From contig CAIOZA010000093.1 of the NCBI GenBank assembly GCA_903862655.1, positions 1-55,795 of the forward strand: a stretch of DNA of 55,795 nt, written 5' to 3'. The DNA is from an uncultured Ignavibacteria bacterium (GTDB taxonomy: Bacteria > Bacteroidota > Ignavibacteria > Kapaibacteriales > UBA2268). Of this stretch, positions 1 through 55,795 are shown piece by piece (positions within the stretch are counted from its first letter, which is position 1; every line of letters starts with the position of its first letter). Under the pieces are notes generated by a model that was given only the letters and a program-made list of their open reading frames with translations, made no database searches and had not been told where the DNA came from. The position numbers and the translations under genes are program-made.

Positions 1-1889
1 ACGACTTTACCGGCAGAAACTGTGAAATTGTCAGGTGCTAATTTTAAACAGAAATTTGGCTCCCAAAGTGTGGTTCGCCAACTATCATAGCCTCCACTTG
101 CGCCTGAAGAAGTGCCTGATAATCCAATAATATTAACATTTGGAGTATAGATATACTTTTTATCTTCAATAGTCTCAAAATCAAAATTAATTGTTAGTCT
201 CCAGAACAGAGCACCATTAGCCACCTGATAATTACCACCCGGAGGTTTGGTCCATCTGATTTTTAATACACCCCAAACTTTGCCATTTGAATTATCCCTC
301 TGTTCGATATTAATTTCGCCATCCAAACAGCTTGTGGATTTGATAGTGTACATGTTGTATGGTGTTTGGGAATTAATCGTATCAGGAACGAATAATGGAG
401 AGCCTAAAGTTGCAGTTCCAGCAGGAAGATCTTTCTTAGCAGTAAAATCGTTCAATGAAGAAATAGTCAATCCACCCACATCGAAGGAAGCCGAAATTTT
501 ATCACCTTCTTCGATAGTCATTTTAGAAACTGTACCTGAAAAATTTCCATTTTTAATCTCAAGAAAATCAAAAGCATTGCTTTTTGACTTGTTTATTATT
601 TTTATCTGCCCATTAAATGTTAAGCTTTTAGGATATTCAGGGTCACTAACCGAGCTTAGAAATCCCTGTACTGTTTTTCCCTCGCAGGATGTAATCGTAA
701 CATTAACCTGAGGAACAAATAGTTTCATAACCTGAACCCCTGCTTCGACAATATTGGGAATCAGAACTTCTGCCTGAGATTCAACACATTGGTCGTCAAA
801 AAGAGGGTACCCTTTTTTTTTGCCTTGCCATAGCAATTCATAGAAGGACAAATAGTTATAGCACATTTTCACACTATGACCACCTACAGTCCCCATATAA
901 TATTTGGAGGTGGGATCATAGCCATCCAGTGATATTTTGGGTGAAGCGTATTCCTTGGCAGGATGTGCGATCTGCTTAATCTGATTATCCAGATGATTTG
1001 TTCCTGAAATTGTTTGATTTGTAAAAAAGTTTTTATTTGTCCATACAGCAAGAGTATGAGCAATATCTCTAACTGTTGTTAAATCGGCAATAGAAGATTT
1101 TAGGTTAGCATCAATTTTTCCGCTTGACGCAAAAAGAGCAATATTGTCAGGGAAAATATCACACATAAACTCCTCATAAGTGTCAGGATCACCGTAAAAA
1201 TTTCCGTATCCTCTGGGAGCAGGATGTGAATCGTCCCTTACATGAGCTGGATGTCCATGGTCTTCAATCATGTGAAGCGTTTCGCCAAGTGCTCGCCAAG
1301 CTAATCCCATCAGGGAGTCCTTAGTTTTTGCATCCTTGGCTTCCATTGCCTCGGCAACCCATTTTTTCCCATTGGTCCAGCAAAATTTATGATTCGTGGG
1401 GTCATTTGCCGGCATTGTCAAATCTCCATAAATTGCCCAATCAAGATCGTTTAATGTTGGGTTGGGATATACTTCCTGAGCATAAGACATTATAGGTCCA
1501 ATTGCAATATCCTGTAAATATCTTTCAGCCGGTGGAACGGTAGGATCGTAAAAATGCCTGACTGATGCCTGAACTTCGGGAACATCTGCAGTTAGACTAC
1601 CTCTTTCAATCCAGTCTCTCACCATGTGAGTAGTTCGCTCTGTTCTCAATATATTATAAAACATAACGGATGAAACATAATTTTCGCAAGGAAGAAAATA
1701 ATCAAAATCAAAAAAGTAATTTTTGAATTTAGGCATTGAATAAATCCCCTTATTATTCAGAGACCTAAACTTATCAACTACTTCTTTTGTAATTGAAGGA
1801 TGATTTCTCAGATTGCCATAGCCTGTGAGCAGTAGCATTGCAACAATATACAATGCACTTCCCAATAAAACCGATATTAGTTTTTTCAT
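1..1889 (-). CDS. Zinc-dependent phospholipase C / S1-P1 nuclease-like secreted protein (C-terminus beyond window)
   Basis: An open reading frame of about 629 codons runs without a stop to the left edge, so the C-terminus is missing. The N-terminus is a hydrophobic signal segment (MKKLISVLLGSALYIVAMLL), soon followed by NHPSITKEVVDKF, like the start of a mature zinc PLC. Around residues 200-221 lies LGETLHMIEDHGHPAHVRD followed by DSH; clustered His and Asp of this kind bind the tri-zinc centre in the PLC/P1-nuclease fold. About 250 further residues are beta-rich, with an unrecognised role. Two in-frame ATGs compete (1895 and 1889). The second lies 7 nt after a strong AGGAGGG (1897-1903) and is preferred. 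The Shine-Dalgarno overlaps the stop codon of the upstream lipoprotein gene, so the two are probably translationally coupled. I infer an exported hydrolase of phosphoesters or phospholipids; substrate unknown. Confidence 0.72.
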   Translation of the reverse strand, partial: MKKLISVLLGSALYIVAMLLLTGYGNLRNHPSITKEVVDKFRSLNNKGIYSMPKFKNYFFDFDYFLPCENYVSSVMFYNILRTERTTHMVRDWIERGSLTADVPEVQASVRHFYDPTVPPAERYLQDIAIGPIMSYAQEVYPNPTLNDLDWAIYGDLTMPANDPTNHKFCWTNGKKWVAEAMEAKDAKTKDSLMGLAWRALGETLHMIEDHGHPAHVRDDSHPAPRGYGNFYGDPDTYEEFMCDIFPDNIALFASSGKIDANLKSSIADLTTVRDIAHTLAVWTNKNFFTNQTISGTNHLDNQIKQIAHPAKEYASPKISLDGYDPTSKYYMGTVGGHSVKMCYNYLSFYELLWQGKKKGYPLFDDQCVESQAEVLIPNIVEAGVQVMKLFVPQVNVTITSCEGKTVQGFLSSVSDPEYPKSLTFNGQIKIINKSKSNAFDFLEIKNGNFSGTVSKMTIEEGDKISASFDVGGLTISSLNDFTAKKDLPAGTATLGSPLFVPDTINSQTPYNMYTIKSTSCLDGEINIEQRDNSNGKVWGVLKIRWTKPPGGNYQVANGALFWRLTINFDFETIEDKKYIYTPNVNIIGLSGTSSGASGGYDSWRTTLWEPNFCLKLAPDNFTVSAGKV

Positions 1890-1901
1890 TTTCATACCCT
1901 C

Positions 1902-2285
1902 CTAAAACCTCACCAGTTTCCAAGATTCATCATCCTGAAGGGCGAAAATTAAAATAAAACTCTGACCTTCATAAGTAACTTCTACCTCGGTAATGTTAGT
2001 AGTTTGGAGTTTGATTTTTCGGTTTTTCATAGCTGTGCCAATAGTTTTCATAACCTGAGAGATACCCGAATAATCATCTTTGTAAAAGGTAATGGCAGTT
2101 GGGGTCATAACTGTTTTTAGTTGAGTTGTGTCACCCGATAGAAAAGCATTTTCAGCTTTTGTTATGCTTTCTTGAACATTTTGATCAGATTTAGGGTTGG
2201 TCAGATTATCTACGCAACTCGACGCCATGAGCAAATGTAAAAAGGCAGTTAGCAGGATACCATAAAAAAAGTATTTTAACCACAT
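1902..2285 (-). CDS. Small lipoprotein, possibly NTF2/SnoaL-like
   Basis: A 127-residue protein with an N-terminal hydrophobic stretch ending in LLMASSC, a plausible lipobox with Cys24 as the lipidated residue. The mature part (ITKAENAFLSGDTTQLKTVM near the start, EGQSFILIFALQDDESWKLV at the end) has the helix-then-sheet look of small NTF2/SnoaL-like domains, but that is a resemblance, not an identification. The start ATG at 2285 has AAGGAT about 8 nt upstream. The stop codon sits inside the Shine-Dalgarno of the phospholipase-like gene that follows, so the two genes form one operon. It may be a periplasmic partner of that enzyme (inference). Confidence 0.62.
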   Translation of the reverse strand: MWLKYFFYGILLTAFLHLLMASSCVDNLTNPKSDQNVQESITKAENAFLSGDTTQLKTVMTPTAITFYKDDYSGISQVMKTIGTAMKNRKIKLQTTNITEVEVTYEGQSFILIFALQDDESWKLVRF

Positions 2286-2700
2286 AATAAGATCCTTTCA
2301 ATTTAGTGTAGGACAACATTTATTAAATAAATAATGTTAGCGTTTGGAGTAATATTTGAGCGATTTGGAAATCGCTGTTTTTTTTCCGGTGATGTAATCA
2401 AGATAAACCTCTTATTATTATCTAATATTACTTGTAGTTGCTGCAATTTACAAATAAATTTATTACGATAAATGAATAAAAGATTAATTTTTTGAATTTT
2501 TAGTACAAGCTGATAAAATAAATCCCGGGAGTTAAGTCAGTGGTATAAATTTGTAAGGGTTAGGCTTTGAAATGGAACCGAATGCCTCGCTTGTGCAGTA
2601 GCCTGTATGGTTAGACAGTTCGAATTCAAAATTTAGAATATTATTTCTAAGAAAAATGCTTAATTTTGAGTGTTCGGCGAATAAACAAAAGATATATGAG
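2286..2700. other. Divergent intergenic region
   Basis: About 415 bp between the minus-strand lipoprotein operon and the plus-strand glycosyltransferase. It is AT-rich and holds one terminator-like hairpin (2359-2385). Promoters for both directions should lie here, but I see no convincing match. An ATG at 2656 is in frame with the glycosyltransferase and could extend it by 15 codons. Confidence 0.5.
2359..2385 (+). terminator. Terminator-like hairpin with T-run, no plus-strand gene before it
   Basis: AGCGATTT-GG-AAATCGCT (2359-2376) forms a stem of 6-8 bp. It is followed by G and eight Ts (2378-2385), the form of a Rho-independent terminator read on the plus strand. The genes to its left are all on the minus strand, so it would stop antisense transcription, or early transcripts from a promoter inside this region. 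Confidence 0.45.
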
Positions 2701-3648
2701 ATGAAGAATAAATATAGAATAGGTGCGGCATTAATTGTTAAAAACGAAGAGAAAAACATTTCTAAAGCATTGAAGTCTCTTCAAACTATTTGCTCTCAAA
2801 TTGTAGTGGTGGACACCGGATCCATTGACTCAACGCCATCCATTTGCGCCAGATTTGGAACTGAACTGCATTTTCACAAATGGACTGATGATTTCTCAGA
2901 AGCAAGGAATTTTGCTCTGAGTCTGATTCGGACAGACTGGATTATCTCGATTGACGCCGATGAAGAGCTAATAATATCTTCATTTCAATCATCTGAGCAT
3001 CTATTCGAAAATAAAAGAATCGGTGGTATCCGTGTTAAAATTCATAATGAACTAAGCACAGGTGGAATCCGCGAACATTCTTTTCCTCGCATTTTTAGGA
3101 GCAAACCGGGTATTAGGTTTAATGGTAAAATCCATGAACAGATAAGCGATTCAATTCTTGATATGAATTTAGAAATTGCAGATTCCGACATTATAATTCA
3201 ACATTATGGTTACCATACTATCGAACCCGAACGAATCGAACGTAACCGCGAACTACTTCAAACAGAAATGGCTGAACAGGGAGAAGACCCTTGGTTGAAG
3301 TATCATTATGCCGAAACACTTTTTGCAGGCACTAACCCAGCTGAAGCACTACCAATTTATCAGGAATCATCCAATTCATTCTATCTCTCAAATGATCAGC
3401 GGGACACTGCAAGACTGAGAGTAGGTCAGATAGCACTTGGTATGAATAATTTTAGCATTGTTTTAGAGCTGGACAATTATAGTTTCAGCAACACAGATCT
3501 TGAAGGCTTGCGTATTCTTGTACTGATATCGGCTTTGTTAATGACAGGTGACAAGTTGAAGGCAAAAATCCTTTGGGCTCAACCCGCACTCCACCAATCC
3601 CGAATGGTTGATAAAAACTTACTCGATAAAATGTCCAAAGTAATTTAA
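2701..3648 (+). CDS. Family 2 glycosyltransferase with C-terminal helical (TPR-like) region
   Basis: The protein begins with the classic GT-A core of a family 2 transferase: IGAALIVKNEEKNISKAL, then VVVDTGSIDSTPSICARFG and IISIDADEEL, where DADE is the metal and nucleotide-sugar binding DxD-type motif. HKWTDDFSEARNFAL is typical of the subfamily annotated as 'glycosyltransferase involved in cell wall biosynthesis', which often carries a C-terminal TPR tail. Here the C-terminus (from about residue 190) is helical and TPR-like. An upstream ATG at 2656 would add 15 residues. I chose 2701 because the domain starts at once and the extra residues look non-native, but neither start has a good Shine-Dalgarno. 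The acceptor (envelope glycan or protein) is unknown. Confidence 0.8.
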   Translation: MKNKYRIGAALIVKNEEKNISKALKSLQTICSQIVVVDTGSIDSTPSICARFGTELHFHKWTDDFSEARNFALSLIRTDWIISIDADEELIISSFQSSEHLFENKRIGGIRVKIHNELSTGGIREHSFPRIFRSKPGIRFNGKIHEQISDSILDMNLEIADSDIIIQHYGYHTIEPERIERNRELLQTEMAEQGEDPWLKYHYAETLFAGTNPAEALPIYQESSNSFYLSNDQRDTARLRVGQIALGMNNFSIVLELDNYSFSNTDLEGLRILVLISALLMTGDKLKAKILWAQPALHQSRMVDKNLLDKMSKVI

Positions 3649-3687
3649 AGATTGTGTATTTTTTATTGGCAAAAATAGCAAAAAATA

Positions 3688-3719
3688 TTTGCGTAACACA
3701 CTGATATTTGATATATTTG
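3688..3719 (+). promoter_or_regulatory. Bacteroidota-type promoter of the AAA ATPase gene
   Basis: TTTG (3688-3691), a 20-nt spacer, then TATATTTG (3712-3719). This fits the -33 TTTG / -7 TAnnTTTG consensus of the primary sigma factor in Bacteroidota. The start site would fall at about 3725, on the edge of the 15-bp repeat array. Confidence 0.5.
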
Positions 3720-3720
3720 T

Positions 3721-3810
3721 AATTAGTAACCAAGTAGTTAGTAACTACATAGTTAGTAACCAAACAGTTAGTAACTTAGAAGTTAGTAACCAAGTAGTTA
3801 CTAAATGTTG
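3721..3810 (+). repeat. Six tandem 15-bp repeats in the leader of the AAA ATPase gene
   Basis: Six consecutive 15-bp units start at 3721, 3736, 3751, 3766, 3781 and 3796. The unit is roughly AGTTAGTAACCAAGT. Units 1-5 keep TTAGTAAC exactly, units 2-5 keep the odd palindrome GTTAGTAAC (arms GTTA/TAAC), and unit 6 has drifted to AGTTACTAAATGTTG. The array ends 23 bp before the ATPase start codon and begins where transcription is predicted to start. It could be an operator array or a repeated RNA-binding site in the leader. Confidence 0.85.
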
Positions 3811-3833
3811 AATAGTAGTATTGGAAGCGCAAT

Positions 3834-4976
3834 ATGAGCAATCCATTTATATTTGGGAAACCCGTAAAGGGCGGGGACTTCGCCAACAGAAGAAAAGAAA
3901 TCAATAAGCTGATTACTAATGCTGAGAATAATATCAGCACTATGCTCATTTCTCCCAGAAGATGGGGTAAGTCCTCGCTCGTCAGGCAGGCAAGTGTGGA
4001 GCTTAGCAGTAAAAAGGGATTTGCTGTGGCCAATATGGATATGTTCCAAACAAGGAGTGAAAATGAATTCTACTCAGTGTTTGCAAAAGAAATAGTCCAG
4101 GCTACCGGCAATAAGATCGAAGAATGGTCGAAGACCGTAAGTGATTTCCTATCGATGTTCAGACCGAAGATATCATTTCAAGGAGGGCCTGTTCCTGAAT
4201 GGTCATTGAGTTTCGATGTAGAGGATACACGTAATTTTGGACAGGATATTCTCAATCTCCCTCAGGTGCTGGCAGAAAAGAAAAAACTAAATCTAACAAT
4301 CTGTATAGATGAATTCCAGAATCTGTCGCACTTCCCCGAACAGCTGGCTTTCCAGAAGCGTTGCCGTTCTTTCTGGCAGAACCAGAAAAACGTAAGTTAT
4401 GTCCTTTATGGAAGTAAACGGCATATGCTGAGGGATTTGTTTACCAAACGCTCTATGCCGTTTTATAAATTCGGCGATATTATTTTCCTCGAAAAAATCA
4501 ATCTAACGGAACTTGAAGAATTTGTTCAGATGAAGTTCGAAACTACCGGAAAATCAATCAGCAGAGAACTAGCTAACAAAATTGTGAGTGTTATGGAATG
4601 TAATCCATACTATGTTCAACAGTTTGCATATTATGTTTGGCAGAATACAGCAAAAAAAGCCAATAATGAGTCTTTTGATAAATCTATCGAAGACATGATG
4701 AACAGCAATCACTATCTTTTTGTCAAAGATTTCGAGAGTTTGTCTGAGAATCAGATAGGGTTTATGCGCGTTCTTTGCGATGGTGTTGAAAAAGGGTTCA
4801 CACGCGGCGAAGTGATTCAGAAGTACAATCTGGGCAGTTCGGCTAATGTGATAAAGATAATCGAATCCCTGCAGGGCAAAGAAGTATTCGAAAAGCTGGG
4901 CTCAAAGATAGAATTCATAGATCCTGTATTCAAAATCTGGCTCAAAAGATTGTTCAGAGTCCAAGTTAGAAAATAA
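3834..4976 (+). CDS. Archaeal-type AAA ATPase (ATPase_2-like) with C-terminal winged helix
   Basis: A 380-residue STAND-like P-loop ATPase. It opens with NPFIFGKPVKGGDFANRRKE, the usual start of this family. Walker A is SPRRWGKSSL (about residues 40-49), Walker B is LTICIDEFQNL (about 155-165), and YGSKRHML follows as the sensor region. The last 80 residues (TRGEVIQKYNLGSSANVIK onward) form a winged-helix-like domain, as in 'archaeal ATPase' proteins. GGAAG sits 6 nt before the ATG. The family is patchily distributed and its function is largely unknown; DNA binding or a chaperone-like switch is commonly supposed. Its unusual feature is the tandem-repeat leader just upstream. Confidence 0.82.
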   Translation: MSNPFIFGKPVKGGDFANRRKEINKLITNAENNISTMLISPRRWGKSSLVRQASVELSSKKGFAVANMDMFQTRSENEFYSVFAKEIVQATGNKIEEWSKTVSDFLSMFRPKISFQGGPVPEWSLSFDVEDTRNFGQDILNLPQVLAEKKKLNLTICIDEFQNLSHFPEQLAFQKRCRSFWQNQKNVSYVLYGSKRHMLRDLFTKRSMPFYKFGDIIFLEKINLTELEEFVQMKFETTGKSISRELANKIVSVMECNPYYVQQFAYYVWQNTAKKANNESFDKSIEDMMNSNHYLFVKDFESLSENQIGFMRVLCDGVEKGFTRGEVIQKYNLGSSANVIKIIESLQGKEVFEKLGSKIEFIDPVFKIWLKRLFRVQVRK

Positions 4977-5002
4977 TTCAGTTATCTAAATTGGAGTGTA
5001 TA

Positions 5003-5740
5003 ATGGAAATTCCACAGGAATTAATCAAACGGCTTTTGAAGGCAAAACATGTGGTTGTTATGACAGGAGCCGGAGTATCGGCAGAAAGCGGTATCAAAAC
5101 ATTCCGTGATCCTGATGGACTCTGGGCTAAGCTCAATCCTGCTCAGTTAGCATCAGTCAATGGGTTTATGGCTAATCCCGAACTAGTCTGGGAATGGTAT
5201 CAACACAGACGCGAAATCATCAACGAATCCAAACCTAATCCCGGGCATTATGCAATTGCAGAAATGGAAAAGCTTTTCCCCAAATTCTCACTGATTACTC
5301 AGAATGTCGACAGGCTTCATCAGCAGGCAGGCTCCAGCAAGGTATGGGAGCTACATGGCAACATAATCGATAACAGGTGTTTTACATGCAGCGAGCCATA
5401 TACAAAAGAGATTGATCTGAATGATAAGTCCCTGCCATCATGTCCGAAATGCGGCGGTATGATTCGTCCATCAGTTGTTTGGTTCGGCGAAATGCTCCCA
5501 CAAAAAGTACTCGAATATGCGGAAGTTGCTTCGAAGGATTGCGATGTTTTCTTAAGTGTAGGAACATCTGCAGAAGTGTATCCGGCTGCGGGACTACCTC
5601 TTTTGGCCAAAAGTTATGGAGCTTATGTTGTTGAGGTCAATCCTAACAGGACAAGCATAACCCAAACAGCTGATCTGCATCTGCAGGGTCCGAGCGGAGT
5701 AGTATTGCCTAAAGTGCTGGAGGAATTGAGACATGCCTAA
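5003..5740 (+). CDS. cobB: NAD-dependent protein deacylase, sirtuin (Sir2/CobB type)
   Basis: A 245-residue sirtuin that removes acyl groups from lysines using NAD. Visible motifs in order: GAGVSAESGIKTFRD (NAD-binding loop), WYQHRR (Tyr-x-x-Arg, the pair that in class III sirtuins such as E. coli CobB favours succinyl-type substrates), TQNVDRLHQQAG, ELHG with the catalytic His, two CxxC pairs for zinc (CFTC and CPKC), and GTSAEVYPAAGLP. A TTG at 4991 would extend the frame, but the Shine-Dalgarno GGAG (4993-4996) lies inside that extension with ideal spacing to the ATG at 5003, so I start there. The gene follows the ATPase by 26 bp and may share its transcript. It converges on the DUF5808 gene. 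Confidence 0.93.
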   Translation: MEIPQELIKRLLKAKHVVVMTGAGVSAESGIKTFRDPDGLWAKLNPAQLASVNGFMANPELVWEWYQHRREIINESKPNPGHYAIAEMEKLFPKFSLITQNVDRLHQQAGSSKVWELHGNIIDNRCFTCSEPYTKEIDLNDKSLPSCPKCGGMIRPSVVWFGEMLPQKVLEYAEVASKDCDVFLSVGTSAEVYPAAGLPLLAKSYGAYVVEVNPNRTSITQTADLHLQGPSGVVLPKVLEELRHA

Positions 5741-5748
5741 TAATTTAT

Positions 5749-5964
5749 TTACATTATGAGTAAAATTAAAATAATTAGCACAATCATAGCAACAATCGAA
5801 ACGGGATTAGCGAAATTTACTGTCCAGCCTGTCCATTTAAGTCTTTTTGGTGGGAAAAGCCGTTTGTCTTTTTTGTTAAAATAAAATACTCCTAATTTCC
5901 AGTTAGTAGGATCATCATGCCATTCATCTAGGGTTTGCCGAGATGGTCTTTCTTGTAAACTCAT
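5749..5964 (-). CDS. DUF5808 family small membrane protein
   Basis: A 71-residue protein. Residues 13-55 carry the family pattern: WHDDPTNWKLGVFYFNKKDK, then LFPPKR, GWTVNFANP. A single C-terminal membrane helix follows (VSIVAMIVLIILILLIM). The DUF5808 domain occurs alone or as the tail of larger membrane proteins; its role is unknown. GAGAAA precedes the ATG. It ends 8 bp from the stop of the sirtuin gene on the opposite strand. Confidence 0.75.
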   Translation of the reverse strand: MSLQERPSRQTLDEWHDDPTNWKLGVFYFNKKDKRLFPPKRLKWTGWTVNFANPVSIVAMIVLIILILLIM

Positions 5965-6354
5965 AATTTCTCATCAATTTAATTAATTATCAATTATTAA
6001 AAATAACGTATCGAGTTGCACTAATATTTGATAAGTTTTTTTTATTATTGGCTTTTTTGCATCGAAGATGCTGAATTTGATAGGCGAGAGTGTAACCAGT
6101 GGAATCGATCCGCAAATTATTATATCCCAAACCTGGAGGGTTGAATCTTTCTATCCTGTTCAACCCTTTCAGGACTAATTCTATTTTTCGTAGTATTTCC
6201 GTGTGTTTCACCCACGGTTATTTAAATTTAGCCACTTCGTGGCATAAGATTGTTTTTAGGCTTATATTTTTCTACCGATCTGCTGTTCTCACTGCGTTCG
6301 AAATGACAGGCTCGTGAGATACCTGCATACGAGGGGCTTGACAATAAAAAGCAA

Positions 6355-6375
6355 GGACACGGCACCGCCGTGTCC
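6355..6375. repeat. GC-rich palindromic repeat unit (followed by CTACG)
   Basis: GGACACGGC-ACC-GCCGTGTCC is a perfect 9-bp stem with a 3-nt loop in AT-rich surroundings, followed by CTACG. The layout matches the palindrome at 21493-21512, also followed by CCTACG-like sequence. Confidence 0.7.
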
Positions 6376-6395
6376 CTACGAAATGAAAATGAGAA

Positions 6396-6416
6396 GGGCG
6401 GGTTTAGAACCCGCCC
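6396..6416. repeat. GC-rich palindromic repeat unit downstream of the Omp28-like gene
   Basis: GGGCGGGTT-TAG-AACCCGCCC, a perfect 9-bp stem 27 bp past the stop codon of the Omp28-like gene. It could stop transcription from that gene, but no T-run follows in the minus direction, so a repeat unit is the safer call. Confidence 0.6.
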
Positions 6417-6443
6417 TTGTAGAATTCTGATTTTTTTAACTTC

Positions 6444-8540
6444 TTATTTAATTACTACAAAACATCTCTTTATCAGTTTTCCGTCGATCTGCATAGCGAT
6501 TGTGTATTGACCGCTTGCAAGGTTAGTGGTGTTGTAAGATATCCCTGTTGTTAGATTATCTCCGCTAAGAACGTCGACTAAAGCACCTAAAGCATTATAG
6601 ATTCTAACATCCTGAACGCTGTTAACTGATTCAGGTAGCTTAATCTCTATCTTATCGGTTGCCGGATTAGGAGAAACAAAAATATTGTCTGTTGCATCCG
6701 GTATTTCAATGGAATTAAGCTCATATTTCAGCCATTTGATTACTCTGTCGATCATAGTTGTACGTTTTGTTTTGTTAACTATTACGTAAGGAGTAATTCC
6801 GAGAAGAGCATATCTAGTTCCGTTGTCTTCGACGCTGACACCAAAAATGGCATCGGCACCTAATACATTAAGAGTATCATTAGAAGTACCATTGTAGCTT
6901 ATACGTTTGCCGGCATTCGTAAAGTGCATAAACGGTTTAGTAGTTGCAGGAGCTGTGATGTTCATCAAAGTAATTAAGTATTTGATAAGATTACCTTCAA
7001 TCTGTGTGCCTAGATTTTTTGTAATAGGACTTGTTGATTCTCCACTAAGCCAAACTCTCCATGGGGCAGTTCCATAGCCCTGAAGTGAATATCCATAATA
7101 ATCTACTCCGAAGAATGGCAGAGCGCCACTTGCATTTAAGTTGCCAACTGTTTGATTCCCGCATACAAAAAGAGGTATTTTGTTGTTAACCGCATTGATA
7201 ATAGCATCCATATCGGTTGGCGATAATCCTTCGGCTGAACCGGTATTGAAAATGAGAGTATTGACTTTGAATTTAGCTGAGAATTGAGTGAACTCATCGG
7301 ATGTAAGATTTATAAAGTTCTGATAACCAAGTTCACCTAGTTCAGTCTTCATAGAATATTGTTTTTCGCCAGCAGGAATAACCTCAATATTGGAGATGTT
7401 GGATGAATAACAAGTGATAGAAGCCTGACCTGAGAGACCATTGGGATCGTCTTTATCCGTTATCACCATAGTGGCATCACCCATACCGATAGTAGTGCCG
7501 GGAGTTAATGCTAAAGTAACACTCTGAATAGAACCTGCGGTAAGGGTTACTTCGGTTCCAGTTATACCTTTAACCGCTACAACCCAGTCTGCAGGTGTAC
7601 GAGTGCTTTTTGACAAAGTAATTTTAAATGTTTTCGATACATCGGAAATATTCTTCAGCTCGTATGTTTTTTCAAAAGCAGTTCCGGGATCTTTTACATC
7701 TGCACTTGGACCGGTTGATGTAAGCTGAATAGATGCTTCGCCTTCTTTGCCCCAATCGCAGTTAAGAACTTCTTTGTTTGCTGGTGATTCAACAGAAACA
7801 AGACCGACAACCTTGAGATCCTTGAGTTTCATATTAGAAGGAACTGTGTAGAAGAAATCCTGAACAAATACTTGCCCACTATTTGCAGGCTGAGTGAATG
7901 AGCCTTGTGTTCCCCATGCACTGCCAAGCATTGCTCTTACAACCTTCATGTGCTGATACCCAACAATTTTTGAAGGTAGGTTGTAATAAGGATTGCTTTC
8001 GTATCCGGCTCTACCAGAAAGGTAATTCGATTGATCCCAATCTGCTCCTTTGCCGGAGCAACTGTCCTCAACTACGTACACATTGAACCTGAGTGGATCA
8101 GTGACTGTTGAAATCATAGTTGCATATACTTTGACAACAAGCTGACGGGTAGTTTGATTGAGATTATATGTAACCTTTACATCTACTTTAGGCGTTAATG
8201 CCAGAGCAGATTCAACAAGGTTTTTCCACTCAGTACGATCCTGAAAGATTGCATTGTTATAGTTTCTTCGGTCTATTGCTGCGGTAGGAAACCCCGTTAG
8301 ACCTAAAATCCCGCCAATAGTAGCCTGCTCGGCTATTACCATACCGTCACCATTGTGAACCTTAACCCCGATCATTGTTTCAGGATAAGACTCATATAAT
8401 TGATCCATAACATAAGAACCATCAACGCACCAGCCGCACCAAGCTCCGGTATGTTGCTCTAGAAGAACCTTCTTTATCTGAGCATTGGTAATGCCGATGA
8501 AGGATGCCGTTAGAATAATAAGTAGAATAATTTTTTTCAT
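6444..8540 (-). CDS. Omp28-like secreted protein with thioredoxin-type CxxC and T9SS sorting domain
   Basis: A 698-residue exported protein. The signal peptide (KKIILLIILTASFIGITNAQ) is followed at once by VLLEQHTGAWCGWCVDG, the opening of the Omp28 family, in which a thioredoxin-like fold carries CxxC (CGWC here). Beta-sandwich-like segments fill the middle. The last 80 residues are a T9SS type A sorting domain, recognisable from VSPNPATDKIEIKLPESV, VRIYNALGALV and LASGQYTIAMQIDGKLIK. The protein should therefore be secreted through T9SS and attached to or released from the cell surface. A GTG at 8546 could extend it by two codons, but AGGTG lies about 5 nt before the ATG at 8540. Its partner and redox role are unknown. 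Confidence 0.87.
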   Translation of the reverse strand: MKKIILLIILTASFIGITNAQIKKVLLEQHTGAWCGWCVDGSYVMDQLYESYPETMIGVKVHNGDGMVIAEQATIGGILGLTGFPTAAIDRRNYNNAIFQDRTEWKNLVESALALTPKVDVKVTYNLNQTTRQLVVKVYATMISTVTDPLRFNVYVVEDSCSGKGADWDQSNYLSGRAGYESNPYYNLPSKIVGYQHMKVVRAMLGSAWGTQGSFTQPANSGQVFVQDFFYTVPSNMKLKDLKVVGLVSVESPANKEVLNCDWGKEGEASIQLTSTGPSADVKDPGTAFEKTYELKNISDVSKTFKITLSKSTRTPADWVVAVKGITGTEVTLTAGSIQSVTLALTPGTTIGMGDATMVITDKDDPNGLSGQASITCYSSNISNIEVIPAGEKQYSMKTELGELGYQNFINLTSDEFTQFSAKFKVNTLIFNTGSAEGLSPTDMDAIINAVNNKIPLFVCGNQTVGNLNASGALPFFGVDYYGYSLQGYGTAPWRVWLSGESTSPITKNLGTQIEGNLIKYLITLMNITAPATTKPFMHFTNAGKRISYNGTSNDTLNVLGADAIFGVSVEDNGTRYALLGITPYVIVNKTKRTTMIDRVIKWLKYELNSIEIPDATDNIFVSPNPATDKIEIKLPESVNSVQDVRIYNALGALVDVLSGDNLTTGISYNTTNLASGQYTIAMQIDGKLIKRCFVVIK

Positions 8541-8691
8541 AAACACACCTAAAAATATTGTTTAAACATGAAGATCAATTATTTTTTGAAAAATTACATT
8601 AATTCCATTAATAATCAAAAAAAAAGATGATTTTCTATCAATTTTAGGTTAAAATACGTTAATATTTTTTTAACTAAAATCAAATAGTGAT

Positions 8692-9273
8692 TTGTCAGAT
8701 ATTATAGCACCCGAAATATTGCTGATGGGTTATCGGCAGGGATTTTTCCCTATGGCTGAAGGCAGGAATGGTAAAATCAACTGGCATCTACCCGATCCCA
8801 GAGCCATTATTCCTTTGAATAATATTCGCATTCATAAATCTGTACGCCAAACCATAAAGCGCGAACAACTTGAATTTAAGATAGACACCGATTTCGAAAC
8901 AGTTATACGTAGTTGCGCAGAACGTGATGAATGTTGGATTTCGGAGCAGATCATCGATTCGTATTTAACACTTAACGACATGGGCTATGCTCACAGCGTA
9001 GAATCATGGAAGGGAGAAGAGATGGTCGGTGGTTTGTATGGCGTGGCTATAGGTGGAGCATTCTTCGGGGAGTCTATGTTCACTCATCTGACAAACGCCT
9101 CCAAAGCAGCTTTTTATTATCTTGCCCACAGAATGATCGATAGAGGGTTTATTCTTCTTGACTCTCAATACATCAATCCACACACAGAGTTTCTGGGTGC
9201 AATCGAAATTCCGATTGAAATTTATATGAAGTTACTTCAAACAGCTCTGAGATTACCCGTAACTTTTAAATAA
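8692..9273 (+). CDS. aat: Leucyl/phenylalanyl-tRNA-protein transferase
   Basis: The enzyme transfers Leu or Phe from aminoacyl-tRNA to N-terminal Arg or Lys of proteins, creating N-degrons for ClpS/ClpAP. Family hallmarks: LLMGYRQGFFPMAE near the start, INWHLPDPRAIIPL, AERDECWISEQIIDSYLTL, YAHSVESWKGEEMVGGLYGV, GGAFFGESMFTHLTNASKAA and LLDSQYINPHTEFLGA. At 193 residues it is on the short side, as expected for the FCB group. No ATG exists in frame before the conserved core: upstream of the TTG at 8692 the frame holds no ATG, GTG or other TTG back to a stop at 8671-8673. TTG is therefore the likely start, without a clear Shine-Dalgarno. Confidence 0.93.
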   Translation: MSDIIAPEILLMGYRQGFFPMAEGRNGKINWHLPDPRAIIPLNNIRIHKSVRQTIKREQLEFKIDTDFETVIRSCAERDECWISEQIIDSYLTLNDMGYAHSVESWKGEEMVGGLYGVAIGGAFFGESMFTHLTNASKAAFYYLAHRMIDRGFILLDSQYINPHTEFLGAIEIPIEIYMKLLQTALRLPVTFK

Positions 9274-9353
9274 AATCTTTACTTTTATTTAAATTAATGT
9301 ATTAAATTTGCAGACGGCATGTTTTCAATTGAAACGTAGTCATCACAAATTCG

Positions 9354-11378
9354 ATGAATTTTATGCAAAAATACATAATCTTAATATTGTTGCCGATACT
9401 TTTCGTCTGTGGTTGCCAAACAGCTAGAACTCCTTTGGTTCAGGCTAAGTGTCCACCACCACCATCGCAGAACTGTAGACCGGATAAATGGTTGGGCACA
9501 TCTATGGACACTTCCGAAATCTATCGGAGAACGGCTTCTGATTGGTATGAGTTTTCTGAAGTTAAAACTCTAAATTCACCCGAGGACGAATGGGGTGTTT
9601 CGTTTATCGACAGCAAGAGAGCTTTTCTTACATTCAATGATCGCGATCTTCAGCAGATGATGATTGTCAAATTCAATAATGAGAGCAAAACATCCGTTGA
9701 GTCAGGAATAGCGTCGCCATTCGAGGGATCAATCGGAGCTATTTCGATAAGAAATAATTATGTAGCTGTTGCAGCATCGAACAGACCTGAGGATCCTGAT
9801 AATTTCATTGGAAACTCAGATATATATACTGCTGAACTCTACGGTAAAATCATCAAAAATGCCAGAAATCTGGGCACAAAAGTACATAAAGATAAATCCA
9901 CATGGGAATCACAGCCCAGCATCTCTGCTGATGGGAATGTAATTTTCTTCTCATCAGACAGAAACCATCTAAAAGGCACTGACCTCTTCTTTACTGTAAA
10001 ATTGCCCGATGGGTCATGGAGCGATGCTTACAATTGCGGCGATTCGATTAACACAGACTGTGAGGAAATCACACCATTTCTTTCTATCGACGGAAAACAG
10101 CTTCTTTTCTCGTCCTGCGGTCATGAAACTGTTGGAGGATTTGATATATTTTCATCGAACATTGCACCGGAATTTTGGGATGCGGTCAAGTCGAATGACA
10201 GGAAGGCATTGAATAAAGCCGGAAAATATTTCTCTTATGCAAAGAATATGCGCGCTCCTCTCAATACAACTGCAGATGAGCTGTTTCCTTCATCTCCTGG
10301 AAACCCCAATGAATTACTTTATTATTCATCCAATCAGGCAGGTGCAGTAACAAGTATTGTTCAGCTTAAAGGCGGTTTCGACATATATATGCGGAAAAAG
10401 ATTATTGCTCCTCCATCCAGAAAAGGGAAAACAACAGCAGAGATTCCGACTCTGACGGACGTAACTCCTGATGAAAATAATACAAAACTTCCATCGGAGA
10501 AGAATATTCCGGAAATTCCGAAACCTCCGAAACCTCCGGTAATTCCCCCGACATACACCGTTACAGGAACTGTTAGAAATGCCAACACTCAGGAGCCGAT
10601 CCCAAATGCTGACGTATATGTTCGCCAGACTGAAGGTCCTCCACCTACTTTGAAGCGTGACAACTATGTCGACAAAGACAGAGAGATTGATCTTACTTCT
10701 CAGAATAATGACAAACAATATGATAAATTTAAGTTGAAGTCCGACACAAGCGGTCAATCCACAATAGATAAGGACAGAGAAATTGATCTTGCTGCACAGA
10801 ATTCTGATAAATTCTTTGACAGTTTCAAGGTCAAATCTGACGATAAAGGAAACTATTCTATAGTGTTAGAGAAGGACAGAGAATACGAAATATCGGCTCA
10901 GACAGACGATATGTTCTTCGATTCCTTCAAAACAAGGATTGAAAAAGATGATCCAACCTTATCGATTAAACGTGATATGGAAGTTCCACCGGAACTGACG
11001 TTGAGAATCAACTTCCCAACTAATGTTTACAGCAATCCATATAAATATTCTATTGATTCTTCCGGAATCGAGACTAACCAAACCTGGGAAGAGGCATTGA
11101 ATCTTCTTGCCAATAACCTGAAGCATTCCAAGAATATATCAAAGTTAATACTTATAGGGCACACTGATGATGTGGGTAATGAAGATTTCAACAATAAGCT
11201 TGGTCAGAATCGTGTGAATTTCATTATTGCAGGACTTATCCAGAGAGGTGTTTCGAAAGATATTCTGGAAGGAAAGTCTGCAGGTGAGTCCGAACTATTA
11301 CAGCAATTACCAGATGAGACGACAAAGATGTGGAGAAAGCGTTGCAGAAGAGTTGAATTGCAGAAGATTAACAAATGA
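9354..11378 (+). CDS. OmpA-family lipoprotein with PD40 propeller, carboxypeptidase-like domain and 3 internal repeats
   Basis: A 674-residue outer-membrane lipoprotein. The signal ends in LFVCGC (Cys21 or so). Residues 100-340 hold PD40/WD40-like blades (ISADGNVIFFSSDRNHLKGT, LSIDGKQLLFSSCGHET). About residues 400-425 read VTGTVRNANTQEPIPNADVY, a carboxypeptidase-regulatory/CNA-B-like fold. Between about 435 and 540 a unit of about 30-35 residues occurs three times (DKDREIDLTSQN..., DKDREIDLAAQN..., EKDREYEISAQT...). The C-terminal 120 residues are an OmpA domain that binds peptidoglycan (KLILIGHTDDVGNEDFN, NRVNFIIAGL). An upstream TAAATTTG (9303-9310) may be its -7 promoter element. It precedes the penicillin-binding protein by 14 bp, so outer-membrane anchoring and wall synthesis appear co-expressed. 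Confidence 0.85.
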   Translation: MNFMQKYIILILLPILFVCGCQTARTPLVQAKCPPPPSQNCRPDKWLGTSMDTSEIYRRTASDWYEFSEVKTLNSPEDEWGVSFIDSKRAFLTFNDRDLQQMMIVKFNNESKTSVESGIASPFEGSIGAISIRNNYVAVAASNRPEDPDNFIGNSDIYTAELYGKIIKNARNLGTKVHKDKSTWESQPSISADGNVIFFSSDRNHLKGTDLFFTVKLPDGSWSDAYNCGDSINTDCEEITPFLSIDGKQLLFSSCGHETVGGFDIFSSNIAPEFWDAVKSNDRKALNKAGKYFSYAKNMRAPLNTTADELFPSSPGNPNELLYYSSNQAGAVTSIVQLKGGFDIYMRKKIIAPPSRKGKTTAEIPTLTDVTPDENNTKLPSEKNIPEIPKPPKPPVIPPTYTVTGTVRNANTQEPIPNADVYVRQTEGPPPTLKRDNYVDKDREIDLTSQNNDKQYDKFKLKSDTSGQSTIDKDREIDLAAQNSDKFFDSFKVKSDDKGNYSIVLEKDREYEISAQTDDMFFDSFKTRIEKDDPTLSIKRDMEVPPELTLRINFPTNVYSNPYKYSIDSSGIETNQTWEEALNLLANNLKHSKNISKLILIGHTDDVGNEDFNNKLGQNRVNFIIAGLIQRGVSKDILEGKSAGESELLQQLPDETTKMWRKRCRRVELQKINK

Positions 11379-11392
11379 TTTATTTTTGAAAA

Positions 11393-13633
11393 ATGACACC
11401 TTTTAAGTTTTATATAATTCTGATATTGACCACATTAGTGCTGTCAGTTGCGGCTATCTTCTTTACATATCAGTCAGTTTCCTACGGTCTGCCCTCACTC
11501 GAAATGCTGGAGAATCCCAAACAGGATTTCGCTACTCAGGTATTCAGTGCAGATGGAGAACTGCTGGATCATTTCTATAAGTTCCGCCGAGTTTCTCTTA
11601 CATTCGACAGCATCCCGAAGTATTTCATCAATGCATTGGTTGCCACCGAAGACAAAAATTTTTACAATCATTGGGGAGTTCACGTTCAGCGTATTTTCAA
11701 TGCAATGATTAAGAATGTTCTAGCAAGCAGATTCAAAGAGGGCGGATCGACAATCACAATGCAGTTAGCCAGGAATCTCTATTTCAATCAGGAAAATTCA
11801 ATGCGTCGCAAAATCCGCGAAGCTCTTACAGCAATTGCAATTGAAAATACATATACCAAACGCGAAATTCTCGAAATGTATTCGAATACTGTGGCATTTG
11901 GACGTGGCTGCTACGGTATTCAGGTTGCGGCACAGGTCTATTTCGATAAATCACCATCAGATCTGTCGGCAAGTGATTGTGCCTACTTGGTAGGACTGCT
12001 GAAGGCACCGGAACATTACAATGGGTTGGTAGATTATGAAAAAGCCATTTCAAGACGCAATATTGTTCTCGGTTTAATGAGTGAACAAGGTTACCTGACC
12101 GATGCCGAATACTCAAAAGCAATCGACGATCCAATCAGCCTGTCAAAAAACAAAATCAGCCCCAAGGGTTCCGAATATCTAGCACCTCATTTTGTCGAAA
12201 TGGTACGTCAGAACTTATCCAAAGACCAGAATCTAAAGGATTATGACCTGTACCGTGACGGACTAATAATCCATACGACATTAAATTCAAAGGTTCAGCA
12301 ATACGCTAAAGAAGCCTTGGATGAACATCTAAAAGAATATCAAATAATATTCAATAAATCATTTTCATGGAATAACAATCAGACCTTACTCAATGACCTG
12401 ATTTCTAAAGCCGTCAGATCAAATCCTGAATATATCTCTTCCGATGCTAATAAGAAAATTGAAGTAAATCAGCGACTTCGTCGTTCACGTTCGTTCATTG
12501 ATTCAATTAAAAATGCCGCAACCACAGTTCAGGCAGGGCTAGTAGTAATCGATCCAAGTACAGGCGAGGTTCTTGCTCTTGTTGGTGCCTCACCGAAGTT
12601 TATGCTTGAAAACCGAGACGCAAAATACTCACTCAATCATGTTACTCAAATCAAACGACAGCCGGGTTCATCATTCAAACCATTTGTTTATGCTTCTGCT
12701 ATAGAGCAAGGCATGAAACCCTCTGATATGATAGAATGCGGTCCGTTTTCCTATAAGCTGACAACCGGAGAAACATGGTCTCCTTCAGGCTCGGGCAACT
12801 GCGAACCCGGCGGCAAAGTCAATCTATTTCAGGCATTAGCCGCTTCCATCAACACTGTAGCTGCCAGATTGATAACTGAGCATACAACTCCGTTGAAAGT
12901 TATTGAGCTTGCCGCTAAAATGGGAATCCGTTCGAACCTGACTGCAGTTCCGGCACTGGCTCTTGGTGCAGGAGGGGATGTCAATCCATTCGAGATGGCT
13001 ACAGCTTATGGAACTTTTGTAAATGAAGGAATTTATATTGAGCCATATTTCATCAAATCCATTGAGGATCAGCATGGTAATTTCTTGTTCCAAAAAAAGA
13101 GAAATACTGCCGTAACCGAAGCACTAAAGCAGACAATCGCACAGCAAATGATAAGACTAATGATGGGAGTTGTTGATCGTGGAACTGCTTCAGAAATCAG
13201 GAAATACTTCACAGGTGTTGATGCCGCCGGAAAAACAGGCACCACCAATGACTATGCTGATGCATGGTTTGTAGGGTATACTCCTCAGCTGGTAGCAGGA
13301 GTTTGGGTTGGATTTGATGACAGGCGCGTTACATTCACTGGAGGTTATGGGTACGCGGGTAAAGCTGCTGCTCCAATCTGGGGCAAACTGATGAAGAAGA
13401 TCTATGATGATCCTGAACAGCCATACAAGCAAAGGAAATTCCTTTTCATTTCAGATTCTACCGATACAAATAAAAATGAACCACAAACAGGTTTATTGAG
13501 ATTTGAATATAATCATTCGGTTGAAGCAAAACTCTTCAAAGCAAAAAACTATATTTCATTTGGCGATAAGACTAACAACTATGATATGCCTTTAGCTGTT
13601 GCCAATAAAAAAACTCTATTAACCGGAAATTGA
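11393..13633 (+). CDS. Class A penicillin-binding protein (PBP1A-type transglycosylase/transpeptidase)
   Basis: A 746-residue bifunctional peptidoglycan synthase. One N-terminal membrane helix anchors it in the inner membrane. The GT51 glycosyltransferase domain shows VATEDKNFYNHWG (catalytic Glu near residue 86), EGGSTITMQLARNLYF, and KREILEMYSNTVAFG. The transpeptidase domain shows the SxxK serine in RQPGSSFKPF (about 425), SIN (about 484) and KTGTT (about 613). Length and order agree with PBP1A/PBP2-type enzymes; there is no long C-terminal extension. It lies 14 bp after the OmpA-like gene and 19 bp before the next exported protein, hence probably one operon. Essential motifs are all intact. 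Confidence 0.93.
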   Translation: MTPFKFYIILILTTLVLSVAAIFFTYQSVSYGLPSLEMLENPKQDFATQVFSADGELLDHFYKFRRVSLTFDSIPKYFINALVATEDKNFYNHWGVHVQRIFNAMIKNVLASRFKEGGSTITMQLARNLYFNQENSMRRKIREALTAIAIENTYTKREILEMYSNTVAFGRGCYGIQVAAQVYFDKSPSDLSASDCAYLVGLLKAPEHYNGLVDYEKAISRRNIVLGLMSEQGYLTDAEYSKAIDDPISLSKNKISPKGSEYLAPHFVEMVRQNLSKDQNLKDYDLYRDGLIIHTTLNSKVQQYAKEALDEHLKEYQIIFNKSFSWNNNQTLLNDLISKAVRSNPEYISSDANKKIEVNQRLRRSRSFIDSIKNAATTVQAGLVVIDPSTGEVLALVGASPKFMLENRDAKYSLNHVTQIKRQPGSSFKPFVYASAIEQGMKPSDMIECGPFSYKLTTGETWSPSGSGNCEPGGKVNLFQALAASINTVAARLITEHTTPLKVIELAAKMGIRSNLTAVPALALGAGGDVNPFEMATAYGTFVNEGIYIEPYFIKSIEDQHGNFLFQKKRNTAVTEALKQTIAQQMIRLMMGVVDRGTASEIRKYFTGVDAAGKTGTTNDYADAWFVGYTPQLVAGVWVGFDDRRVTFTGGYGYAGKAAAPIWGKLMKKIYDDPEQPYKQRKFLFISDSTDTNKNEPQTGLLRFEYNHSVEAKLFKAKNYISFGDKTNNYDMPLAVANKKTLLTGN

Positions 13634-13652
13634 AAACATTAAGATACATTTT

Positions 13653-14738
13653 ATGAAAGAATTTCTTTTACTTTTTATCGGAATTATTTTTATTTATTCA
13701 TCTGCAATAGCAGTTGATCTCTCAGATAATGAGAACAGCATCAGACAGGCTACACCAGCAGAATTAAAGTCATGGCAGGGCGATAACAACGTATCGCTAA
13801 TCAGCTCATCCAATCCCGAGAACTCTATTCTTGTTGCCACTGATACTATTAAGACTTTCCTGAATCGAACTACCAAATACAATATTTATGTAGTTAAAAT
13901 TGGTAATGAAAACTGGCCTCTTGTTGGCACAAATGCTAATTATAGTTTCGTAGGTCAAAGGTTCAATCTTAACGCTGACCAGCTGAATAACTTCAAGTTA
14001 ACAGGTGTAATGATACCTTTTGGTTATAATGTCCAAAAAGGTTCTTATCGTGATTCTGTTTTGATATGGGCATATCAGGGTGATCCCAAAAATCAGGGAG
14101 CTCCAACCGGCGTACCATTTGCACAAGGATTGGCACTCTTGGATAATGCGGTTGCTGATTCTACTAAGCCGATTTTCACATACTTCAAATTCGCTACAAC
14201 CGGCGATCTGACAAAAGATTTCAGCATTTTCATACAGACCTTGAATACAAATGCTGTTGAATCAGACATAATTTCGATATATTCGAATAATCAGGGCGAT
14301 GGTAAGAATGAGGGCAGAGCTATGTTTATGTATGTGAATGCCCAAAGTAAGCTTGTTTATGCTCGGTTCGCTAGTCTGACCTTAAAAATGGATGACGGTC
14401 AACCCCCTAACTTCGACATTCTGCTTCTTCCGGTTCTATCGCCACTAACGTCTGTTGATGATCCTATTACTCTCAATGGATTGACCTTGAATCCAATTCA
14501 TCCTAATCCGGTTCAGAACAATGCAATTGTTGAATTCAGCAACGAGATAGCAGGAAATATAAAACTTAATCTTATAGATATGAATGGGGTTCTCGTTAAA
14601 AGCATTTCTGATAGCCAGTTTGATTCAGGCCAGCATTCGATTTCGTTCGATGCAGGCAATATCCAAAGCGGAACATATCTGTTGACGATTCAGTCTGCAT
14701 GCTCAAGCTTCGCATTGAAGATTAACATTGTTAAATAG
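13653..14738 (+). CDS. Secreted protein of unknown function with T9SS sorting domain
   Basis: A 361-residue exported protein. The signal peptide ends near SSAIA, and the mature part starts VDLSDNENS. The central 200 residues are not recognised. The C-terminus is a T9SS type A domain: LNPIHPNPVQNNAIVEF, IKLNLIDMNGVLVK, and SGTYLLTIQSACSSFALKI. It follows the penicillin-binding protein by 19 bp and is probably the last gene of that operon, although functional linkage is unclear. Confidence 0.75.
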   Translation: MKEFLLLFIGIIFIYSSAIAVDLSDNENSIRQATPAELKSWQGDNNVSLISSSNPENSILVATDTIKTFLNRTTKYNIYVVKIGNENWPLVGTNANYSFVGQRFNLNADQLNNFKLTGVMIPFGYNVQKGSYRDSVLIWAYQGDPKNQGAPTGVPFAQGLALLDNAVADSTKPIFTYFKFATTGDLTKDFSIFIQTLNTNAVESDIISIYSNNQGDGKNEGRAMFMYVNAQSKLVYARFASLTLKMDDGQPPNFDILLLPVLSPLTSVDDPITLNGLTLNPIHPNPVQNNAIVEFSNEIAGNIKLNLIDMNGVLVKSISDSQFDSGQHSISFDAGNIQSGTYLLTIQSACSSFALKINIVK

Positions 14739-14759
14739 ATTTGAATTCGCATCCTGACA

Positions 14760-14793
14760 CCCGCTCCACTTGTGGTTAGGGCTGGGGTGGGGT
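14760..14793. repeat. G-rich interspersed repeat (GCTGGGGTGGGGT core)
   Basis: CCCGCTCCACTTGTGG, then TTAGGGCTGGGGTGGGGTC, stands out from its AT-rich surroundings. The tail closely matches GGGTTGGGGTGGGGTT at 21423-21438, which lies in coding sequence. It sits between convergent genes, about 20 bp after the stop at 14738. Confidence 0.55.
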
Positions 14794-14927
14794 CAATTTC
14801 GTGTTTAGGGTTTTGTAAGTAGTGATTAGTTTGATTAGAATTTTAGAACAAGGATTAATAATTTTTGATTTTCGTATTTATCATTGTTTATAATGTAGAA
14901 CGGATTGTAAGTGAACCTCTAATAATC

Positions 14928-15377
14928 TTATGTTGCAACGATATGCAAATGCCAAAATATAGAAATATCACATTTTGAGGGGTCTAATGTTCTTTGTATT
15001 TTACCTTTATTTGAATTAGTAATGAGTAAATTTGGTTCATATTGCATAAACGGTGCGTTCCATGCTCCGATATTATATCCAGCGTTGTCATGCCATGTTG
15101 GTTGATCTATCATTAAAAGCGGGTATCTTCTAGTCGCTGAGTCTACTTTTTGATAACCATGATTGGCAAAAGCATTATTATAAACTGCATTGTTCATTTT
15201 ATTAGTACTATTCCATTGGAAACCAGTAACAATTTTGTTTTGCTTGCATGAGTCTGGTTGAAATTGTCTTAATGTAGAACTGTATCCCCAACGAAATGAC
15301 CACTTTGTAGGCTCTGAATCCTGTGCATAAATAAGTGAAACACTTATCAGAGCAAGTATCGTTATTATTTTTTTCAT
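14928..15377 (-). CDS. Exported protein of unknown function, possibly truncated
   Basis: A 149-residue protein with a clear signal peptide (MKKIITILALISVSLIYAQ). The mature part is rich in aromatic and Asn residues (FRWGYSSTLRQFQPDSCKQN, YQKVDSATRRYPLLMIDQ, APFMQYEPNLLI) and reads like the head of a longer T9SS-type exported protein; there is no sorting domain. The last dozen residues look unlike the rest, which would fit a C-terminal truncation. It is 6 bp from the next minus-strand gene, so both are probably cotranscribed. No function can be given. Confidence 0.6.
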   Translation of the reverse strand: MKKIITILALISVSLIYAQDSEPTKWSFRWGYSSTLRQFQPDSCKQNKIVTGFQWNSTNKMNNAVYNNAFANHGYQKVDSATRRYPLLMIDQPTWHDNAGYNIGAWNAPFMQYEPNLLITNSNKGKIQRTLDPSKCDISIFWHLHIVAT

Positions 15378-15383
15378 ATTTAC

Positions 15384-16748
15384 CTATCCTTGCTTTATTA
15401 CTTTGTAAACACTAACAGTCGATCCACAAGTATATCTAATGAAATAAATATTCGCAGGATATTTCGACATGCTGATGGTTATTGCTTCATATCCCGGTGA
15501 GATATTATTTTGAGATGAAAGCATGTTACCATGTATATCACTTATTGAGTATGATTGAAGCAGTTCGGAGCAATTTCTTTCTATAGTAATATCTGATGTT
15601 GTCGGATTTGGATAAATGATGTAATCAAATTCGTGTGTTAATATATTTGTAATGACTTTATTTTTTATACAAGAGAATAGATTGCTTCCGCCTCCAATAA
15701 AATATCCTGTTGATTGAGAATACTTCATTCTTCCTACTGCAACATCGCCTATTGATATTGTATCATATAGAATTTGCTGTTCAATTAATTTGGTTTTTAA
15801 ATTTAATATCATTAGATCCCAACTGGGGGTTAATGACCTTTCTTCGTCATCGAATAAAGTAAATGATTGTGACCACGTTCTGAGTTCACCGAAACCAAAA
15901 GTTCCGTCAATTATTTTATTTTCGAGTATGCTATATGAAAATTGACCTGCATAACCAACATAATCCTTGGATTGTCTGAATTTTCCGGCAAAATAAATAT
16001 TATCTGAATTAAGCGAAGAAAACTGAATCTGACCTGGTTCACCCCAAGTAGCATTTGGATCCCCTTCGCATAATTTAAAATTTCTAATTTTTTGTCTGGT
16101 ATTTAAATCCCATACCATTATATGCGATTCAGCTTCATTGATTGAGGCAAGATATTTTCCATCATTAGAAATAGCAATATATTTAATATGACTATTAATA
16201 TCATCAGGAAGTGTTAATTCACCTACTTCCTGCATGGTTTCGTAGTTGTAGATCATGATTCTTCGAATGTCTACATATTTATTACTACTGACATACCCTG
16301 CTCGATGTCGTACTGCATATATCAAGGGTCTTACTGGGTCAACAACCAAATGGTCCCATCCAATGCTTGAAAGCTCATAATTTAAATCTGTTGTGTCTGT
16401 TCCCCACGGAAGTGTGTATTGCTTGATAATGCTAAGGTCGCTAATGTTTCTTAACTGGATATTGTATTCATGCTGTGTAATCATCTTCGTACTGTCCGGT
16501 GTGAATTCGATTTGTCCCAAATAAAATGGATAACTTTTAATAATGTTCCCTGTTGCGGTTTCCCTAATTTGTGTTGAATAGGTTGTGCCCATAATAAAAT
16601 AATTGTTATCAGGCATAAACTCTAAATCATATACTACACCACTATCCAAAGATTTAGACCATAAAAATTGAATATCTCCTGAGAAAAGCTGACTAATTGA
16701 AATAAATACTAAAACAATTAGCAACGAGACAAAGACTTTCGGTTTCAT
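15384..16748 (-). CDS. Exported WD40/YVTN-like beta-propeller protein with T9SS sorting domain
   Basis: A 454-residue protein. After a signal peptide (VSLLIVLVFISISQLFSG) come propeller-like strands: SGVVYDLEFMPDNNYFIMG, QIEFTPDSTKMITQ, and IKYIAISNDGKYLASINEAE followed by IMVWDLNTRQKIRNF, a WD40 signature. The C-terminus carries a T9SS domain (YIIYPNPTTSDITIERNCSE, SISDIHGNML, KYPANIYFIRYT). A propeller of this kind suggests binding of a ligand or protein on the cell surface. It lies between a gene fragment and the truncated-looking exported protein. Confidence 0.75.
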   Translation of the reverse strand: MKPKVFVSLLIVLVFISISQLFSGDIQFLWSKSLDSGVVYDLEFMPDNNYFIMGTTYSTQIRETATGNIIKSYPFYLGQIEFTPDSTKMITQHEYNIQLRNISDLSIIKQYTLPWGTDTTDLNYELSSIGWDHLVVDPVRPLIYAVRHRAGYVSSNKYVDIRRIMIYNYETMQEVGELTLPDDINSHIKYIAISNDGKYLASINEAESHIMVWDLNTRQKIRNFKLCEGDPNATWGEPGQIQFSSLNSDNIYFAGKFRQSKDYVGYAGQFSYSILENKIIDGTFGFGELRTWSQSFTLFDDEERSLTPSWDLMILNLKTKLIEQQILYDTISIGDVAVGRMKYSQSTGYFIGGGSNLFSCIKNKVITNILTHEFDYIIYPNPTTSDITIERNCSELLQSYSISDIHGNMLSSQNNISPGYEAITISMSKYPANIYFIRYTCGSTVSVYKVIKQG

Positions 16749-16758
16749 AGTACACTTT

Positions 16759-16980
16759 CTATATTTTATTCAAAATTTCAACAACTATATAAATTGATAT
16801 TTTTTTTATAGAATAATTTGTATTTTCTATAAAATCCAAGTCCCCAGATTGATATTGATTTTCTGAATAAATACTGACACAAGCGCCACCGGTTAAAGTA
16901 CATAAAATACCATTTTCTCTTAGATAATTGCAGATATATGCTGCAAGCTCACCAATATTCATTTCTTTCATGCTTTTCAT
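16759..16980 (-). pseudogene. Truncated nucleotidyltransferase-like protein fragment
   Basis: About 73 codons: IGELAAYICNYLRENGILC, LTGGACVSIYSENQYQSG and DLDFI form the N-terminal part of a nucleotidyltransferase-like protein (GG followed by a DxD-type motif) of the kind found near toxin-antitoxin or AbiEii-like genes. Full proteins of this type are about 150-250 residues. Here the frame ends soon after DLDFI, in a Lys/Ile-rich stretch with no family look. A TTG at 16992 could extend the frame, but ATGs at 16980 and 16971 are more likely. It appears broken, and no partner gene is adjacent. Confidence 0.5.
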
Positions 16981-17025
16981 AATGGTTTGCAATAAGCCTT
17001 ATTCAAATTAACTGAATGATTAAAT

Positions 17026-18291
17026 TTAATCCGGCTTTAATGTTATTTTGAGTTTGGCTTCGGGATCTATAGAATAAATATCTAATAGTTTTTCTGAATC
17101 ATTACTTCCTCCGGTCGCTTGATGAAAATAACTATATCCTTCATATTTTATGATGTTTAAATTCTTCGGACTTGTATTTAAATCGAAATCTATTATTAAA
17201 GAATTATTTTTTGATATTTTGTAAGGAATATCAAAAAATCTGACTTGATAAACATCTGTACCACCGAAACTTGTTTCCATGTATGCTGTTCCCTCATGAT
17301 GGTAATAATAAAATACATCAAGTGTATCAAAAATATTATCTTTATCATTAAATAAAAATCTTGCATAGATAGCTGTACAGCTATAACTAGTGTATGGGTA
17401 TTCAGATCTCATTGAATACGTACCATATTTATATGAAAGGAGTTTTGATGTTTTTAATGTATCATTAAATTCAAAGCATGGAATGTTTTGAAAGTTATTT
17501 GTTACTAAGGTGTCTTTCATCAAAAGAGTACTAACTGAAGTATCTCTTGAGTAACTTGATGAGGATGAGTTGTGCTCATACATCAATCTAACATTTACTC
17601 CACTTATTTCAAAATTTCCTATATAATACTGTTCAAGAGGATACTTCTTCATTTGAAATTTTACATAATCATAGCCAATTATATTATCTTTATAGATCGT
17701 GTCGGATTTCCATCCATCTTTAAAGGCAATAAACTGAAAATCAGAAAATTGCGGTTTGGATAGTAGATTGAAGAAAACTTGTTCGCTAGTAATCTTCTGA
17801 AAATTGTAGCGCTTTGTCTGACCGTCATAACTAATTGCAGCAAAATAAATACCTTCAGGATAATCAGAAAATGAAATTGTTTGTTCTGTTATTGGGGATT
17901 TAAAAGAATGAGATTTAACAATTTGCCCCATATAATTGTAGATAGTGATGGAAAGAGTATTAAAGCTTTGATTGGTGCTGATCAGTAGCTGACCATTGTT
18001 ATAGGTCAGATCAACTACATGAAATTCTTTTTCATTGTCAATACTGGTTGGGCTAGAAAAATCGACAATGAAAGGGAGGTTTAGCGCACCAGTACTATTT
18101 TTGAAAGTTATATTCCTTTGAACGTCATAATCATAATATGAAACCTGAATGCTATCCAGAGTTTTGATTGTATCTTTGATTCTGTATTCTTCGGCAAGAA
18201 AACGAACAAACTGACTCTCAGCTTTCGAACTTCCAAAATAAATTATTAAAGCGAAAAGAGATAATTTCATAATATTTAATATCTTTTTCAT
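17026..18291 (-). CDS. Exported protein with an internal T9SS-like sorting domain and a C-terminal domain shared with its neighbour
   Basis: A 421-residue protein with a signal peptide (LSLFALIIYFGSSKAESQ). Residues about 90-165 look like a T9SS sorting domain (TLSITIYNYMGQIVKSHSF, YPEGIYFAAISYDGQTKRYN) but sit in the middle rather than at the end. The second half begins YIGNFEISGVNVRL and ends PEAKLKITLKPD. Both motifs recur in the next gene (SGSFEISGVKMKL and PEAKLKITLKPD), so the C-terminal halves are paralogous. The leader before the ATG (GGTGATGAA) is also nearly the same as that gene's (GGCGATGAA). I do not recognise the domain; a surface lipoprotein-like role is a guess. Confidence 0.7.
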   Translation of the reverse strand: MKKILNIMKLSLFALIIYFGSSKAESQFVRFLAEEYRIKDTIKTLDSIQVSYYDYDVQRNITFKNSTGALNLPFIVDFSSPTSIDNEKEFHVVDLTYNNGQLLISTNQSFNTLSITIYNYMGQIVKSHSFKSPITEQTISFSDYPEGIYFAAISYDGQTKRYNFQKITSEQVFFNLLSKPQFSDFQFIAFKDGWKSDTIYKDNIIGYDYVKFQMKKYPLEQYYIGNFEISGVNVRLMYEHNSSSSSYSRDTSVSTLLMKDTLVTNNFQNIPCFEFNDTLKTSKLLSYKYGTYSMRSEYPYTSYSCTAIYARFLFNDKDNIFDTLDVFYYYHHEGTAYMETSFGGTDVYQVRFFDIPYKISKNNSLIIDFDLNTSPKNLNIIKYEGYSYFHQATGGSNDSEKLLDIYSIDPEAKLKITLKPD

Positions 18292-18308
18292 TTCATCACC
18301 ATGTTAAT

Positions 18309-18956
18309 TTAATCCGGCTTTAAAGTTATTTTTAGCTTTGCTTCGGGGAGTAAAGAGTGGACAGCATTATAATTAGTTTGAGAGCTGCCTCCTTCATAAC
18401 CTAATCTATAAGCATATGAATTTGAGTAATAAAAGGATTTTATCTTCGCCATATCGCTGAAAGGAATAAAATTAGCTAAAACCAAACCATCACTAGCAAT
18501 TTGCACCGGTAGATCAATTAATTGAACCTTATAAGTTTTTGTTTGCCACTGCGTTAGGCTAAATTGCATAGCCGCTCTCATATGATCCAGTCTATAATCT
18601 ATCTCAAAAAATCTGATCGATAGGTTATCAAAATCTATTAGTATTTTAAAAGCTATTGTTATAAGATCTTGTGTTACATATGTAAAACCACCCTGTTCCT
18701 CGGATGAATAAATTGATTTAATATTTCTTAAAACAATAGTATCATTACTTGATTTAATAGTTGAAGTAGTATCACTAATTGTCAAGGTATCTGAAAAGAC
18801 ATCACCAATTAGCGTATCATTTAATTTCATTTTCACACCACTTATTTCAAAACTTCCGGATTTATAAGTGAATTGTTCGATCTTAGGCTCAACATTTGGT
18901 GTACATCCATTGATAAATAAAGCTACTGTAAACATTACTAATAAGTTTTTTTTCAT
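18309..18956 (-). CDS. Lipoprotein paralogous to the C-terminal half of the neighbouring protein
   Basis: A 215-residue protein when started at 18956. MKKNLLVMFTVALFINGC is a clean lipoprotein signal with Cys18 in the lipobox. A longer frame from 19055 adds residues without signal character, so I reject it. The mature part holds SGSFEISGVKMKLNDTL and ends LPEAKLKITLKPD, as in the gene 17 bp downstream. The function of the family is not recognised. Both genes lie in an AT-rich stretch and probably arose by tandem duplication. Confidence 0.72.
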   Translation of the reverse strand: MKKNLLVMFTVALFINGCTPNVEPKIEQFTYKSGSFEISGVKMKLNDTLIGDVFSDTLTISDTTSTIKSSNDTIVLRNIKSIYSSEEQGGFTYVTQDLITIAFKILIDFDNLSIRFFEIDYRLDHMRAAMQFSLTQWQTKTYKVQLIDLPVQIASDGLVLANFIPFSDMAKIKSFYYSNSYAYRLGYEGGSSQTNYNAVHSLLPEAKLKITLKPD

Positions 18957-19173
18957 TTCATCGCCATCAATCAAATTGGTTTCGCTACAACTAAATAGCA
19001 AAAACTTTTTCAGTTTTTGCACTTCCCATATATATAATAACACTAAAAAACGCAAAACGTCTCACGCATTTTTAAAATAGTCCGGTATGAGTGAATAGGC
19101 AATGAGATGCGAGGATGATAGAAAAAGACGTAAATTGGGGAAAAGCGAGAAAAGGCTTAGTATTTAATTTAAT

Positions 19174-21132
19174 TTATTCCAAGTCATTATCAATCCGGAA
19201 GGCATCATATTTTTCGTGATTTTCAGTCCAATCGTTCATCACTGATTCAAGTTTGGCAGTTAATTCAATACGTTTCTTTTGTTGTAATCGGCTGTTTGCC
19301 AGATCAAGAAAGAAATCGGGATTCTCGAATTCTTTATCCAGAGCTGCAATTGCTTGTTCCAGCTTTGTGATTTCATCTTCACAAATCTCGACTTGCTTCT
19401 TCAACCTATTTTCTTCCCGTTGAATCACTTTTTGCTGTTCACGAGCCAGTTTGTCCTTACCCTGCTGTGGTGCACTTTTGGAACCGGTTTCGGTTTTCTT
19501 GTTAGTCTCCAGCTCCGAAAGCGAATCTACGCGATGTTTATCGAGGAAATAATAAATATCTCCCATATATTCTTTGATTTTCTTGTCATGGAAGAGGATT
19601 GTCTTATTGGTTAGTCCTGCGAGGAAGTCCCTGTCATGGGATACTATAACAATAGCACCTGTAAAACCGAGCAGAGCTTTTTTAAGTATATCCTTAGAAA
19701 CCATGTCGAGATGATTAGTGGGTTCATCAAGAATGAGGAAGTTGACAGGCTGAAGAAGCATTTTAGCAAGAGCCAGTCTGGATTTCTCGCCACCGGACAG
19801 GATTCTGACTTTTTTGTAAACAGAATCTCCACCAAAAAGAAAAGCTCCAAGCAGGCTGCGCACTTTTGACCGCATATCGCCTGTTGCAGCACGATCAATT
19901 ACATCGAAAACTGTATCGTCACCATTCAGAAGTTCTGCCTGATGCTGGGCATAATAACCGATTGAAACATTTGAACCCAACTTAAGCTCCCCGTTAAATC
20001 CTTCTAATCCGGCTAATATCCTGGAGATAGTAGATTTACCTTCACCGTTCTTTCCGACAAATGCGATCTTTTCTTCCCGCTCAATTGAAAAGTCAATTCT
20101 ATCGAGAATAAGTTTTGGGCCATAACTCTTGCTGAGTCCCTTGGCTTCTGCGATGAGCCGGCTGGAGCGTGGCGGTGCCGGAAAGCGAATGTCTATTCCG
20201 GAATTATCAACATCTTCAAGTTCTATTCTCTCCACTTTGTCCAGTGCCTTTATTCTGGATTGGACACGCGAAGCTAGAGTAGCTTTAGATCTGAATCTTT
20301 CTATGAAGCGTTCGGTTTCCTTTATTTGTTTTTGCTGATTGAGGAAAGCATTCAGCTGATGCTCACGCTGATCATCGCGGATAAGCATGAACTCATTGTA
20401 GGAAACACTCATATCAAAAATCTGAGAAGAAGCAATCTCGATGGTTCTGTTTGTAACATTATTCAGAAAGTTTCTGTCATGCGATACGATGATAATTGCA
20501 CCTGGATATATGCGCAGATAATTCTCAATCCATTGGATAGAATCAATATCGAGATGGTTAGTTGGCTCATCGAGCAATATCAAATCCGGCTTACGCAGGA
20601 GGAGCTTAGCAAGTTCGATGCGCATTTGCCAGCCACCGCTTAATTCTGTAACATTCCGATAGAAATCTGTCCTGCTGAAGCCAAGACCGAGCAATACAAT
20701 CTCGACCTGTGCTTCAATAGTCAGTCCGCCGATAATTTGGTACTGCTCATTCGCATTGTGAACTCTATCTATTAGCTTTGCATATTCCGATGAATCGTAA
20801 TCAGTTCTGTTCGACATCTCATCGGTAAGCTTTACGATATGTCTGTCCAAATCCAGTATATGCCCTAATGCTGATTTTGCCTCGTCGAACACGGTTTTGT
20901 CCGATATGACAATACCCTCCTGAGGTAGATAACCGACAATAAAATCATTAGGTTTGCTTATTGTGCCTTCTTCGGGCTGTTCAAGACCTGCAATCAGCTT
21001 CAGCAAAGTAGATTTCCCGGTACCGTTGCGTCCAATAAGACCAATCCGATCCTCGGGATTTACATTAAAGCAAATACCATCGAAAAGATAGCGTCCGCCA
21101 AAGCTTATAGTTAGATTATTAACAGCGAGCAT
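19174..21132 (-). CDS. ABC-F family ATPase (ribosome-associated translation factor type)
   Basis: A 652-residue soluble protein with two ABC cassettes and no membrane helices. Cassette 1 has GRNGTGKST, LSGGW and LILLDEPTNHLD; cassette 2 has GKNGEGKST, LSGGEKSRLALAKML and FLILDEPTNHLD. Between them is the Arg/Lys-rich helical linker (QQKQIKETERFIERFRSKA) that in ABC-F proteins reaches the P-site tRNA. The last 100 residues are charged and form a coiled coil, as in Uup/YheS-type members. Such proteins act on stalled ribosomes or protect them from antibiotics; the subtype cannot be told by eye. The start ATG at 21132 has no strong Shine-Dalgarno. Confidence 0.92.
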   Translation of the reverse strand: MLAVNNLTISFGGRYLFDGICFNVNPEDRIGLIGRNGTGKSTLLKLIAGLEQPEEGTISKPNDFIVGYLPQEGIVISDKTVFDEAKSALGHILDLDRHIVKLTDEMSNRTDYDSSEYAKLIDRVHNANEQYQIIGGLTIEAQVEIVLLGLGFSRTDFYRNVTELSGGWQMRIELAKLLLRKPDLILLDEPTNHLDIDSIQWIENYLRIYPGAIIIVSHDRNFLNNVTNRTIEIASSQIFDMSVSYNEFMLIRDDQREHQLNAFLNQQKQIKETERFIERFRSKATLASRVQSRIKALDKVERIELEDVDNSGIDIRFPAPPRSSRLIAEAKGLSKSYGPKLILDRIDFSIEREEKIAFVGKNGEGKSTISRILAGLEGFNGELKLGSNVSIGYYAQHQAELLNGDDTVFDVIDRAATGDMRSKVRSLLGAFLFGGDSVYKKVRILSGGEKSRLALAKMLLQPVNFLILDEPTNHLDMVSKDILKKALLGFTGAIVIVSHDRDFLAGLTNKTILFHDKKIKEYMGDIYYFLDKHRVDSLSELETNKKTETGSKSAPQQGKDKLAREQQKVIQREENRLKKQVEICEDEITKLEQAIAALDKEFENPDFFLDLANSRLQQKKRIELTAKLESVMNDWTENHEKYDAFRIDNDLE

Positions 21133-21217
21133 TGAATATTTTATTCAGAACAATCAAAGAAGCATATAACGTATCTAAGTGATAAATAGTGAGGATAAGG
21201 AATTGAGGACTATTTCT

Positions 21218-21315
21218 AGAAACCCCCAACCCCCTTTGAAAAAGGGGGCTAATACACAAGATAGCATTATTGGTTTTGTCTCCCCCTTGTTCCAAGGGGG
21301 ATTAAGGGGGTTTCT
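21218..21315. repeat. REPIN/MITE-like nested palindrome
   Basis: A 98-bp element. Its ends AGAAACCCCC (21218-21227) and GGGGGTTTCT (21306-21315) are perfect inverted repeats. Inside are two hairpins in opposite order: CCCCCTTTGAAAAAGGGGG (21230-21248) and CCCCCTTGTTCCAAGGGGG (21282-21300). This is the two-palindromes-inverted layout of a REPIN. It ends 3 bp from the stop codon of the BNR protein gene and lies before the ABC-F gene, so it may also block read-through. Confidence 0.8.
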
Positions 21316-21318
21316 ACT

Positions 21319-22794
21319 CTACAACTTCACAAACTTTCCTACTCTATCCCCAATCCGGACGAAATACATCCCCGGTGCTAAGCCGGAGACATCCATGCTT
21401 ACTCCCTCCCTGCTTGCGGGGAGGGTTGGGGTGGGGTTAAAGGTGGACACGATTTGCCCATAAACATTATATATTTTAACCGTGCTTTGTAAGGGCGAAC
21501 GGCCGTTCGCCCCTACGGATATTTCTATGAAATTCGTTGCCGGATTGGGGGAAATTGACGGTAATAATGAATCATCAATTACTGAAGCTGTGATGGTTGT
21601 ATATTTACCGGCGCGGTATTTAATTGTTCCCGATGCATCATCTTCCCAAACGACGTAAATATTGCCCTCAGACAGAGCGACATCGGCATTTGTAATGTCA
21701 CTTGCATCGACCAACTCGCTAACCGATGTTTGGATACCTTTTGATACGTCATTTGTAAACAATAGAGGCAACTGATCAGTTCCGTTAACAGTCTGCTTCC
21801 AGACAATTGCCAGAGCACTGCCGTAAGCATCAACTCGAGGGTAATTCTGAATACTGACTCCTGAAACCGATGGAGTTAATGCAATTACTGAATTAGCAGT
21901 TGTTCCGTTAATGTCAAACTTACTCAGGTATGTTTTCGATTTACCCGATGCTGCGTTCATAAAAACTGAGTATAAAGTATCACCGATTATAACACCATCA
22001 GGACCGGTTGCAGGACAAGAATTAATTTCCCAGTTGTTGTTGTCAACATTATAACCTACCGGAAAAGATATGGCATTATCTGTTGAAAGACCAATCCAGG
22101 AATCACGGATATTGCTTATGTTTGTTCGGTAGAGCATTGCAACTTTATCGAATGAACTAGTGACTGAACCAGGGCAGCAATCACATATAGCGCCTCCTGC
22201 CTGACCACTTGCTTTAATATCAACAGAAAATGTATTACCCATATCCGTAGATTTCATAACAGCCCAGCGCGAATCTCCAAATGTACAGTTAAATTTCATA
22301 AATGCTACTATTGGGTTACCTTGAGAGTCGACGTTAATAGTTGGAAAGCGCGAAATACTGTCATTTATAAACCCAATTTCCTTTGCTGACGAAAAACTAA
22401 TGCCTCCGTCGGTTGAACGGACAAGCAGAATGCGATTTGCAGCATCCGATTCAGGAATCTTCTTCATCACAACATAGAGTGTGTCGCCTTTAGAAGCTAT
22501 GTCAGGTCCCATCCAGCCCTGAGTCGCTATCGAAATTCCTTCCGGATTCAATTTAACTGGCGGTGCAAATGCAGATCCGCCCCAACGTGAAAATAAAACA
22601 GATGCATCTGAATTTCTTCCCCAGATTATCATAGGATTGCCGGTTCGATCGACAACAACACGAGGATGAAAATTGCCAAATGTCTTGCCGAATGGACTTA
22701 CGCTACCTGACCAGACTATCTGTGCCTGAGCGAGAATTGATCCAAACAGTAAAAATATGCACACAGTTATTATTTTATTCAAGGAATGTCCCAT
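21319..22794 (-). CDS. Exported BNR/sialidase-repeat protein with a repeat-interrupted T9SS sorting domain
   Basis: A 491-residue protein with a signal peptide (ITVCIFLLFGSILAQAQ). The body is a beta-propeller of the BNR/sialidase type, with Asp-box-like turns such as STDGGISFSSAKEIGF and STDMGNTFSVDI. No sialidase catalytic Arg/Tyr set is apparent, so it is probably a binding propeller. The T9SS domain (PSISPNPATNFIEISVG, VKIYNVYGQIVSTF, SGLAPGMYFVRIG) carries two odd insertions, ANGRSPLQS and NPTPTLPASREGV. These are encoded by a 20-bp palindrome (21493-21512) and a G-rich repeat (21403-21438). A TTG at 22800 could add two codons; the ATG at 22794 is preferred. Confidence 0.78.
   Translation of the reverse strand: MGHSLNKIITVCIFLLFGSILAQAQIVWSGSVSPFGKTFGNFHPRVVVDRTGNPMIIWGRNSDASVLFSRWGGSAFAPPVKLNPEGISIATQGWMGPDIASKGDTLYVVMKKIPESDAANRILLVRSTDGGISFSSAKEIGFINDSISRFPTINVDSQGNPIVAFMKFNCTFGDSRWAVMKSTDMGNTFSVDIKASGQAGGAICDCCPGSVTSSFDKVAMLYRTNISNIRDSWIGLSTDNAISFPVGYNVDNNNWEINSCPATGPDGVIIGDTLYSVFMNAASGKSKTYLSKFDINGTTANSVIALTPSVSGVSIQNYPRVDAYGSALAIVWKQTVNGTDQLPLLFTNDVSKGIQTSVSELVDASDITNADVALSEGNIYVVWEDDASGTIKYRAGKYTTITASVIDDSLLPSISPNPATNFIEISVGANGRSPLQSTVKIYNVYGQIVSTFNPTPTLPASREGVSMDVSGLAPGMYFVRIGDRVGKFVKL
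21403..21438. repeat. G-rich interspersed repeat inside a T9SS domain
   Basis: CCCTCCC-tgcttgc-GGGGAGGG hairpin, then TTGGGGTGGGGTT. On the minus strand it encodes the peptide NPTPTLPASREGV inside the sorting domain. It matches the intergenic copy at 14760-14793 in its tail. Confidence 0.75.
21493..21512. repeat. Perfect 20-bp palindrome inside a T9SS domain
   Basis: GGGCGAACGG/CCGTTCGCCC is a perfect palindrome followed by CTACGG, the same downstream flank as the palindrome at 6355-6375. On the minus strand it encodes GANGRSP, between the first strand of the sorting domain and its VKIYNVYG strand. Confidence 0.8.
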
Positions 22795-22811
22795 ATTCAA
22801 TAGTGACTTGA

Positions 22812-23708
22812 TTACTTTTTCTCGATTATTAAACTTGTCATGGTCAAAGAGCCGGCAACGGCTTTATCATTGAAGTAAGTTATTTCATCCGTATCATTCT
22901 GAAGAGCAAGTGAGTAAAGCAAAGGGAGATAATGTTCATTTGTAGGAATTGCCTTTTGTACAGCAGTTCCGAGTGAATGAAAATTTATCAGCTTATTATG
23001 GTCATGTTCATTTATGAATTTTTTAAAAAGCGAATTAGCTTCATAAGCCCAATCGAAGCCGTATTCCTCATTAATGTTGTTCCAGCTTTTAACCTTGATC
23101 ATTCCGAGATTATGAACCATGTTCCCACTCGAAACAATCATCACACCTTTTCTGCGGAGTGCTGCTAACTCTTTTGCTATGTCATAGTGGTATTGTGGTT
23201 CCTTAGTTCTGTCCAAACTAAGCTGAATAATTGGAACATCAGCTTTGGGATACATTCTCGAGAGAACACTCCAGCAACCGTGATCCAATCCCCATGACTG
23301 GTCAGAACCCACAGGGGCTGCCGTTACTGTTTTCTTAGTTTCACCGGCAAGCCAGGGACTTCCCGGTGCGGGATACTGCACTTCATATAGTTGCTGCTGG
23401 AATCCTCCAAAGTCATGAATAGTTTTGGGTTTATCCATAGCTGTCACCATGGTGCCTATTGTCTCCCAGTGTGCCGAAACGCAGAGTATAGCTTTTGGTA
23501 CGGGTAACTTCAGTGAAATTTCTACCCACTTCCTCGAAAACTCATTGTCCTCTATTGCATTTGTAGGACTTCCATGGCCTACAAACAACACAGGCATTGG
23601 ATCGGAGCTGTCTTTTCCGGATAATAAACTATTCATTGCATTCAATTTGGATAGACCTCCAATTAGTGGAAGAAGTGCGACACTTTTTATAAATTCTATT
23701 CTTTTCAT
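22812..23708 (-). CDS. ygiD: Class III extradiol dioxygenase, 4,5-DOPA dioxygenase (YgiD) family
   Basis: A 298-residue LigB-superfamily enzyme. Expected metal ligands are visible: His in VLFVGHGSPTNAIEDNEF, His in AILCVSAHWET, and a later His in IVSSGNMVHNLG; WGLDHGCWSVL is also typical of YgiD/DODA proteins, which open catechol rings of DOPA-like substrates in vitro. The extra N-terminal 35 residues (RIEFIKSVALLPLIGG) look like a signal or Tat-like leader without a twin Arg; such leaders are common in Bacteroidota members of this family. The physiological substrate is unknown. It is 17 bp upstream of the BNR gene and may share its transcript. Confidence 0.85.
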   Translation of the reverse strand: MKRIEFIKSVALLPLIGGLSKLNAMNSLLSGKDSSDPMPVLFVGHGSPTNAIEDNEFSRKWVEISLKLPVPKAILCVSAHWETIGTMVTAMDKPKTIHDFGGFQQQLYEVQYPAPGSPWLAGETKKTVTAAPVGSDQSWGLDHGCWSVLSRMYPKADVPIIQLSLDRTKEPQYHYDIAKELAALRRKGVMIVSSGNMVHNLGMIKVKSWNNINEEYGFDWAYEANSLFKKFINEHDHNKLINFHSLGTAVQKAIPTNEHYLPLLYSLALQNDTDEITYFNDKAVAGSLTMTSLIIEKK

Positions 23709-24021
23709 TCTGAATTAATCGCTTTCAAAAAATCATCTGTCATAAAAACGGCATTGTTTGAAGTCAATTTTAAATTGAGGATTAATTATTTTTTAAGAGC
23801 ACATAAGATAGGCTATACATAATACCGCTGGGCTCGCTAAGCAGACCTGCGGCTCCGCATTCGGAGGATTGACTTACAAAGGGCTACTTTGCTATCGGTA
23901 CTATGCAATTTATACACTTTTTTCGGAATTAACCACATTAAATCAAATTTGATTTGGGTTAAATAGTCTTATATTTTCTGAATATATTCTTAACATTAAA
24001 CATCAACATTTTAAGGTAATT
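23709..24021. other. Divergent intergenic region with a repeat-like GC block
   Basis: About 313 bp. The central part (about 23828-23910) includes CTCGCTAAGCAGACCTGCGG, CTCCGCATTCGGAGGATTGA and GCTATCGGTACTATGCAA, which look like an interspersed repeat and not like a gene or a tRNA. TTTG (23948-23951), 18 nt, TATATTTT (23970-23977) is a possible promoter for the M16 pair. Confidence 0.4.
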
Positions 24022-25359
24022 ATGATACGAATTTTAGTACTATCACTTATCGGGAGCTTTCTTATGACTGCAGGAGCCATTTCCGGTAAAGACGGGAAGA
24101 TCTTTCCTTTTGACTATAAGACCTTTACTCTGGAGAACGGATTGAAGGTTTTTGTTATTCCAACCCCTGCTCAGGGCTTGGTTTCTTATTATAGCGTTGT
24201 GCGCACCGGTAGCCGTGATGAGTTCGAGAAAGGCTATTCCGGTTTTGCTCATTTCTTCGAGCACATGATGTTCCGCGGAACTAAGAAGTACCCGGGAGCG
24301 GTTTATGACGGTCTTACAATCGAAATGGGTGCAAACGCAAATGCTTATACCACAGATGATTATACATGTTATCACCTGAGCATAACCAAGGATAATCTGG
24401 AGAAAGTAATCGAGCTGGAGAGTGATCGTTTCCAGAATCTATCCTACGAAGAAGATCCATTCAAAACAGAGTCAGGTGCCGTTTACGGTGAATACCGCAA
24501 AGGTAAGACCGATCCATACTTCGTTACTTATGAGAAACTCTACGAATCAGCATTCGATCTCCATACATACAGACACACAACAATCGGTTACGAAAAGGAC
24601 ATTGCTGCTATGCCGACAATGTACAAATATTCCATCAATTTCTTCAAACGTTACTACAGACCTGAGAATGTCGTAATCGTTGTCACGGGCGATGTAAAAC
24701 TTGAAACAGTAAAACCATTGATTGAGAGCTACTACAAGGACTGGAAGAAGGGCTATGTTACTCCCAAAATTGAAACCGAACCCGAACAGGCTACTCCCAG
24801 AATCGCAAATGTAGATTATCCAGGCAAGTCCCAGCCGATACTTGCGATTGGATACAAGAGCCTTGCATACAATCCAACAGACAGAATTTACGTTGCCGCC
24901 GGATTAGTCGCCGATCTTCTTTTCGGAGAAACCAGCGATTTATACCAAAAGCTTGTTTTGCGTGAGCAGAAAGTCCAATCCCTCGGAACAGAATTCAACG
25001 AAAATCGCGATCCGAATCTTAATATTATACTAACTATGGTTAAAGAACTCGGCGATATTGATTATGTAAAGAATACAATTCTTGACGAAATAACAAGCTA
25101 TCAGACAAAACTCGTTGATAAGGACAAACTAGCCAAGCTTAAAAAGCGTATGAAATATGGCTATTTAATGAATCTCGATACACCCGACAAAGTTGCAGGC
25201 GGTTTGGCTAGAGAAATTGCCCTCACTGCCGACATCGAAGGAGTTAATACATATTTCGTCACTCTGGCAAAAGTTACTCCCGAGGACATCAGAACAGCTC
25301 TCAAAGAGTACTTCACTCCCAAGAGAAGCACTATTGTTACTATGAAGGGAGCTAACTGA
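24022..25359 (+). CDS. M16 family zinc peptidase, catalytic subunit
   Basis: A 445-residue exported insulinase-type peptidase. A signal peptide (ILVLSLIGSFLMTAGAIS) precedes FTLENGLKVFVIPTP. The inverted zinc motif HxxEH is present as HFFEH at about residues 77-81, and the distal Glu lies in ESGAVYGEYRKGK. RPENVVIVVTGDV marks the end of the first M16 domain, and the C-terminal half is the inactive second domain. Processing peptidases of this type often work as heterodimers. The downstream gene starts one base after this stop codon and is the non-catalytic type, so the pair should form a periplasmic protease; its substrates are unknown. Confidence 0.9.
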   Translation: MIRILVLSLIGSFLMTAGAISGKDGKIFPFDYKTFTLENGLKVFVIPTPAQGLVSYYSVVRTGSRDEFEKGYSGFAHFFEHMMFRGTKKYPGAVYDGLTIEMGANANAYTTDDYTCYHLSITKDNLEKVIELESDRFQNLSYEEDPFKTESGAVYGEYRKGKTDPYFVTYEKLYESAFDLHTYRHTTIGYEKDIAAMPTMYKYSINFFKRYYRPENVVIVVTGDVKLETVKPLIESYYKDWKKGYVTPKIETEPEQATPRIANVDYPGKSQPILAIGYKSLAYNPTDRIYVAAGLVADLLFGETSDLYQKLVLREQKVQSLGTEFNENRDPNLNIILTMVKELGDIDYVKNTILDEITSYQTKLVDKDKLAKLKKRMKYGYLMNLDTPDKVAGGLAREIALTADIEGVNTYFVTLAKVTPEDIRTALKEYFTPKRSTIVTMKGAN

Positions 25360-25360
25360 T

Positions 25361-26911
25361 ATGAAAAGAGGAAAATCAATCACAGTTATGATATTGATAT
25401 TATCATTTTTACTTGTTTCTATTAATGCAGAATCAGAAATGAAACCCAAAAACAACACAAAAACGGACAATAAAGTGCTTCTCCCCGTCAAGAACGACCC
25501 GACAATATCTTTTTCTGTATGGTTCAAGGTCGGTTCTCAGAACGATCCCAAGGGCAAAGAAGGACTTGCAAATCTGACAACAATGCTGCTTTCCGAAGGA
25601 GCTACTAAATTCAATACTTATGAGCAGATACTCGAAAAGCTCTATCCGCTTGCCGCATCATACTCAGGCACTGTCGATAAGGAAATGACAGTTTTCAGAG
25701 GCAGAACTCATAAGGATAATCTTAAAGAATTTTATACGTTGTATATCCAGGCTATTCTAAATCCTGCTTTTTCCGAGACCGATTTTACCCGTCTAAAAAG
25801 CGATGTTCTGAACTATATTGAAAATGAGCTTCGTTATTCAAGTGATGAGGAACTCGGAAAAGAAGCACTGAACAGATTTGTATTTGAAGGAACAGCATAC
25901 GAGCATCTGACTGAAGGAACAATCGAATCTGTTAAGTCGATTACAATCGAAGATGTAAAAGCCTTCTATGCTCGGCACTTCACTGCCGGTAATCTCGTGA
26001 TCGGCATAGGCGGCGGATACTCAAAGGATTTGCCTACCAAGCTTGAAAAGGATTTAAGCATACTTGGTGGAACCGATAATGAAACGCTACCACCGTCAGC
26101 AATTAAACCTCAGCCCAGACCTATAAGAGGTATGGAAGTCAATATAATTGATAAAAAGTGTGACGCAACTGCAATCTCTTTCGGTTTCCCGATTGATGTG
26201 CTTCGTGGCGATAAAGACTTTTTCGCTCTCTATCTGTTCAACTCTTGGTTCGGTGAGCACCGCAATCAGTCCAGCCATCTCTATCAGGTCATTCGAGAGA
26301 AACGCGGTTTGAACTATGGAGATTATTCTTACATCGAGGCTTTCCTACATGGTGGCGGTCTGAACGTACCCGAACCCAACACTCCGCGCAAGCAGCAGCT
26401 TTTCGAAGTGTGGATTCGTCCGGTTCAGCATCAGTACAAGCATTTTGCTTTGCGTGCAGCTGTGCGTGAATTGAAGAAGGTTGTTCAGAACGGATTGACA
26501 CAGGAACAACTTGATCTTACTAAGAAATATCTCTACAACTATTCCCTGTTCTATGCTCAGACAACCTCCAAAAGACTGGGTTATCAGCTAGACAGCAAGT
26601 TCTACGGAGTTGAGGATGGCGGAAATTATATCGAATTATTCAGACAGAAAATCAAGGCTCTGACTCTTGCCGAAGTCAATGCTGCAATCAAAAAGCATCT
26701 GCAGTTTTCTAATCTGAAGATAGCTATCGTTACCAGCGAAGCCTCGAAGTTAGCTTCGTCATTATCGGCTGATGCGCCAAGTCCCGTAAAGTATGATATA
26801 CCAATGACAGACGATGTGCTAAAGGAAGACAAGGAGATCGAAGCATTCCAATTGAGAATTGATCCAAATAAGATAAAAATCTTCAAAATCGAAGATATGT
26901 TCTTAAAATAG
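25361..26911 (+). CDS. M16 family peptidase-like protein, non-catalytic partner
   Basis: A 516-residue exported protein (MILILSFLLVSINAES signal). It has the M16 fold signature (ISFSVWFKVGSQNDPKGKEG, LSEGATKFNTYEQ, AGNLVIGIGGGYSKD), but where HxxEH should be it reads GLANLTTML, so it cannot bind zinc. It does keep LYQVIREKRGLNYGDYSYIE, the Arg/Tyr-type motif with which inactive partners help hold substrate. It is one base from the catalytic gene and ends at a strong terminator, so the two form a two-gene operon. Confidence 0.88.
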   Translation: MKRGKSITVMILILSFLLVSINAESEMKPKNNTKTDNKVLLPVKNDPTISFSVWFKVGSQNDPKGKEGLANLTTMLLSEGATKFNTYEQILEKLYPLAASYSGTVDKEMTVFRGRTHKDNLKEFYTLYIQAILNPAFSETDFTRLKSDVLNYIENELRYSSDEELGKEALNRFVFEGTAYEHLTEGTIESVKSITIEDVKAFYARHFTAGNLVIGIGGGYSKDLPTKLEKDLSILGGTDNETLPPSAIKPQPRPIRGMEVNIIDKKCDATAISFGFPIDVLRGDKDFFALYLFNSWFGEHRNQSSHLYQVIREKRGLNYGDYSYIEAFLHGGGLNVPEPNTPRKQQLFEVWIRPVQHQYKHFALRAAVRELKKVVQNGLTQEQLDLTKKYLYNYSLFYAQTTSKRLGYQLDSKFYGVEDGGNYIELFRQKIKALTLAEVNAAIKKHLQFSNLKIAIVTSEASKLASSLSADAPSPVKYDIPMTDDVLKEDKEIEAFQLRIDPNKIKIFKIEDMFLK

Positions 26912-26933
26912 AATTACTTTGACTAAAAAATTT

Positions 26934-26967
26934 ATGAGCTCTACCTTACCGGTAGAGCTCATTTTTT
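26934..26967. terminator. Bidirectional Rho-independent terminator
   Basis: ATGAGCTCTACC (26934-26945), loop TTACC, GGTAGAGCTCAT (26951-26962): a perfect 12-bp stem, then a T-run to 26967. On the minus strand the same stem is followed by AAATTTTTT. It serves the M16 pair and, in reverse, the Spy-like gene. Confidence 0.9.
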
Positions 26968-26989
26968 ATCAATAAAAAAAATGATAATT

Positions 26990-27367
26990 CTATTTCTTCT
27001 TAAACAAATCCTGGAATTCTTTTTTGTTCTCTTTGAATTGAACCCATTGCTCACCAGTTAGTATTAATTTTAATTTCTTAATATTCTCGGATCTGTTCAT
27101 CTTCATTTCTTTCTTGAAATCATATTTTTCATCGCCTGCATCGATCTTTGCCTTTTGAATTTGCTCAATTTTGGTGAAAAATTCCAAACTCAACTTCATT
27201 ACTTTTGGTATCTGTTCTTCAGTAAGTTTCAGCAGAGTTTTCATGTTCTCTGTCAAAATTCTGGCATTCTCCGAGGGTAGTACCCTATCTGCTGGTTGAG
27301 CTGAGACCAAAACTGGCATTAGAATTGCGAGAAAAACAGTTAAACTGATTCTTCTTATTACTCTCAT
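26990..27367 (-). CDS. Small periplasmic Spy/CpxP-like protein
   Basis: A 125-residue protein with a signal peptide (ISLTVFLAILMPVLVSAQ). The mature part is helical and charged: LKLTEEQIPKVMKLSLEFFT and a C-terminal LKLILTGEQWVQFKENKKEF. The two 'LT.EQ' turns followed by helices are the mark of the LTxxQ (Spy/CpxP) group, periplasmic chaperones or stress sensors. AGGAT lies 6-7 nt before the ATG. It converges on the M16 operon and shares its terminator. Confidence 0.68.
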   Translation of the reverse strand: MRVIRRISLTVFLAILMPVLVSAQPADRVLPSENARILTENMKTLLKLTEEQIPKVMKLSLEFFTKIEQIQKAKIDAGDEKYDFKKEMKMNRSENIKKLKLILTGEQWVQFKENKKEFQDLFKKK

Positions 27368-27521
27368 GTAAAATCCTTTCCTAATTTTGAATATTAAATA
27401 TTAGCCTTATAAAACCGAAAATAGGTTAAATGATATAAAGTAAAAAATAATAATTATATTGTAACCGTCAATTGTTAAATTTTAAATATTTTATTTAATT
27501 AAATAAAATCCTTAAACCAGA

Positions 27522-28400
27522 ATGAGTACTTTAGAAAAATCAATAGAAAGTAAAGAGAAGAGGTTTGTTGCATTTACTTCGGTGATTGCAGCAATACTAC
27601 TTACATTAATGAAGTTAATCGTAGGTCTGATGACAGGTTCATTAGGTATCCTATCAGAGGCTCTGCACTCAGGATTGGATCTTATTGCCGCTATTATGAC
27701 ATTATTTGCAGTTAGAATTTCTGACAAACCTGCTGATCACGACCACAATTTTGGTCACGGAAAGATTGAGAATATTTCTGCTCTCGGTGAGACACTTCTC
27801 CTGCTGATTACCTGTGTGTGGATAATTTATGAAGCCGTTCACAGACTGATGACCGGTGAGGTAGAAATAATAGTTACATACTGGTCTTATGCTGTCATCA
27901 TAATCTCGATAATTATTGATTTTTCGCGCTCACGTGCTTTGATGAAAGCCGCAAAGAAGTATAACAGCCATGCTCTCGAGGCAGATGCTTTGCACTTCTC
28001 GACTGATATACTCAGCTCCTTTGTTGTTTTGCTAGGGCTGGTTGCAGTTCAATTCAATTTTCACGCTGCTGATGCTATAGCAGCTTTATTTGTGGCCTTA
28101 ATCGTTATTTATATTTCCTATAAAATGGGAAAGAAATCGGTCGATGTTCTAACCGATAAAGCACCACTCGAGACTGTTAAGCTTGTGAATGAAATACTGG
28201 CAAAAGTTGATGGTGTGATACAGTATCATGATTTGAAAATTAAGTCTATGGGACCATCGACATTTATAGCGGCCACAATTCACGTAGATCCACATCTGAC
28301 AATTCAGGAAGCTCACACGATAGCCGAAAATGCAGAAGCACACATAAAAGCTCAGATCAAAAACTGTACTATTCACATTCATGAAGAACCCGATGAATAG
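27522..28400 (+). CDS. Cation diffusion facilitator (Zn2+/divalent metal exporter)
   Basis: A 292-residue inner-membrane antiporter with six predicted membrane helices and a cytoplasmic C-terminal domain. The transport site is HxxxD in TM2 (HSGLD, residues 49-53) and HxxxD in TM5 (HFSTD, 157-161), a pattern typical of zinc-preferring members. DHDHNFGHGKIE forms the His-rich loop that often follows TM2. The tail (YHDLKIKSMGPSTFIAATIH to NCTIHIHEE) is the metal-sensing dimer domain. It probably exports Zn2+ or a related ion. No regulator gene is next to it. Confidence 0.9.
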   Translation: MSTLEKSIESKEKRFVAFTSVIAAILLTLMKLIVGLMTGSLGILSEALHSGLDLIAAIMTLFAVRISDKPADHDHNFGHGKIENISALGETLLLLITCVWIIYEAVHRLMTGEVEIIVTYWSYAVIIISIIIDFSRSRALMKAAKKYNSHALEADALHFSTDILSSFVVLLGLVAVQFNFHAADAIAALFVALIVIYISYKMGKKSVDVLTDKAPLETVKLVNEILAKVDGVIQYHDLKIKSMGPSTFIAATIHVDPHLTIQEAHTIAENAEAHIKAQIKNCTIHIHEEPDE

Positions 28401-28444
28401 ATAATGTACCTCTGTAGTATTTATTAATTTATTAGGTTTGAACT

Positions 28445-31267
28445 ATGCAGAATTCACGATTTATAAGATATGCTAGAAGCGCTATCTTGAGTAATGTGTA
28501 TGATTTAATTATCAACTCAAATCTCTTGATGCTTCTTTTAGTTTTGGTTTTACTTTTGTTATCACCCCATAGTCTTTTGTCTAAGACCGAATACGAGGGT
28601 ATTCAAAATGGATTGACTCTCGAATCTTCAGAAATAAATGGTCAAATACTAAAACTATCTTGCGACTACAGTAATCTTCAGGTAGAAGCTTTCGATCAAG
28701 TGACAATCAAAGTATCATTCTTTACTGATTTTGTATTTAAACCCGTAGAATCGTATTACATCACTAAGAAGTCCGAAAATATTCCTGTTTCGATAAAGGA
28801 TTATGATGATTATATTATTTATAAAACAGATTCTATAACGCTTAAGATCAATAAAAATCCATTGTTGTTCGAGTATTATCACGAAAATAAACTTCTGCTA
28901 AAAGATACAATGGGCTTTTTTAAAATCTTTGACTATCGAGGAATCCGATTTAAAATTAATCCCGACGAAGTAATCTATGGCGGCGGATCCAGAGCTTTAC
29001 CGATCAATAGGAGGGGTAATCTCCTAATGATGTGGAATCAAAACAAATATGGCTATGATTGGGGTGAGAACTGGCTGAACCATTGCATTCCTTTCCTCAT
29101 TTCTACGAATAATTATGGTCTCTTCTTCGATAATCCTTCACTCGGATTCTGCAGCGTAGATGAGAAATCCACAGGAATAATCCAATACCACAATGAAGGT
29201 GGACAGTTCCGATATTTATTCATCTATGGGAAAAGTTTGCCTGACATTCAATCTACTTATTTAGGACTTACGGGCAAACAACCCCTTCCACCTCTTTGGT
29301 CATTAGGTTATCTTCAAGCCAAATTTTACTATCAGAATCAAGAAGAAGTGATGACAGCTATGACCAGGATGAGAGCCGAATCTTTTCCTGTCGATGCTGT
29401 AATACATGATTTTTCATGGATGGGTGGCGACAGCCGGATCGGTGATTTCGAATGGTCTCTGCCATTATGGCCTAAACCGCAGGAGATGCTTTCCAATCTC
29501 AATCAGATAGGAATAAAGAATGTTCTCATCACTGAACCACTTGTCTGTGAAGTTGCTAAAAATTATGATTATGCATTTAAAAGTGGATTCCTTACTCCAG
29601 ATTCTAATGGAAAGGAAATTAAAACATTTTTTATGTATTGGGATTATGGATTGATTGATATTTTTAAAACTGAGGCTAGAGATTGGTTTTGGAGTTTATA
29701 TAGTAATCTCACAAAAGATGGTCTAGGCGGTTGGTGGTGCGATCTCGGTGAGCCTGATGGACATCCAATAGTAATGCGGCACTCAATTGGTTTAGCCAGA
29801 GATGTTCACAGTCTTTACTGCTTATACTGGTCAAAAATGATCTATGAAGGCTACCAAAAAGATTTTCCTAAAACACGCCCGTTTATCCTCTCCAGAGCTG
29901 CATCCCCCGGAATTCAAAAATATGGCGTTGCGATACAATGTGGCGATGCAATGCGTAGCTATAGTCAAATCAAAACACAAATTTCTATCCTTTTAGCGTC
30001 AGGTCTATGCGGCTTGGGTTATATGCATTCGGATGTTGGTGGTTTTGCCGGTTCAAAGCCCACTGATAACGAATTGTATGTTCGATGGGCACAGTTCGGT
30101 GTTTTTAATCCCGTACTTCGCGCTCATTCTTCCGGAGCACTTTGCGAACCTATCTATTATAATGATACAGTGAAATCAATAGTAAGACCTTATTTCAATC
30201 TACGTTATCAGCTCTTGCCCTACAACTACACTCTTGCTTGGGAAAATACTACTTATGGATACCCGCTGGCAAGACAAATGAATTTCTTTGAAGACAGGAA
30301 AGACTGGCAGGAAATTGGCGATCAGTATTTGTGGGGTTCTAACTTTCTGGTAGCTCCAGTTTATGACTCCGCTGCCCGTACCCGCACGCTTATCCTTCCT
30401 CCAGGCAAATGGATAGACTTCTGGGACAATACCGTGTTCCAGGGAGACAGGAAGGTTACTGTTGATGCTCCTCTTGAGAAACTCCCTCTTTTCGTAAAAA
30501 GCGGCAGCATTATCCCAATGGCTAACCAAATGCTGACAACTGCCTTTTTCAAATGGGACACTCTGACTGCTCTTTATTATCCGGATAAGGATGTCAAATC
30601 ATATTTTAAAATGTATGAGGATGATGGTATAACTCCCGAAGCAGATAAAACAAATTCACATCAGTTCTTAAACTTTTATGGAGAATCCACAGATAGTCTT
30701 GTTAGTTTTAGAATAGCACGTTCAGGGCCTGGCTATAACGGTTCAGCTAGTAAAAGGCAAATTATTCTCAAAATCCCATTTAACACTTTCATACCCGATT
30801 CAATCACGATAAATAGCAAGGCAATCGGCATTACTTACAGCTTTGATGTGTACAATGCTATGGATCAATTATCTTACATCAACACAAAGGATAGCAGTAT
30901 TCTTGTTAAATTTAACTGGTCGATGGACAGCACTGAGGTGAAGCTCTACGAGCTGACAAACATTATCGATACTGTCGATACTGCCCGGACAGATGATATA
31001 ATATTCATTTTCCCAAATCCATTCCTTGAGACTGCCAGGATAAATATTCACATCAAACATTCAGATATTAAGTCAATGAGAATCGTTGATATATTCGGCA
31101 GAGAGGTTTGCAACTTCGATTATGCAATAAAGACTAATAATGATGGTGATTTTTATTGGGACGGAAGAATATCTTCTAATTCTTATACATCGCCGGGGGT
31201 TTATCTTCTAATCATAGATACACAGCATGGCAAATACGTTCGCAAGATCGTATTCAACGGAAGATAA
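28445..31267 (+). CDS. Secreted GH31 alpha-glucosidase with T9SS sorting domain
   Basis: A 940-residue exported glycoside hydrolase. The N-terminal membrane segment (LLMLLLVLVLLLLSP) is an unusually late signal, from about residue 28. A galactose-mutarotase-like beta domain is followed by the GH31 barrel: PPLWSLGYLQAKFYYQNQEE, DAVIHDFSWMG, and GGWWCDLGEPDGHP, which holds the catalytic Asp (about residue 433). RAASPGIQKYG, GYMHSDVGGFAG and VLRAHSSGALCEP follow. Then come the all-beta domains and, from about 860, a T9SS sorting domain (IFIFPNPFLETARINIHI, MRIVDIFGREV, SPGVYLLIIDTQHGKYVRK). It likely cleaves alpha-linked glucosides or xylosides at the surface. Specificity is not readable. Confidence 0.9.
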   Translation: MQNSRFIRYARSAILSNVYDLIINSNLLMLLLVLVLLLLSPHSLLSKTEYEGIQNGLTLESSEINGQILKLSCDYSNLQVEAFDQVTIKVSFFTDFVFKPVESYYITKKSENIPVSIKDYDDYIIYKTDSITLKINKNPLLFEYYHENKLLLKDTMGFFKIFDYRGIRFKINPDEVIYGGGSRALPINRRGNLLMMWNQNKYGYDWGENWLNHCIPFLISTNNYGLFFDNPSLGFCSVDEKSTGIIQYHNEGGQFRYLFIYGKSLPDIQSTYLGLTGKQPLPPLWSLGYLQAKFYYQNQEEVMTAMTRMRAESFPVDAVIHDFSWMGGDSRIGDFEWSLPLWPKPQEMLSNLNQIGIKNVLITEPLVCEVAKNYDYAFKSGFLTPDSNGKEIKTFFMYWDYGLIDIFKTEARDWFWSLYSNLTKDGLGGWWCDLGEPDGHPIVMRHSIGLARDVHSLYCLYWSKMIYEGYQKDFPKTRPFILSRAASPGIQKYGVAIQCGDAMRSYSQIKTQISILLASGLCGLGYMHSDVGGFAGSKPTDNELYVRWAQFGVFNPVLRAHSSGALCEPIYYNDTVKSIVRPYFNLRYQLLPYNYTLAWENTTYGYPLARQMNFFEDRKDWQEIGDQYLWGSNFLVAPVYDSAARTRTLILPPGKWIDFWDNTVFQGDRKVTVDAPLEKLPLFVKSGSIIPMANQMLTTAFFKWDTLTALYYPDKDVKSYFKMYEDDGITPEADKTNSHQFLNFYGESTDSLVSFRIARSGPGYNGSASKRQIILKIPFNTFIPDSITINSKAIGITYSFDVYNAMDQLSYINTKDSSILVKFNWSMDSTEVKLYELTNIIDTVDTARTDDIIFIFPNPFLETARINIHIKHSDIKSMRIVDIFGREVCNFDYAIKTNNDGDFYWDGRISSNSYTSPGVYLLIIDTQHGKYVRKIVFNGR

Positions 31268-31403
31268 ATTGATTAAAATAATATCGAGCAATATCCGACG
31301 TTATATTTTCAAATATGCAAATGTTAATAAGAAATAATTTAAATTTTTCTATATATTTGAATAAGTAAATTTCTATAAAAAAATAATATCGGAGAAATAA
31401 AAA

Positions 31404-31727
31404 ATGGGTAGCGCACTACACGTAACCGACGCAACTTTTGAAGCAGAAGTAATAAAATCTTCTATTCCCGTTCTTGTGGATTTTTGGGCAACATGGTGTG
31501 GACCTTGCCGCATGATTGCACCAGTTATCGAAGAGCTGGCAACTGAATACGAAGGTAGAGTAAAAATCTGCAAAATGGACGTCGATAATAACAGAAACGT
31601 ACCAACCAATCAGGGAATTAGATCTATCCCTGCTCTATTGATTTTCAAAAATGGAATAGTTGTCGATAATATTGTCGGAGCTGTTCCTAAAGCAGCAATA
31701 GTTGAAAGATTAGCCTCACATATTTAA
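31404..31727 (+). CDS. trxA: Thioredoxin
   Basis: A 107-residue cytoplasmic thioredoxin with WCGPC in [18 protein letters not shown] and the cis-Pro loop [11 protein letters not shown]. Length is standard. GGAG lies about 8-11 nt before the ATG, and TATATTTG (31352-31359) may be its -7 promoter element. A Rho-independent terminator follows. A second thioredoxin gene starts 166 bp further on. Confidence 0.95.
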
Positions 31728-31745
31728 TTTTTCAATTGAATTTGT

Positions 31746-31777
31746 AAAAAAACTCCGAATAAACCCCGGAGTTTTTT
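31746..31777 (+). terminator. Rho-independent terminator of trxA
   Basis: AAAACTCCG ... CGGAGTTTTTT with a 9-nt loop, 18 bp after the thioredoxin stop codon. Confidence 0.85.
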
Positions 31778-31893
31778 AATAATAATAAATATATATGAGA
31801 GTCTGACAATAGAGTGAACATCTATTCGTTTCTGATTTTGATTATTTTCAAATATTACAAGACTTTTTTAAAGAATTAATTTTAGGATAAATT

Positions 31894-32265
31894 ATGGAAC
31901 ACTTAACAAAACAAACTTTTATCGAAAAAGTATTTGACTATGAAAACAACACTGAATGGAACTTCAAGGGAGATATACCCTGCATCATAGATTTTTACGC
32001 CGATTGGTGCGGTCCTTGCAAAATGGTTGCTCCCGTTCTGGAAGAACTTGCAGTCGATTATAAAGACAAAGTTCAGATTTATAAAATTGATACTGAAGTC
32101 GAACAGGAATTAGCCGCAGTCTTCGGCATCAAGAGTATACCTTCGATTCTGTTCTGTCCGGTTGCCGAAAAACCTAGAATGTCAATGGGTGCCATGCCCA
32201 AAGAAGGATTCGAAGAGGCAATCAACGAAATATTCAATATTCCTAAGCCAATAATATTACTGTAA
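31894..32265 (+). CDS. Second thioredoxin-family protein
   Basis: A 123-residue thioredoxin-fold protein with WCGPC in CIIDFYADWCGPCKMVAP and the cis-Pro loop SIPSILFCPV. It has an N-terminal extension compared with the first thioredoxin and no signal peptide, so it should be cytoplasmic. AGGA precedes the ATG by about 7 nt. It lies between a terminator and the tiny DUF6132 gene, with which it overlaps or abuts, so the two are probably coupled. A paralogue of the first with a distinct redox partner is likely. Confidence 0.9.
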   Translation: MEHLTKQTFIEKVFDYENNTEWNFKGDIPCIIDFYADWCGPCKMVAPVLEELAVDYKDKVQIYKIDTEVEQELAAVFGIKSIPSILFCPVAEKPRMSMGAMPKEGFEEAINEIFNIPKPIILL

Positions 32266-32267
32266 TA

Positions 32268-32447
32268 ATTAAATACTGGAAAACGATTCTTGGTGGAGTA
32301 GCCGGCGGCCTCGCCGGCTTTCTTTACTATTACTTCTGGGGATGCACAAATGGTTGTCCTCTCAAATCCAACTGGATGCTAATGACAGGCTACGGTATTC
32401 TCACCGGACTGGTAATTATGTTCCCATCGAAAAAAAGAAATAAGTAA
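32268..32447 (+). CDS. DUF6132-like small membrane protein, no standard start codon
   Basis: A 59-codon frame reading KYWKTILGGVAGGLAGFLYY, then YFWGCTNGCPL, then MLMTGYGILTGLVIMFPSKK. This is the pattern of DUF6132 proteins: a Gly-rich membrane helix, a Cys-containing loop (CxxxC here) and a second helix. The frame is open back to a stop at 32244-32246 but contains no ATG, GTG or TTG before the first helix. Homologues start about where ATT (32268-32270) lies, 3 nt after the stop of the thioredoxin gene. It either starts at ATT, by reinitiation after the thioredoxin, or has lost its start. The protein is otherwise intact, which argues for use. Function unknown; a membrane partner in thiol chemistry is a guess from context. 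Confidence 0.62.
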   Translation: MKYWKTILGGVAGGLAGFLYYYFWGCTNGCPLKSNWMLMTGYGILTGLVIMFPSKKRNK

Positions 32448-32538
32448 TAATTTTTTGTTGATCCTTATTATTTGTAGTAACAAGGTGTGTCCGGGTTCTG
32501 CAGCTAAACTTTGCATTCTGGTCCTGATTGGTTTTCAT

Positions 32539-34185
32539 CTATTTCGGCAAGCTAAAATAAAATGTACTTCCTTTTCCTTCTTGGCTTTCTGCCCAGATCT
32601 TTCCACCATGCTTCTCAACAAATTCCTTGCACAATAAAAGACCTAATCCAGTGCTGGGTTCTTTTTCTGTGCCGGGACGTGTAACATTTTCGTCAATTTT
32701 GAATAGTTTTTCTAATGTATCAGTATTCATGCCAATGCCATTGTCTTTGACGAAGATGCAAACATCGGATGATTTCTTCACTTTGCCTATTTCTATTTTC
32801 CCTCCCCTGGGAGTGAATTTAATAGCATTGGTGATTAAATTTCTAAGAACGGTATCTATCATCTTTTTATCTATTTTAGCCTTGTAAGATGATGATATTT
32901 TTAAAACAATTTCAATGTCTTTTTGTTGAGCAGTGTCATACTCTAATTCGTTATTCTGCTTTATGACGTCATACATATCACAAACTACAGGATTGAATTC
33001 AGTTAGGTTACGTTGTATTCTTGCCCATTCGAGCAAATTCTCGAGCAGTGTATATAAATTTCCGGCAGAAATCTGCATTTTTTTGCTGATTTCCTGAAGC
33101 TCTTTCAAAGTGAAATCGCTGGTTTCATCAGCCATAATTTTTGTTAAACCAATGAACCCATTGAACGGCGAACGCAAGTCATGTGAAATTATTGAAAAGA
33201 ATTTGTCTTTGGAAGCATTGAGTTCTGTGAGTTCTGTATTCATTTTTTGGATTTCAGCTTCGCCCCTCTTTCGTTCAATGATGTGTCCCAATCGGTCAGC
33301 AATTGCATCGATGAGTAATCTCTCTTCAGCCAAAAATGGTCCTTCGTCCGATTCAGCCATTTCTTCAAGATAAATAACTTCTATTTTGCCGATGACTTCT
33401 CCATTTACATAAATCTTTGCTGATTGTATCCAACGAGTCTCTAAAAAGTTTTTTGTGACAAATTCGCGATTATCAACAATTATTCTTGCGCAGGTGATCT
33501 CTGGATACTGCCAGCTTGAATTTAAAAGGTTTACAATTTCACGATAAAGTTCATCCAGAGTAATACCTTCAATGTCAACAATTTTTGATATATTGTAGAA
33601 AGCCTTCAATTCTTTAAGCCGTTCAAGTAAAGAATTTTCCGTCTTCTTACGAGGTGTGATATCTTCCATTGTTAGCAAACATAATTCATGATTTTGGCTG
33701 ATAATGGCGACAATATTTACGAAAATAGGTGGATTTCCTTCAGTTTCCAGAACAACTTCACAGGTTTCTTGTGATTTGTTTTCGAATACTCTGTCAATAA
33801 AGAGATTGAATATAGGCTTTGTAGCATCGGACACAAAAAAGCCAAACCTACTCATGAACAAATTAGAACGGTTTTTACCAAGCATCTGCTCAGCCGCAAT
33901 ATTAAGTTCCATAATTTCTGCTTGTTTTGAAAGTGTAAGATAGCCGAAAGGAGCTAAATTATAGAGATCGGTATATTTCTTTGAAGCACGATCAGCTCGT
34001 TCATAAGCAAGCATGAGTTCTTCATTTTGCATTTCTAGCTCAATCTTATGAACCTCAAGCTCGTGCATAAGAGGCAATGAATCGGTAACTGCAGGAATGG
34101 TTGCTGATATAGAAGACTGATTTTCTAAGTATTCAATAGCTTTTTGCCGAAGTTTTCGAGCGTCTGATTTGCTAATTTTTTGCAT
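32539..34185 (-). CDS. PAS/GAF hybrid sensor histidine kinase
   Basis: A 548-residue soluble sensor kinase. The N-terminal 70 residues are helical (ATIPAVTDSLPLMHELEVHK). A PAS domain follows (YTDLYNLAPFGYLTLSKQAE, IMELNIAAEQMLG). A GAF-like segment spans roughly residues 190-310. HisKA holds the phospho-acceptor His in FFSIISHDLRSPFNGFIGL; HATPase boxes are NLITNAIKFTPRGG, DNGIGM and GTGLGLLL (written STGLGLLL here). There is no transmembrane helix and no receiver domain. The C-terminal 200 residues are almost identical to those of the next gene upstream. The cognate regulator is not in the window. Confidence 0.88.
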   Translation of the reverse strand: MQKISKSDARKLRQKAIEYLENQSSISATIPAVTDSLPLMHELEVHKIELEMQNEELMLAYERADRASKKYTDLYNLAPFGYLTLSKQAEIMELNIAAEQMLGKNRSNLFMSRFGFFVSDATKPIFNLFIDRVFENKSQETCEVVLETEGNPPIFVNIVAIISQNHELCLLTMEDITPRKKTENSLLERLKELKAFYNISKIVDIEGITLDELYREIVNLLNSSWQYPEITCARIIVDNREFVTKNFLETRWIQSAKIYVNGEVIGKIEVIYLEEMAESDEGPFLAEERLLIDAIADRLGHIIERKRGEAEIQKMNTELTELNASKDKFFSIISHDLRSPFNGFIGLTKIMADETSDFTLKELQEISKKMQISAGNLYTLLENLLEWARIQRNLTEFNPVVCDMYDVIKQNNELEYDTAQQKDIEIVLKISSSYKAKIDKKMIDTVLRNLITNAIKFTPRGGKIEIGKVKKSSDVCIFVKDNGIGMNTDTLEKLFKIDENVTRPGTEKEPSTGLGLLLCKEFVEKHGGKIWAESQEGKGSTFYFSLPK

Positions 34186-34339
34186 AATGCGATTTTAATT
34201 CTAATCACGATGGTTTTAAAGAAAAATCGATAAGAAGATTCAAAGCAAAATAAATTTTCAAATAATTTATTAATTCTTTTATCGGATTATCGGAAATTAA
34301 TATAACAACTTGAGATATATTTTTTGAGCAATAAATGGA

Positions 34340-36370
34340 CTAAACATTTTCCGGCAAGCTAAAATAAAACGTGCTGCCCTTTCCTTCTACGCTTTCTGCC
34401 CAGATCTTTCCACCATGCTTCTCAACAAATTCCTTGCACAACAAAAGTCCCAATCCTGTGCTGAGTTCTTTTTCTGTGCCAGGACGTGTAACATTTTCGT
34501 CAATTTTGAATAGTTTTTCTAATGTATCAGCATTCATGCCGATGCCATTGTCTTTGATGTAAACGCAGGTAGCAGGATGGGTTCCACTTCCAAGCTGAAC
34601 TCCATCTGTTAAAGTTCCAATATCGATTGTTCCCCCGCGCCGGGTAAATTTAATCGCATTTGTAATCAAATTTCTTAGCACAGTATCAATCATAGGTATA
34701 TCAATATATATTTTGAAGGAACTGGTAATATTAAAATTAATTTTTATGTTTTTCTGTTGTGCAAACTCTTTTTCAATCTCAATATTTTGTTTAATAATGT
34801 CATCGAGTTGGCAAACCTGTGGTTTGAACTCGGTTAGATTTCTTTGAATCTTAGACCATTCCAGCAAATTCTCAAGTAATTTATACAAATTATTAGCAGA
34901 ATTCTGCATTTTTTGGCTGATTTCTTTCAATTCTTTTAAAGTAAAATCATACGTTTCTTCAGCCATTAATTTAGTCAAACCGAGAAATCCATTGAACGGT
35001 GAACGCAAGTCATGGGCGATAATAGAAAAGAATTTATCCTTGGAAGCATTGAGCTCAGCGAGTTCCAAATTTCTCTGTTTAATTTCGTCTTCTGCCTGCT
35101 TGCGTTCGGTTATATCCTGAACATTTGCCAGCCAACCTACAGTTTGATCACCTTCAATTAAGGGTGAAATGTTTACTTGCACAGGAAATCGAACATTATC
35201 CTTATTCACAAATACTAATTCAAACCCTCCCATTGGGGCCATATTATTAATTGTCAACTGGAATGCGTTACTAATGTCTTCTAAACTTTCCGGGGGCCAA
35301 TACACATAGGGTGCTGTTTTCCATAAAAGTTCATCTTCCGACCAACCTACCATTCTACAGAAAGCAGGATTAACGTAGATTTGTTGCCCTTCTTTATTGA
35401 CAACCGCGATTCCACTGCTTAATGATAATTCAATAGACTTACGAAAAGCATATTCTGATGTTAGTTTTTCTTCTGCCTTTTTTCGTTCCGATATATCCTG
35501 AAAGAATCCAACTACTCTTCGGTTTTGTAGGTCAGCTTCTCCTATTACATGTACTGCTTTAATATTTCCTTTAGCAGAAATTATATCTAGTTCCAGATCA
35601 AATGCTTCACCATGCTCGATTGCATGTTTTGCAGCATTTTCAATAATTGGTAATGATTCAGGGGTATAGAAATTAATCCCATTTTCCAAATCCGGATTAA
35701 AGGTTGGATCAACTTCATGAATTCTATAAACTTCATCTGTCCAGATCTGCTTTCCGGTGTCTATGTTCAATTCCCAACCGCCTACCTTGCCAATTTTTTC
35801 TGTCTCTTCCCTCAAATGGATACTTTCATTAATCTTTTCTTCAGCCAGTTTTAGTTCAGCAACTTTTAGCTCCAATTCAGATGTTCTTTGATTGACAAGA
35901 TCCTCCAAGTGGTCTTTGTAATGATTTAATTCTTCGTTGCGCCAATGATTTTCAAGGTTTAGTGCTATAGTGTTGATAAAATTACTGGTTGCCGGTCTGT
36001 ATTTTTCAAATTCATTAATGTCGATCGATAGAGCAATAAATCCAAATTGTCGTGCAGTCGTTTGAAGTATGAATACTACAAAGTTATCATGAGTATGTAG
36101 CTTTTTGGTGACATGATTTTTTTCGTAAGGAATATCTTTCATCGTTTTCATCAATTCATCAGCGAAATCCGAATTGTCGCCAATTATCTGTGATACATTG
36201 CGAAGACAGGCTGAGCAAGTGTTTACACCCGGCAGGCTTTTAAGAACCTGAACGAGAAATTCTGCAATTTTAAGGGAATTGGGGAAAATATGGATAATAC
36301 TCTGCGCAGCAAGAAGCTGGTTTAGAATTCTTACTTCATTTTTATAATCTATTGTTGATACTTCATCCAA
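34340..36370 (-). CDS. Multi-PAS sensor histidine kinase
   Basis: A 676-residue soluble kinase. The first 155 residues form a GAF-like sensor with a CxxC (NTCSACLRNV), then a coiled coil, then two PAS domains (VGGWELNIDTGKQIWTDEVY; SSGIAVVNKEGQQIYVNPAF). HisKA has FFSIIAHDLRSPFNGFLGL; HATPase boxes are NLITNAIKFTRRGG, DNGIGM and STGLGLLL. The apparent start is TTG at 36370; no ATG is in frame nearby and no clear Shine-Dalgarno is seen, so the true start is uncertain. It lies 32 bp after the MEDS-domain gene, with which it is probably cotranscribed. Confidence 0.87.
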   Translation of the reverse strand: MDEVSTIDYKNEVRILNQLLAAQSIIHIFPNSLKIAEFLVQVLKSLPGVNTCSACLRNVSQIIGDNSDFADELMKTMKDIPYEKNHVTKKLHTHDNFVVFILQTTARQFGFIALSIDINEFEKYRPATSNFINTIALNLENHWRNEELNHYKDHLEDLVNQRTSELELKVAELKLAEEKINESIHLREETEKIGKVGGWELNIDTGKQIWTDEVYRIHEVDPTFNPDLENGINFYTPESLPIIENAAKHAIEHGEAFDLELDIISAKGNIKAVHVIGEADLQNRRVVGFFQDISERKKAEEKLTSEYAFRKSIELSLSSGIAVVNKEGQQIYVNPAFCRMVGWSEDELLWKTAPYVYWPPESLEDISNAFQLTINNMAPMGGFELVFVNKDNVRFPVQVNISPLIEGDQTVGWLANVQDITERKQAEDEIKQRNLELAELNASKDKFFSIIAHDLRSPFNGFLGLTKLMAEETYDFTLKELKEISQKMQNSANNLYKLLENLLEWSKIQRNLTEFKPQVCQLDDIIKQNIEIEKEFAQQKNIKINFNITSSFKIYIDIPMIDTVLRNLITNAIKFTRRGGTIDIGTLTDGVQLGSGTHPATCVYIKDNGIGMNADTLEKLFKIDENVTRPGTEKELSTGLGLLLCKEFVEKHGGKIWAESVEGKGSTFYFSLPENV

Positions 36371-36402
36371 AATAATTCTTTCATAAAAAAGGACTAACGA
36401 TG

Positions 36403-37014
36403 TTAGTTTAAATACTCCTGAGGACTTAAGTAATAAGGATTTCTAACTATTTGTCCCTTTACTATCATATAGGGATGAACCTTTAGGCATTCAAGAATAG
36501 TGAACCCATCGAATTTGTTCGCGTCATACTGACATATCGCAGTAACAGGATATTGCTCAAGAATGGAATTTATTTTTGATTCATATTCCATTAATCGTTC
36601 TGAACCAGGTATACCCCGAAGTGCCCATGCCATCTCCCCGCTAACTCTGGCTGCTGAGTAATTCTCTTCTTTAGCGGAAATATAGTAATTCTTCAACGTA
36701 TTAAGCATTTGATCTGGAACAAATTTACCATCGGGACAATAAGTTTCTAGCGTGGTCAAAACCTTGAAATTATTACATTCCTTTTCGGCTAATAAATTGA
36801 TGCCAGCGTCAATTAACCACTGGATAAAATTTTCAGGAGACATTTCATCGGCAAAGTAGCCTACTTTATCTCCATTGGCGATTCCGGCTCCGATGAATTT
36901 TGAAATAACTTCTATTCGTTCTTCTTCGTTGCTATAGATTAAACACATGTGGGTTCCAGCAGGAAATTGTTCGGTTGTGAATCCCATGTCCATAATAGAA
37001 TGATTAGAGCACAT
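36403..37014 (-). CDS. MEDS-domain (DcmR-like sensory) protein
   Basis: A 203-residue protein of the MEDS type: HMCLIYSNEEERIEVISKFI, GDKVGYFADE, SAARVSGEMAWALRG, ITAICQYD-like (PVTAICQYDANKFDG) and a C-terminal HPYMIV. Such domains resemble inactive RecA/KaiC-type folds and serve as sensors, often joined to or next to histidine kinases. GGAGG (37019-37023) lies 4-5 nt before the ATG at 37014; an ATG at 37026 overlaps that site and is rejected. It heads a likely operon with the multi-PAS kinase and may modulate its activity (inference). Confidence 0.78.
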   Translation of the reverse strand: MCSNHSIMDMGFTTEQFPAGTHMCLIYSNEEERIEVISKFIGAGIANGDKVGYFADEMSPENFIQWLIDAGINLLAEKECNNFKVLTTLETYCPDGKFVPDQMLNTLKNYYISAKEENYSAARVSGEMAWALRGIPGSERLMEYESKINSILEQYPVTAICQYDANKFDGFTILECLKVHPYMIVKGQIVRNPYYLSPQEYLN

Positions 37015-37516
37015 ATCAACCTCCATAAAATTTGCAATAAGCCAAAATAATGCATTATTAGCTAGTATAATTTGTATTCGGCAGAAAATGTGAATACTTT
37101 AATATAAACAAGAGGCAAAATGGAAATAATTAGTAATAACTGTGCAACTTGATTCAGATCCGTTGAGAAAAATCGAAATTATATTTAATTATTTATATAC
37201 TTTGTTTTATTATATAACACCTAGAAGATGGGTTTATTTTACTTGAAAATTAGAATAATCAGATACAATTAATGCACAAGAAGCCAATGTAAAATTTCAA
37301 AAATTGAAAAGATTAAGAAAGTTCGAACTAGCTGATATTAAATCTTTTCGCTCAAACACTATCCACTTCAGATAGCCAAACTGTCACATCCGACATTGGA
37401 GGACGATGAATTCCTGAACTATTCCTATAAAGTAGATTAAATAACTTGTTTAGAAATTTTGAATTGTGTAATTTAAAGGTTTAAATGCGGTTAAAGTTTA
37501 ATATCTCAGGAAAACA
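37015..37516. other. Divergent intergenic region
   Basis: About 500 bp of AT-rich DNA between the MEDS gene and the ricT-like gene. No RNA or real gene is recognised. A strong GGAGG (37398-37402) stands before an ATG that opens only a three-codon frame (37406-37417). Confidence 0.4.
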
Positions 37517-38689
37517 ATGGGTTCGCCAAGTGAAACAAACGAGATGATGAATGAAAATATTAGTAATATAGAAGCCCTTGCAAATATAGATCCATCGGTA
37601 GCTCATGAAAACGATAAGCAAACAGATGCTGGCTTTTTAAATAATAAGAATAAGAATCATCCCAAAGAACATAAAATAATATTGACTTCTCAGAAGGTAA
37701 TTCTGAATGAACAAGTAAAAGAAAGTTATTCGGTAGCTGACGCAAAGTATAAAGAAGATTGCCATTGTGTTGCATCAGATTACGCTGAAGTGCTGATGAA
37801 TGATTTGCACAAGAGACTCTTCAAAAATTCTCACAAAATTAATTTCAGGCTTTTCCAATATGTTATCGTACAGACAGAAAGTGGTATTGATTCCGGAACT
37901 ATTATTGCCTGCGGTAACGATGCAACGGAAAAATTGCACTGTTGCTACAAGAATGAAGAACCTGACAATGTAATCGTTCGAGCTGCTAATGCTGAGGATT
38001 TAGAAAAAATTAACAAGAATAAGCTGGATCAGGAATCAATCATCAATAGAACCAAAGCTTTAGTTAATCAGCACAATCTAGAGATGAAAGTAACCGATGC
38101 TGATTGGCAATATGACAGACAAAAGCTTACTGTATTTTTCACAGCACCGCAAAGAATCGATTTTAGAGAACTTGTTAAGGATTTAGCCAGAACATTCAAG
38201 ACCAGAATTGAATTACGACAGATTTCTACACGGGAAGAAGCCCGGAGGATCGGTGGAATGGGACCATGTGGCTTGAATCTATGCTGCTCGTCATTCGTTA
38301 ACGAATTCTGCCATGTTACTCTTGATCATGCCAGGCATCAGCATCTATCCAATAATGTTGCTAAGCTTAGCGGTTACTGCGGACGACTAAAATGCTGCCT
38401 TCTTTATGAGCATGATATTTACATAGAAGTTTATGATAAATTCCCGATGCTAAATTCCAGAATTCAGACTGATGATGGATTGGCTATATTGAACAAGATT
38501 GATGTATTCAAAGAAATCGGTGTTCTATATTATCCCGACAGCGGTTTATACCGTCATCTCGCATGCGACGATCTGAAAATGCTTGTAGAAACCGGAAGAG
38601 TAACAGCTCCGCCAGAGGAAGAATTAAAAGCAAAAGAAAGAGAACTCTACGACAACGAAGAATTGAAAATACTCGAAGCTGAATTTTAG
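37517..38689 (+). CDS. ricT: PSP1-domain protein, RicT (YaaT) family
   Basis: A 390-residue protein with a disordered first 80 residues and a PSP1 domain. Characteristic parts: LFQYVIVQTESGIDSGTIIA, ITDADWQYDRQKLTVFFTA-like (VTDADWQYDRQKLTVFFTAP), RIDFRELVKDLARTFKTRIE and REEARRIGGMGPCGLNLCCS. The Cys sets in GPCGLNLCCSSF and GYCGRLKCCLLYE are typical; in Bacillus, RicT with RicA and RicF carries Fe-S clusters and aids RNase Y. Those partners are not in this window. AGGA precedes the ATG. A bidirectional terminator separates it from the flagellin gene on the other strand. Confidence 0.88.
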   Translation: MGSPSETNEMMNENISNIEALANIDPSVAHENDKQTDAGFLNNKNKNHPKEHKIILTSQKVILNEQVKESYSVADAKYKEDCHCVASDYAEVLMNDLHKRLFKNSHKINFRLFQYVIVQTESGIDSGTIIACGNDATEKLHCCYKNEEPDNVIVRAANAEDLEKINKNKLDQESIINRTKALVNQHNLEMKVTDADWQYDRQKLTVFFTAPQRIDFRELVKDLARTFKTRIELRQISTREEARRIGGMGPCGLNLCCSSFVNEFCHVTLDHARHQHLSNNVAKLSGYCGRLKCCLLYEHDIYIEVYDKFPMLNSRIQTDDGLAILNKIDVFKEIGVLYYPDSGLYRHLACDDLKMLVETGRVTAPPEEELKAKERELYDNEELKILEAEF

Positions 38690-38710
38690 AATCATTAGTT
38701 TATTAAAAAT

Positions 38711-38750
38711 AAAGCCGGTAAAAGTTAAGTCTTTACCGGCTTTAAATTTT
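38711..38750. terminator. Bidirectional Rho-independent terminator
   Basis: AAAGCCGGTAAA (38711-38722), 9-nt loop, TTTACCGGCTTT (38732-38743), then AAATTTTT. On the minus strand the stem is followed by ATTTTTAATA. It lies between the convergent ricT and flagellin genes. Confidence 0.88.
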
Positions 38751-38785
38751 TGTAATAAGCATAGTTCCCCCCTATGTATTAGATT

Positions 38786-39724
38786 TTATCCCTTTATTAG
38801 CTGTAAGAAAGCCTGTGGATTTGCGTTTGCCTGCGTCAATGAAATCAATGAAGCTTGCTGTAAGAATTGTGATTTTACAAGTTCAAGCTGTTCAACCGCA
38901 ACGTCAGCATCTTCAATTCTTGAAATAGCAGTATTATAGTTAACTATCTGATTCTTTAACAAATCTTCCTGTGAACCCAATCTCTGAATAATACCACCAA
39001 TGTAAGATGCAACTTTATTGACATTTGTAATAGCATTAGATATCGATGAAATAGTTAAGCTCATCTGTGCCGGATCGAATATTCCAAGATTTGTACTTGT
39101 TACATTATTCAACTGAGTTAAATCAAGACCGGTAATACCTGCAAAGCTACCTGTGGTTAAGGCGTTCATATTGAAGCCCGAAGAATCAACATTATACTCA
39201 GCTGTATTAACTGAAGATAAATCAACTCTCATAGTGATCAGATTATTAGAAGCATTAGATCCAATAACAAAATCAGAAGTAAATGATCCTGTCAACAACT
39301 GTTGACCACCAAACACTGTTGAGTCAACCACAGTTTGAATCTGCTGAACCATTCTGTAGGCAGCCTTAGCAAGCGCGATTCTTTCGTCAGTACCCATAGC
39401 ACCTGAAGCAGCACTTGCCGTAGCATCTTTGATTGTGACCAAAATATTATTAAGATTGTCCAATCCATCCATTGCTATATTAGAAACGTTAGTAGAATCA
39501 CCAACAGTTCTGAGAGCAATTTTTAGAGCACCGTTTCTGGATTGTAGAGCCCTTGACGTAATATACCCGGCCACATCATCACCAGCATTATTAATTCTTT
39601 TTCCGGTTGATAATCGCAACTGCCGTAGCGATATATTTTTGTTAGAAACTTCGAGAGCATTATATGCATTCTCGGCAGGCGTATTAGTTCGAATTCTGGA
39701 GCTACCTCCAACTGCAAATGGCAT
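38786..39724 (-). CDS. fliC: Flagellin
   Basis: A 312-residue flagellin. The N-terminal D0/D1 helices read NTPAENAYNALEVSNKNISL, LRLSTGKRINNAGDDVAGY, and DGLDNLNNILVTIKDATA; the C-terminal half has LGSQEDLLKNQIVNYNTAIS, IEDADVAVEQLELVKSQFLQ and QASLISLTQANANPQAFLQL. The middle (about 135-225) is short, giving a compact filament subunit. It is secreted by the flagellar type III apparatus, so no signal peptide is present. The Shine-Dalgarno GGAGGTGA, 3-4 nt before the ATG, is the strongest in this part of the window. The leader is long and structured (see next entries). No other flagellar gene is nearby. Confidence 0.93.
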   Translation of the reverse strand: MPFAVGGSSRIRTNTPAENAYNALEVSNKNISLRQLRLSTGKRINNAGDDVAGYITSRALQSRNGALKIALRTVGDSTNVSNIAMDGLDNLNNILVTIKDATASAASGAMGTDERIALAKAAYRMVQQIQTVVDSTVFGGQQLLTGSFTSDFVIGSNASNNLITMRVDLSSVNTAEYNVDSSGFNMNALTTGSFAGITGLDLTQLNNVTSTNLGIFDPAQMSLTISSISNAITNVNKVASYIGGIIQRLGSQEDLLKNQIVNYNTAISRIEDADVAVEQLELVKSQFLQQASLISLTQANANPQAFLQLIKG

Positions 39725-39785
39725 AAGTCACCTCCGTGTGATTAAAAAAATTTATTCCTTAAATTTTTGCCGTATTTATATTTTT

Positions 39786-39864
39786 CATCATTACTATTTA
39801 AGTGTAGCAGAAACTTCCTGTTTCGATTTACATCCTGTAAAGTGCCTGCACTTAAATAATGATG
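39786..39864 (-). promoter_or_regulatory. Structured flagellin leader with two GGA-loop hairpins (putative CsrA sites)
   Basis: Read on the minus strand, CATCATTA-TTTAAGTG (39864-39849) pairs with CACTTAAA-TAG-TAATGATG (39804-39786), a 16-bp stem with one 3-nt bulge. Enclosed are two adjacent hairpins: TTTACAGGATGTAAA (39841-39827) and GAAACAGGAAGTTTC (39824-39810). Each puts GGA in a small loop, and the first carries ACAGGATGT, close to the CsrA SELEX consensus. The element ends 61 nt before the flagellin ATG. It would be the first thing transcribed from the promoter just upstream. Confidence 0.68.
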
Positions 39865-39883
39865 TTTCAACAAAACTACTCTT

Positions 39884-39900
39884 TACAAGTTGCGTGCCAA
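39884..39900 (-). promoter_or_regulatory. Sigma-54-like promoter of flagellin
   Basis: TTGGCACGCAACTTGTA on the minus strand. TGGCACG-N4-TTG fits the -24/-12 consensus with correct spacing (GG to the -12 pair, N10), but the -12 pair is GT instead of GC. The start site would be about 39873, 8-9 nt before the structured leader. A Bacteroidota-type promoter was looked for here and not found. Confidence 0.42.
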
Positions 39901-40476
39901 AAAAGTCAAAATATTAAACCAATTTAATTTCCACCTTGTAATTTAAAAATTCAAAATGTAGCAAAATTTATGAAAAATAATTCCTCTTGTAAATCGCATA
40001 AAATCACACTATTAATTTTATTTTGTAAAATTATGCATATCGATTCTATTGTAATTATTTTTTGCTCTATTTTTAAAGCTAGAATTTTAAGGATAAATAG
40101 ATATACATATTCAAAATTGAAATTTTCAAATTTGGTTAAGATTATTCAGCTGTCGATTTTTAGCCATAATTTAAATCTATCCAAGATTAAATGTGTTATT
40201 ATTAATCAAATATGATCGGGAAAACATTTTTCTTCAATTTTTTCTCTATTGTAATTATTTTTCATTGCAAGTAGAAATAACTGTATATCGGCTATAGATC
40301 AAGCCAATCGGCATTATTTGCGTGATTTTGTGGACAACTATTTTCAATTTTCTTAATTTCAAATGCTTGAGAGTGGAATTATTTCTCTACGGATTGGCAG
40401 TAAAATCTTCATTTTCAATATCACAATCAATTAAAAAGAGTGCTCTGGGTTGTTAATTTGGGTTGTTTTACACAAA
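39901..40476. other. Large AT-rich intergenic region
   Basis: About 575 bp with no gene that I can support. The 18-mer TCTATTGTAATTATTTTT occurs twice (near 40045 and 40245). An 81-codon frame at 39970-40215 has a very AT-driven composition (Ile, Lys, Ser, Phe) and looks spurious. Confidence 0.45.
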
Positions 40477-40511
40477 AAACCTGCTTTTGATGTAACTCAG
40501 AAAGCAGGTTT
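40477..40511 (-). terminator. Rho-independent terminator of the dockerin-like gene
   Basis: On the minus strand: AAACCTGCTTT, 13-nt loop, AAAGCAGGTTT running on into TTTTG. It lies 31 bp after the stop codon of the T9SS/dockerin-like gene. Confidence 0.85.
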
Positions 40512-40541
40512 CTTATAATTGGAAGGGGTTATTAATTCAAA

Positions 40542-41999
40542 TTATTCAATCAATATTTTAATTGCTTTATAGTATTGTGCAGATGATATTGATATTATAT
40601 ACACTCCATTCTGCAATGCTTCAATATTATTAAGAGGTAGAAAGGATTCGCATGATATTGATGCCTTTTGCTCCAGCAACTTGTCGCCTAGAACATTGAA
40701 GACTGTTATTGTTAGGTCAGAATTAATGCAATTTTGATTGCCAAAAAATAATTTATTATTTTGAAAATACATGTTATTCTGGTCATTTTTTAAATCATCT
40801 GCACTCAGAACCTGATTAAGATCGTATATTTTTCCGTCAGAATCAATGCCTCTTAACTGCGAAAAGCTTATTTTTGGTAAAGATTCTGTATAGTTTTTGG
40901 GTTCGAGAACTAGATTTGCTATTATATTATTTGTATTGTCAATAAGGGCACTTTCCTGCTGGTAGGAGCCTGTTGTAAATATAAACGACTTAGTATTCGG
41001 TTCAATTGCGGAGAATGTATAGGAATCGCTAAAAACGTTCCCGGATTCGATTCCTAATATAGTATAGTGTTCCGATAAATTTTGTAAATCAATAGTTCCT
41101 GCGAATGCTATCATATTTTCAATTGTATTGACCGAGATTGGATATCGTTCATATCTTGAATCATTATCATAATTAATTTCATCTTTTAGTTTTGGCACTT
41201 CTGAATTCAAAAAATTGTGTCTCTTTGTAAAGTTAACAGGAACGACAAGCAGATCGTTTATATTAACTTCCCCGTTGCCGTCACAATCAGAGAAAGTTAC
41301 AAGTGAGCTGTCCCAGGCAAGACATCTCTGGCTTGTCCAGTTTGTGCTTGAGTATTGTCTCGAAAATGTTCTCGAATCCAAATGTCTTTGCCCAAAGTTG
41401 AGATATAAACCAATATTAGTAATATCTGTTACATCTACAACCTTGTCATTGTTTGCATCGCCGGGCCAGACATTTACAAAACCGTGAATATAATAGGAAA
41501 TTGGAGCGGTTATCAGCTCGATAACTTTCTGGTTATTATTTGTATCAAGTACGAAACCCTGTGCTGTTGGGAATGTCAGTGTCACAGCCTGTCCATAAGG
41601 AGCGTTTTGGCTGACAGCAAACTCAAGAGTGATTATCTTAATTGGAGCTGGTTTCAGCTTGTTTGCGAAATCATTTGTCAGAACACCGATGATTATATCA
41701 CCTTTATTCGTAGTTGTATCAACTTTTGGAATTACAACACTCGCACTTTTGTCCCAAACGTCTCCGTAGCGGACTGCTGATAAATTAATATACTTGCTTT
41801 GGTTGTAGCTGATATGGATATTGCTTCCATAACAATTTTGGATGCTGTCGATGCTGAGATCAATCGAAAAAAGATAGGTTGCCGTTATGAATGAGGAACG
41901 GTTAGTATCGACATCGTTTCTTATAACTTTCAATTTTTGTGCAAAATTTACGTTATAAGATAAAATGAGCAACAAAATGGTTAATAATATTTTTTTCAT
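40542..41999 (-). CDS. Exported protein with cohesin-like and dockerin-like regions and T9SS sorting domain
   Basis: A 485-residue protein with a signal peptide (ILLTILLLILSYNVNFAQ). The first 170 mature residues form a beta-rich domain of cohesin/CBM-like look (PIKIITLEFAVSQNAPYGQA). Two dockerin-type calcium loops follow: WPGDANNDKVVDVTDITNIG and SDCDGNGEVNINDLLVVPVN. The C-terminus is a T9SS type A domain (LTITVFNVLGDKLLEQK, NGVYIISISSAQYYKAIKI). In Bacteroidota-like genomes, dockerin repeats in T9SS proteins usually act within the protein rather than in a cellulosome. A TTG at 42005 could add two codons; ATG 41999 is preferred. A terminator follows. Confidence 0.78.
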   Translation of the reverse strand: MKKILLTILLLILSYNVNFAQKLKVIRNDVDTNRSSFITATYLFSIDLSIDSIQNCYGSNIHISYNQSKYINLSAVRYGDVWDKSASVVIPKVDTTTNKGDIIIGVLTNDFANKLKPAPIKIITLEFAVSQNAPYGQAVTLTFPTAQGFVLDTNNNQKVIELITAPISYYIHGFVNVWPGDANNDKVVDVTDITNIGLYLNFGQRHLDSRTFSRQYSSTNWTSQRCLAWDSSLVTFSDCDGNGEVNINDLLVVPVNFTKRHNFLNSEVPKLKDEINYDNDSRYERYPISVNTIENMIAFAGTIDLQNLSEHYTILGIESGNVFSDSYTFSAIEPNTKSFIFTTGSYQQESALIDNTNNIIANLVLEPKNYTESLPKISFSQLRGIDSDGKIYDLNQVLSADDLKNDQNNMYFQNNKLFFGNQNCINSDLTITVFNVLGDKLLEQKASISCESFLPLNNIEALQNGVYIISISSAQYYKAIKILIE

Positions 42000-42311
42000 A
42001 TCCAAAACTTCATTAATTTAGTAATATCAAAAGTATTTCAGCAATCAACGTGCCAAAAGGTAATGTTTTGATTGAATTAAATAATGGACATCCTGGTTTG
42101 TTTATCGGAAATAATGATCCTTACTTAAGGGACAGTTAGAAAATGTTTGTCGGGCTGGTTTACTTCAAGAATCGGTATATTACAAAGAATCTAATATCCT
42201 CATGAATAAATAGTATGGCATTATGTTCAGAATCTCAAATACATGACTGTTGCCTTTTGAAATAACTGTATTATTCTGTATTCGTACTTTATTAATTAAC
42301 GGAATTATTAA
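42000..42311. other. Divergent intergenic region
   Basis: About 310 bp between the dockerin-like gene and the rfb operon. I see no gene, repeat or clear promoter; the sequence close to rfbC is AT-rich (TATTCTGTATTCGTACTTTA), as expected for a start region. Confidence 0.4.
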
Positions 42312-42884
42312 ATGGGTTTAAAATTATTAGATGAAAAATTAAATGGATTGATGCTTTTCGAGCCTTCATTCTTTGAGGATGACCGCGGGTTCTTTATGGA
42401 ATCATACAAGGCTGAAGATTTGCTTGACTTTGGAATAAATGAGCCTTTTGTACAGGACAATCATTCCGGTTCTCGAAAAGGCGTTGTCCGTGGGATGCAC
42501 TTCCAATGGGATTCGCCTCAGGGAAAGTTAATCCGCGTTACTCGTGGTGAAGCTTTGGTTGTCGAAGTGGATCTCCGGAAGAATTCACCGACTTTGGGTG
42601 AACACGCTCAATTTAAATTGAGTGAATCCAACAGACAAATGCTCTGGATTCCTGCCGGCTTTGCAAATGGTTTTGCCGCATTGAATGATTGGGTGGAAGT
42701 CCAGTACAAATGCACCGCACACTGGAACAAAACAGGCGAAGGAGCTATCCGATGGAACGATCCAAAACTCAATATTGATTGGGGAATTGAAAATCCGGTC
42801 ATTTCTCAGAAGGATAATGAAGCACAAACTTTGGAAGAATGGCTAACTAAACCCGAATCGGATATTTTCAGAATTAAACCATAA
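42312..42884 (+). CDS. rfbC: dTDP-4-dehydrorhamnose 3,5-epimerase
   Basis: A 190-residue cupin-type epimerase, third step of dTDP-L-rhamnose synthesis. Motifs: FFMESYKAEDL, FVQDNHSGSRKGVVRGMHFQ with the catalytic His region (about residue 63), SPQGKLIRVTRGEALVVEVD, ESNRQMLWIPAGFANGFAAL and EVQYKCTAHWN. Length is as usual for the family. First gene of a three-gene operon with 12-14-bp gaps, in cytoplasmic sugar-nucleotide synthesis. Confidence 0.95.
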   Translation: MGLKLLDEKLNGLMLFEPSFFEDDRGFFMESYKAEDLLDFGINEPFVQDNHSGSRKGVVRGMHFQWDSPQGKLIRVTRGEALVVEVDLRKNSPTLGEHAQFKLSESNRQMLWIPAGFANGFAALNDWVEVQYKCTAHWNKTGEGAIRWNDPKLNIDWGIENPVISQKDNEAQTLEEWLTKPESDIFRIKP

Positions 42885-42896
42885 ATAAAACAAATT

Positions 42897-43781
42897 ATGA
42901 CAAACAAAGGTATTATACTCGCTGGGGGAAAAGGCACACGACTTTACCCATTGACAACCGTCACAAGCAAACAGCTTCAGCCTATCTATGATAAACCAAT
43001 GATTTACTATCCTCTGGCTACTCTCATGCTTGGCGGTATTCGAGATATTCTGATAATCTCAACTCCCGAAGATATTCCAAATTATGAAAAGCTTCTTGGC
43101 TCCGGCAAGCAATGGGGAATAAATATCAGCTATAAGATTCAGCCTAAACCAGAAGGTCTGCCACAGGCTTTCATTCTGGGTGAAGAGTTTATCGGTCAGG
43201 ATCAGGTTTGTCTTATATTAGGAGACAACCTGTTTTACGGGAAATTGAATTTCTTCCACGATGCACTTATTAAAAACACAGGTGGAACTGTCTTTGCTTA
43301 TCGTGTCGATCAACCCGAAAACTACGGTGTTGTAGAATTCGACAAATCAGGCAAGGTAATAAGTATTGAAGAAAAACCTACGAATCCGAAATCGCATTAT
43401 GCCATTCCCGGACTCTATATATTTAGTAATGAAGTCATTGAAATATCAAAAAATCTAAAACCCAGCGATCGCGGAGAACTAGAAATAACGGATATTCACA
43501 AAGAATACCTAAAGAAATCGGCATTAGGTGTCGAAATTATAGGCAGAGGTGTTGCATGGCTCGACACAGGTTCTCCATCAAATCTAATTGATGCGAGTAA
43601 TTTTATTCGAGCTATAGAGCAGAGGCAAGGAAGGAAGATTGCCTGCCTGGAGGAAATAGCTCTCGTTCTTAATTTTATTTCTAAAGAGGAGTATTTGCAG
43701 CATGTTAATGGATTACCCGATTGCGATTACAAGAAGTATTGTCTGAATATTGTTGATGATTTTGATAATGGATTATTATAA
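42897..43781 (+). CDS. rfbA: Glucose-1-phosphate thymidylyltransferase
   Basis: A 294-residue enzyme that makes dTDP-glucose from dTTP and glucose-1-phosphate, the first step of the pathway. The signature GIILAGGKGTRLYPLT opens the protein, followed by KQLQPIYDKPMIYYPLATLM, LPQAFILGEEFIG, LILGDNLFYG, YGVVEFDKSGKVISIEEKP, PGLYIFSNEV and GVAWLDTGSPSNLIDASNFI. All match RmlA. It lies 12 bp after rfbC. Confidence 0.96.
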   Translation: MTNKGIILAGGKGTRLYPLTTVTSKQLQPIYDKPMIYYPLATLMLGGIRDILIISTPEDIPNYEKLLGSGKQWGINISYKIQPKPEGLPQAFILGEEFIGQDQVCLILGDNLFYGKLNFFHDALIKNTGGTVFAYRVDQPENYGVVEFDKSGKVISIEEKPTNPKSHYAIPGLYIFSNEVIEISKNLKPSDRGELEITDIHKEYLKKSALGVEIIGRGVAWLDTGSPSNLIDASNFIRAIEQRQGRKIACLEEIALVLNFISKEEYLQHVNGLPDCDYKKYCLNIVDDFDNGLL

Positions 43782-43795
43782 TAGATTGTATTTTT

Positions 43796-44635
43796 ATGAA
43801 ATATCTAATTCTTGGTAATAGAGGTCAGCTTGGACTAGAGTTCACAGAATATCTTACATCGAAAGGTGAAGATTTTAATGGATTTGATATTCAGGATTTT
43901 GATATAGCCGATCGCAAAAAAGTATTCGACTGCATTTCGGAGCTTCTTCCTAATGTGGTTCTGAACTGTGCTGCTTATACCGATGTTGATGGATCCGAAA
44001 AGGATTATCATTCAGCTTTCAAGGTAAATGCATTGGGCATTAAGAATATTGCCGAAGCATCAGCTAAGTATGGAACTAAGGTTGTCCATTTCAGCACGGA
44101 TTATGTGTTCGATGGCACTAAAACTTCCGGACTTTATACTGAGGATGATATTACCAAACCCATAAATATGTATGGTAAAAGTAAGTATATTGGTGAGTTA
44201 TTTCTGACTGAAGAAATGGAAAATTATTTGATTTTCAGAACCAGCTGGCTCTACGGCAAAGGACAGAATTTCTTCAATAAACTTATGGACTGGATTGCCA
44301 CCAAGGAGCATATCAGAATTTCCTGCGACGAAGTATCTGTACCTACTTGGACAAGAACCGTTGTGGAAGTTGCAGATCAGGCTATTCAGAAGGACATGCG
44401 AGGTAGATTTCACTTAACAAATACAGGCTATGCGTCTCGTTACGAATGGGCAAAGCTTATTGTTAAACTAACAGGTATCAACACTGTTTTGTATCCTGTG
44501 TCAAGGGATGACTTCAATATGCCGGCAAAAAGACCGTATTTCTCTGCAATGAGCAATTATAAACTGGCTTACAAACTCGGGATCGAGATACCCACATGGG
44601 AAGATGCATTCAAGGAGTATCTGAAAACTATATAG
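43796..44635 (+). CDS. rfbD: dTDP-4-dehydrorhamnose reductase
   Basis: A 279-residue short-chain dehydrogenase-type enzyme, the last step to dTDP-L-rhamnose. It shows YLILGNRGQLGLEFTEYL (NAD(P) binding), VVLNCAAYTDVDGSEKD, VVHFSTDYVFDGTKTSG, YGKSKYIGE (catalytic Tyr-x-x-x-Lys) and FRTSWLYGKG. It ends the operon; a strong terminator follows. The 4,6-dehydratase gene rfbB, needed for the second step, is not in this window. Rhamnose would be used in O-antigen or other surface glycans. Confidence 0.94.
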   Translation: MKYLILGNRGQLGLEFTEYLTSKGEDFNGFDIQDFDIADRKKVFDCISELLPNVVLNCAAYTDVDGSEKDYHSAFKVNALGIKNIAEASAKYGTKVVHFSTDYVFDGTKTSGLYTEDDITKPINMYGKSKYIGELFLTEEMENYLIFRTSWLYGKGQNFFNKLMDWIATKEHIRISCDEVSVPTWTRTVVEVADQAIQKDMRGRFHLTNTGYASRYEWAKLIVKLTGINTVLYPVSRDDFNMPAKRPYFSAMSNYKLAYKLGIEIPTWEDAFKEYLKTI

Positions 44636-44669
44636 ACATTAATTCTGAACAATGTAAAGAATCTTACTC

Positions 44670-44705
44670 AAAGTGGCTCCATCATTTCAGGTGGAGCCAC
44701 TTTTT
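44670..44705 (+). terminator. Rho-independent terminator of the rfb operon
   Basis: AAAGTGGCTCCA (44670-44681), loop of 10, TGGAGCCACTTT (44692-44703), and the run of Ts to 44705; 34 bp after the rfbD stop. Confidence 0.9.
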
Positions 44706-44761
44706 GGTGAAATGTCTTTGGAGGCAGAAGCCTTATGCGGCGAAGTACATCCTTTGAATTC

Positions 44762-44839
44762 CTATAGTTTTACAAACTTCGCGACTTTATCTCCTATCCT
44801 CACAAAATACATCCCTGGAGCCAAGCCGGAGACGTTGAT
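44762..44839 (-). pseudogene. Orphan T9SS sorting-domain tail
   Basis: On the minus strand this stretch reads INVSGLAPGMYFVRIGDK, then VAKFVKL and a stop. It is nearly the same as the last residues of the BNR protein (DVSGLAPGMYFVRIGDRVGK). The frame is closed by TAG just upstream (about 44848), so no protein leads into it. The DNA upstream (44842-44882) also resembles the G-rich repeat found in the BNR gene. It is the remnant of a deleted T9SS protein gene. Confidence 0.75.
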
Positions 44840-44841
44840 AA

Positions 44842-44882
44842 TTACCCACTAACCGGATAGTGGGGATGAAGCTGGGCTGGGA
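44842..44882. repeat. Degenerate G-rich interspersed repeat
   Basis: TTACCCACTAACCGGATAGTGGGG, then GATGAAGCTGGGCTGGGATT. CCCACTA...TAGTGGG is a 7-bp hairpin. Position and tail correspond to the G-rich repeat at 21403-21438 relative to the same sorting-domain tail, but it has drifted. Confidence 0.5.
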
Positions 44883-44895
44883 TTGAAGCTCTGGA

Positions 44896-46479
44896 TCAGT
44901 TAATCAGTTGATTAATCTTCCTTAGCTGTTCCTCTATCTTGTTAATCAATGATTCTTTGATAGCATCATCAAGTGTAAATGCCTGTTTGGCATTGATGGA
45001 TTTGCTCTCTGCTTCCTTGAGCCTTTGCTGAAGTAACTTTATCTGTGATTCCAGAGATTGCATAGTGAAATTTGTTGCTTCCTGGTCGCGTTTCAGTTTG
45101 TTAGATTCAGTTCTCAGGTTAAATACTCTGCTTTCAAGCTCGATTCTTTCTTCTGAAGATAGTTTGAGCTGTTTTTCTCTATCATCGCCATGGGCTTTCA
45201 AATCGGCAATTTCCTGTCTTAGCTTGTGGAATGCGCCTTCGAATTGTTTTAGTTCTATCAGCTTAGAGTCTTTTTCCTTGATTTCAGCTTCAAGATTCTC
45301 TACTTCGGATAGATTATTGTTCTGAACCTGACTCTTCAGATTCTGGATTGTAACATTAGCCTCTTCTATAAGCATATCCTTTTGCTGAAGCAGAGATTCG
45401 AGCGAAGAAAACCTGGATAAAACTTGCTGATTAGCACTTTTGTCGCCCAGAAAAGCCTTTTCTTTTGATTCGATTTCTTTTTCAAGATATTCTATCTTAT
45501 TGTTAAATTCAATTTCTTTGCGTCTCAGATCATTGAGTTGCTTATTGGATATTAGCAGATTGTTTTTTGTTTCTGTCAGTTCCTGCTCTACATCAGACAG
45601 TTGAATCGGCAGGTTTTCATTAAGGGCTAATTTGCCTTTCGAGTCTTCCAGTAGATTCGTTAATTCAGAATTCATGTCAATCAGCTTTGATATTTCAGAT
45701 TTCAGAGATTCATTGTTTGATCTCTCATCTGCCAGAGCGGAATCCAGTACAAGATTTTTAGCATTCAGTGATGTAACGAAAAATTTTAGCTCTTCGTGAT
45801 CTTTTGTGATTTTACCATTTTCGATCTGTGCTTCTGATTTTAATACATCATAATCGAATCTTAACTTATTGAGTTCCGAATTTAATTCTTTAACCCTGTG
45901 TTCTTCGGTTAATAGTTGAGATTGGAGTAAAGAGTTGCTATCGCCATCTATCGAGATTTGATGAATTTGATTTTTAAGTTCAGATATCTCATTATGAAGC
46001 TTTAGTGTCTCTTCGGAAGCTTCTATTAACTGATTGTTCTTATGCAGTATTTCATCGACTGATTTCTTAAGAGCCAGCTCAAGTTCGTCAGTATTTTTTT
46101 GCAGAACCTGCATCAAATCTAACTGCTCATTCAGAACAACTATTTCTTCCTGTGCTTTTGAATATCCATGATTCAACTCATTGAAGTTATCCTGCAATGA
46201 ACCAAAAGATTCAATCTGCTGTTTCAGTCTTGATACATCATCTTCCCTGAGTGAGATCTCAGTATAGAGATTGGAAGCTTCTTCCCTGAGTCTTTCAACC
46301 TGCTCGCTTTCTTCACCAGAGTTTGATGTTACTTCGTCTAATTTAAATTTCAGATTTTTGTTTTGTTCAATCTGGGCATTGAGCGATTCTGCTGCCTGAT
46401 GTATCATTGACCATAAGTCATTAACGGCATTCTGCAATTCAGGACTGGGAAAAGCTAAGGTATTTTGTGGTGATTCCAT
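44896..46479 (-). CDS. Long coiled-coil protein of unknown function
   Basis: A 527-residue cytoplasmic protein. The first 40 residues (PELQNAVNDLWSMIHQAAES) precede an almost unbroken coiled coil from about residue 35 to 505, with Leu/Ile heptads in Glu/Lys/Ser-rich sequence (LREEASNLYTEISLREDDVS, LEYLEKEI-type repeats). No enzymatic motif or membrane segment is seen. The last 25 residues (AFTLDDAIKESLINKIEEQL) may form a docking helix. Coiled coils of this sort often serve as scaffolds in division, chromosome or polarity roles; none can be chosen here. Similarity to SMC or myosin would be compositional. Confidence 0.75.
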   Translation of the reverse strand: MESPQNTLAFPSPELQNAVNDLWSMIHQAAESLNAQIEQNKNLKFKLDEVTSNSGEESEQVERLREEASNLYTEISLREDDVSRLKQQIESFGSLQDNFNELNHGYSKAQEEIVVLNEQLDLMQVLQKNTDELELALKKSVDEILHKNNQLIEASEETLKLHNEISELKNQIHQISIDGDSNSLLQSQLLTEEHRVKELNSELNKLRFDYDVLKSEAQIENGKITKDHEELKFFVTSLNAKNLVLDSALADERSNNESLKSEISKLIDMNSELTNLLEDSKGKLALNENLPIQLSDVEQELTETKNNLLISNKQLNDLRRKEIEFNNKIEYLEKEIESKEKAFLGDKSANQQVLSRFSSLESLLQQKDMLIEEANVTIQNLKSQVQNNNLSEVENLEAEIKEKDSKLIELKQFEGAFHKLRQEIADLKAHGDDREKQLKLSSEERIELESRVFNLRTESNKLKRDQEATNFTMQSLESQIKLLQQRLKEAESKSINAKQAFTLDDAIKESLINKIEEQLRKINQLIN

Positions 46480-46700
46480 AAATCAATATAACTAATAGGT
46501 TTAATTTCAAATGCTAATATTATTTATTAAAGAAAATGCAAAAGCAAATTAAATAAATAAAAATAGCAATTAAAGATTAAGTTATCCACAATTTAAGCAC
46601 AGCATCGCCGTAAGTATTTTTTGATCTTATTTTTTTTCTTTTTATTTAACTGTTTCCCTTAAATTTGTACTTCATAATTTGTCATGAATTTAATATTTAA

Positions 46701-47903
46701 ATGTTTAAAGATTCGAATCATATAGCCGTCGATAGGGCTGAAATAATTAAAGACCGACTTATCCCTGATCCACAGTTGTCGTCACGCCTAACAGGGCTGG
46801 ACTTAGCAAGATGCTTCGCTATGCTGATGATGATTCTGGGCCATGTGTTCTTTGAATTGGTAAACAAGTCATTGATAAGCATCGATCAGTTTCCATGGAA
46901 TTTTTGGGAATTCACACGAGGTCTTACAGCCCCTACCTTTTTGATCGTTTCGGGTATCGTACAGATATTTGCAAACAAAAGGGAACAGAATGGCTCTGTC
47001 GATAAAAGAACGATAAGACGAAGACTTACGATGGGTACAATCCTCATCGCAATAGGTTATCTGCTTGTTTTTCCTGCTAATAACGTATTGCATCTTTTTG
47101 CATACGGTAATCATGATTTTACTAATTTCTTGCAGATAAATATTCTTCAATTAATAGGTGTTTCTCTGTTGATCTTATTGTCGATGTTCGCTGTTACAAA
47201 AAACAATACACAACTGGGTTGGCTAGCATTGATTGGAGCAATAACAATCAACGTTCTTACGCCATTTGTACTGTTGGCTGACGGATTCAACTATCTACCA
47301 GAGTTTTTAGCTTCATATTTTTCCCAGAAGCATGGCTCAATCTTCCCCATATTTCCTTTTACGAGTTTCATATTGTGGGGAGCCGCTTTAGGAGCATGGA
47401 TACAGTCCAAACCTGCGGAAGACAGGTATAGTTTTATAAAAAGAATTGGTTTGATTGCCGGTATTGCTTTTATCGCAGCAGGAGTGCCGCTTTATTATTA
47501 TGTTGAATCATTGAATTTGCACTTCATTGAACCATATAAGGGTAATCCGGGTATGTCTGTCATAAGAATCGGTGCAGTGCTTGTGCTGCTGAGTTTGCTT
47601 ATGAGGCTGTTTCTTAGGACAAAGCAATTCAGCAGGTTTTATTCGTTTTTCGGTAAAAGGGCACTTCTAATATATATTATTCATCTTATGATTCTTTATG
47701 GTACTCCATGGAACCTAAGCATAGGTCAGTACTACCATCAATCACTTCCCATATTAACATCATTTTTAGTTTCTTTTGGGATTATAGTCGCCACGGTAGC
47801 TATTTCATGGTGCTATGACTATTCAGTAAATAAGTATAAAAGTGCTTCAAAATTCTACAAATACTCGCTTGGAGCTCTTGTAATCTTCTTGCTCTTCATC
47901 TAG
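46701..47903 (+). CDS. DUF1624 / heparan-alpha-glucosaminide N-acetyltransferase-like membrane protein
   Basis: A 400-residue inner-membrane protein with about ten membrane helices. After a short cytoplasmic head comes SSRLTGLDLARCFAMLMMIL, GHVFFELV and TAPTFLIVSGIVQIFANKRE, the pattern of the HGSNAT_cat/DUF1624 group of membrane acyltransferases. Members may move acyl groups across the membrane onto sugars. The region FFGKRALLIYIIHLMILYG resembles the C-terminal helices of other acyltransferase-3-like proteins. TAAATTTG (46660-46667) may be its -7 promoter element. Its stop is 3 bp from that of the convergent histidine kinase. Confidence 0.78.
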   Translation: MFKDSNHIAVDRAEIIKDRLIPDPQLSSRLTGLDLARCFAMLMMILGHVFFELVNKSLISIDQFPWNFWEFTRGLTAPTFLIVSGIVQIFANKREQNGSVDKRTIRRRLTMGTILIAIGYLLVFPANNVLHLFAYGNHDFTNFLQINILQLIGVSLLILLSMFAVTKNNTQLGWLALIGAITINVLTPFVLLADGFNYLPEFLASYFSQKHGSIFPIFPFTSFILWGAALGAWIQSKPAEDRYSFIKRIGLIAGIAFIAAGVPLYYYVESLNLHFIEPYKGNPGMSVIRIGAVLVLLSLLMRLFLRTKQFSRFYSFFGKRALLIYIIHLMILYGTPWNLSIGQYYHQSLPILTSFLVSFGIIVATVAISWCYDYSVNKYKSASKFYKYSLGALVIFLLFI

Positions 47904-47906
47904 AGA

Positions 47907-49346
47907 TCATACACTCTCAGGATTGAACTTAAGAACAGTAAAATGGAAAGTACTTCCTTTGCCTTCTGTGCTTTCTGCCCATATTTTGCATCCCATCTGG
48001 TCGATGAATTCCTTGATTAGGATTAACCCTAAACCGGTGCCTGTTTCGCGTTCTGTACCGGGTGTTGACGTGTTTTCGCTGATATTAAACATCCTGTCCA
48101 AACGATCGCGGCTCATTCCCAGTCCATTATCTTTGACAGTAATTTCTAGGAACCCATCCAGTGTATCTTTTGCTGAAAGCTCTATAAGACCGTTTGTCTG
48201 AGTAAATTTAACTGCATTTCCTACAAGATTGCGCACGATTGTACTGAGCATATTGTAGTCAGAATATCCATAGAGTGAATTGTCAATTAAATTCTTAATT
48301 TCTATTTTTTTCCTGCCTGCAGTGAAGGCATTAAGGGCTACAACTGCATCAGCCATATCCCTCAGAAGGATTTGCTCAGGATTGGATTCGAAATTTCCTG
48401 TCTGAATCCTCGACCAGATAAGAAGTCCTTCGAGCAGCCCAAAAAGAGTTTTTGATGATTGCTTAAGTAAGCTAAGCATGTCCCTTCTATCCTGCTCGGA
48501 GAAATGGCCATATTCATCATGCAGAAGTTCTAAACTCTTGTATATAGCTCCTGTAGGATTAATCATATCATGCGACAGTATATTGAAGAACTTGTCTTTG
48601 GCCGCATTCGATGCGCTCAATTGAGTATTTCTTTCTCTAATCTGATGGTTTTTCTCTCTTATCTGGTCGTATAGTTCTTTAATGTCCTCACGTTGAAGAT
48701 CGAGACGAACATTCTTATCACTTAGATCTTTTGCCTGATCGATAAGTGTCTTTTCTCTGGATCGCACTTGATGTTGAAAGAGGAATATAAGAAAAACAAT
48801 CGTTATGAAAGTAGAAATTATAGATATAATACCCATAATTGTAGCCAGATGCTGAGGGAATTGGTAAATAGCCGATTTATTATCAATTAGAAAATTGATA
48901 TAAATAAAGCATCCCAGGTTTAGAAACAGAAAGAACGCAATAACCCCCCAGTCCTTTTCAGACCAGACAATAACCGTCGATACAGCAAAAAGAAGAAAAA
49001 AGTATTGTAGATAAGAAGTATTACCAAAAAATATTGCCGTAGCTATAAATACAGAACCTGTTATACCTGTACTGAAAATCCAGCGTGCAACCTTATGATA
49101 ACCGTTTTTATTAAAATAAATAGCTATAATAAAAAGTGGAATAAAGCCACTCGTATAGTTAATCACCTGGAATAGAGATCGAAAGTCGAGCAACATATAA
49201 AGGATATTATATAGGGTAACGCTGGCAATTGAAATCAGCAGGTAGTAGTTTGTAAGGCGGATTCTGAATATACCTTGATGACTTTTTGCAGAATCAGTGC
49301 CTAAGTTGCCAATTTTTTTTATTAAATTTATTAACCAGTTTATCAA
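47907..49346 (-). CDS. Membrane-bound sensor histidine kinase
   Basis: A 479-residue kinase with about six membrane helices in residues 30-195 (7TM-like or MASE-like input region), a coiled coil (KDLSDKNVRLDLQREDIKEL), then HisKA with FFNILSHDMINPTGAIYKSL and HATPase boxes NLVGNAVKFTQTNG, DNGLGM and GTGLGLILIKEFIDQMG. The catalytic domain is related to the two PAS kinases at 32539-36370 but more distant. No receiver domain or adjacent regulator. It converges tightly on the DUF1624 gene. Confidence 0.88.
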   Translation of the reverse strand: MINWLINLIKKIGNLGTDSAKSHQGIFRIRLTNYYLLISIASVTLYNILYMLLDFRSLFQVINYTSGFIPLFIIAIYFNKNGYHKVARWIFSTGITGSVFIATAIFFGNTSYLQYFFLLFAVSTVIVWSEKDWGVIAFFLFLNLGCFIYINFLIDNKSAIYQFPQHLATIMGIISIISTFITIVFLIFLFQHQVRSREKTLIDQAKDLSDKNVRLDLQREDIKELYDQIREKNHQIRERNTQLSASNAAKDKFFNILSHDMINPTGAIYKSLELLHDEYGHFSEQDRRDMLSLLKQSSKTLFGLLEGLLIWSRIQTGNFESNPEQILLRDMADAVVALNAFTAGRKKIEIKNLIDNSLYGYSDYNMLSTIVRNLVGNAVKFTQTNGLIELSAKDTLDGFLEITVKDNGLGMSRDRLDRMFNISENTSTPGTERETGTGLGLILIKEFIDQMGCKIWAESTEGKGSTFHFTVLKFNPESV

Positions 49347-49516
49347 AATATTGGCTCTAATTTGTAATTTTCAAAAATGAGTTTGGTCAAATTATCGGTA
49401 AAACAGAAGTTATCTTTAACCAACTTTCTTAATATTAAGATAGAGGCAGTTTCTTTGTTATTATTGCAATAATTATTAATCTCAGGCGAGATATAGTTTA
49501 AAAATTAACAGAAATT

Positions 49517-51268
49517 ATGAAGAATTTAAAACGCCTTATTCCATATATAAAGCAATACAAAAAAAGAATCTATCTTGGTTTTATTTTTGTCACCCTGTCC
49601 AATATATGCTCAACATATCTGCCACGTCTCGTCGGAAACTCAATCGATTTGATTCAGTCAAAGCATTACACCATGACGAATATTTACTATTCGATTGCTG
49701 AAATCCTGCTCCTTACTGTCGGAAGCGGTTTATTTATGTTCCTAACCCGTCAAACGATTATTGTCATGTCCAGATTGATTGAGTACGATCTGCGCAGGGA
49801 CTATCTCGCTGCACTGGAGCTTCAGTCAGCCAACTTCTTCAATGCCACTCCAACCGGCAGACTTATGTCTTATGCAACTAATGATATACCGGCTGTCCGC
49901 GAATTCATCGGTCCCGCAATCATGTATGCAGCAAATACTCTGACTACTTTCAGCTTTGCGCTTTATTATATGCTATCATTGAATGTAACTATGACTTGGG
50001 TTGCACTTCTTCCTCTACCTTTGATTACGGTTTCGACATATTTTATTGGAAAGAAAGTACACATACACTTCACGAGTGTTCAGGAGCAATTCTCTAAGCT
50101 CACAACGCAGGCTCAGGAAACATTTTCAGGAATCAGAGTTGTCAGAGCTTATGTGCGTGAACACTACGAAAGTATTAGATTCGGCGAACAGAGCAAATCC
50201 TATGCCGACAAGAATATGAAGCTCGCTAAGTACCAGTCTTTATTTATGCCTTTGCTGATGGTACTTGTTGGATTAACCCAAATAATAGTTTTAGGATTTG
50301 GCGGTTATCTAGTGATTCATAACAAGGTTACTCTCGGAGGTCTTTCGCAGTTCTTCATCTACATCAACCTGTTGATTTGGCCCGTAGCAGCAATAGGATG
50401 GGTAACGAATCTCGTGCAGAGAGCATCAGCATCGGCAGCCAGATTGGGTGTAATTCTCGACGCAAAACCAGAGATAATTGATAATGAAATAACAAATCCT
50501 GATATTAAAGAAATCAAAGGTGCTGTCAGCATTACTAATCTTAACTTCCGTTATGCAGAAGATCTTCCCTATGTCCTACAAAACATTAATATCGATGTTA
50601 AACAGGGAACATCAATTGGCATAATCGGAACAGTAGGTTCGGGTAAATCAACGATTGGTAATTTAATCCCAAGACTTTATGAAGCTCCGGAAGGAACAAT
50701 TCAGATCGACGCACACGATATCCGCGAGATACCGCTGGCAACGCTCAGAAACAATATCGGTATGGTTACACAGGATACATTCCTCTTCACAGCAACAATC
50801 GAGGAGAACATACGCTTCGGCAACAGTTCTGCCACAAGAGAAGAAGTAGAATTTGCAGCTAGAATTGCAGAAGTAGAAGATGATATCAAAACTTTTCCTA
50901 ATGGTTACGAGACTCTACTCGGTGAGCGTGGTATCACACTTTCCGGTGGACAGAAGCAGAGAGTATCCCTTGCCAGAGCATTAGTCAAGAATCCTCCGAT
51001 TCTTATCCTTGATGATTCGCTTTCGGCTGTGGACACACAGACAGAGAGCCGCATCCTGCAATCTCTAAGGGAATTCATGAAGGGTAGAACTACGATAATC
51101 ATATCGCACAGAACATCTGCGATCAAGGAACTGGATCATATTATCGTTCTCGATAAAGGCGAAATCATCGAAAGAGGCACACATAATGAATTACTAGCGA
51201 TTGGCGGCAGATACAGTCTCATCCACTCACGCCAGCAGTTGGAAGAAGAGCTGGAGAAGATAGAGTAG
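49517..51268 (+). CDS. ABC exporter half-transporter (MdlB/LmrA-like)
   Basis: A 583-residue half-transporter with six membrane helices in residues 15-300 and a C-terminal ATPase. The ATPase shows GTVGSGKSTIGNLIPRLYEA (Walker A), MVTQDTFLFTATIEENIRFG (Q-loop), TLSGGQKQRVSLARALVKNP (signature) and ILILDDSLSAVDTQTESRIL (Walker B); the usual catalytic Glu after the Walker B is Asp-Asp-Ser here, so it resembles the 'degenerate site' partner of a heterodimer. TIIISHRTSAI holds the H-loop. Substrates may be lipids or drugs. It stands alone in its transcript; a second half-transporter is not in the window. Confidence 0.9.
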   Translation: MKNLKRLIPYIKQYKKRIYLGFIFVTLSNICSTYLPRLVGNSIDLIQSKHYTMTNIYYSIAEILLLTVGSGLFMFLTRQTIIVMSRLIEYDLRRDYLAALELQSANFFNATPTGRLMSYATNDIPAVREFIGPAIMYAANTLTTFSFALYYMLSLNVTMTWVALLPLPLITVSTYFIGKKVHIHFTSVQEQFSKLTTQAQETFSGIRVVRAYVREHYESIRFGEQSKSYADKNMKLAKYQSLFMPLLMVLVGLTQIIVLGFGGYLVIHNKVTLGGLSQFFIYINLLIWPVAAIGWVTNLVQRASASAARLGVILDAKPEIIDNEITNPDIKEIKGAVSITNLNFRYAEDLPYVLQNINIDVKQGTSIGIIGTVGSGKSTIGNLIPRLYEAPEGTIQIDAHDIREIPLATLRNNIGMVTQDTFLFTATIEENIRFGNSSATREEVEFAARIAEVEDDIKTFPNGYETLLGERGITLSGGQKQRVSLARALVKNPPILILDDSLSAVDTQTESRILQSLREFMKGRTTIIISHRTSAIKELDHIIVLDKGEIIERGTHNELLAIGGRYSLIHSRQQLEEELEKIE

Positions 51269-51317
51269 TTTTTAGAAGTCCAACACTTTCAATATGTTAG
51301 ATGACTTGGTTGACCTA

Positions 51318-54300
51318 TCACTTTATGATTGAACATTTCTTTATAGTCCTGGAAGTGCCACATTCGGCTACAATCCAGTACACTCCCTGAGCATAATCAT
51401 TGCAGTCAAATATTACATCATTCTTTGCTGTATTAACTAACCCACTGAAAATGTCCCGAATGAATCTTCCTGAGTTGTCTGTTAGATAAATAAAGGAATT
51501 ACAGTCATTTTCTGCTGATAATCTTAATTTGATGGTATTATTGGCTGAGCTTATTAATTCGATTTGCAGATTGTCCTTTTGTGTATCGGTAGAAAATGAA
51601 ACAGAATTAACTGTATCTACAGTAAGAGTGGCTTCATTACTTGTGTCGGAACCACAGGTTCCTTTAACGATGCACATGTAACGACCCTCGTTGTTCTTGG
51701 TACAATTTGGAATTGTAAATATGGAATCGGTAGCATCGGTAATTTTGATCTTATTCCAATGCCATTCATAGGTAAGGTTGGCTCCTGCAGCCGAAACACT
51801 GAAGTGAGCTGTTTTCCCAGCTTTTATGGTCAGGTCTCCGCTAGCTGTGAGGATTGTAGTTTTCGGTGTAGCCGTAATAGTAAATGAGCCGCTTATTGTA
51901 TCAGGGGAACATTTACCGGATATCCTGACATCATACTTTCCAATGTCTGAAAGTGCTATAGAACTGAGACTAAGGACTGAATCGTTAGCATTAGGAATAT
52001 TAACTCCATTCTTCCTCCAGGCAAATTTGATGTCTTTGCCTGAGGCACTTACGCTGAATCTGATAGGATCACCCTCGCATAAGCTCAGATTATCAGGGGT
52101 TTTGGAAATCGATGAGATAGAAGGAGCTGAAACAATGGAAAAAGTTCCGCTGGAATAACTCATTATTCCTGATTGATGATACACTCTGACAAGATAATCG
52201 CTACCCGGCTGTATTTTCTGTGGGATTTTCCACTCATAAATTGAAGCAGTAATGTCCTTTGCTATTGAATGCCATGTCGTTCCGCCATCCGAAGAATAAT
52301 CGAGAATGAATTTCGGCTGAACTTCAGAGAAATTATTAGCTGTCCAGATTATATTCATTGGGGAGCCTGCACAATACTCATCTCCTTTAATAGGATTAGT
52401 CAGGGACAGTTCCTTGAATGTATATTTATAAACAAAAGCATCCTTGGAACCTTTTATTGTGTCCTGAATTGCACCTTTGTTAGCCGGAAAATTCTTTGAC
52501 ATAGAGTAGCCGGCAATATAAATATCACCATAATTATCTATGGACACACTCTTCCCAACATCATCAAGAGTTCCTCCGATGAGTGTGGACATGCTTACTT
52601 CTGTTCCTTGCGGCGAGAATTCACATAAGACGATATCCTTACCACCATGGTATTTTGGATTAGTAGGGTCATTAAGAATAGGGAAATTAGAAGATGCCGA
52701 GTAACCGACAGCAAAAATTGATGTTCTTCCTGTATGACTGGCTAATGACATGAAAGAATCATCGTTATTTCCTCCGTAGTAAGTCGAAAACAACAGACTA
52801 TTGCACCTTTTGTCGAACTTAGCAATGAAGCAGTCCCATACTCCGTTAAATTTTTTATTAATTGACCCATCGGTTAGTGGAAAATCTGTTTCCACTGAAG
52901 TAGGGTTTATAGCCGAAATGCTGGAATTGGTCTTTCCTGCTAAATAAAAACTACCGTCTTTGTCCAGAATAACAGAGTTTATATAGTCATCGTTGCCGCC
53001 CCCATAGAATCCGGCAAATTCACAAAATGCACCGCTTGTACCAATTTTAGCAATAAATCCATCCCAACCTCCATTGTAATACCTGTCCCAGACTCTGTTG
53101 CCTCCTGAGTTAGGGATAGTGTAGAATCTTGCATTATCTGTTATGCCACAAACAATAACAGTTGATTGAGCTTCATCGACTGCAATAGCAGTACCCCGGT
53201 CAAGTCCGGTGGTAGTCATTATAGCTGAATAAACAATGGTGGTACCGGAAGGGGAAATTTTTGTTATGAAGGCTTCTTCTCTGCCTTTGTCACCGCCTAA
53301 ATTATAAACAACAGAACTAGGAAATGCCGGTGAAGATGTGCCTCCGGTTACATAGACGGCACCGGATTCACCGACTCCCATGGCAAGAATATAATCATCA
53401 TTTGTTCCACCAAGAAATGATGAGTAAATGATCTTACTTCCGTCAGAACTAAGTTTTGTAATGAAACCATCTTTTAATCCGTTAATCTGTGAACCTATGC
53501 CTGAATGTGCAGGGAAATTAGCTGAATTGGTTTCTCCGGCTATGTAAATATCTCCATTATTATCGACTCCGACTGCATTAGGAATTTCGTCATTCGTTCC
53601 TCCTAAATATGTAGAAAAGAGTATTTTTCGTTCGTTTCCCGTAAGCTGTATTTTTGTCACAAAAACATCTTTCTCACTGAAATAAGTTGTATCATAAGCT
53701 CCGGTTGATGAAGGAAAATCAGATGAATTTGTCCAGCCTGTTACTATCAGATTGTTATCCTTATCAATTACTGAAGATGTTATTTCCTCATCGCCGGATC
53801 CACCTAGGTATGTTGCATAAATCTTAGGGTCAATAGTTAACTTATACTTTGAATCATAATCCCCAAGTTTAAACGATATGAAATTAGATCTCCAAACAAA
53901 TTGACACTTAATCTGTTTGCGTTTGCCATCTAAGTCCTGATATGCATATAGTTTCCCTGTAGAAAGTTTCCCAAAGCGCGTCGTCAACTCAATTTTATCG
54001 CCATTATTTGATAGCTCAATTTGATCCTGTCCTTTAAAATTGAATTTTATTGATTCAGGATTTGCTCCTGGATTGACAATAAAGTCATATCTGGGCTGAT
54101 TGTCCTCAATAGTAATAATAGCATCAATATCTTTGTACAGATTATTTACTTTAAGCTTTGAATATGAATTAACCGATTGCCATTTGTTCCGATCCTTGCC
54201 AATAAAAGAATAGATTTTTAAAATTGGATTTTCGGGAGCGATAGTTTTAAAATTATTTTTCACGTTCAGGAAAGACATTTTGATAATCTGGCCTGTTTTG

Positions 54301-54569
54301 CGTTCTATCTGAATGTTTTCGGTATTATGAGCATCGAAGAGCGACTCCGGAGTTTTTTCCTGTTTTGATGTTATGTAGTTATCAATCGTGAATCCATCTT
54401 TATTTATCCAGAAATTTAAGCCGTTCATCCGAGCCAGAAATTTAACGGCTGAATTCCATTTACCTGTATTTTGGATAAAGCCGGGCTCATTAGTCTGAGA
54501 ATATATAAGAGTTGATGAAATTAGCACTAAATAAACATAAAACAACATAAAAAGAATTGACTTTTTCAT
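51318..54569 (-). CDS. Large secreted SBBP beta-propeller protein with Ig-like domains and T9SS sorting domain
   Basis: A 1083-residue exported protein. After the signal (LFYVYLVLISSTLIYSQ), residues 28-250 form the N-terminal domain common in SBBP proteins (GFIQNTGKWNSAVKFLARMN). Seven SBBP-type repeats follow (ATYLGGSGDEEITSSVIDKD, STYLGGTNDEIPNAVGVDNN, SSFLGGTNDDYILAMGVGES and so on), enough for one seven-bladed propeller. Then a Ser/Thr-rich sandwich (DYSSDGGTTWHSIAKD), two Ig-like domains (SLCEGDPIRFSVSASGKDIK; IKAGKTAHFSVSAAGANLTY) and a T9SS domain ending QGVYWIVAECGTSRTIKKC. Presumably a surface adhesin or scaffold. It is the longest gene in the window. Confidence 0.87.
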   Translation of the reverse strand: MKKSILFMLFYVYLVLISSTLIYSQTNEPGFIQNTGKWNSAVKFLARMNGLNFWINKDGFTIDNYITSKQEKTPESLFDAHNTENIQIERKTGQIIKMSFLNVKNNFKTIAPENPILKIYSFIGKDRNKWQSVNSYSKLKVNNLYKDIDAIITIEDNQPRYDFIVNPGANPESIKFNFKGQDQIELSNNGDKIELTTRFGKLSTGKLYAYQDLDGKRKQIKCQFVWRSNFISFKLGDYDSKYKLTIDPKIYATYLGGSGDEEITSSVIDKDNNLIVTGWTNSSDFPSSTGAYDTTYFSEKDVFVTKIQLTGNERKILFSTYLGGTNDEIPNAVGVDNNGDIYIAGETNSANFPAHSGIGSQINGLKDGFITKLSSDGSKIIYSSFLGGTNDDYILAMGVGESGAVYVTGGTSSPAFPSSVVYNLGGDKGREEAFITKISPSGTTIVYSAIMTTTGLDRGTAIAVDEAQSTVIVCGITDNARFYTIPNSGGNRVWDRYYNGGWDGFIAKIGTSGAFCEFAGFYGGGNDDYINSVILDKDGSFYLAGKTNSSISAINPTSVETDFPLTDGSINKKFNGVWDCFIAKFDKRCNSLLFSTYYGGNNDDSFMSLASHTGRTSIFAVGYSASSNFPILNDPTNPKYHGGKDIVLCEFSPQGTEVSMSTLIGGTLDDVGKSVSIDNYGDIYIAGYSMSKNFPANKGAIQDTIKGSKDAFVYKYTFKELSLTNPIKGDEYCAGSPMNIIWTANNFSEVQPKFILDYSSDGGTTWHSIAKDITASIYEWKIPQKIQPGSDYLVRVYHQSGIMSYSSGTFSIVSAPSISSISKTPDNLSLCEGDPIRFSVSASGKDIKFAWRKNGVNIPNANDSVLSLSSIALSDIGKYDVRISGKCSPDTISGSFTITATPKTTILTASGDLTIKAGKTAHFSVSAAGANLTYEWHWNKIKITDATDSIFTIPNCTKNNEGRYMCIVKGTCGSDTSNEATLTVDTVNSVSFSTDTQKDNLQIELISSANNTIKLRLSAENDCNSFIYLTDNSGRFIRDIFSGLVNTAKNDVIFDCNDYAQGVYWIVAECGTSRTIKKCSIIK

Positions 54570-54655
54570 AAGGAACTCCCCAAGAAATAATATCTAAATT
54601 ATTTTATCTGCAATATAACAATTAAATTGAAAAATTTATGTAATATAAATACAAT

Positions 54656-54690
54656 ACTGTGAACATGCCTCAAAAATTCACGTTCACAGT
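54656..54690 (-). terminator. Hairpin downstream of the small outer-membrane protein gene
   Basis: ACTGTGAAC / GTTCACAGT, 9-bp stem with a 17-nt loop, 29 bp past the stop at 54719. No clear T-run follows (ATTGTATTTATATT), so termination is possible but weak. Confidence 0.5.
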
Positions 54691-54718
54691 AGGTTAAATT
54701 CTGAAATAATTTGTTTTA

Positions 54719-55231
54719 TCAGGGGTAGAATCTGATTCCAGCTGCAGCATCCAGATTGACTCCAAAAGCCGGTGAAATCCCGATAAGCGGTCCGAGTTCG
54801 AAGAAAATTTCAATTGGAGCTTTCTTGGGGATAATATTTATCCCAAATATCACTCTGCCAGCAAATCCCACCGAATGGCTATCATCCCAATAATAAAACT
54901 TATCGTGCTTGTCGCCCCACCAGAATCCGCCGTGGCTCTGACCAAAACCCACAACAAGACCGGGACCTGCGTACATTTTAACAACACGTGAGTTGAAGGC
55001 ATCGAAATGCCAGAGATAGTCTCCACCTAATCTGATCTCGCCAAAGTATGAAGAGCCGATTGATGCTGTGAATGCATTTTCATTGTTAGTCCAGTACTTA
55101 ATTGTAGCTCCGGTTGGATCTCCAAGAATAAGTCCAAAGCCAAAACTATTCCCTCGTGGACCCTGCGCGAATAGATTTGATGCCGATACAATAAGAATCA
55201 TAGAAAGCAGTGCTAATTTAATATATTTCAT
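54719..55231 (-). CDS. Small outer-membrane beta-barrel protein
   Basis: A 170-residue protein with a signal peptide (LALLSMILIVSASNLFAQ). The mature part alternates hydrophobic and polar residues in short Gly/aromatic-bounded strands (NSFGFGLILGDPTGATIKYW, NAFTASIGSSYFGEIRLGGD, VKMYAGPGLVVGFGQSHGG), and it ends in an aromatic residue (AAAGIRFYP), as barrel proteins do. Strand spacing suggests an eight-stranded barrel. Family and function are not recognised. Confidence 0.72.
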   Translation of the reverse strand: MKYIKLALLSMILIVSASNLFAQGPRGNSFGFGLILGDPTGATIKYWTNNENAFTASIGSSYFGEIRLGGDYLWHFDAFNSRVVKMYAGPGLVVGFGQSHGGFWWGDKHDKFYYWDDSHSVGFAGRVIFGINIIPKKAPIEIFFELGPLIGISPAFGVNLDAAAGIRFYP

Positions 55232-55428
55232 ATATTTTTCCTAAATGAATAAACCTCTTAATTAGAAATGACGTAATTGGCAAAATGTTAACGTGGATTG
55301 AAAATTAATAAAAGTAAATCACTTCTACTTTATAAATTTTGTTTATATATCTATTGACTGAGGTGTCAATCATAGGATTAAAATGAAATGTGAAATAACT
55401 ATTAATTTAAAAATAATTCTTTCGCTTC

Positions 55429-55795
55429 TTAACCCCCAAAGCGGGGATTGACTACGTTGTCGTATATAGAACCAAATGTGTAGGAAATTCCGAACGATCC
55501 CGAGAAGCTATACTGAGTTTCAAGCTGTTTTCTGCGGAGAAGGACTTCGTCGCGTGTGGCACCTTCTTTCGAGAGATTCAGCTGATTGTGAATTGAAGCG
55601 TACGATATATAAAAATTCAAAGATAATCCTTTATATATCTTGAGGGATGAATTCGCATACACTGAGAACTGATTTTTTCTCAGATCGTGAAGATAGCTGT
55701 CACCCGAAACGGAGCAGGAAAAATTGCCCCATGGCAGAATATACTCAAATGTAGCGGATAAAGACTGAGCGACCAAGGTTTCTTTCAATTTCTCA
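55429..55795 (-). CDS. C-terminal part of an outer-membrane beta-barrel protein (N-terminus beyond window)
   Basis: An open frame enters from the right edge and ends at 55429, giving about 121 residues. It consists of barrel-like strands (SLSATFEYILPWGNFSCSVS, SLKIYKGLSLNFYISYASIH) and ends SGSFGISYTFGSIYDNVVNP, then RFGG. That ending is typical of DUF-type outer-membrane proteins seen in Ignavibacteria-like genomes. A TTG at 55788 starts a shorter frame but is internal: the codons before it are open. The real start is outside the window. Confidence 0.68.
   Translation of the reverse strand, partial: EKLKETLVAQSLSATFEYILPWGNFSCSVSGDSYLHDLRKNQFSVYANSSLKIYKGLSLNFYISYASIHNQLNLSKEGATRDEVLLRRKQLETQYSFSGSFGISYTFGSIYDNVVNPRFGG

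Follow-up and report, generated by a model that had tools for sequence, protein, structure and literature searches.

The flagellin leader in the window

The window, the whole stretch of 55,795 nucleotides that was analysed, comes from contig CAIOZA010000093.1 of an uncultured Ignavibacteria bacterium. On its minus strand lies a gene for flagellin, preceded by a leader of unusual architecture whose features are collected in Table 1. The original prediction had placed here a promoter-like box, a bulged stem and two hairpins with GGA in their loops, and direct reading finds each of these at the positions claimed. The two arms of the stem pair over 16 bp, interrupted by one 3-nt bulge. The same prediction had spoken of a "compact two-site platform." This undercounts; the leader has four GGA sites rather than two, and hairpins 3 and 4 were not on the original list.

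Table 1. Positions and strand of the flagellin gene and of the elements of its leader
Feature	Coordinates	Strand	Basis
Flagellin gene (312 aa) with a type-A leader	38786..39724	-	59-73% identity to flagellins of 25 related loci
Sigma-54-like promoter TGGCACGCAACTTG (GG-N10-GT)	39886..39899	-	direct reading of sequence
Outer stem, 5' arm CATCATTATTTAAGTG	39849..39864	-	direct reading and pairing probabilities
Outer stem, 3' arm CACTTAAA-TAG-TAATGATG, 3-nt bulge	39786..39804	-	direct reading and pairing probabilities
GGA hairpin 1 TTTACAGGATGTAAA, TTTACA-GGA-TGTAAA, CAGGAUG core	39827..39841	-	direct reading
GGA hairpin 2 GAAACAGGAAGTTTC, GAAAC-AGGAA-GTTTC	39810..39824	-	direct reading
GGA hairpin 3 AAAAATTTA-AGGAA-TAAATTTTT, 9-bp A+T stem	39746..39768	-	hairpin scoring
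GGA hairpin 4 = Shine-Dalgarno (SD) hairpin TCAC-ACGGAG-GTGA	39728..39741	-	loop is the ribosome-binding site

Promoters recognized by sigma-54 have the consensus GG-N10-GC. Here, the GG-N10 spacing is exact, GT replaces the consensus GC, and the genome has a gene for RpoN. Judged from the position of this box, transcription probably starts near 39874, and the outer stem begins about 10 nt downstream of that predicted start.

The four GGA triplets of the leader (39835, 39818, 39758 and 39735) can each occupy a hairpin loop. Counted back from the start codon, they lie at 111, 94, 34 and 11 nt, which makes their spacings 17, 60 and 23 nt. A flagellin leader controlled by CsrA and FliW is expected to hold a GGA in a loop that overlaps the SD sequence, and such a loop is found at 39741-39728. 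By precedent, a second hairpin is expected some 18-21 nt upstream; hairpin 3 agrees with this, its GGA lying 23 nt from that of the SD hairpin. Hairpin 1 carries ACAGGATGT, which may be compared with RUACARGGAUGU, the site described from SELEX experiments with CsrA, where it fell mostly within hairpin loops (PMC7652899).

To be counted in the 154-nt stretch holding the leader, a hairpin had to have GGA in its loop, at least four Watson-Crick pairs and a score of at least 10 (8 in a looser version), and the stretch was compared with 20,000 dinucleotide shuffles of itself. The leader has four such hairpins at the stricter cut-off, whereas 0.3% of the shuffles have at least two and none of the 20,000 has three or more. 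At the looser cut-off, 0.085% of the shuffles have at least three GGA hairpins and 0.005% have four. Likewise, three upstream GGA hairpins of the strength seen in the window appear in none of 500 shuffles. The region 39780-39900 folds at -27.6 kcal/mol, as against -19.4 +/- 3.4 kcal/mol for shuffles (z -2.43; 3 of 200 equal or better).

The three-way fold that had been proposed for the upstream element fares less evenly. Its outer stem stands, with pairs at probabilities of 0.81-1.0 in the ensemble, except for four (at the bulge and the inner end) at 0.53-0.68. The fold as a whole is not the one of minimum energy; in the 79-nt core it lies at -17.1 kcal/mol, 4.6 kcal/mol above a minimum of -21.7 kcal/mol. 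That minimum fold differs from it and breaks both inner hairpins, so minimum-energy folding was rejected as proof of the three-way structure. In the ensemble, hairpin 1 pairs with probability 0.29-0.45, hairpin 2 with 0.52 and hairpin 3 with 0.15-0.41, and the G and A residues of the GGAs at 39835, 39818 and 39758 are unpaired at only about 0.4-0.55. The SD hairpin pairs at 0.63-0.75, with its GGA unpaired at 0.96-0.99.

The window gave no Rfam match at the gathering score. Two weak matches in 39600-40100 (E 0.34 and 0.42) are far under it, and seven related loci gave none at E 0.1.

CsrA, FliW and leaders of the same type in relatives

Control by CsrA presupposes, of course, a CsrA. The genome search that the original prediction had called for finds one gene each for csrA (C107:52609-52764, E 4e-21) and fliW (C107:52196-52522, E 1e-23); the two adjoin each other, 3' of a gene that, named by eye, resembles motB. 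The CsrA has 100 amino acids. Aligned with solved CsrA chains, it keeps L4 and R44, residues that are important for RNA binding by CsrA. It also has a C-terminal extension past the matched domain, and CsrA and FliW each match chains of entry 5dmb (5dmb_A for FliW). In CsrA of the Bacillus type, an extended C-terminus is described as the part held by FliW (PMC7652899). Genes for both RpoN and FliA are present in the genome.

The same association holds across the family, where 49 of 54 genomes have flagellin. Among these 49, csrA is found in 46, versus one of the five genomes lacking flagellin (Fisher p 5e-4, relatedness ignored); fliW is likewise found in 46, versus none of the five (p 2e-5, with the same proviso). 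The flagellin genomes with no match are G001, G004 and G019 for csrA, and G001, G013 and G019 for fliW. The assemblies of G001 and G004 are in at least 400 contigs each, and that of G019 is 76% complete.

For comparison, 114 leaders were collected, 110 from flagellin starts and four from the first genes of tandem pairs. Types were assigned by eye from the leader itself, not from a protein tree. This gave 48 leaders of the window's type (type A), 58 of a second type (type B), and eight second tandem genes that were set aside.

The sigma-54-like promoter that had been predicted recurs among the type-A leaders. In 41 of the 48, a TGGCAC-like box, followed at the proper distance by TTG, stands 62-262 nt upstream of the start codon, a pattern counted without a shuffle control. 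In 40 of these 41 boxes, the -12 element has GT or GA in place of GC, which is perhaps a preference of the lineage.

The SD hairpin also recurs. At a score of at least 9 it is found in 38 of 48 type-A leaders, versus six of 59 control starts with GGA. These controls are mechanical starts of open reading frames, taken from the window and from loci L003-L027, and they include flagellins that the filter missed (one of the six positives and one further row). The hairpin is absent at the set strength from ten type-A leaders: five from genus g22, two from genus g25, and L036, L080 and L062. All seven type-A leaders of g22 and g25 lack it, yet the genomes of these genera have csrA.

Covariation in the SD stem was examined in the 28 type-A rows (23 distinct) that were chosen by the register CAC-NNGGAG-GTG; the 20 left out comprise 11 with other registers, which include ATTATA-GTGGAGGTT-TATAAT and GTCA-CATGGAGGT-TGAC, and nine others. 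In every chosen row the loop is AYGGAG, with the GGA exposed. Across these chosen rows, 81% of the cells are paired, versus 25-54% when the arms are slid, and three pairs have changed on both sides. The covariation score of the 28 is 0.112, versus 0.071 in shuffles, 14 of 500 of which score as high. The four other measures are unexceptional in this alignment, being reached by 85, 90, 138 and 264 of the 500 shuffles. The right arm of the hairpin, GTGA, also lengthens the match to the 16S tail, and part of the stem could therefore be kept for that reason.

The 12-mer CACAYGGAGGTG occurs 33 times in the 54 genomes, and its reversed pattern 14 times. By comparison of coordinates, 29 of the 33 are at flagellin starts; of the four elsewhere, three were inspected, and none of these stands shortly before a plausible start. 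In the window's own genome, the single match is the window's SD site.

The upstream part of the leader behaves differently. Hairpins with GGA in their loops were expected to recur in related leaders, and they are commoner there than in shuffles: 12 were found in the 35 of 48 type-A leaders tested, versus 1.5 expected, with none of 500 shuffles reaching that number. The window itself supplies three of the 12. At the set score, 25 of the 35 leaders tested have no such hairpin, and several of the others are closely related to one another. The platform itself, with hairpins 1 and 2 enclosed by an outer stem, was seen by eye in none of the 47 other type-A leaders; the window's genus is otherwise absent from the 54 genomes. 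Thus the two-site platform does not appear as a kept element, and the kept part is the SD hairpin.

Two other arrangements were noted in passing. Runs of C (CCCCC) stand shortly 5' of the SD sequence upstream of flagellin in L032, L036, L037, L057, L058 and L137, and also before the first genes in L042, L044, L048 and L049, some of them in a hairpin loop. Such runs could pair with the SD sequence. The last four loci are the tandems of genus g15, where the second flagellin has the ribosome site AGGTG, without GGA; there, CsrA-type control may consequently reach the first gene only.

Covariation in the leaders of a second flagellin type

The genome has one other flagellin (C24:40267), 57% identical to that of the window, whose leader is of type B and has a GGA hairpin. 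Type-B leaders are about 70 nt long and often stand 3' of TAAAGTTT and GCCGATAA boxes; by pattern, a sigma-28-like box is found upstream of 32 of the 58. A loose pattern finds a hairpin of the GGCAGGATGCC type in 55 of 58 leaders, and 55 of 58 likewise have GGAGG at the SD position. The possibility that the GGCAGGATGCC element is itself a promoter was rejected: the sigma-28-like box is commonly a distinct element farther 5', and the stem covaries.

A model of type B, called R1, was built from 49 rows. In the family it gives 60 matches in 47 of 54 genomes, 56 of them at flagellin starts (many by construction) and one at a contig edge. The remaining three are weak (E 0.005-0.01) and belong to genus g23, where each precedes a fliE-like gene. 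The hairpin at these loci (L183, L184, L185) is ATAGTC-AGGAT-GACTAT, with the loop AGGAA in G041; the gene has the SD sequence TTACACGGAAG and sits behind flgB- and flgC-like genes, all named by eye. To judge from its sequence, this fliE-like gene is likely a further target of CsrA. The window's own leader was also considered as type B and rejected; R1 matches it at 39722-39792 with 29.4 bits, but the hairpin positions are gapped.

In the class as a whole, R1 matches 62 of 391 genomes, 28 of them outside the family. Of 31 outside-family matches 29 were examined: 27 lead into the N-terminus of a flagellin, one breaks off after three residues, and one precedes another gene. One match, in G161 (L202, G161:C222), has an 81-nt leader identical to one of G045, which belongs to another family; the G161 contig is therefore probably contamination. 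This row was retained in the class-wide match and csrA counts, while the covariation analysis counts identical rows once. With the row included, csrA is found in 58 of the 62 matched genomes, versus 105 of the remaining 329.

For covariation, 51 hairpins were assembled, 28 from outside the family and 23 from within it (about one per genus), of which 48 are distinct. Every one of the six pairs shows a double change somewhere. There are 43 cells with a double change, versus 16.1 in shuffles, none of 500 being as high, and the covariation score is 0.285, versus 0.123 in shuffles and at most 0.165 in slid versions. On four measures no shuffle of 500 is as high; on the fifth, the number of pair types, 214 are. 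The three inner pairs form in 48 of 48 rows, and the three outer pairs fail in 16 to 27. The rows were cut around core strings picked by eye, which favours paired cores, yet such picking does not account for the double changes.

Most of the loops read ANGGAN or AGGAN, and GGA is absent in L205, L214 and L226. In L205 and L214, two genomes of one genus that both have csrA, the hairpin is kept with the loops AGGGTA and AAGGTA.

The signal emerges only once the class-wide rows are included. Within the family alone (alignment A1, 49 of 58 leaders), the score is 0.098, versus 0.098 in shuffles; in that alignment the core is nearly invariant and some rows are misaligned. At the level of sequence, the class-wide covariation of this stem is the strongest evidence pointing to selection on GGA loops in the flagellin leaders of this lineage. 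Because the leader in the window is itself of type A, this evidence applies to it by analogy.

Probable control by CsrA, its precedents and its rivals

The mechanism by which CsrA and FliW control flagellin is already known; what is unusual here is a leader with four sites behind a sigma-54-like promoter. CsrA control of flagellin is reported for Bacillus (PMC7652899), Campylobacter (PMC4894983) and spirochaetes (PMC9481697). The closest tested precedent is the flaA leader of Campylobacter jejuni. It carries a pair of ANGGA stem-loops, of which the second covers the ribosome site, at a spacing of 21 nt, close to the 18 nt that suit a single CsrA dimer best; CsrA is described as binding this leader at about 50 nM, with FliW as antagonist (PMC4894983). 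The window resembles it in having a GGA stem-loop over the ribosome-binding site, a second about 20 nt off, and both csrA and fliW. The flaA structure shows compensatory changes in other Campylobacter species, and a sigma-28 and a sigma-54 flagellin share that genome (PMC4894983), much as the two flagellins of the window's genome stand behind a sigma-28-like and a sigma-54-like promoter. The flaA leader, however, has 45 nt, two hairpin sites and a sigma-28 promoter (PMC4894983), whereas that of the window has about 150 nt, four hairpin sites, a sigma-54-like promoter and a 16-bp stem around the upstream pair.

Other systems share parts of this. The hag leader of Bacillus subtilis has CsrA sites, one over the SD sequence, and FliW as antagonist; two sites are described for it (PMC7652899), compared with four candidate sites in the window and a long stem around two. 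The glgC leader of Escherichia coli has four CsrA sites, with a hairpin site just upstream bridged to the SD site, but it does not belong to a flagellin, and its CsrA is antagonized by the CsrB/C sRNAs (PMC7652899). In Treponema denticola, CsrA sites are reported near the SD sequences of flaB1 and flaB2 and fliW-csrA sits in a flagellar cluster; this is, of course, a spirochaete, and the description of it cited here does not include a four-hairpin layout (PMC9481697).

Taken from sequence and from these analogies, the window's leader is probably a translational control region, in which CsrA would repress flagellin and FliW would relieve the repression. That flagellin here is under CsrA-type control was also the original prediction; csrA, fliW, RpoN and the GGA hairpins support it, and the two-site platform turned out to be an incomplete account of the leader. 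By analogy, one CsrA dimer would bridge hairpin 3 (GGA 39758) and the SD hairpin (GGA 39735) across 23 nt, and so block the ribosome. A second dimer might occupy hairpins 1 and 2, whose GGAs (39835 and 39818) are separated by 17 nt and which the long stem would present; it would add affinity or hold CsrA on the message. As flagellin is exported, FliW would be freed to remove CsrA, and translation would start, as in Bacillus and Campylobacter.

A more elaborate version, unlikely as a whole, makes the leader two-layered: the downstream pair would shut the ribosome site through one CsrA dimer, the upstream pair would ride on a 16-bp stem that flips, and the two flagellins would differ in CsrA binding. 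The upstream element would then have two states, one closed and the other open with two hairpins, and CsrA would capture the open state, so that the flagellin message would both detect CsrA and absorb it. Should the sigma-54-like and sigma-28-like flagellins differ in their binding, the order of their synthesis would differ as well.

The SD hairpin alone might be a simple brake or a temperature-sensitive fold that works without protein, with csrA incidental; the hairpin is indeed short and probably melts easily, with the SD sequence in its loop rather than buried. Such a brake has no call for a loop that is AYGGAG with exposed GGA in all 28 aligned rows, for upstream GGA hairpins that recur in some leaders, for csrA and fliW tracking flagellin across the family, or for type-B leaders in which a GGA loop at some distance from the SD sequence is kept on compensatory stems, and it is accordingly quite improbable. 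The upstream part invites a different doubt. Its 16-bp stem begins about 10 nt past the predicted start, and the minimum-energy fold breaks both inner hairpins, as might be expected were the stem a 5' stabilizer against RNase or a protein-DNA operator, unrelated to CsrA, with the GGAs in loops by coincidence. The coincidence would have to be large: all three upstream GGAs lie in loops (0 of 500 shuffles), and three or more GGA hairpins in the whole leader occur in 0 of 20,000. This explanation is improbable too.

The upstream two-hairpin element may also be a sponge, in which case the plentiful flagellin message would draw CsrA off weaker flagellar targets. Its pair of sites, carried on a long stem with a spacing of 17 nt and distant from the ribosome site, would suit that role, and the flaA mRNA of C. 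jejuni is described as titrating CsrA from other targets (PMC4894983). The element was seen in none of the relatives' leaders inspected, and we regard the sponge as possible, if doubtful; it is compatible with repression by CsrA.

As to what is new, the groups that a 2015 survey lists as possibly using FliW do not include Bacteroidota, Chlorobi or Ignavibacteria in the part of it cited here (PMC4682653). Searches of the open-licence literature gave nothing on CsrA in Kapabacteria, nor on CsrA with FliW in Chlorobi; for CsrA with Ignavibacteria, and for CsrA with FliW and flagellin in Bacteroidetes, they gave unrelated matches only, to judge by titles and the starts of abstracts. Surveys of structured RNAs could hold a similar motif.

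The window thus presents a structured leader RNA without a match in Rfam, and flagellin leaders with a GGA hairpin recur across a dozen of the class's families. If the reading proposed here is true, CsrA governs both flagellin types in a lineage allied to the Bacteroidota that is known here only from metagenome-assembled genomes. These leaders would then be a family of natural CsrA sites on compensatory stems, one of use in finding out how the number and spacing of sites set repression.
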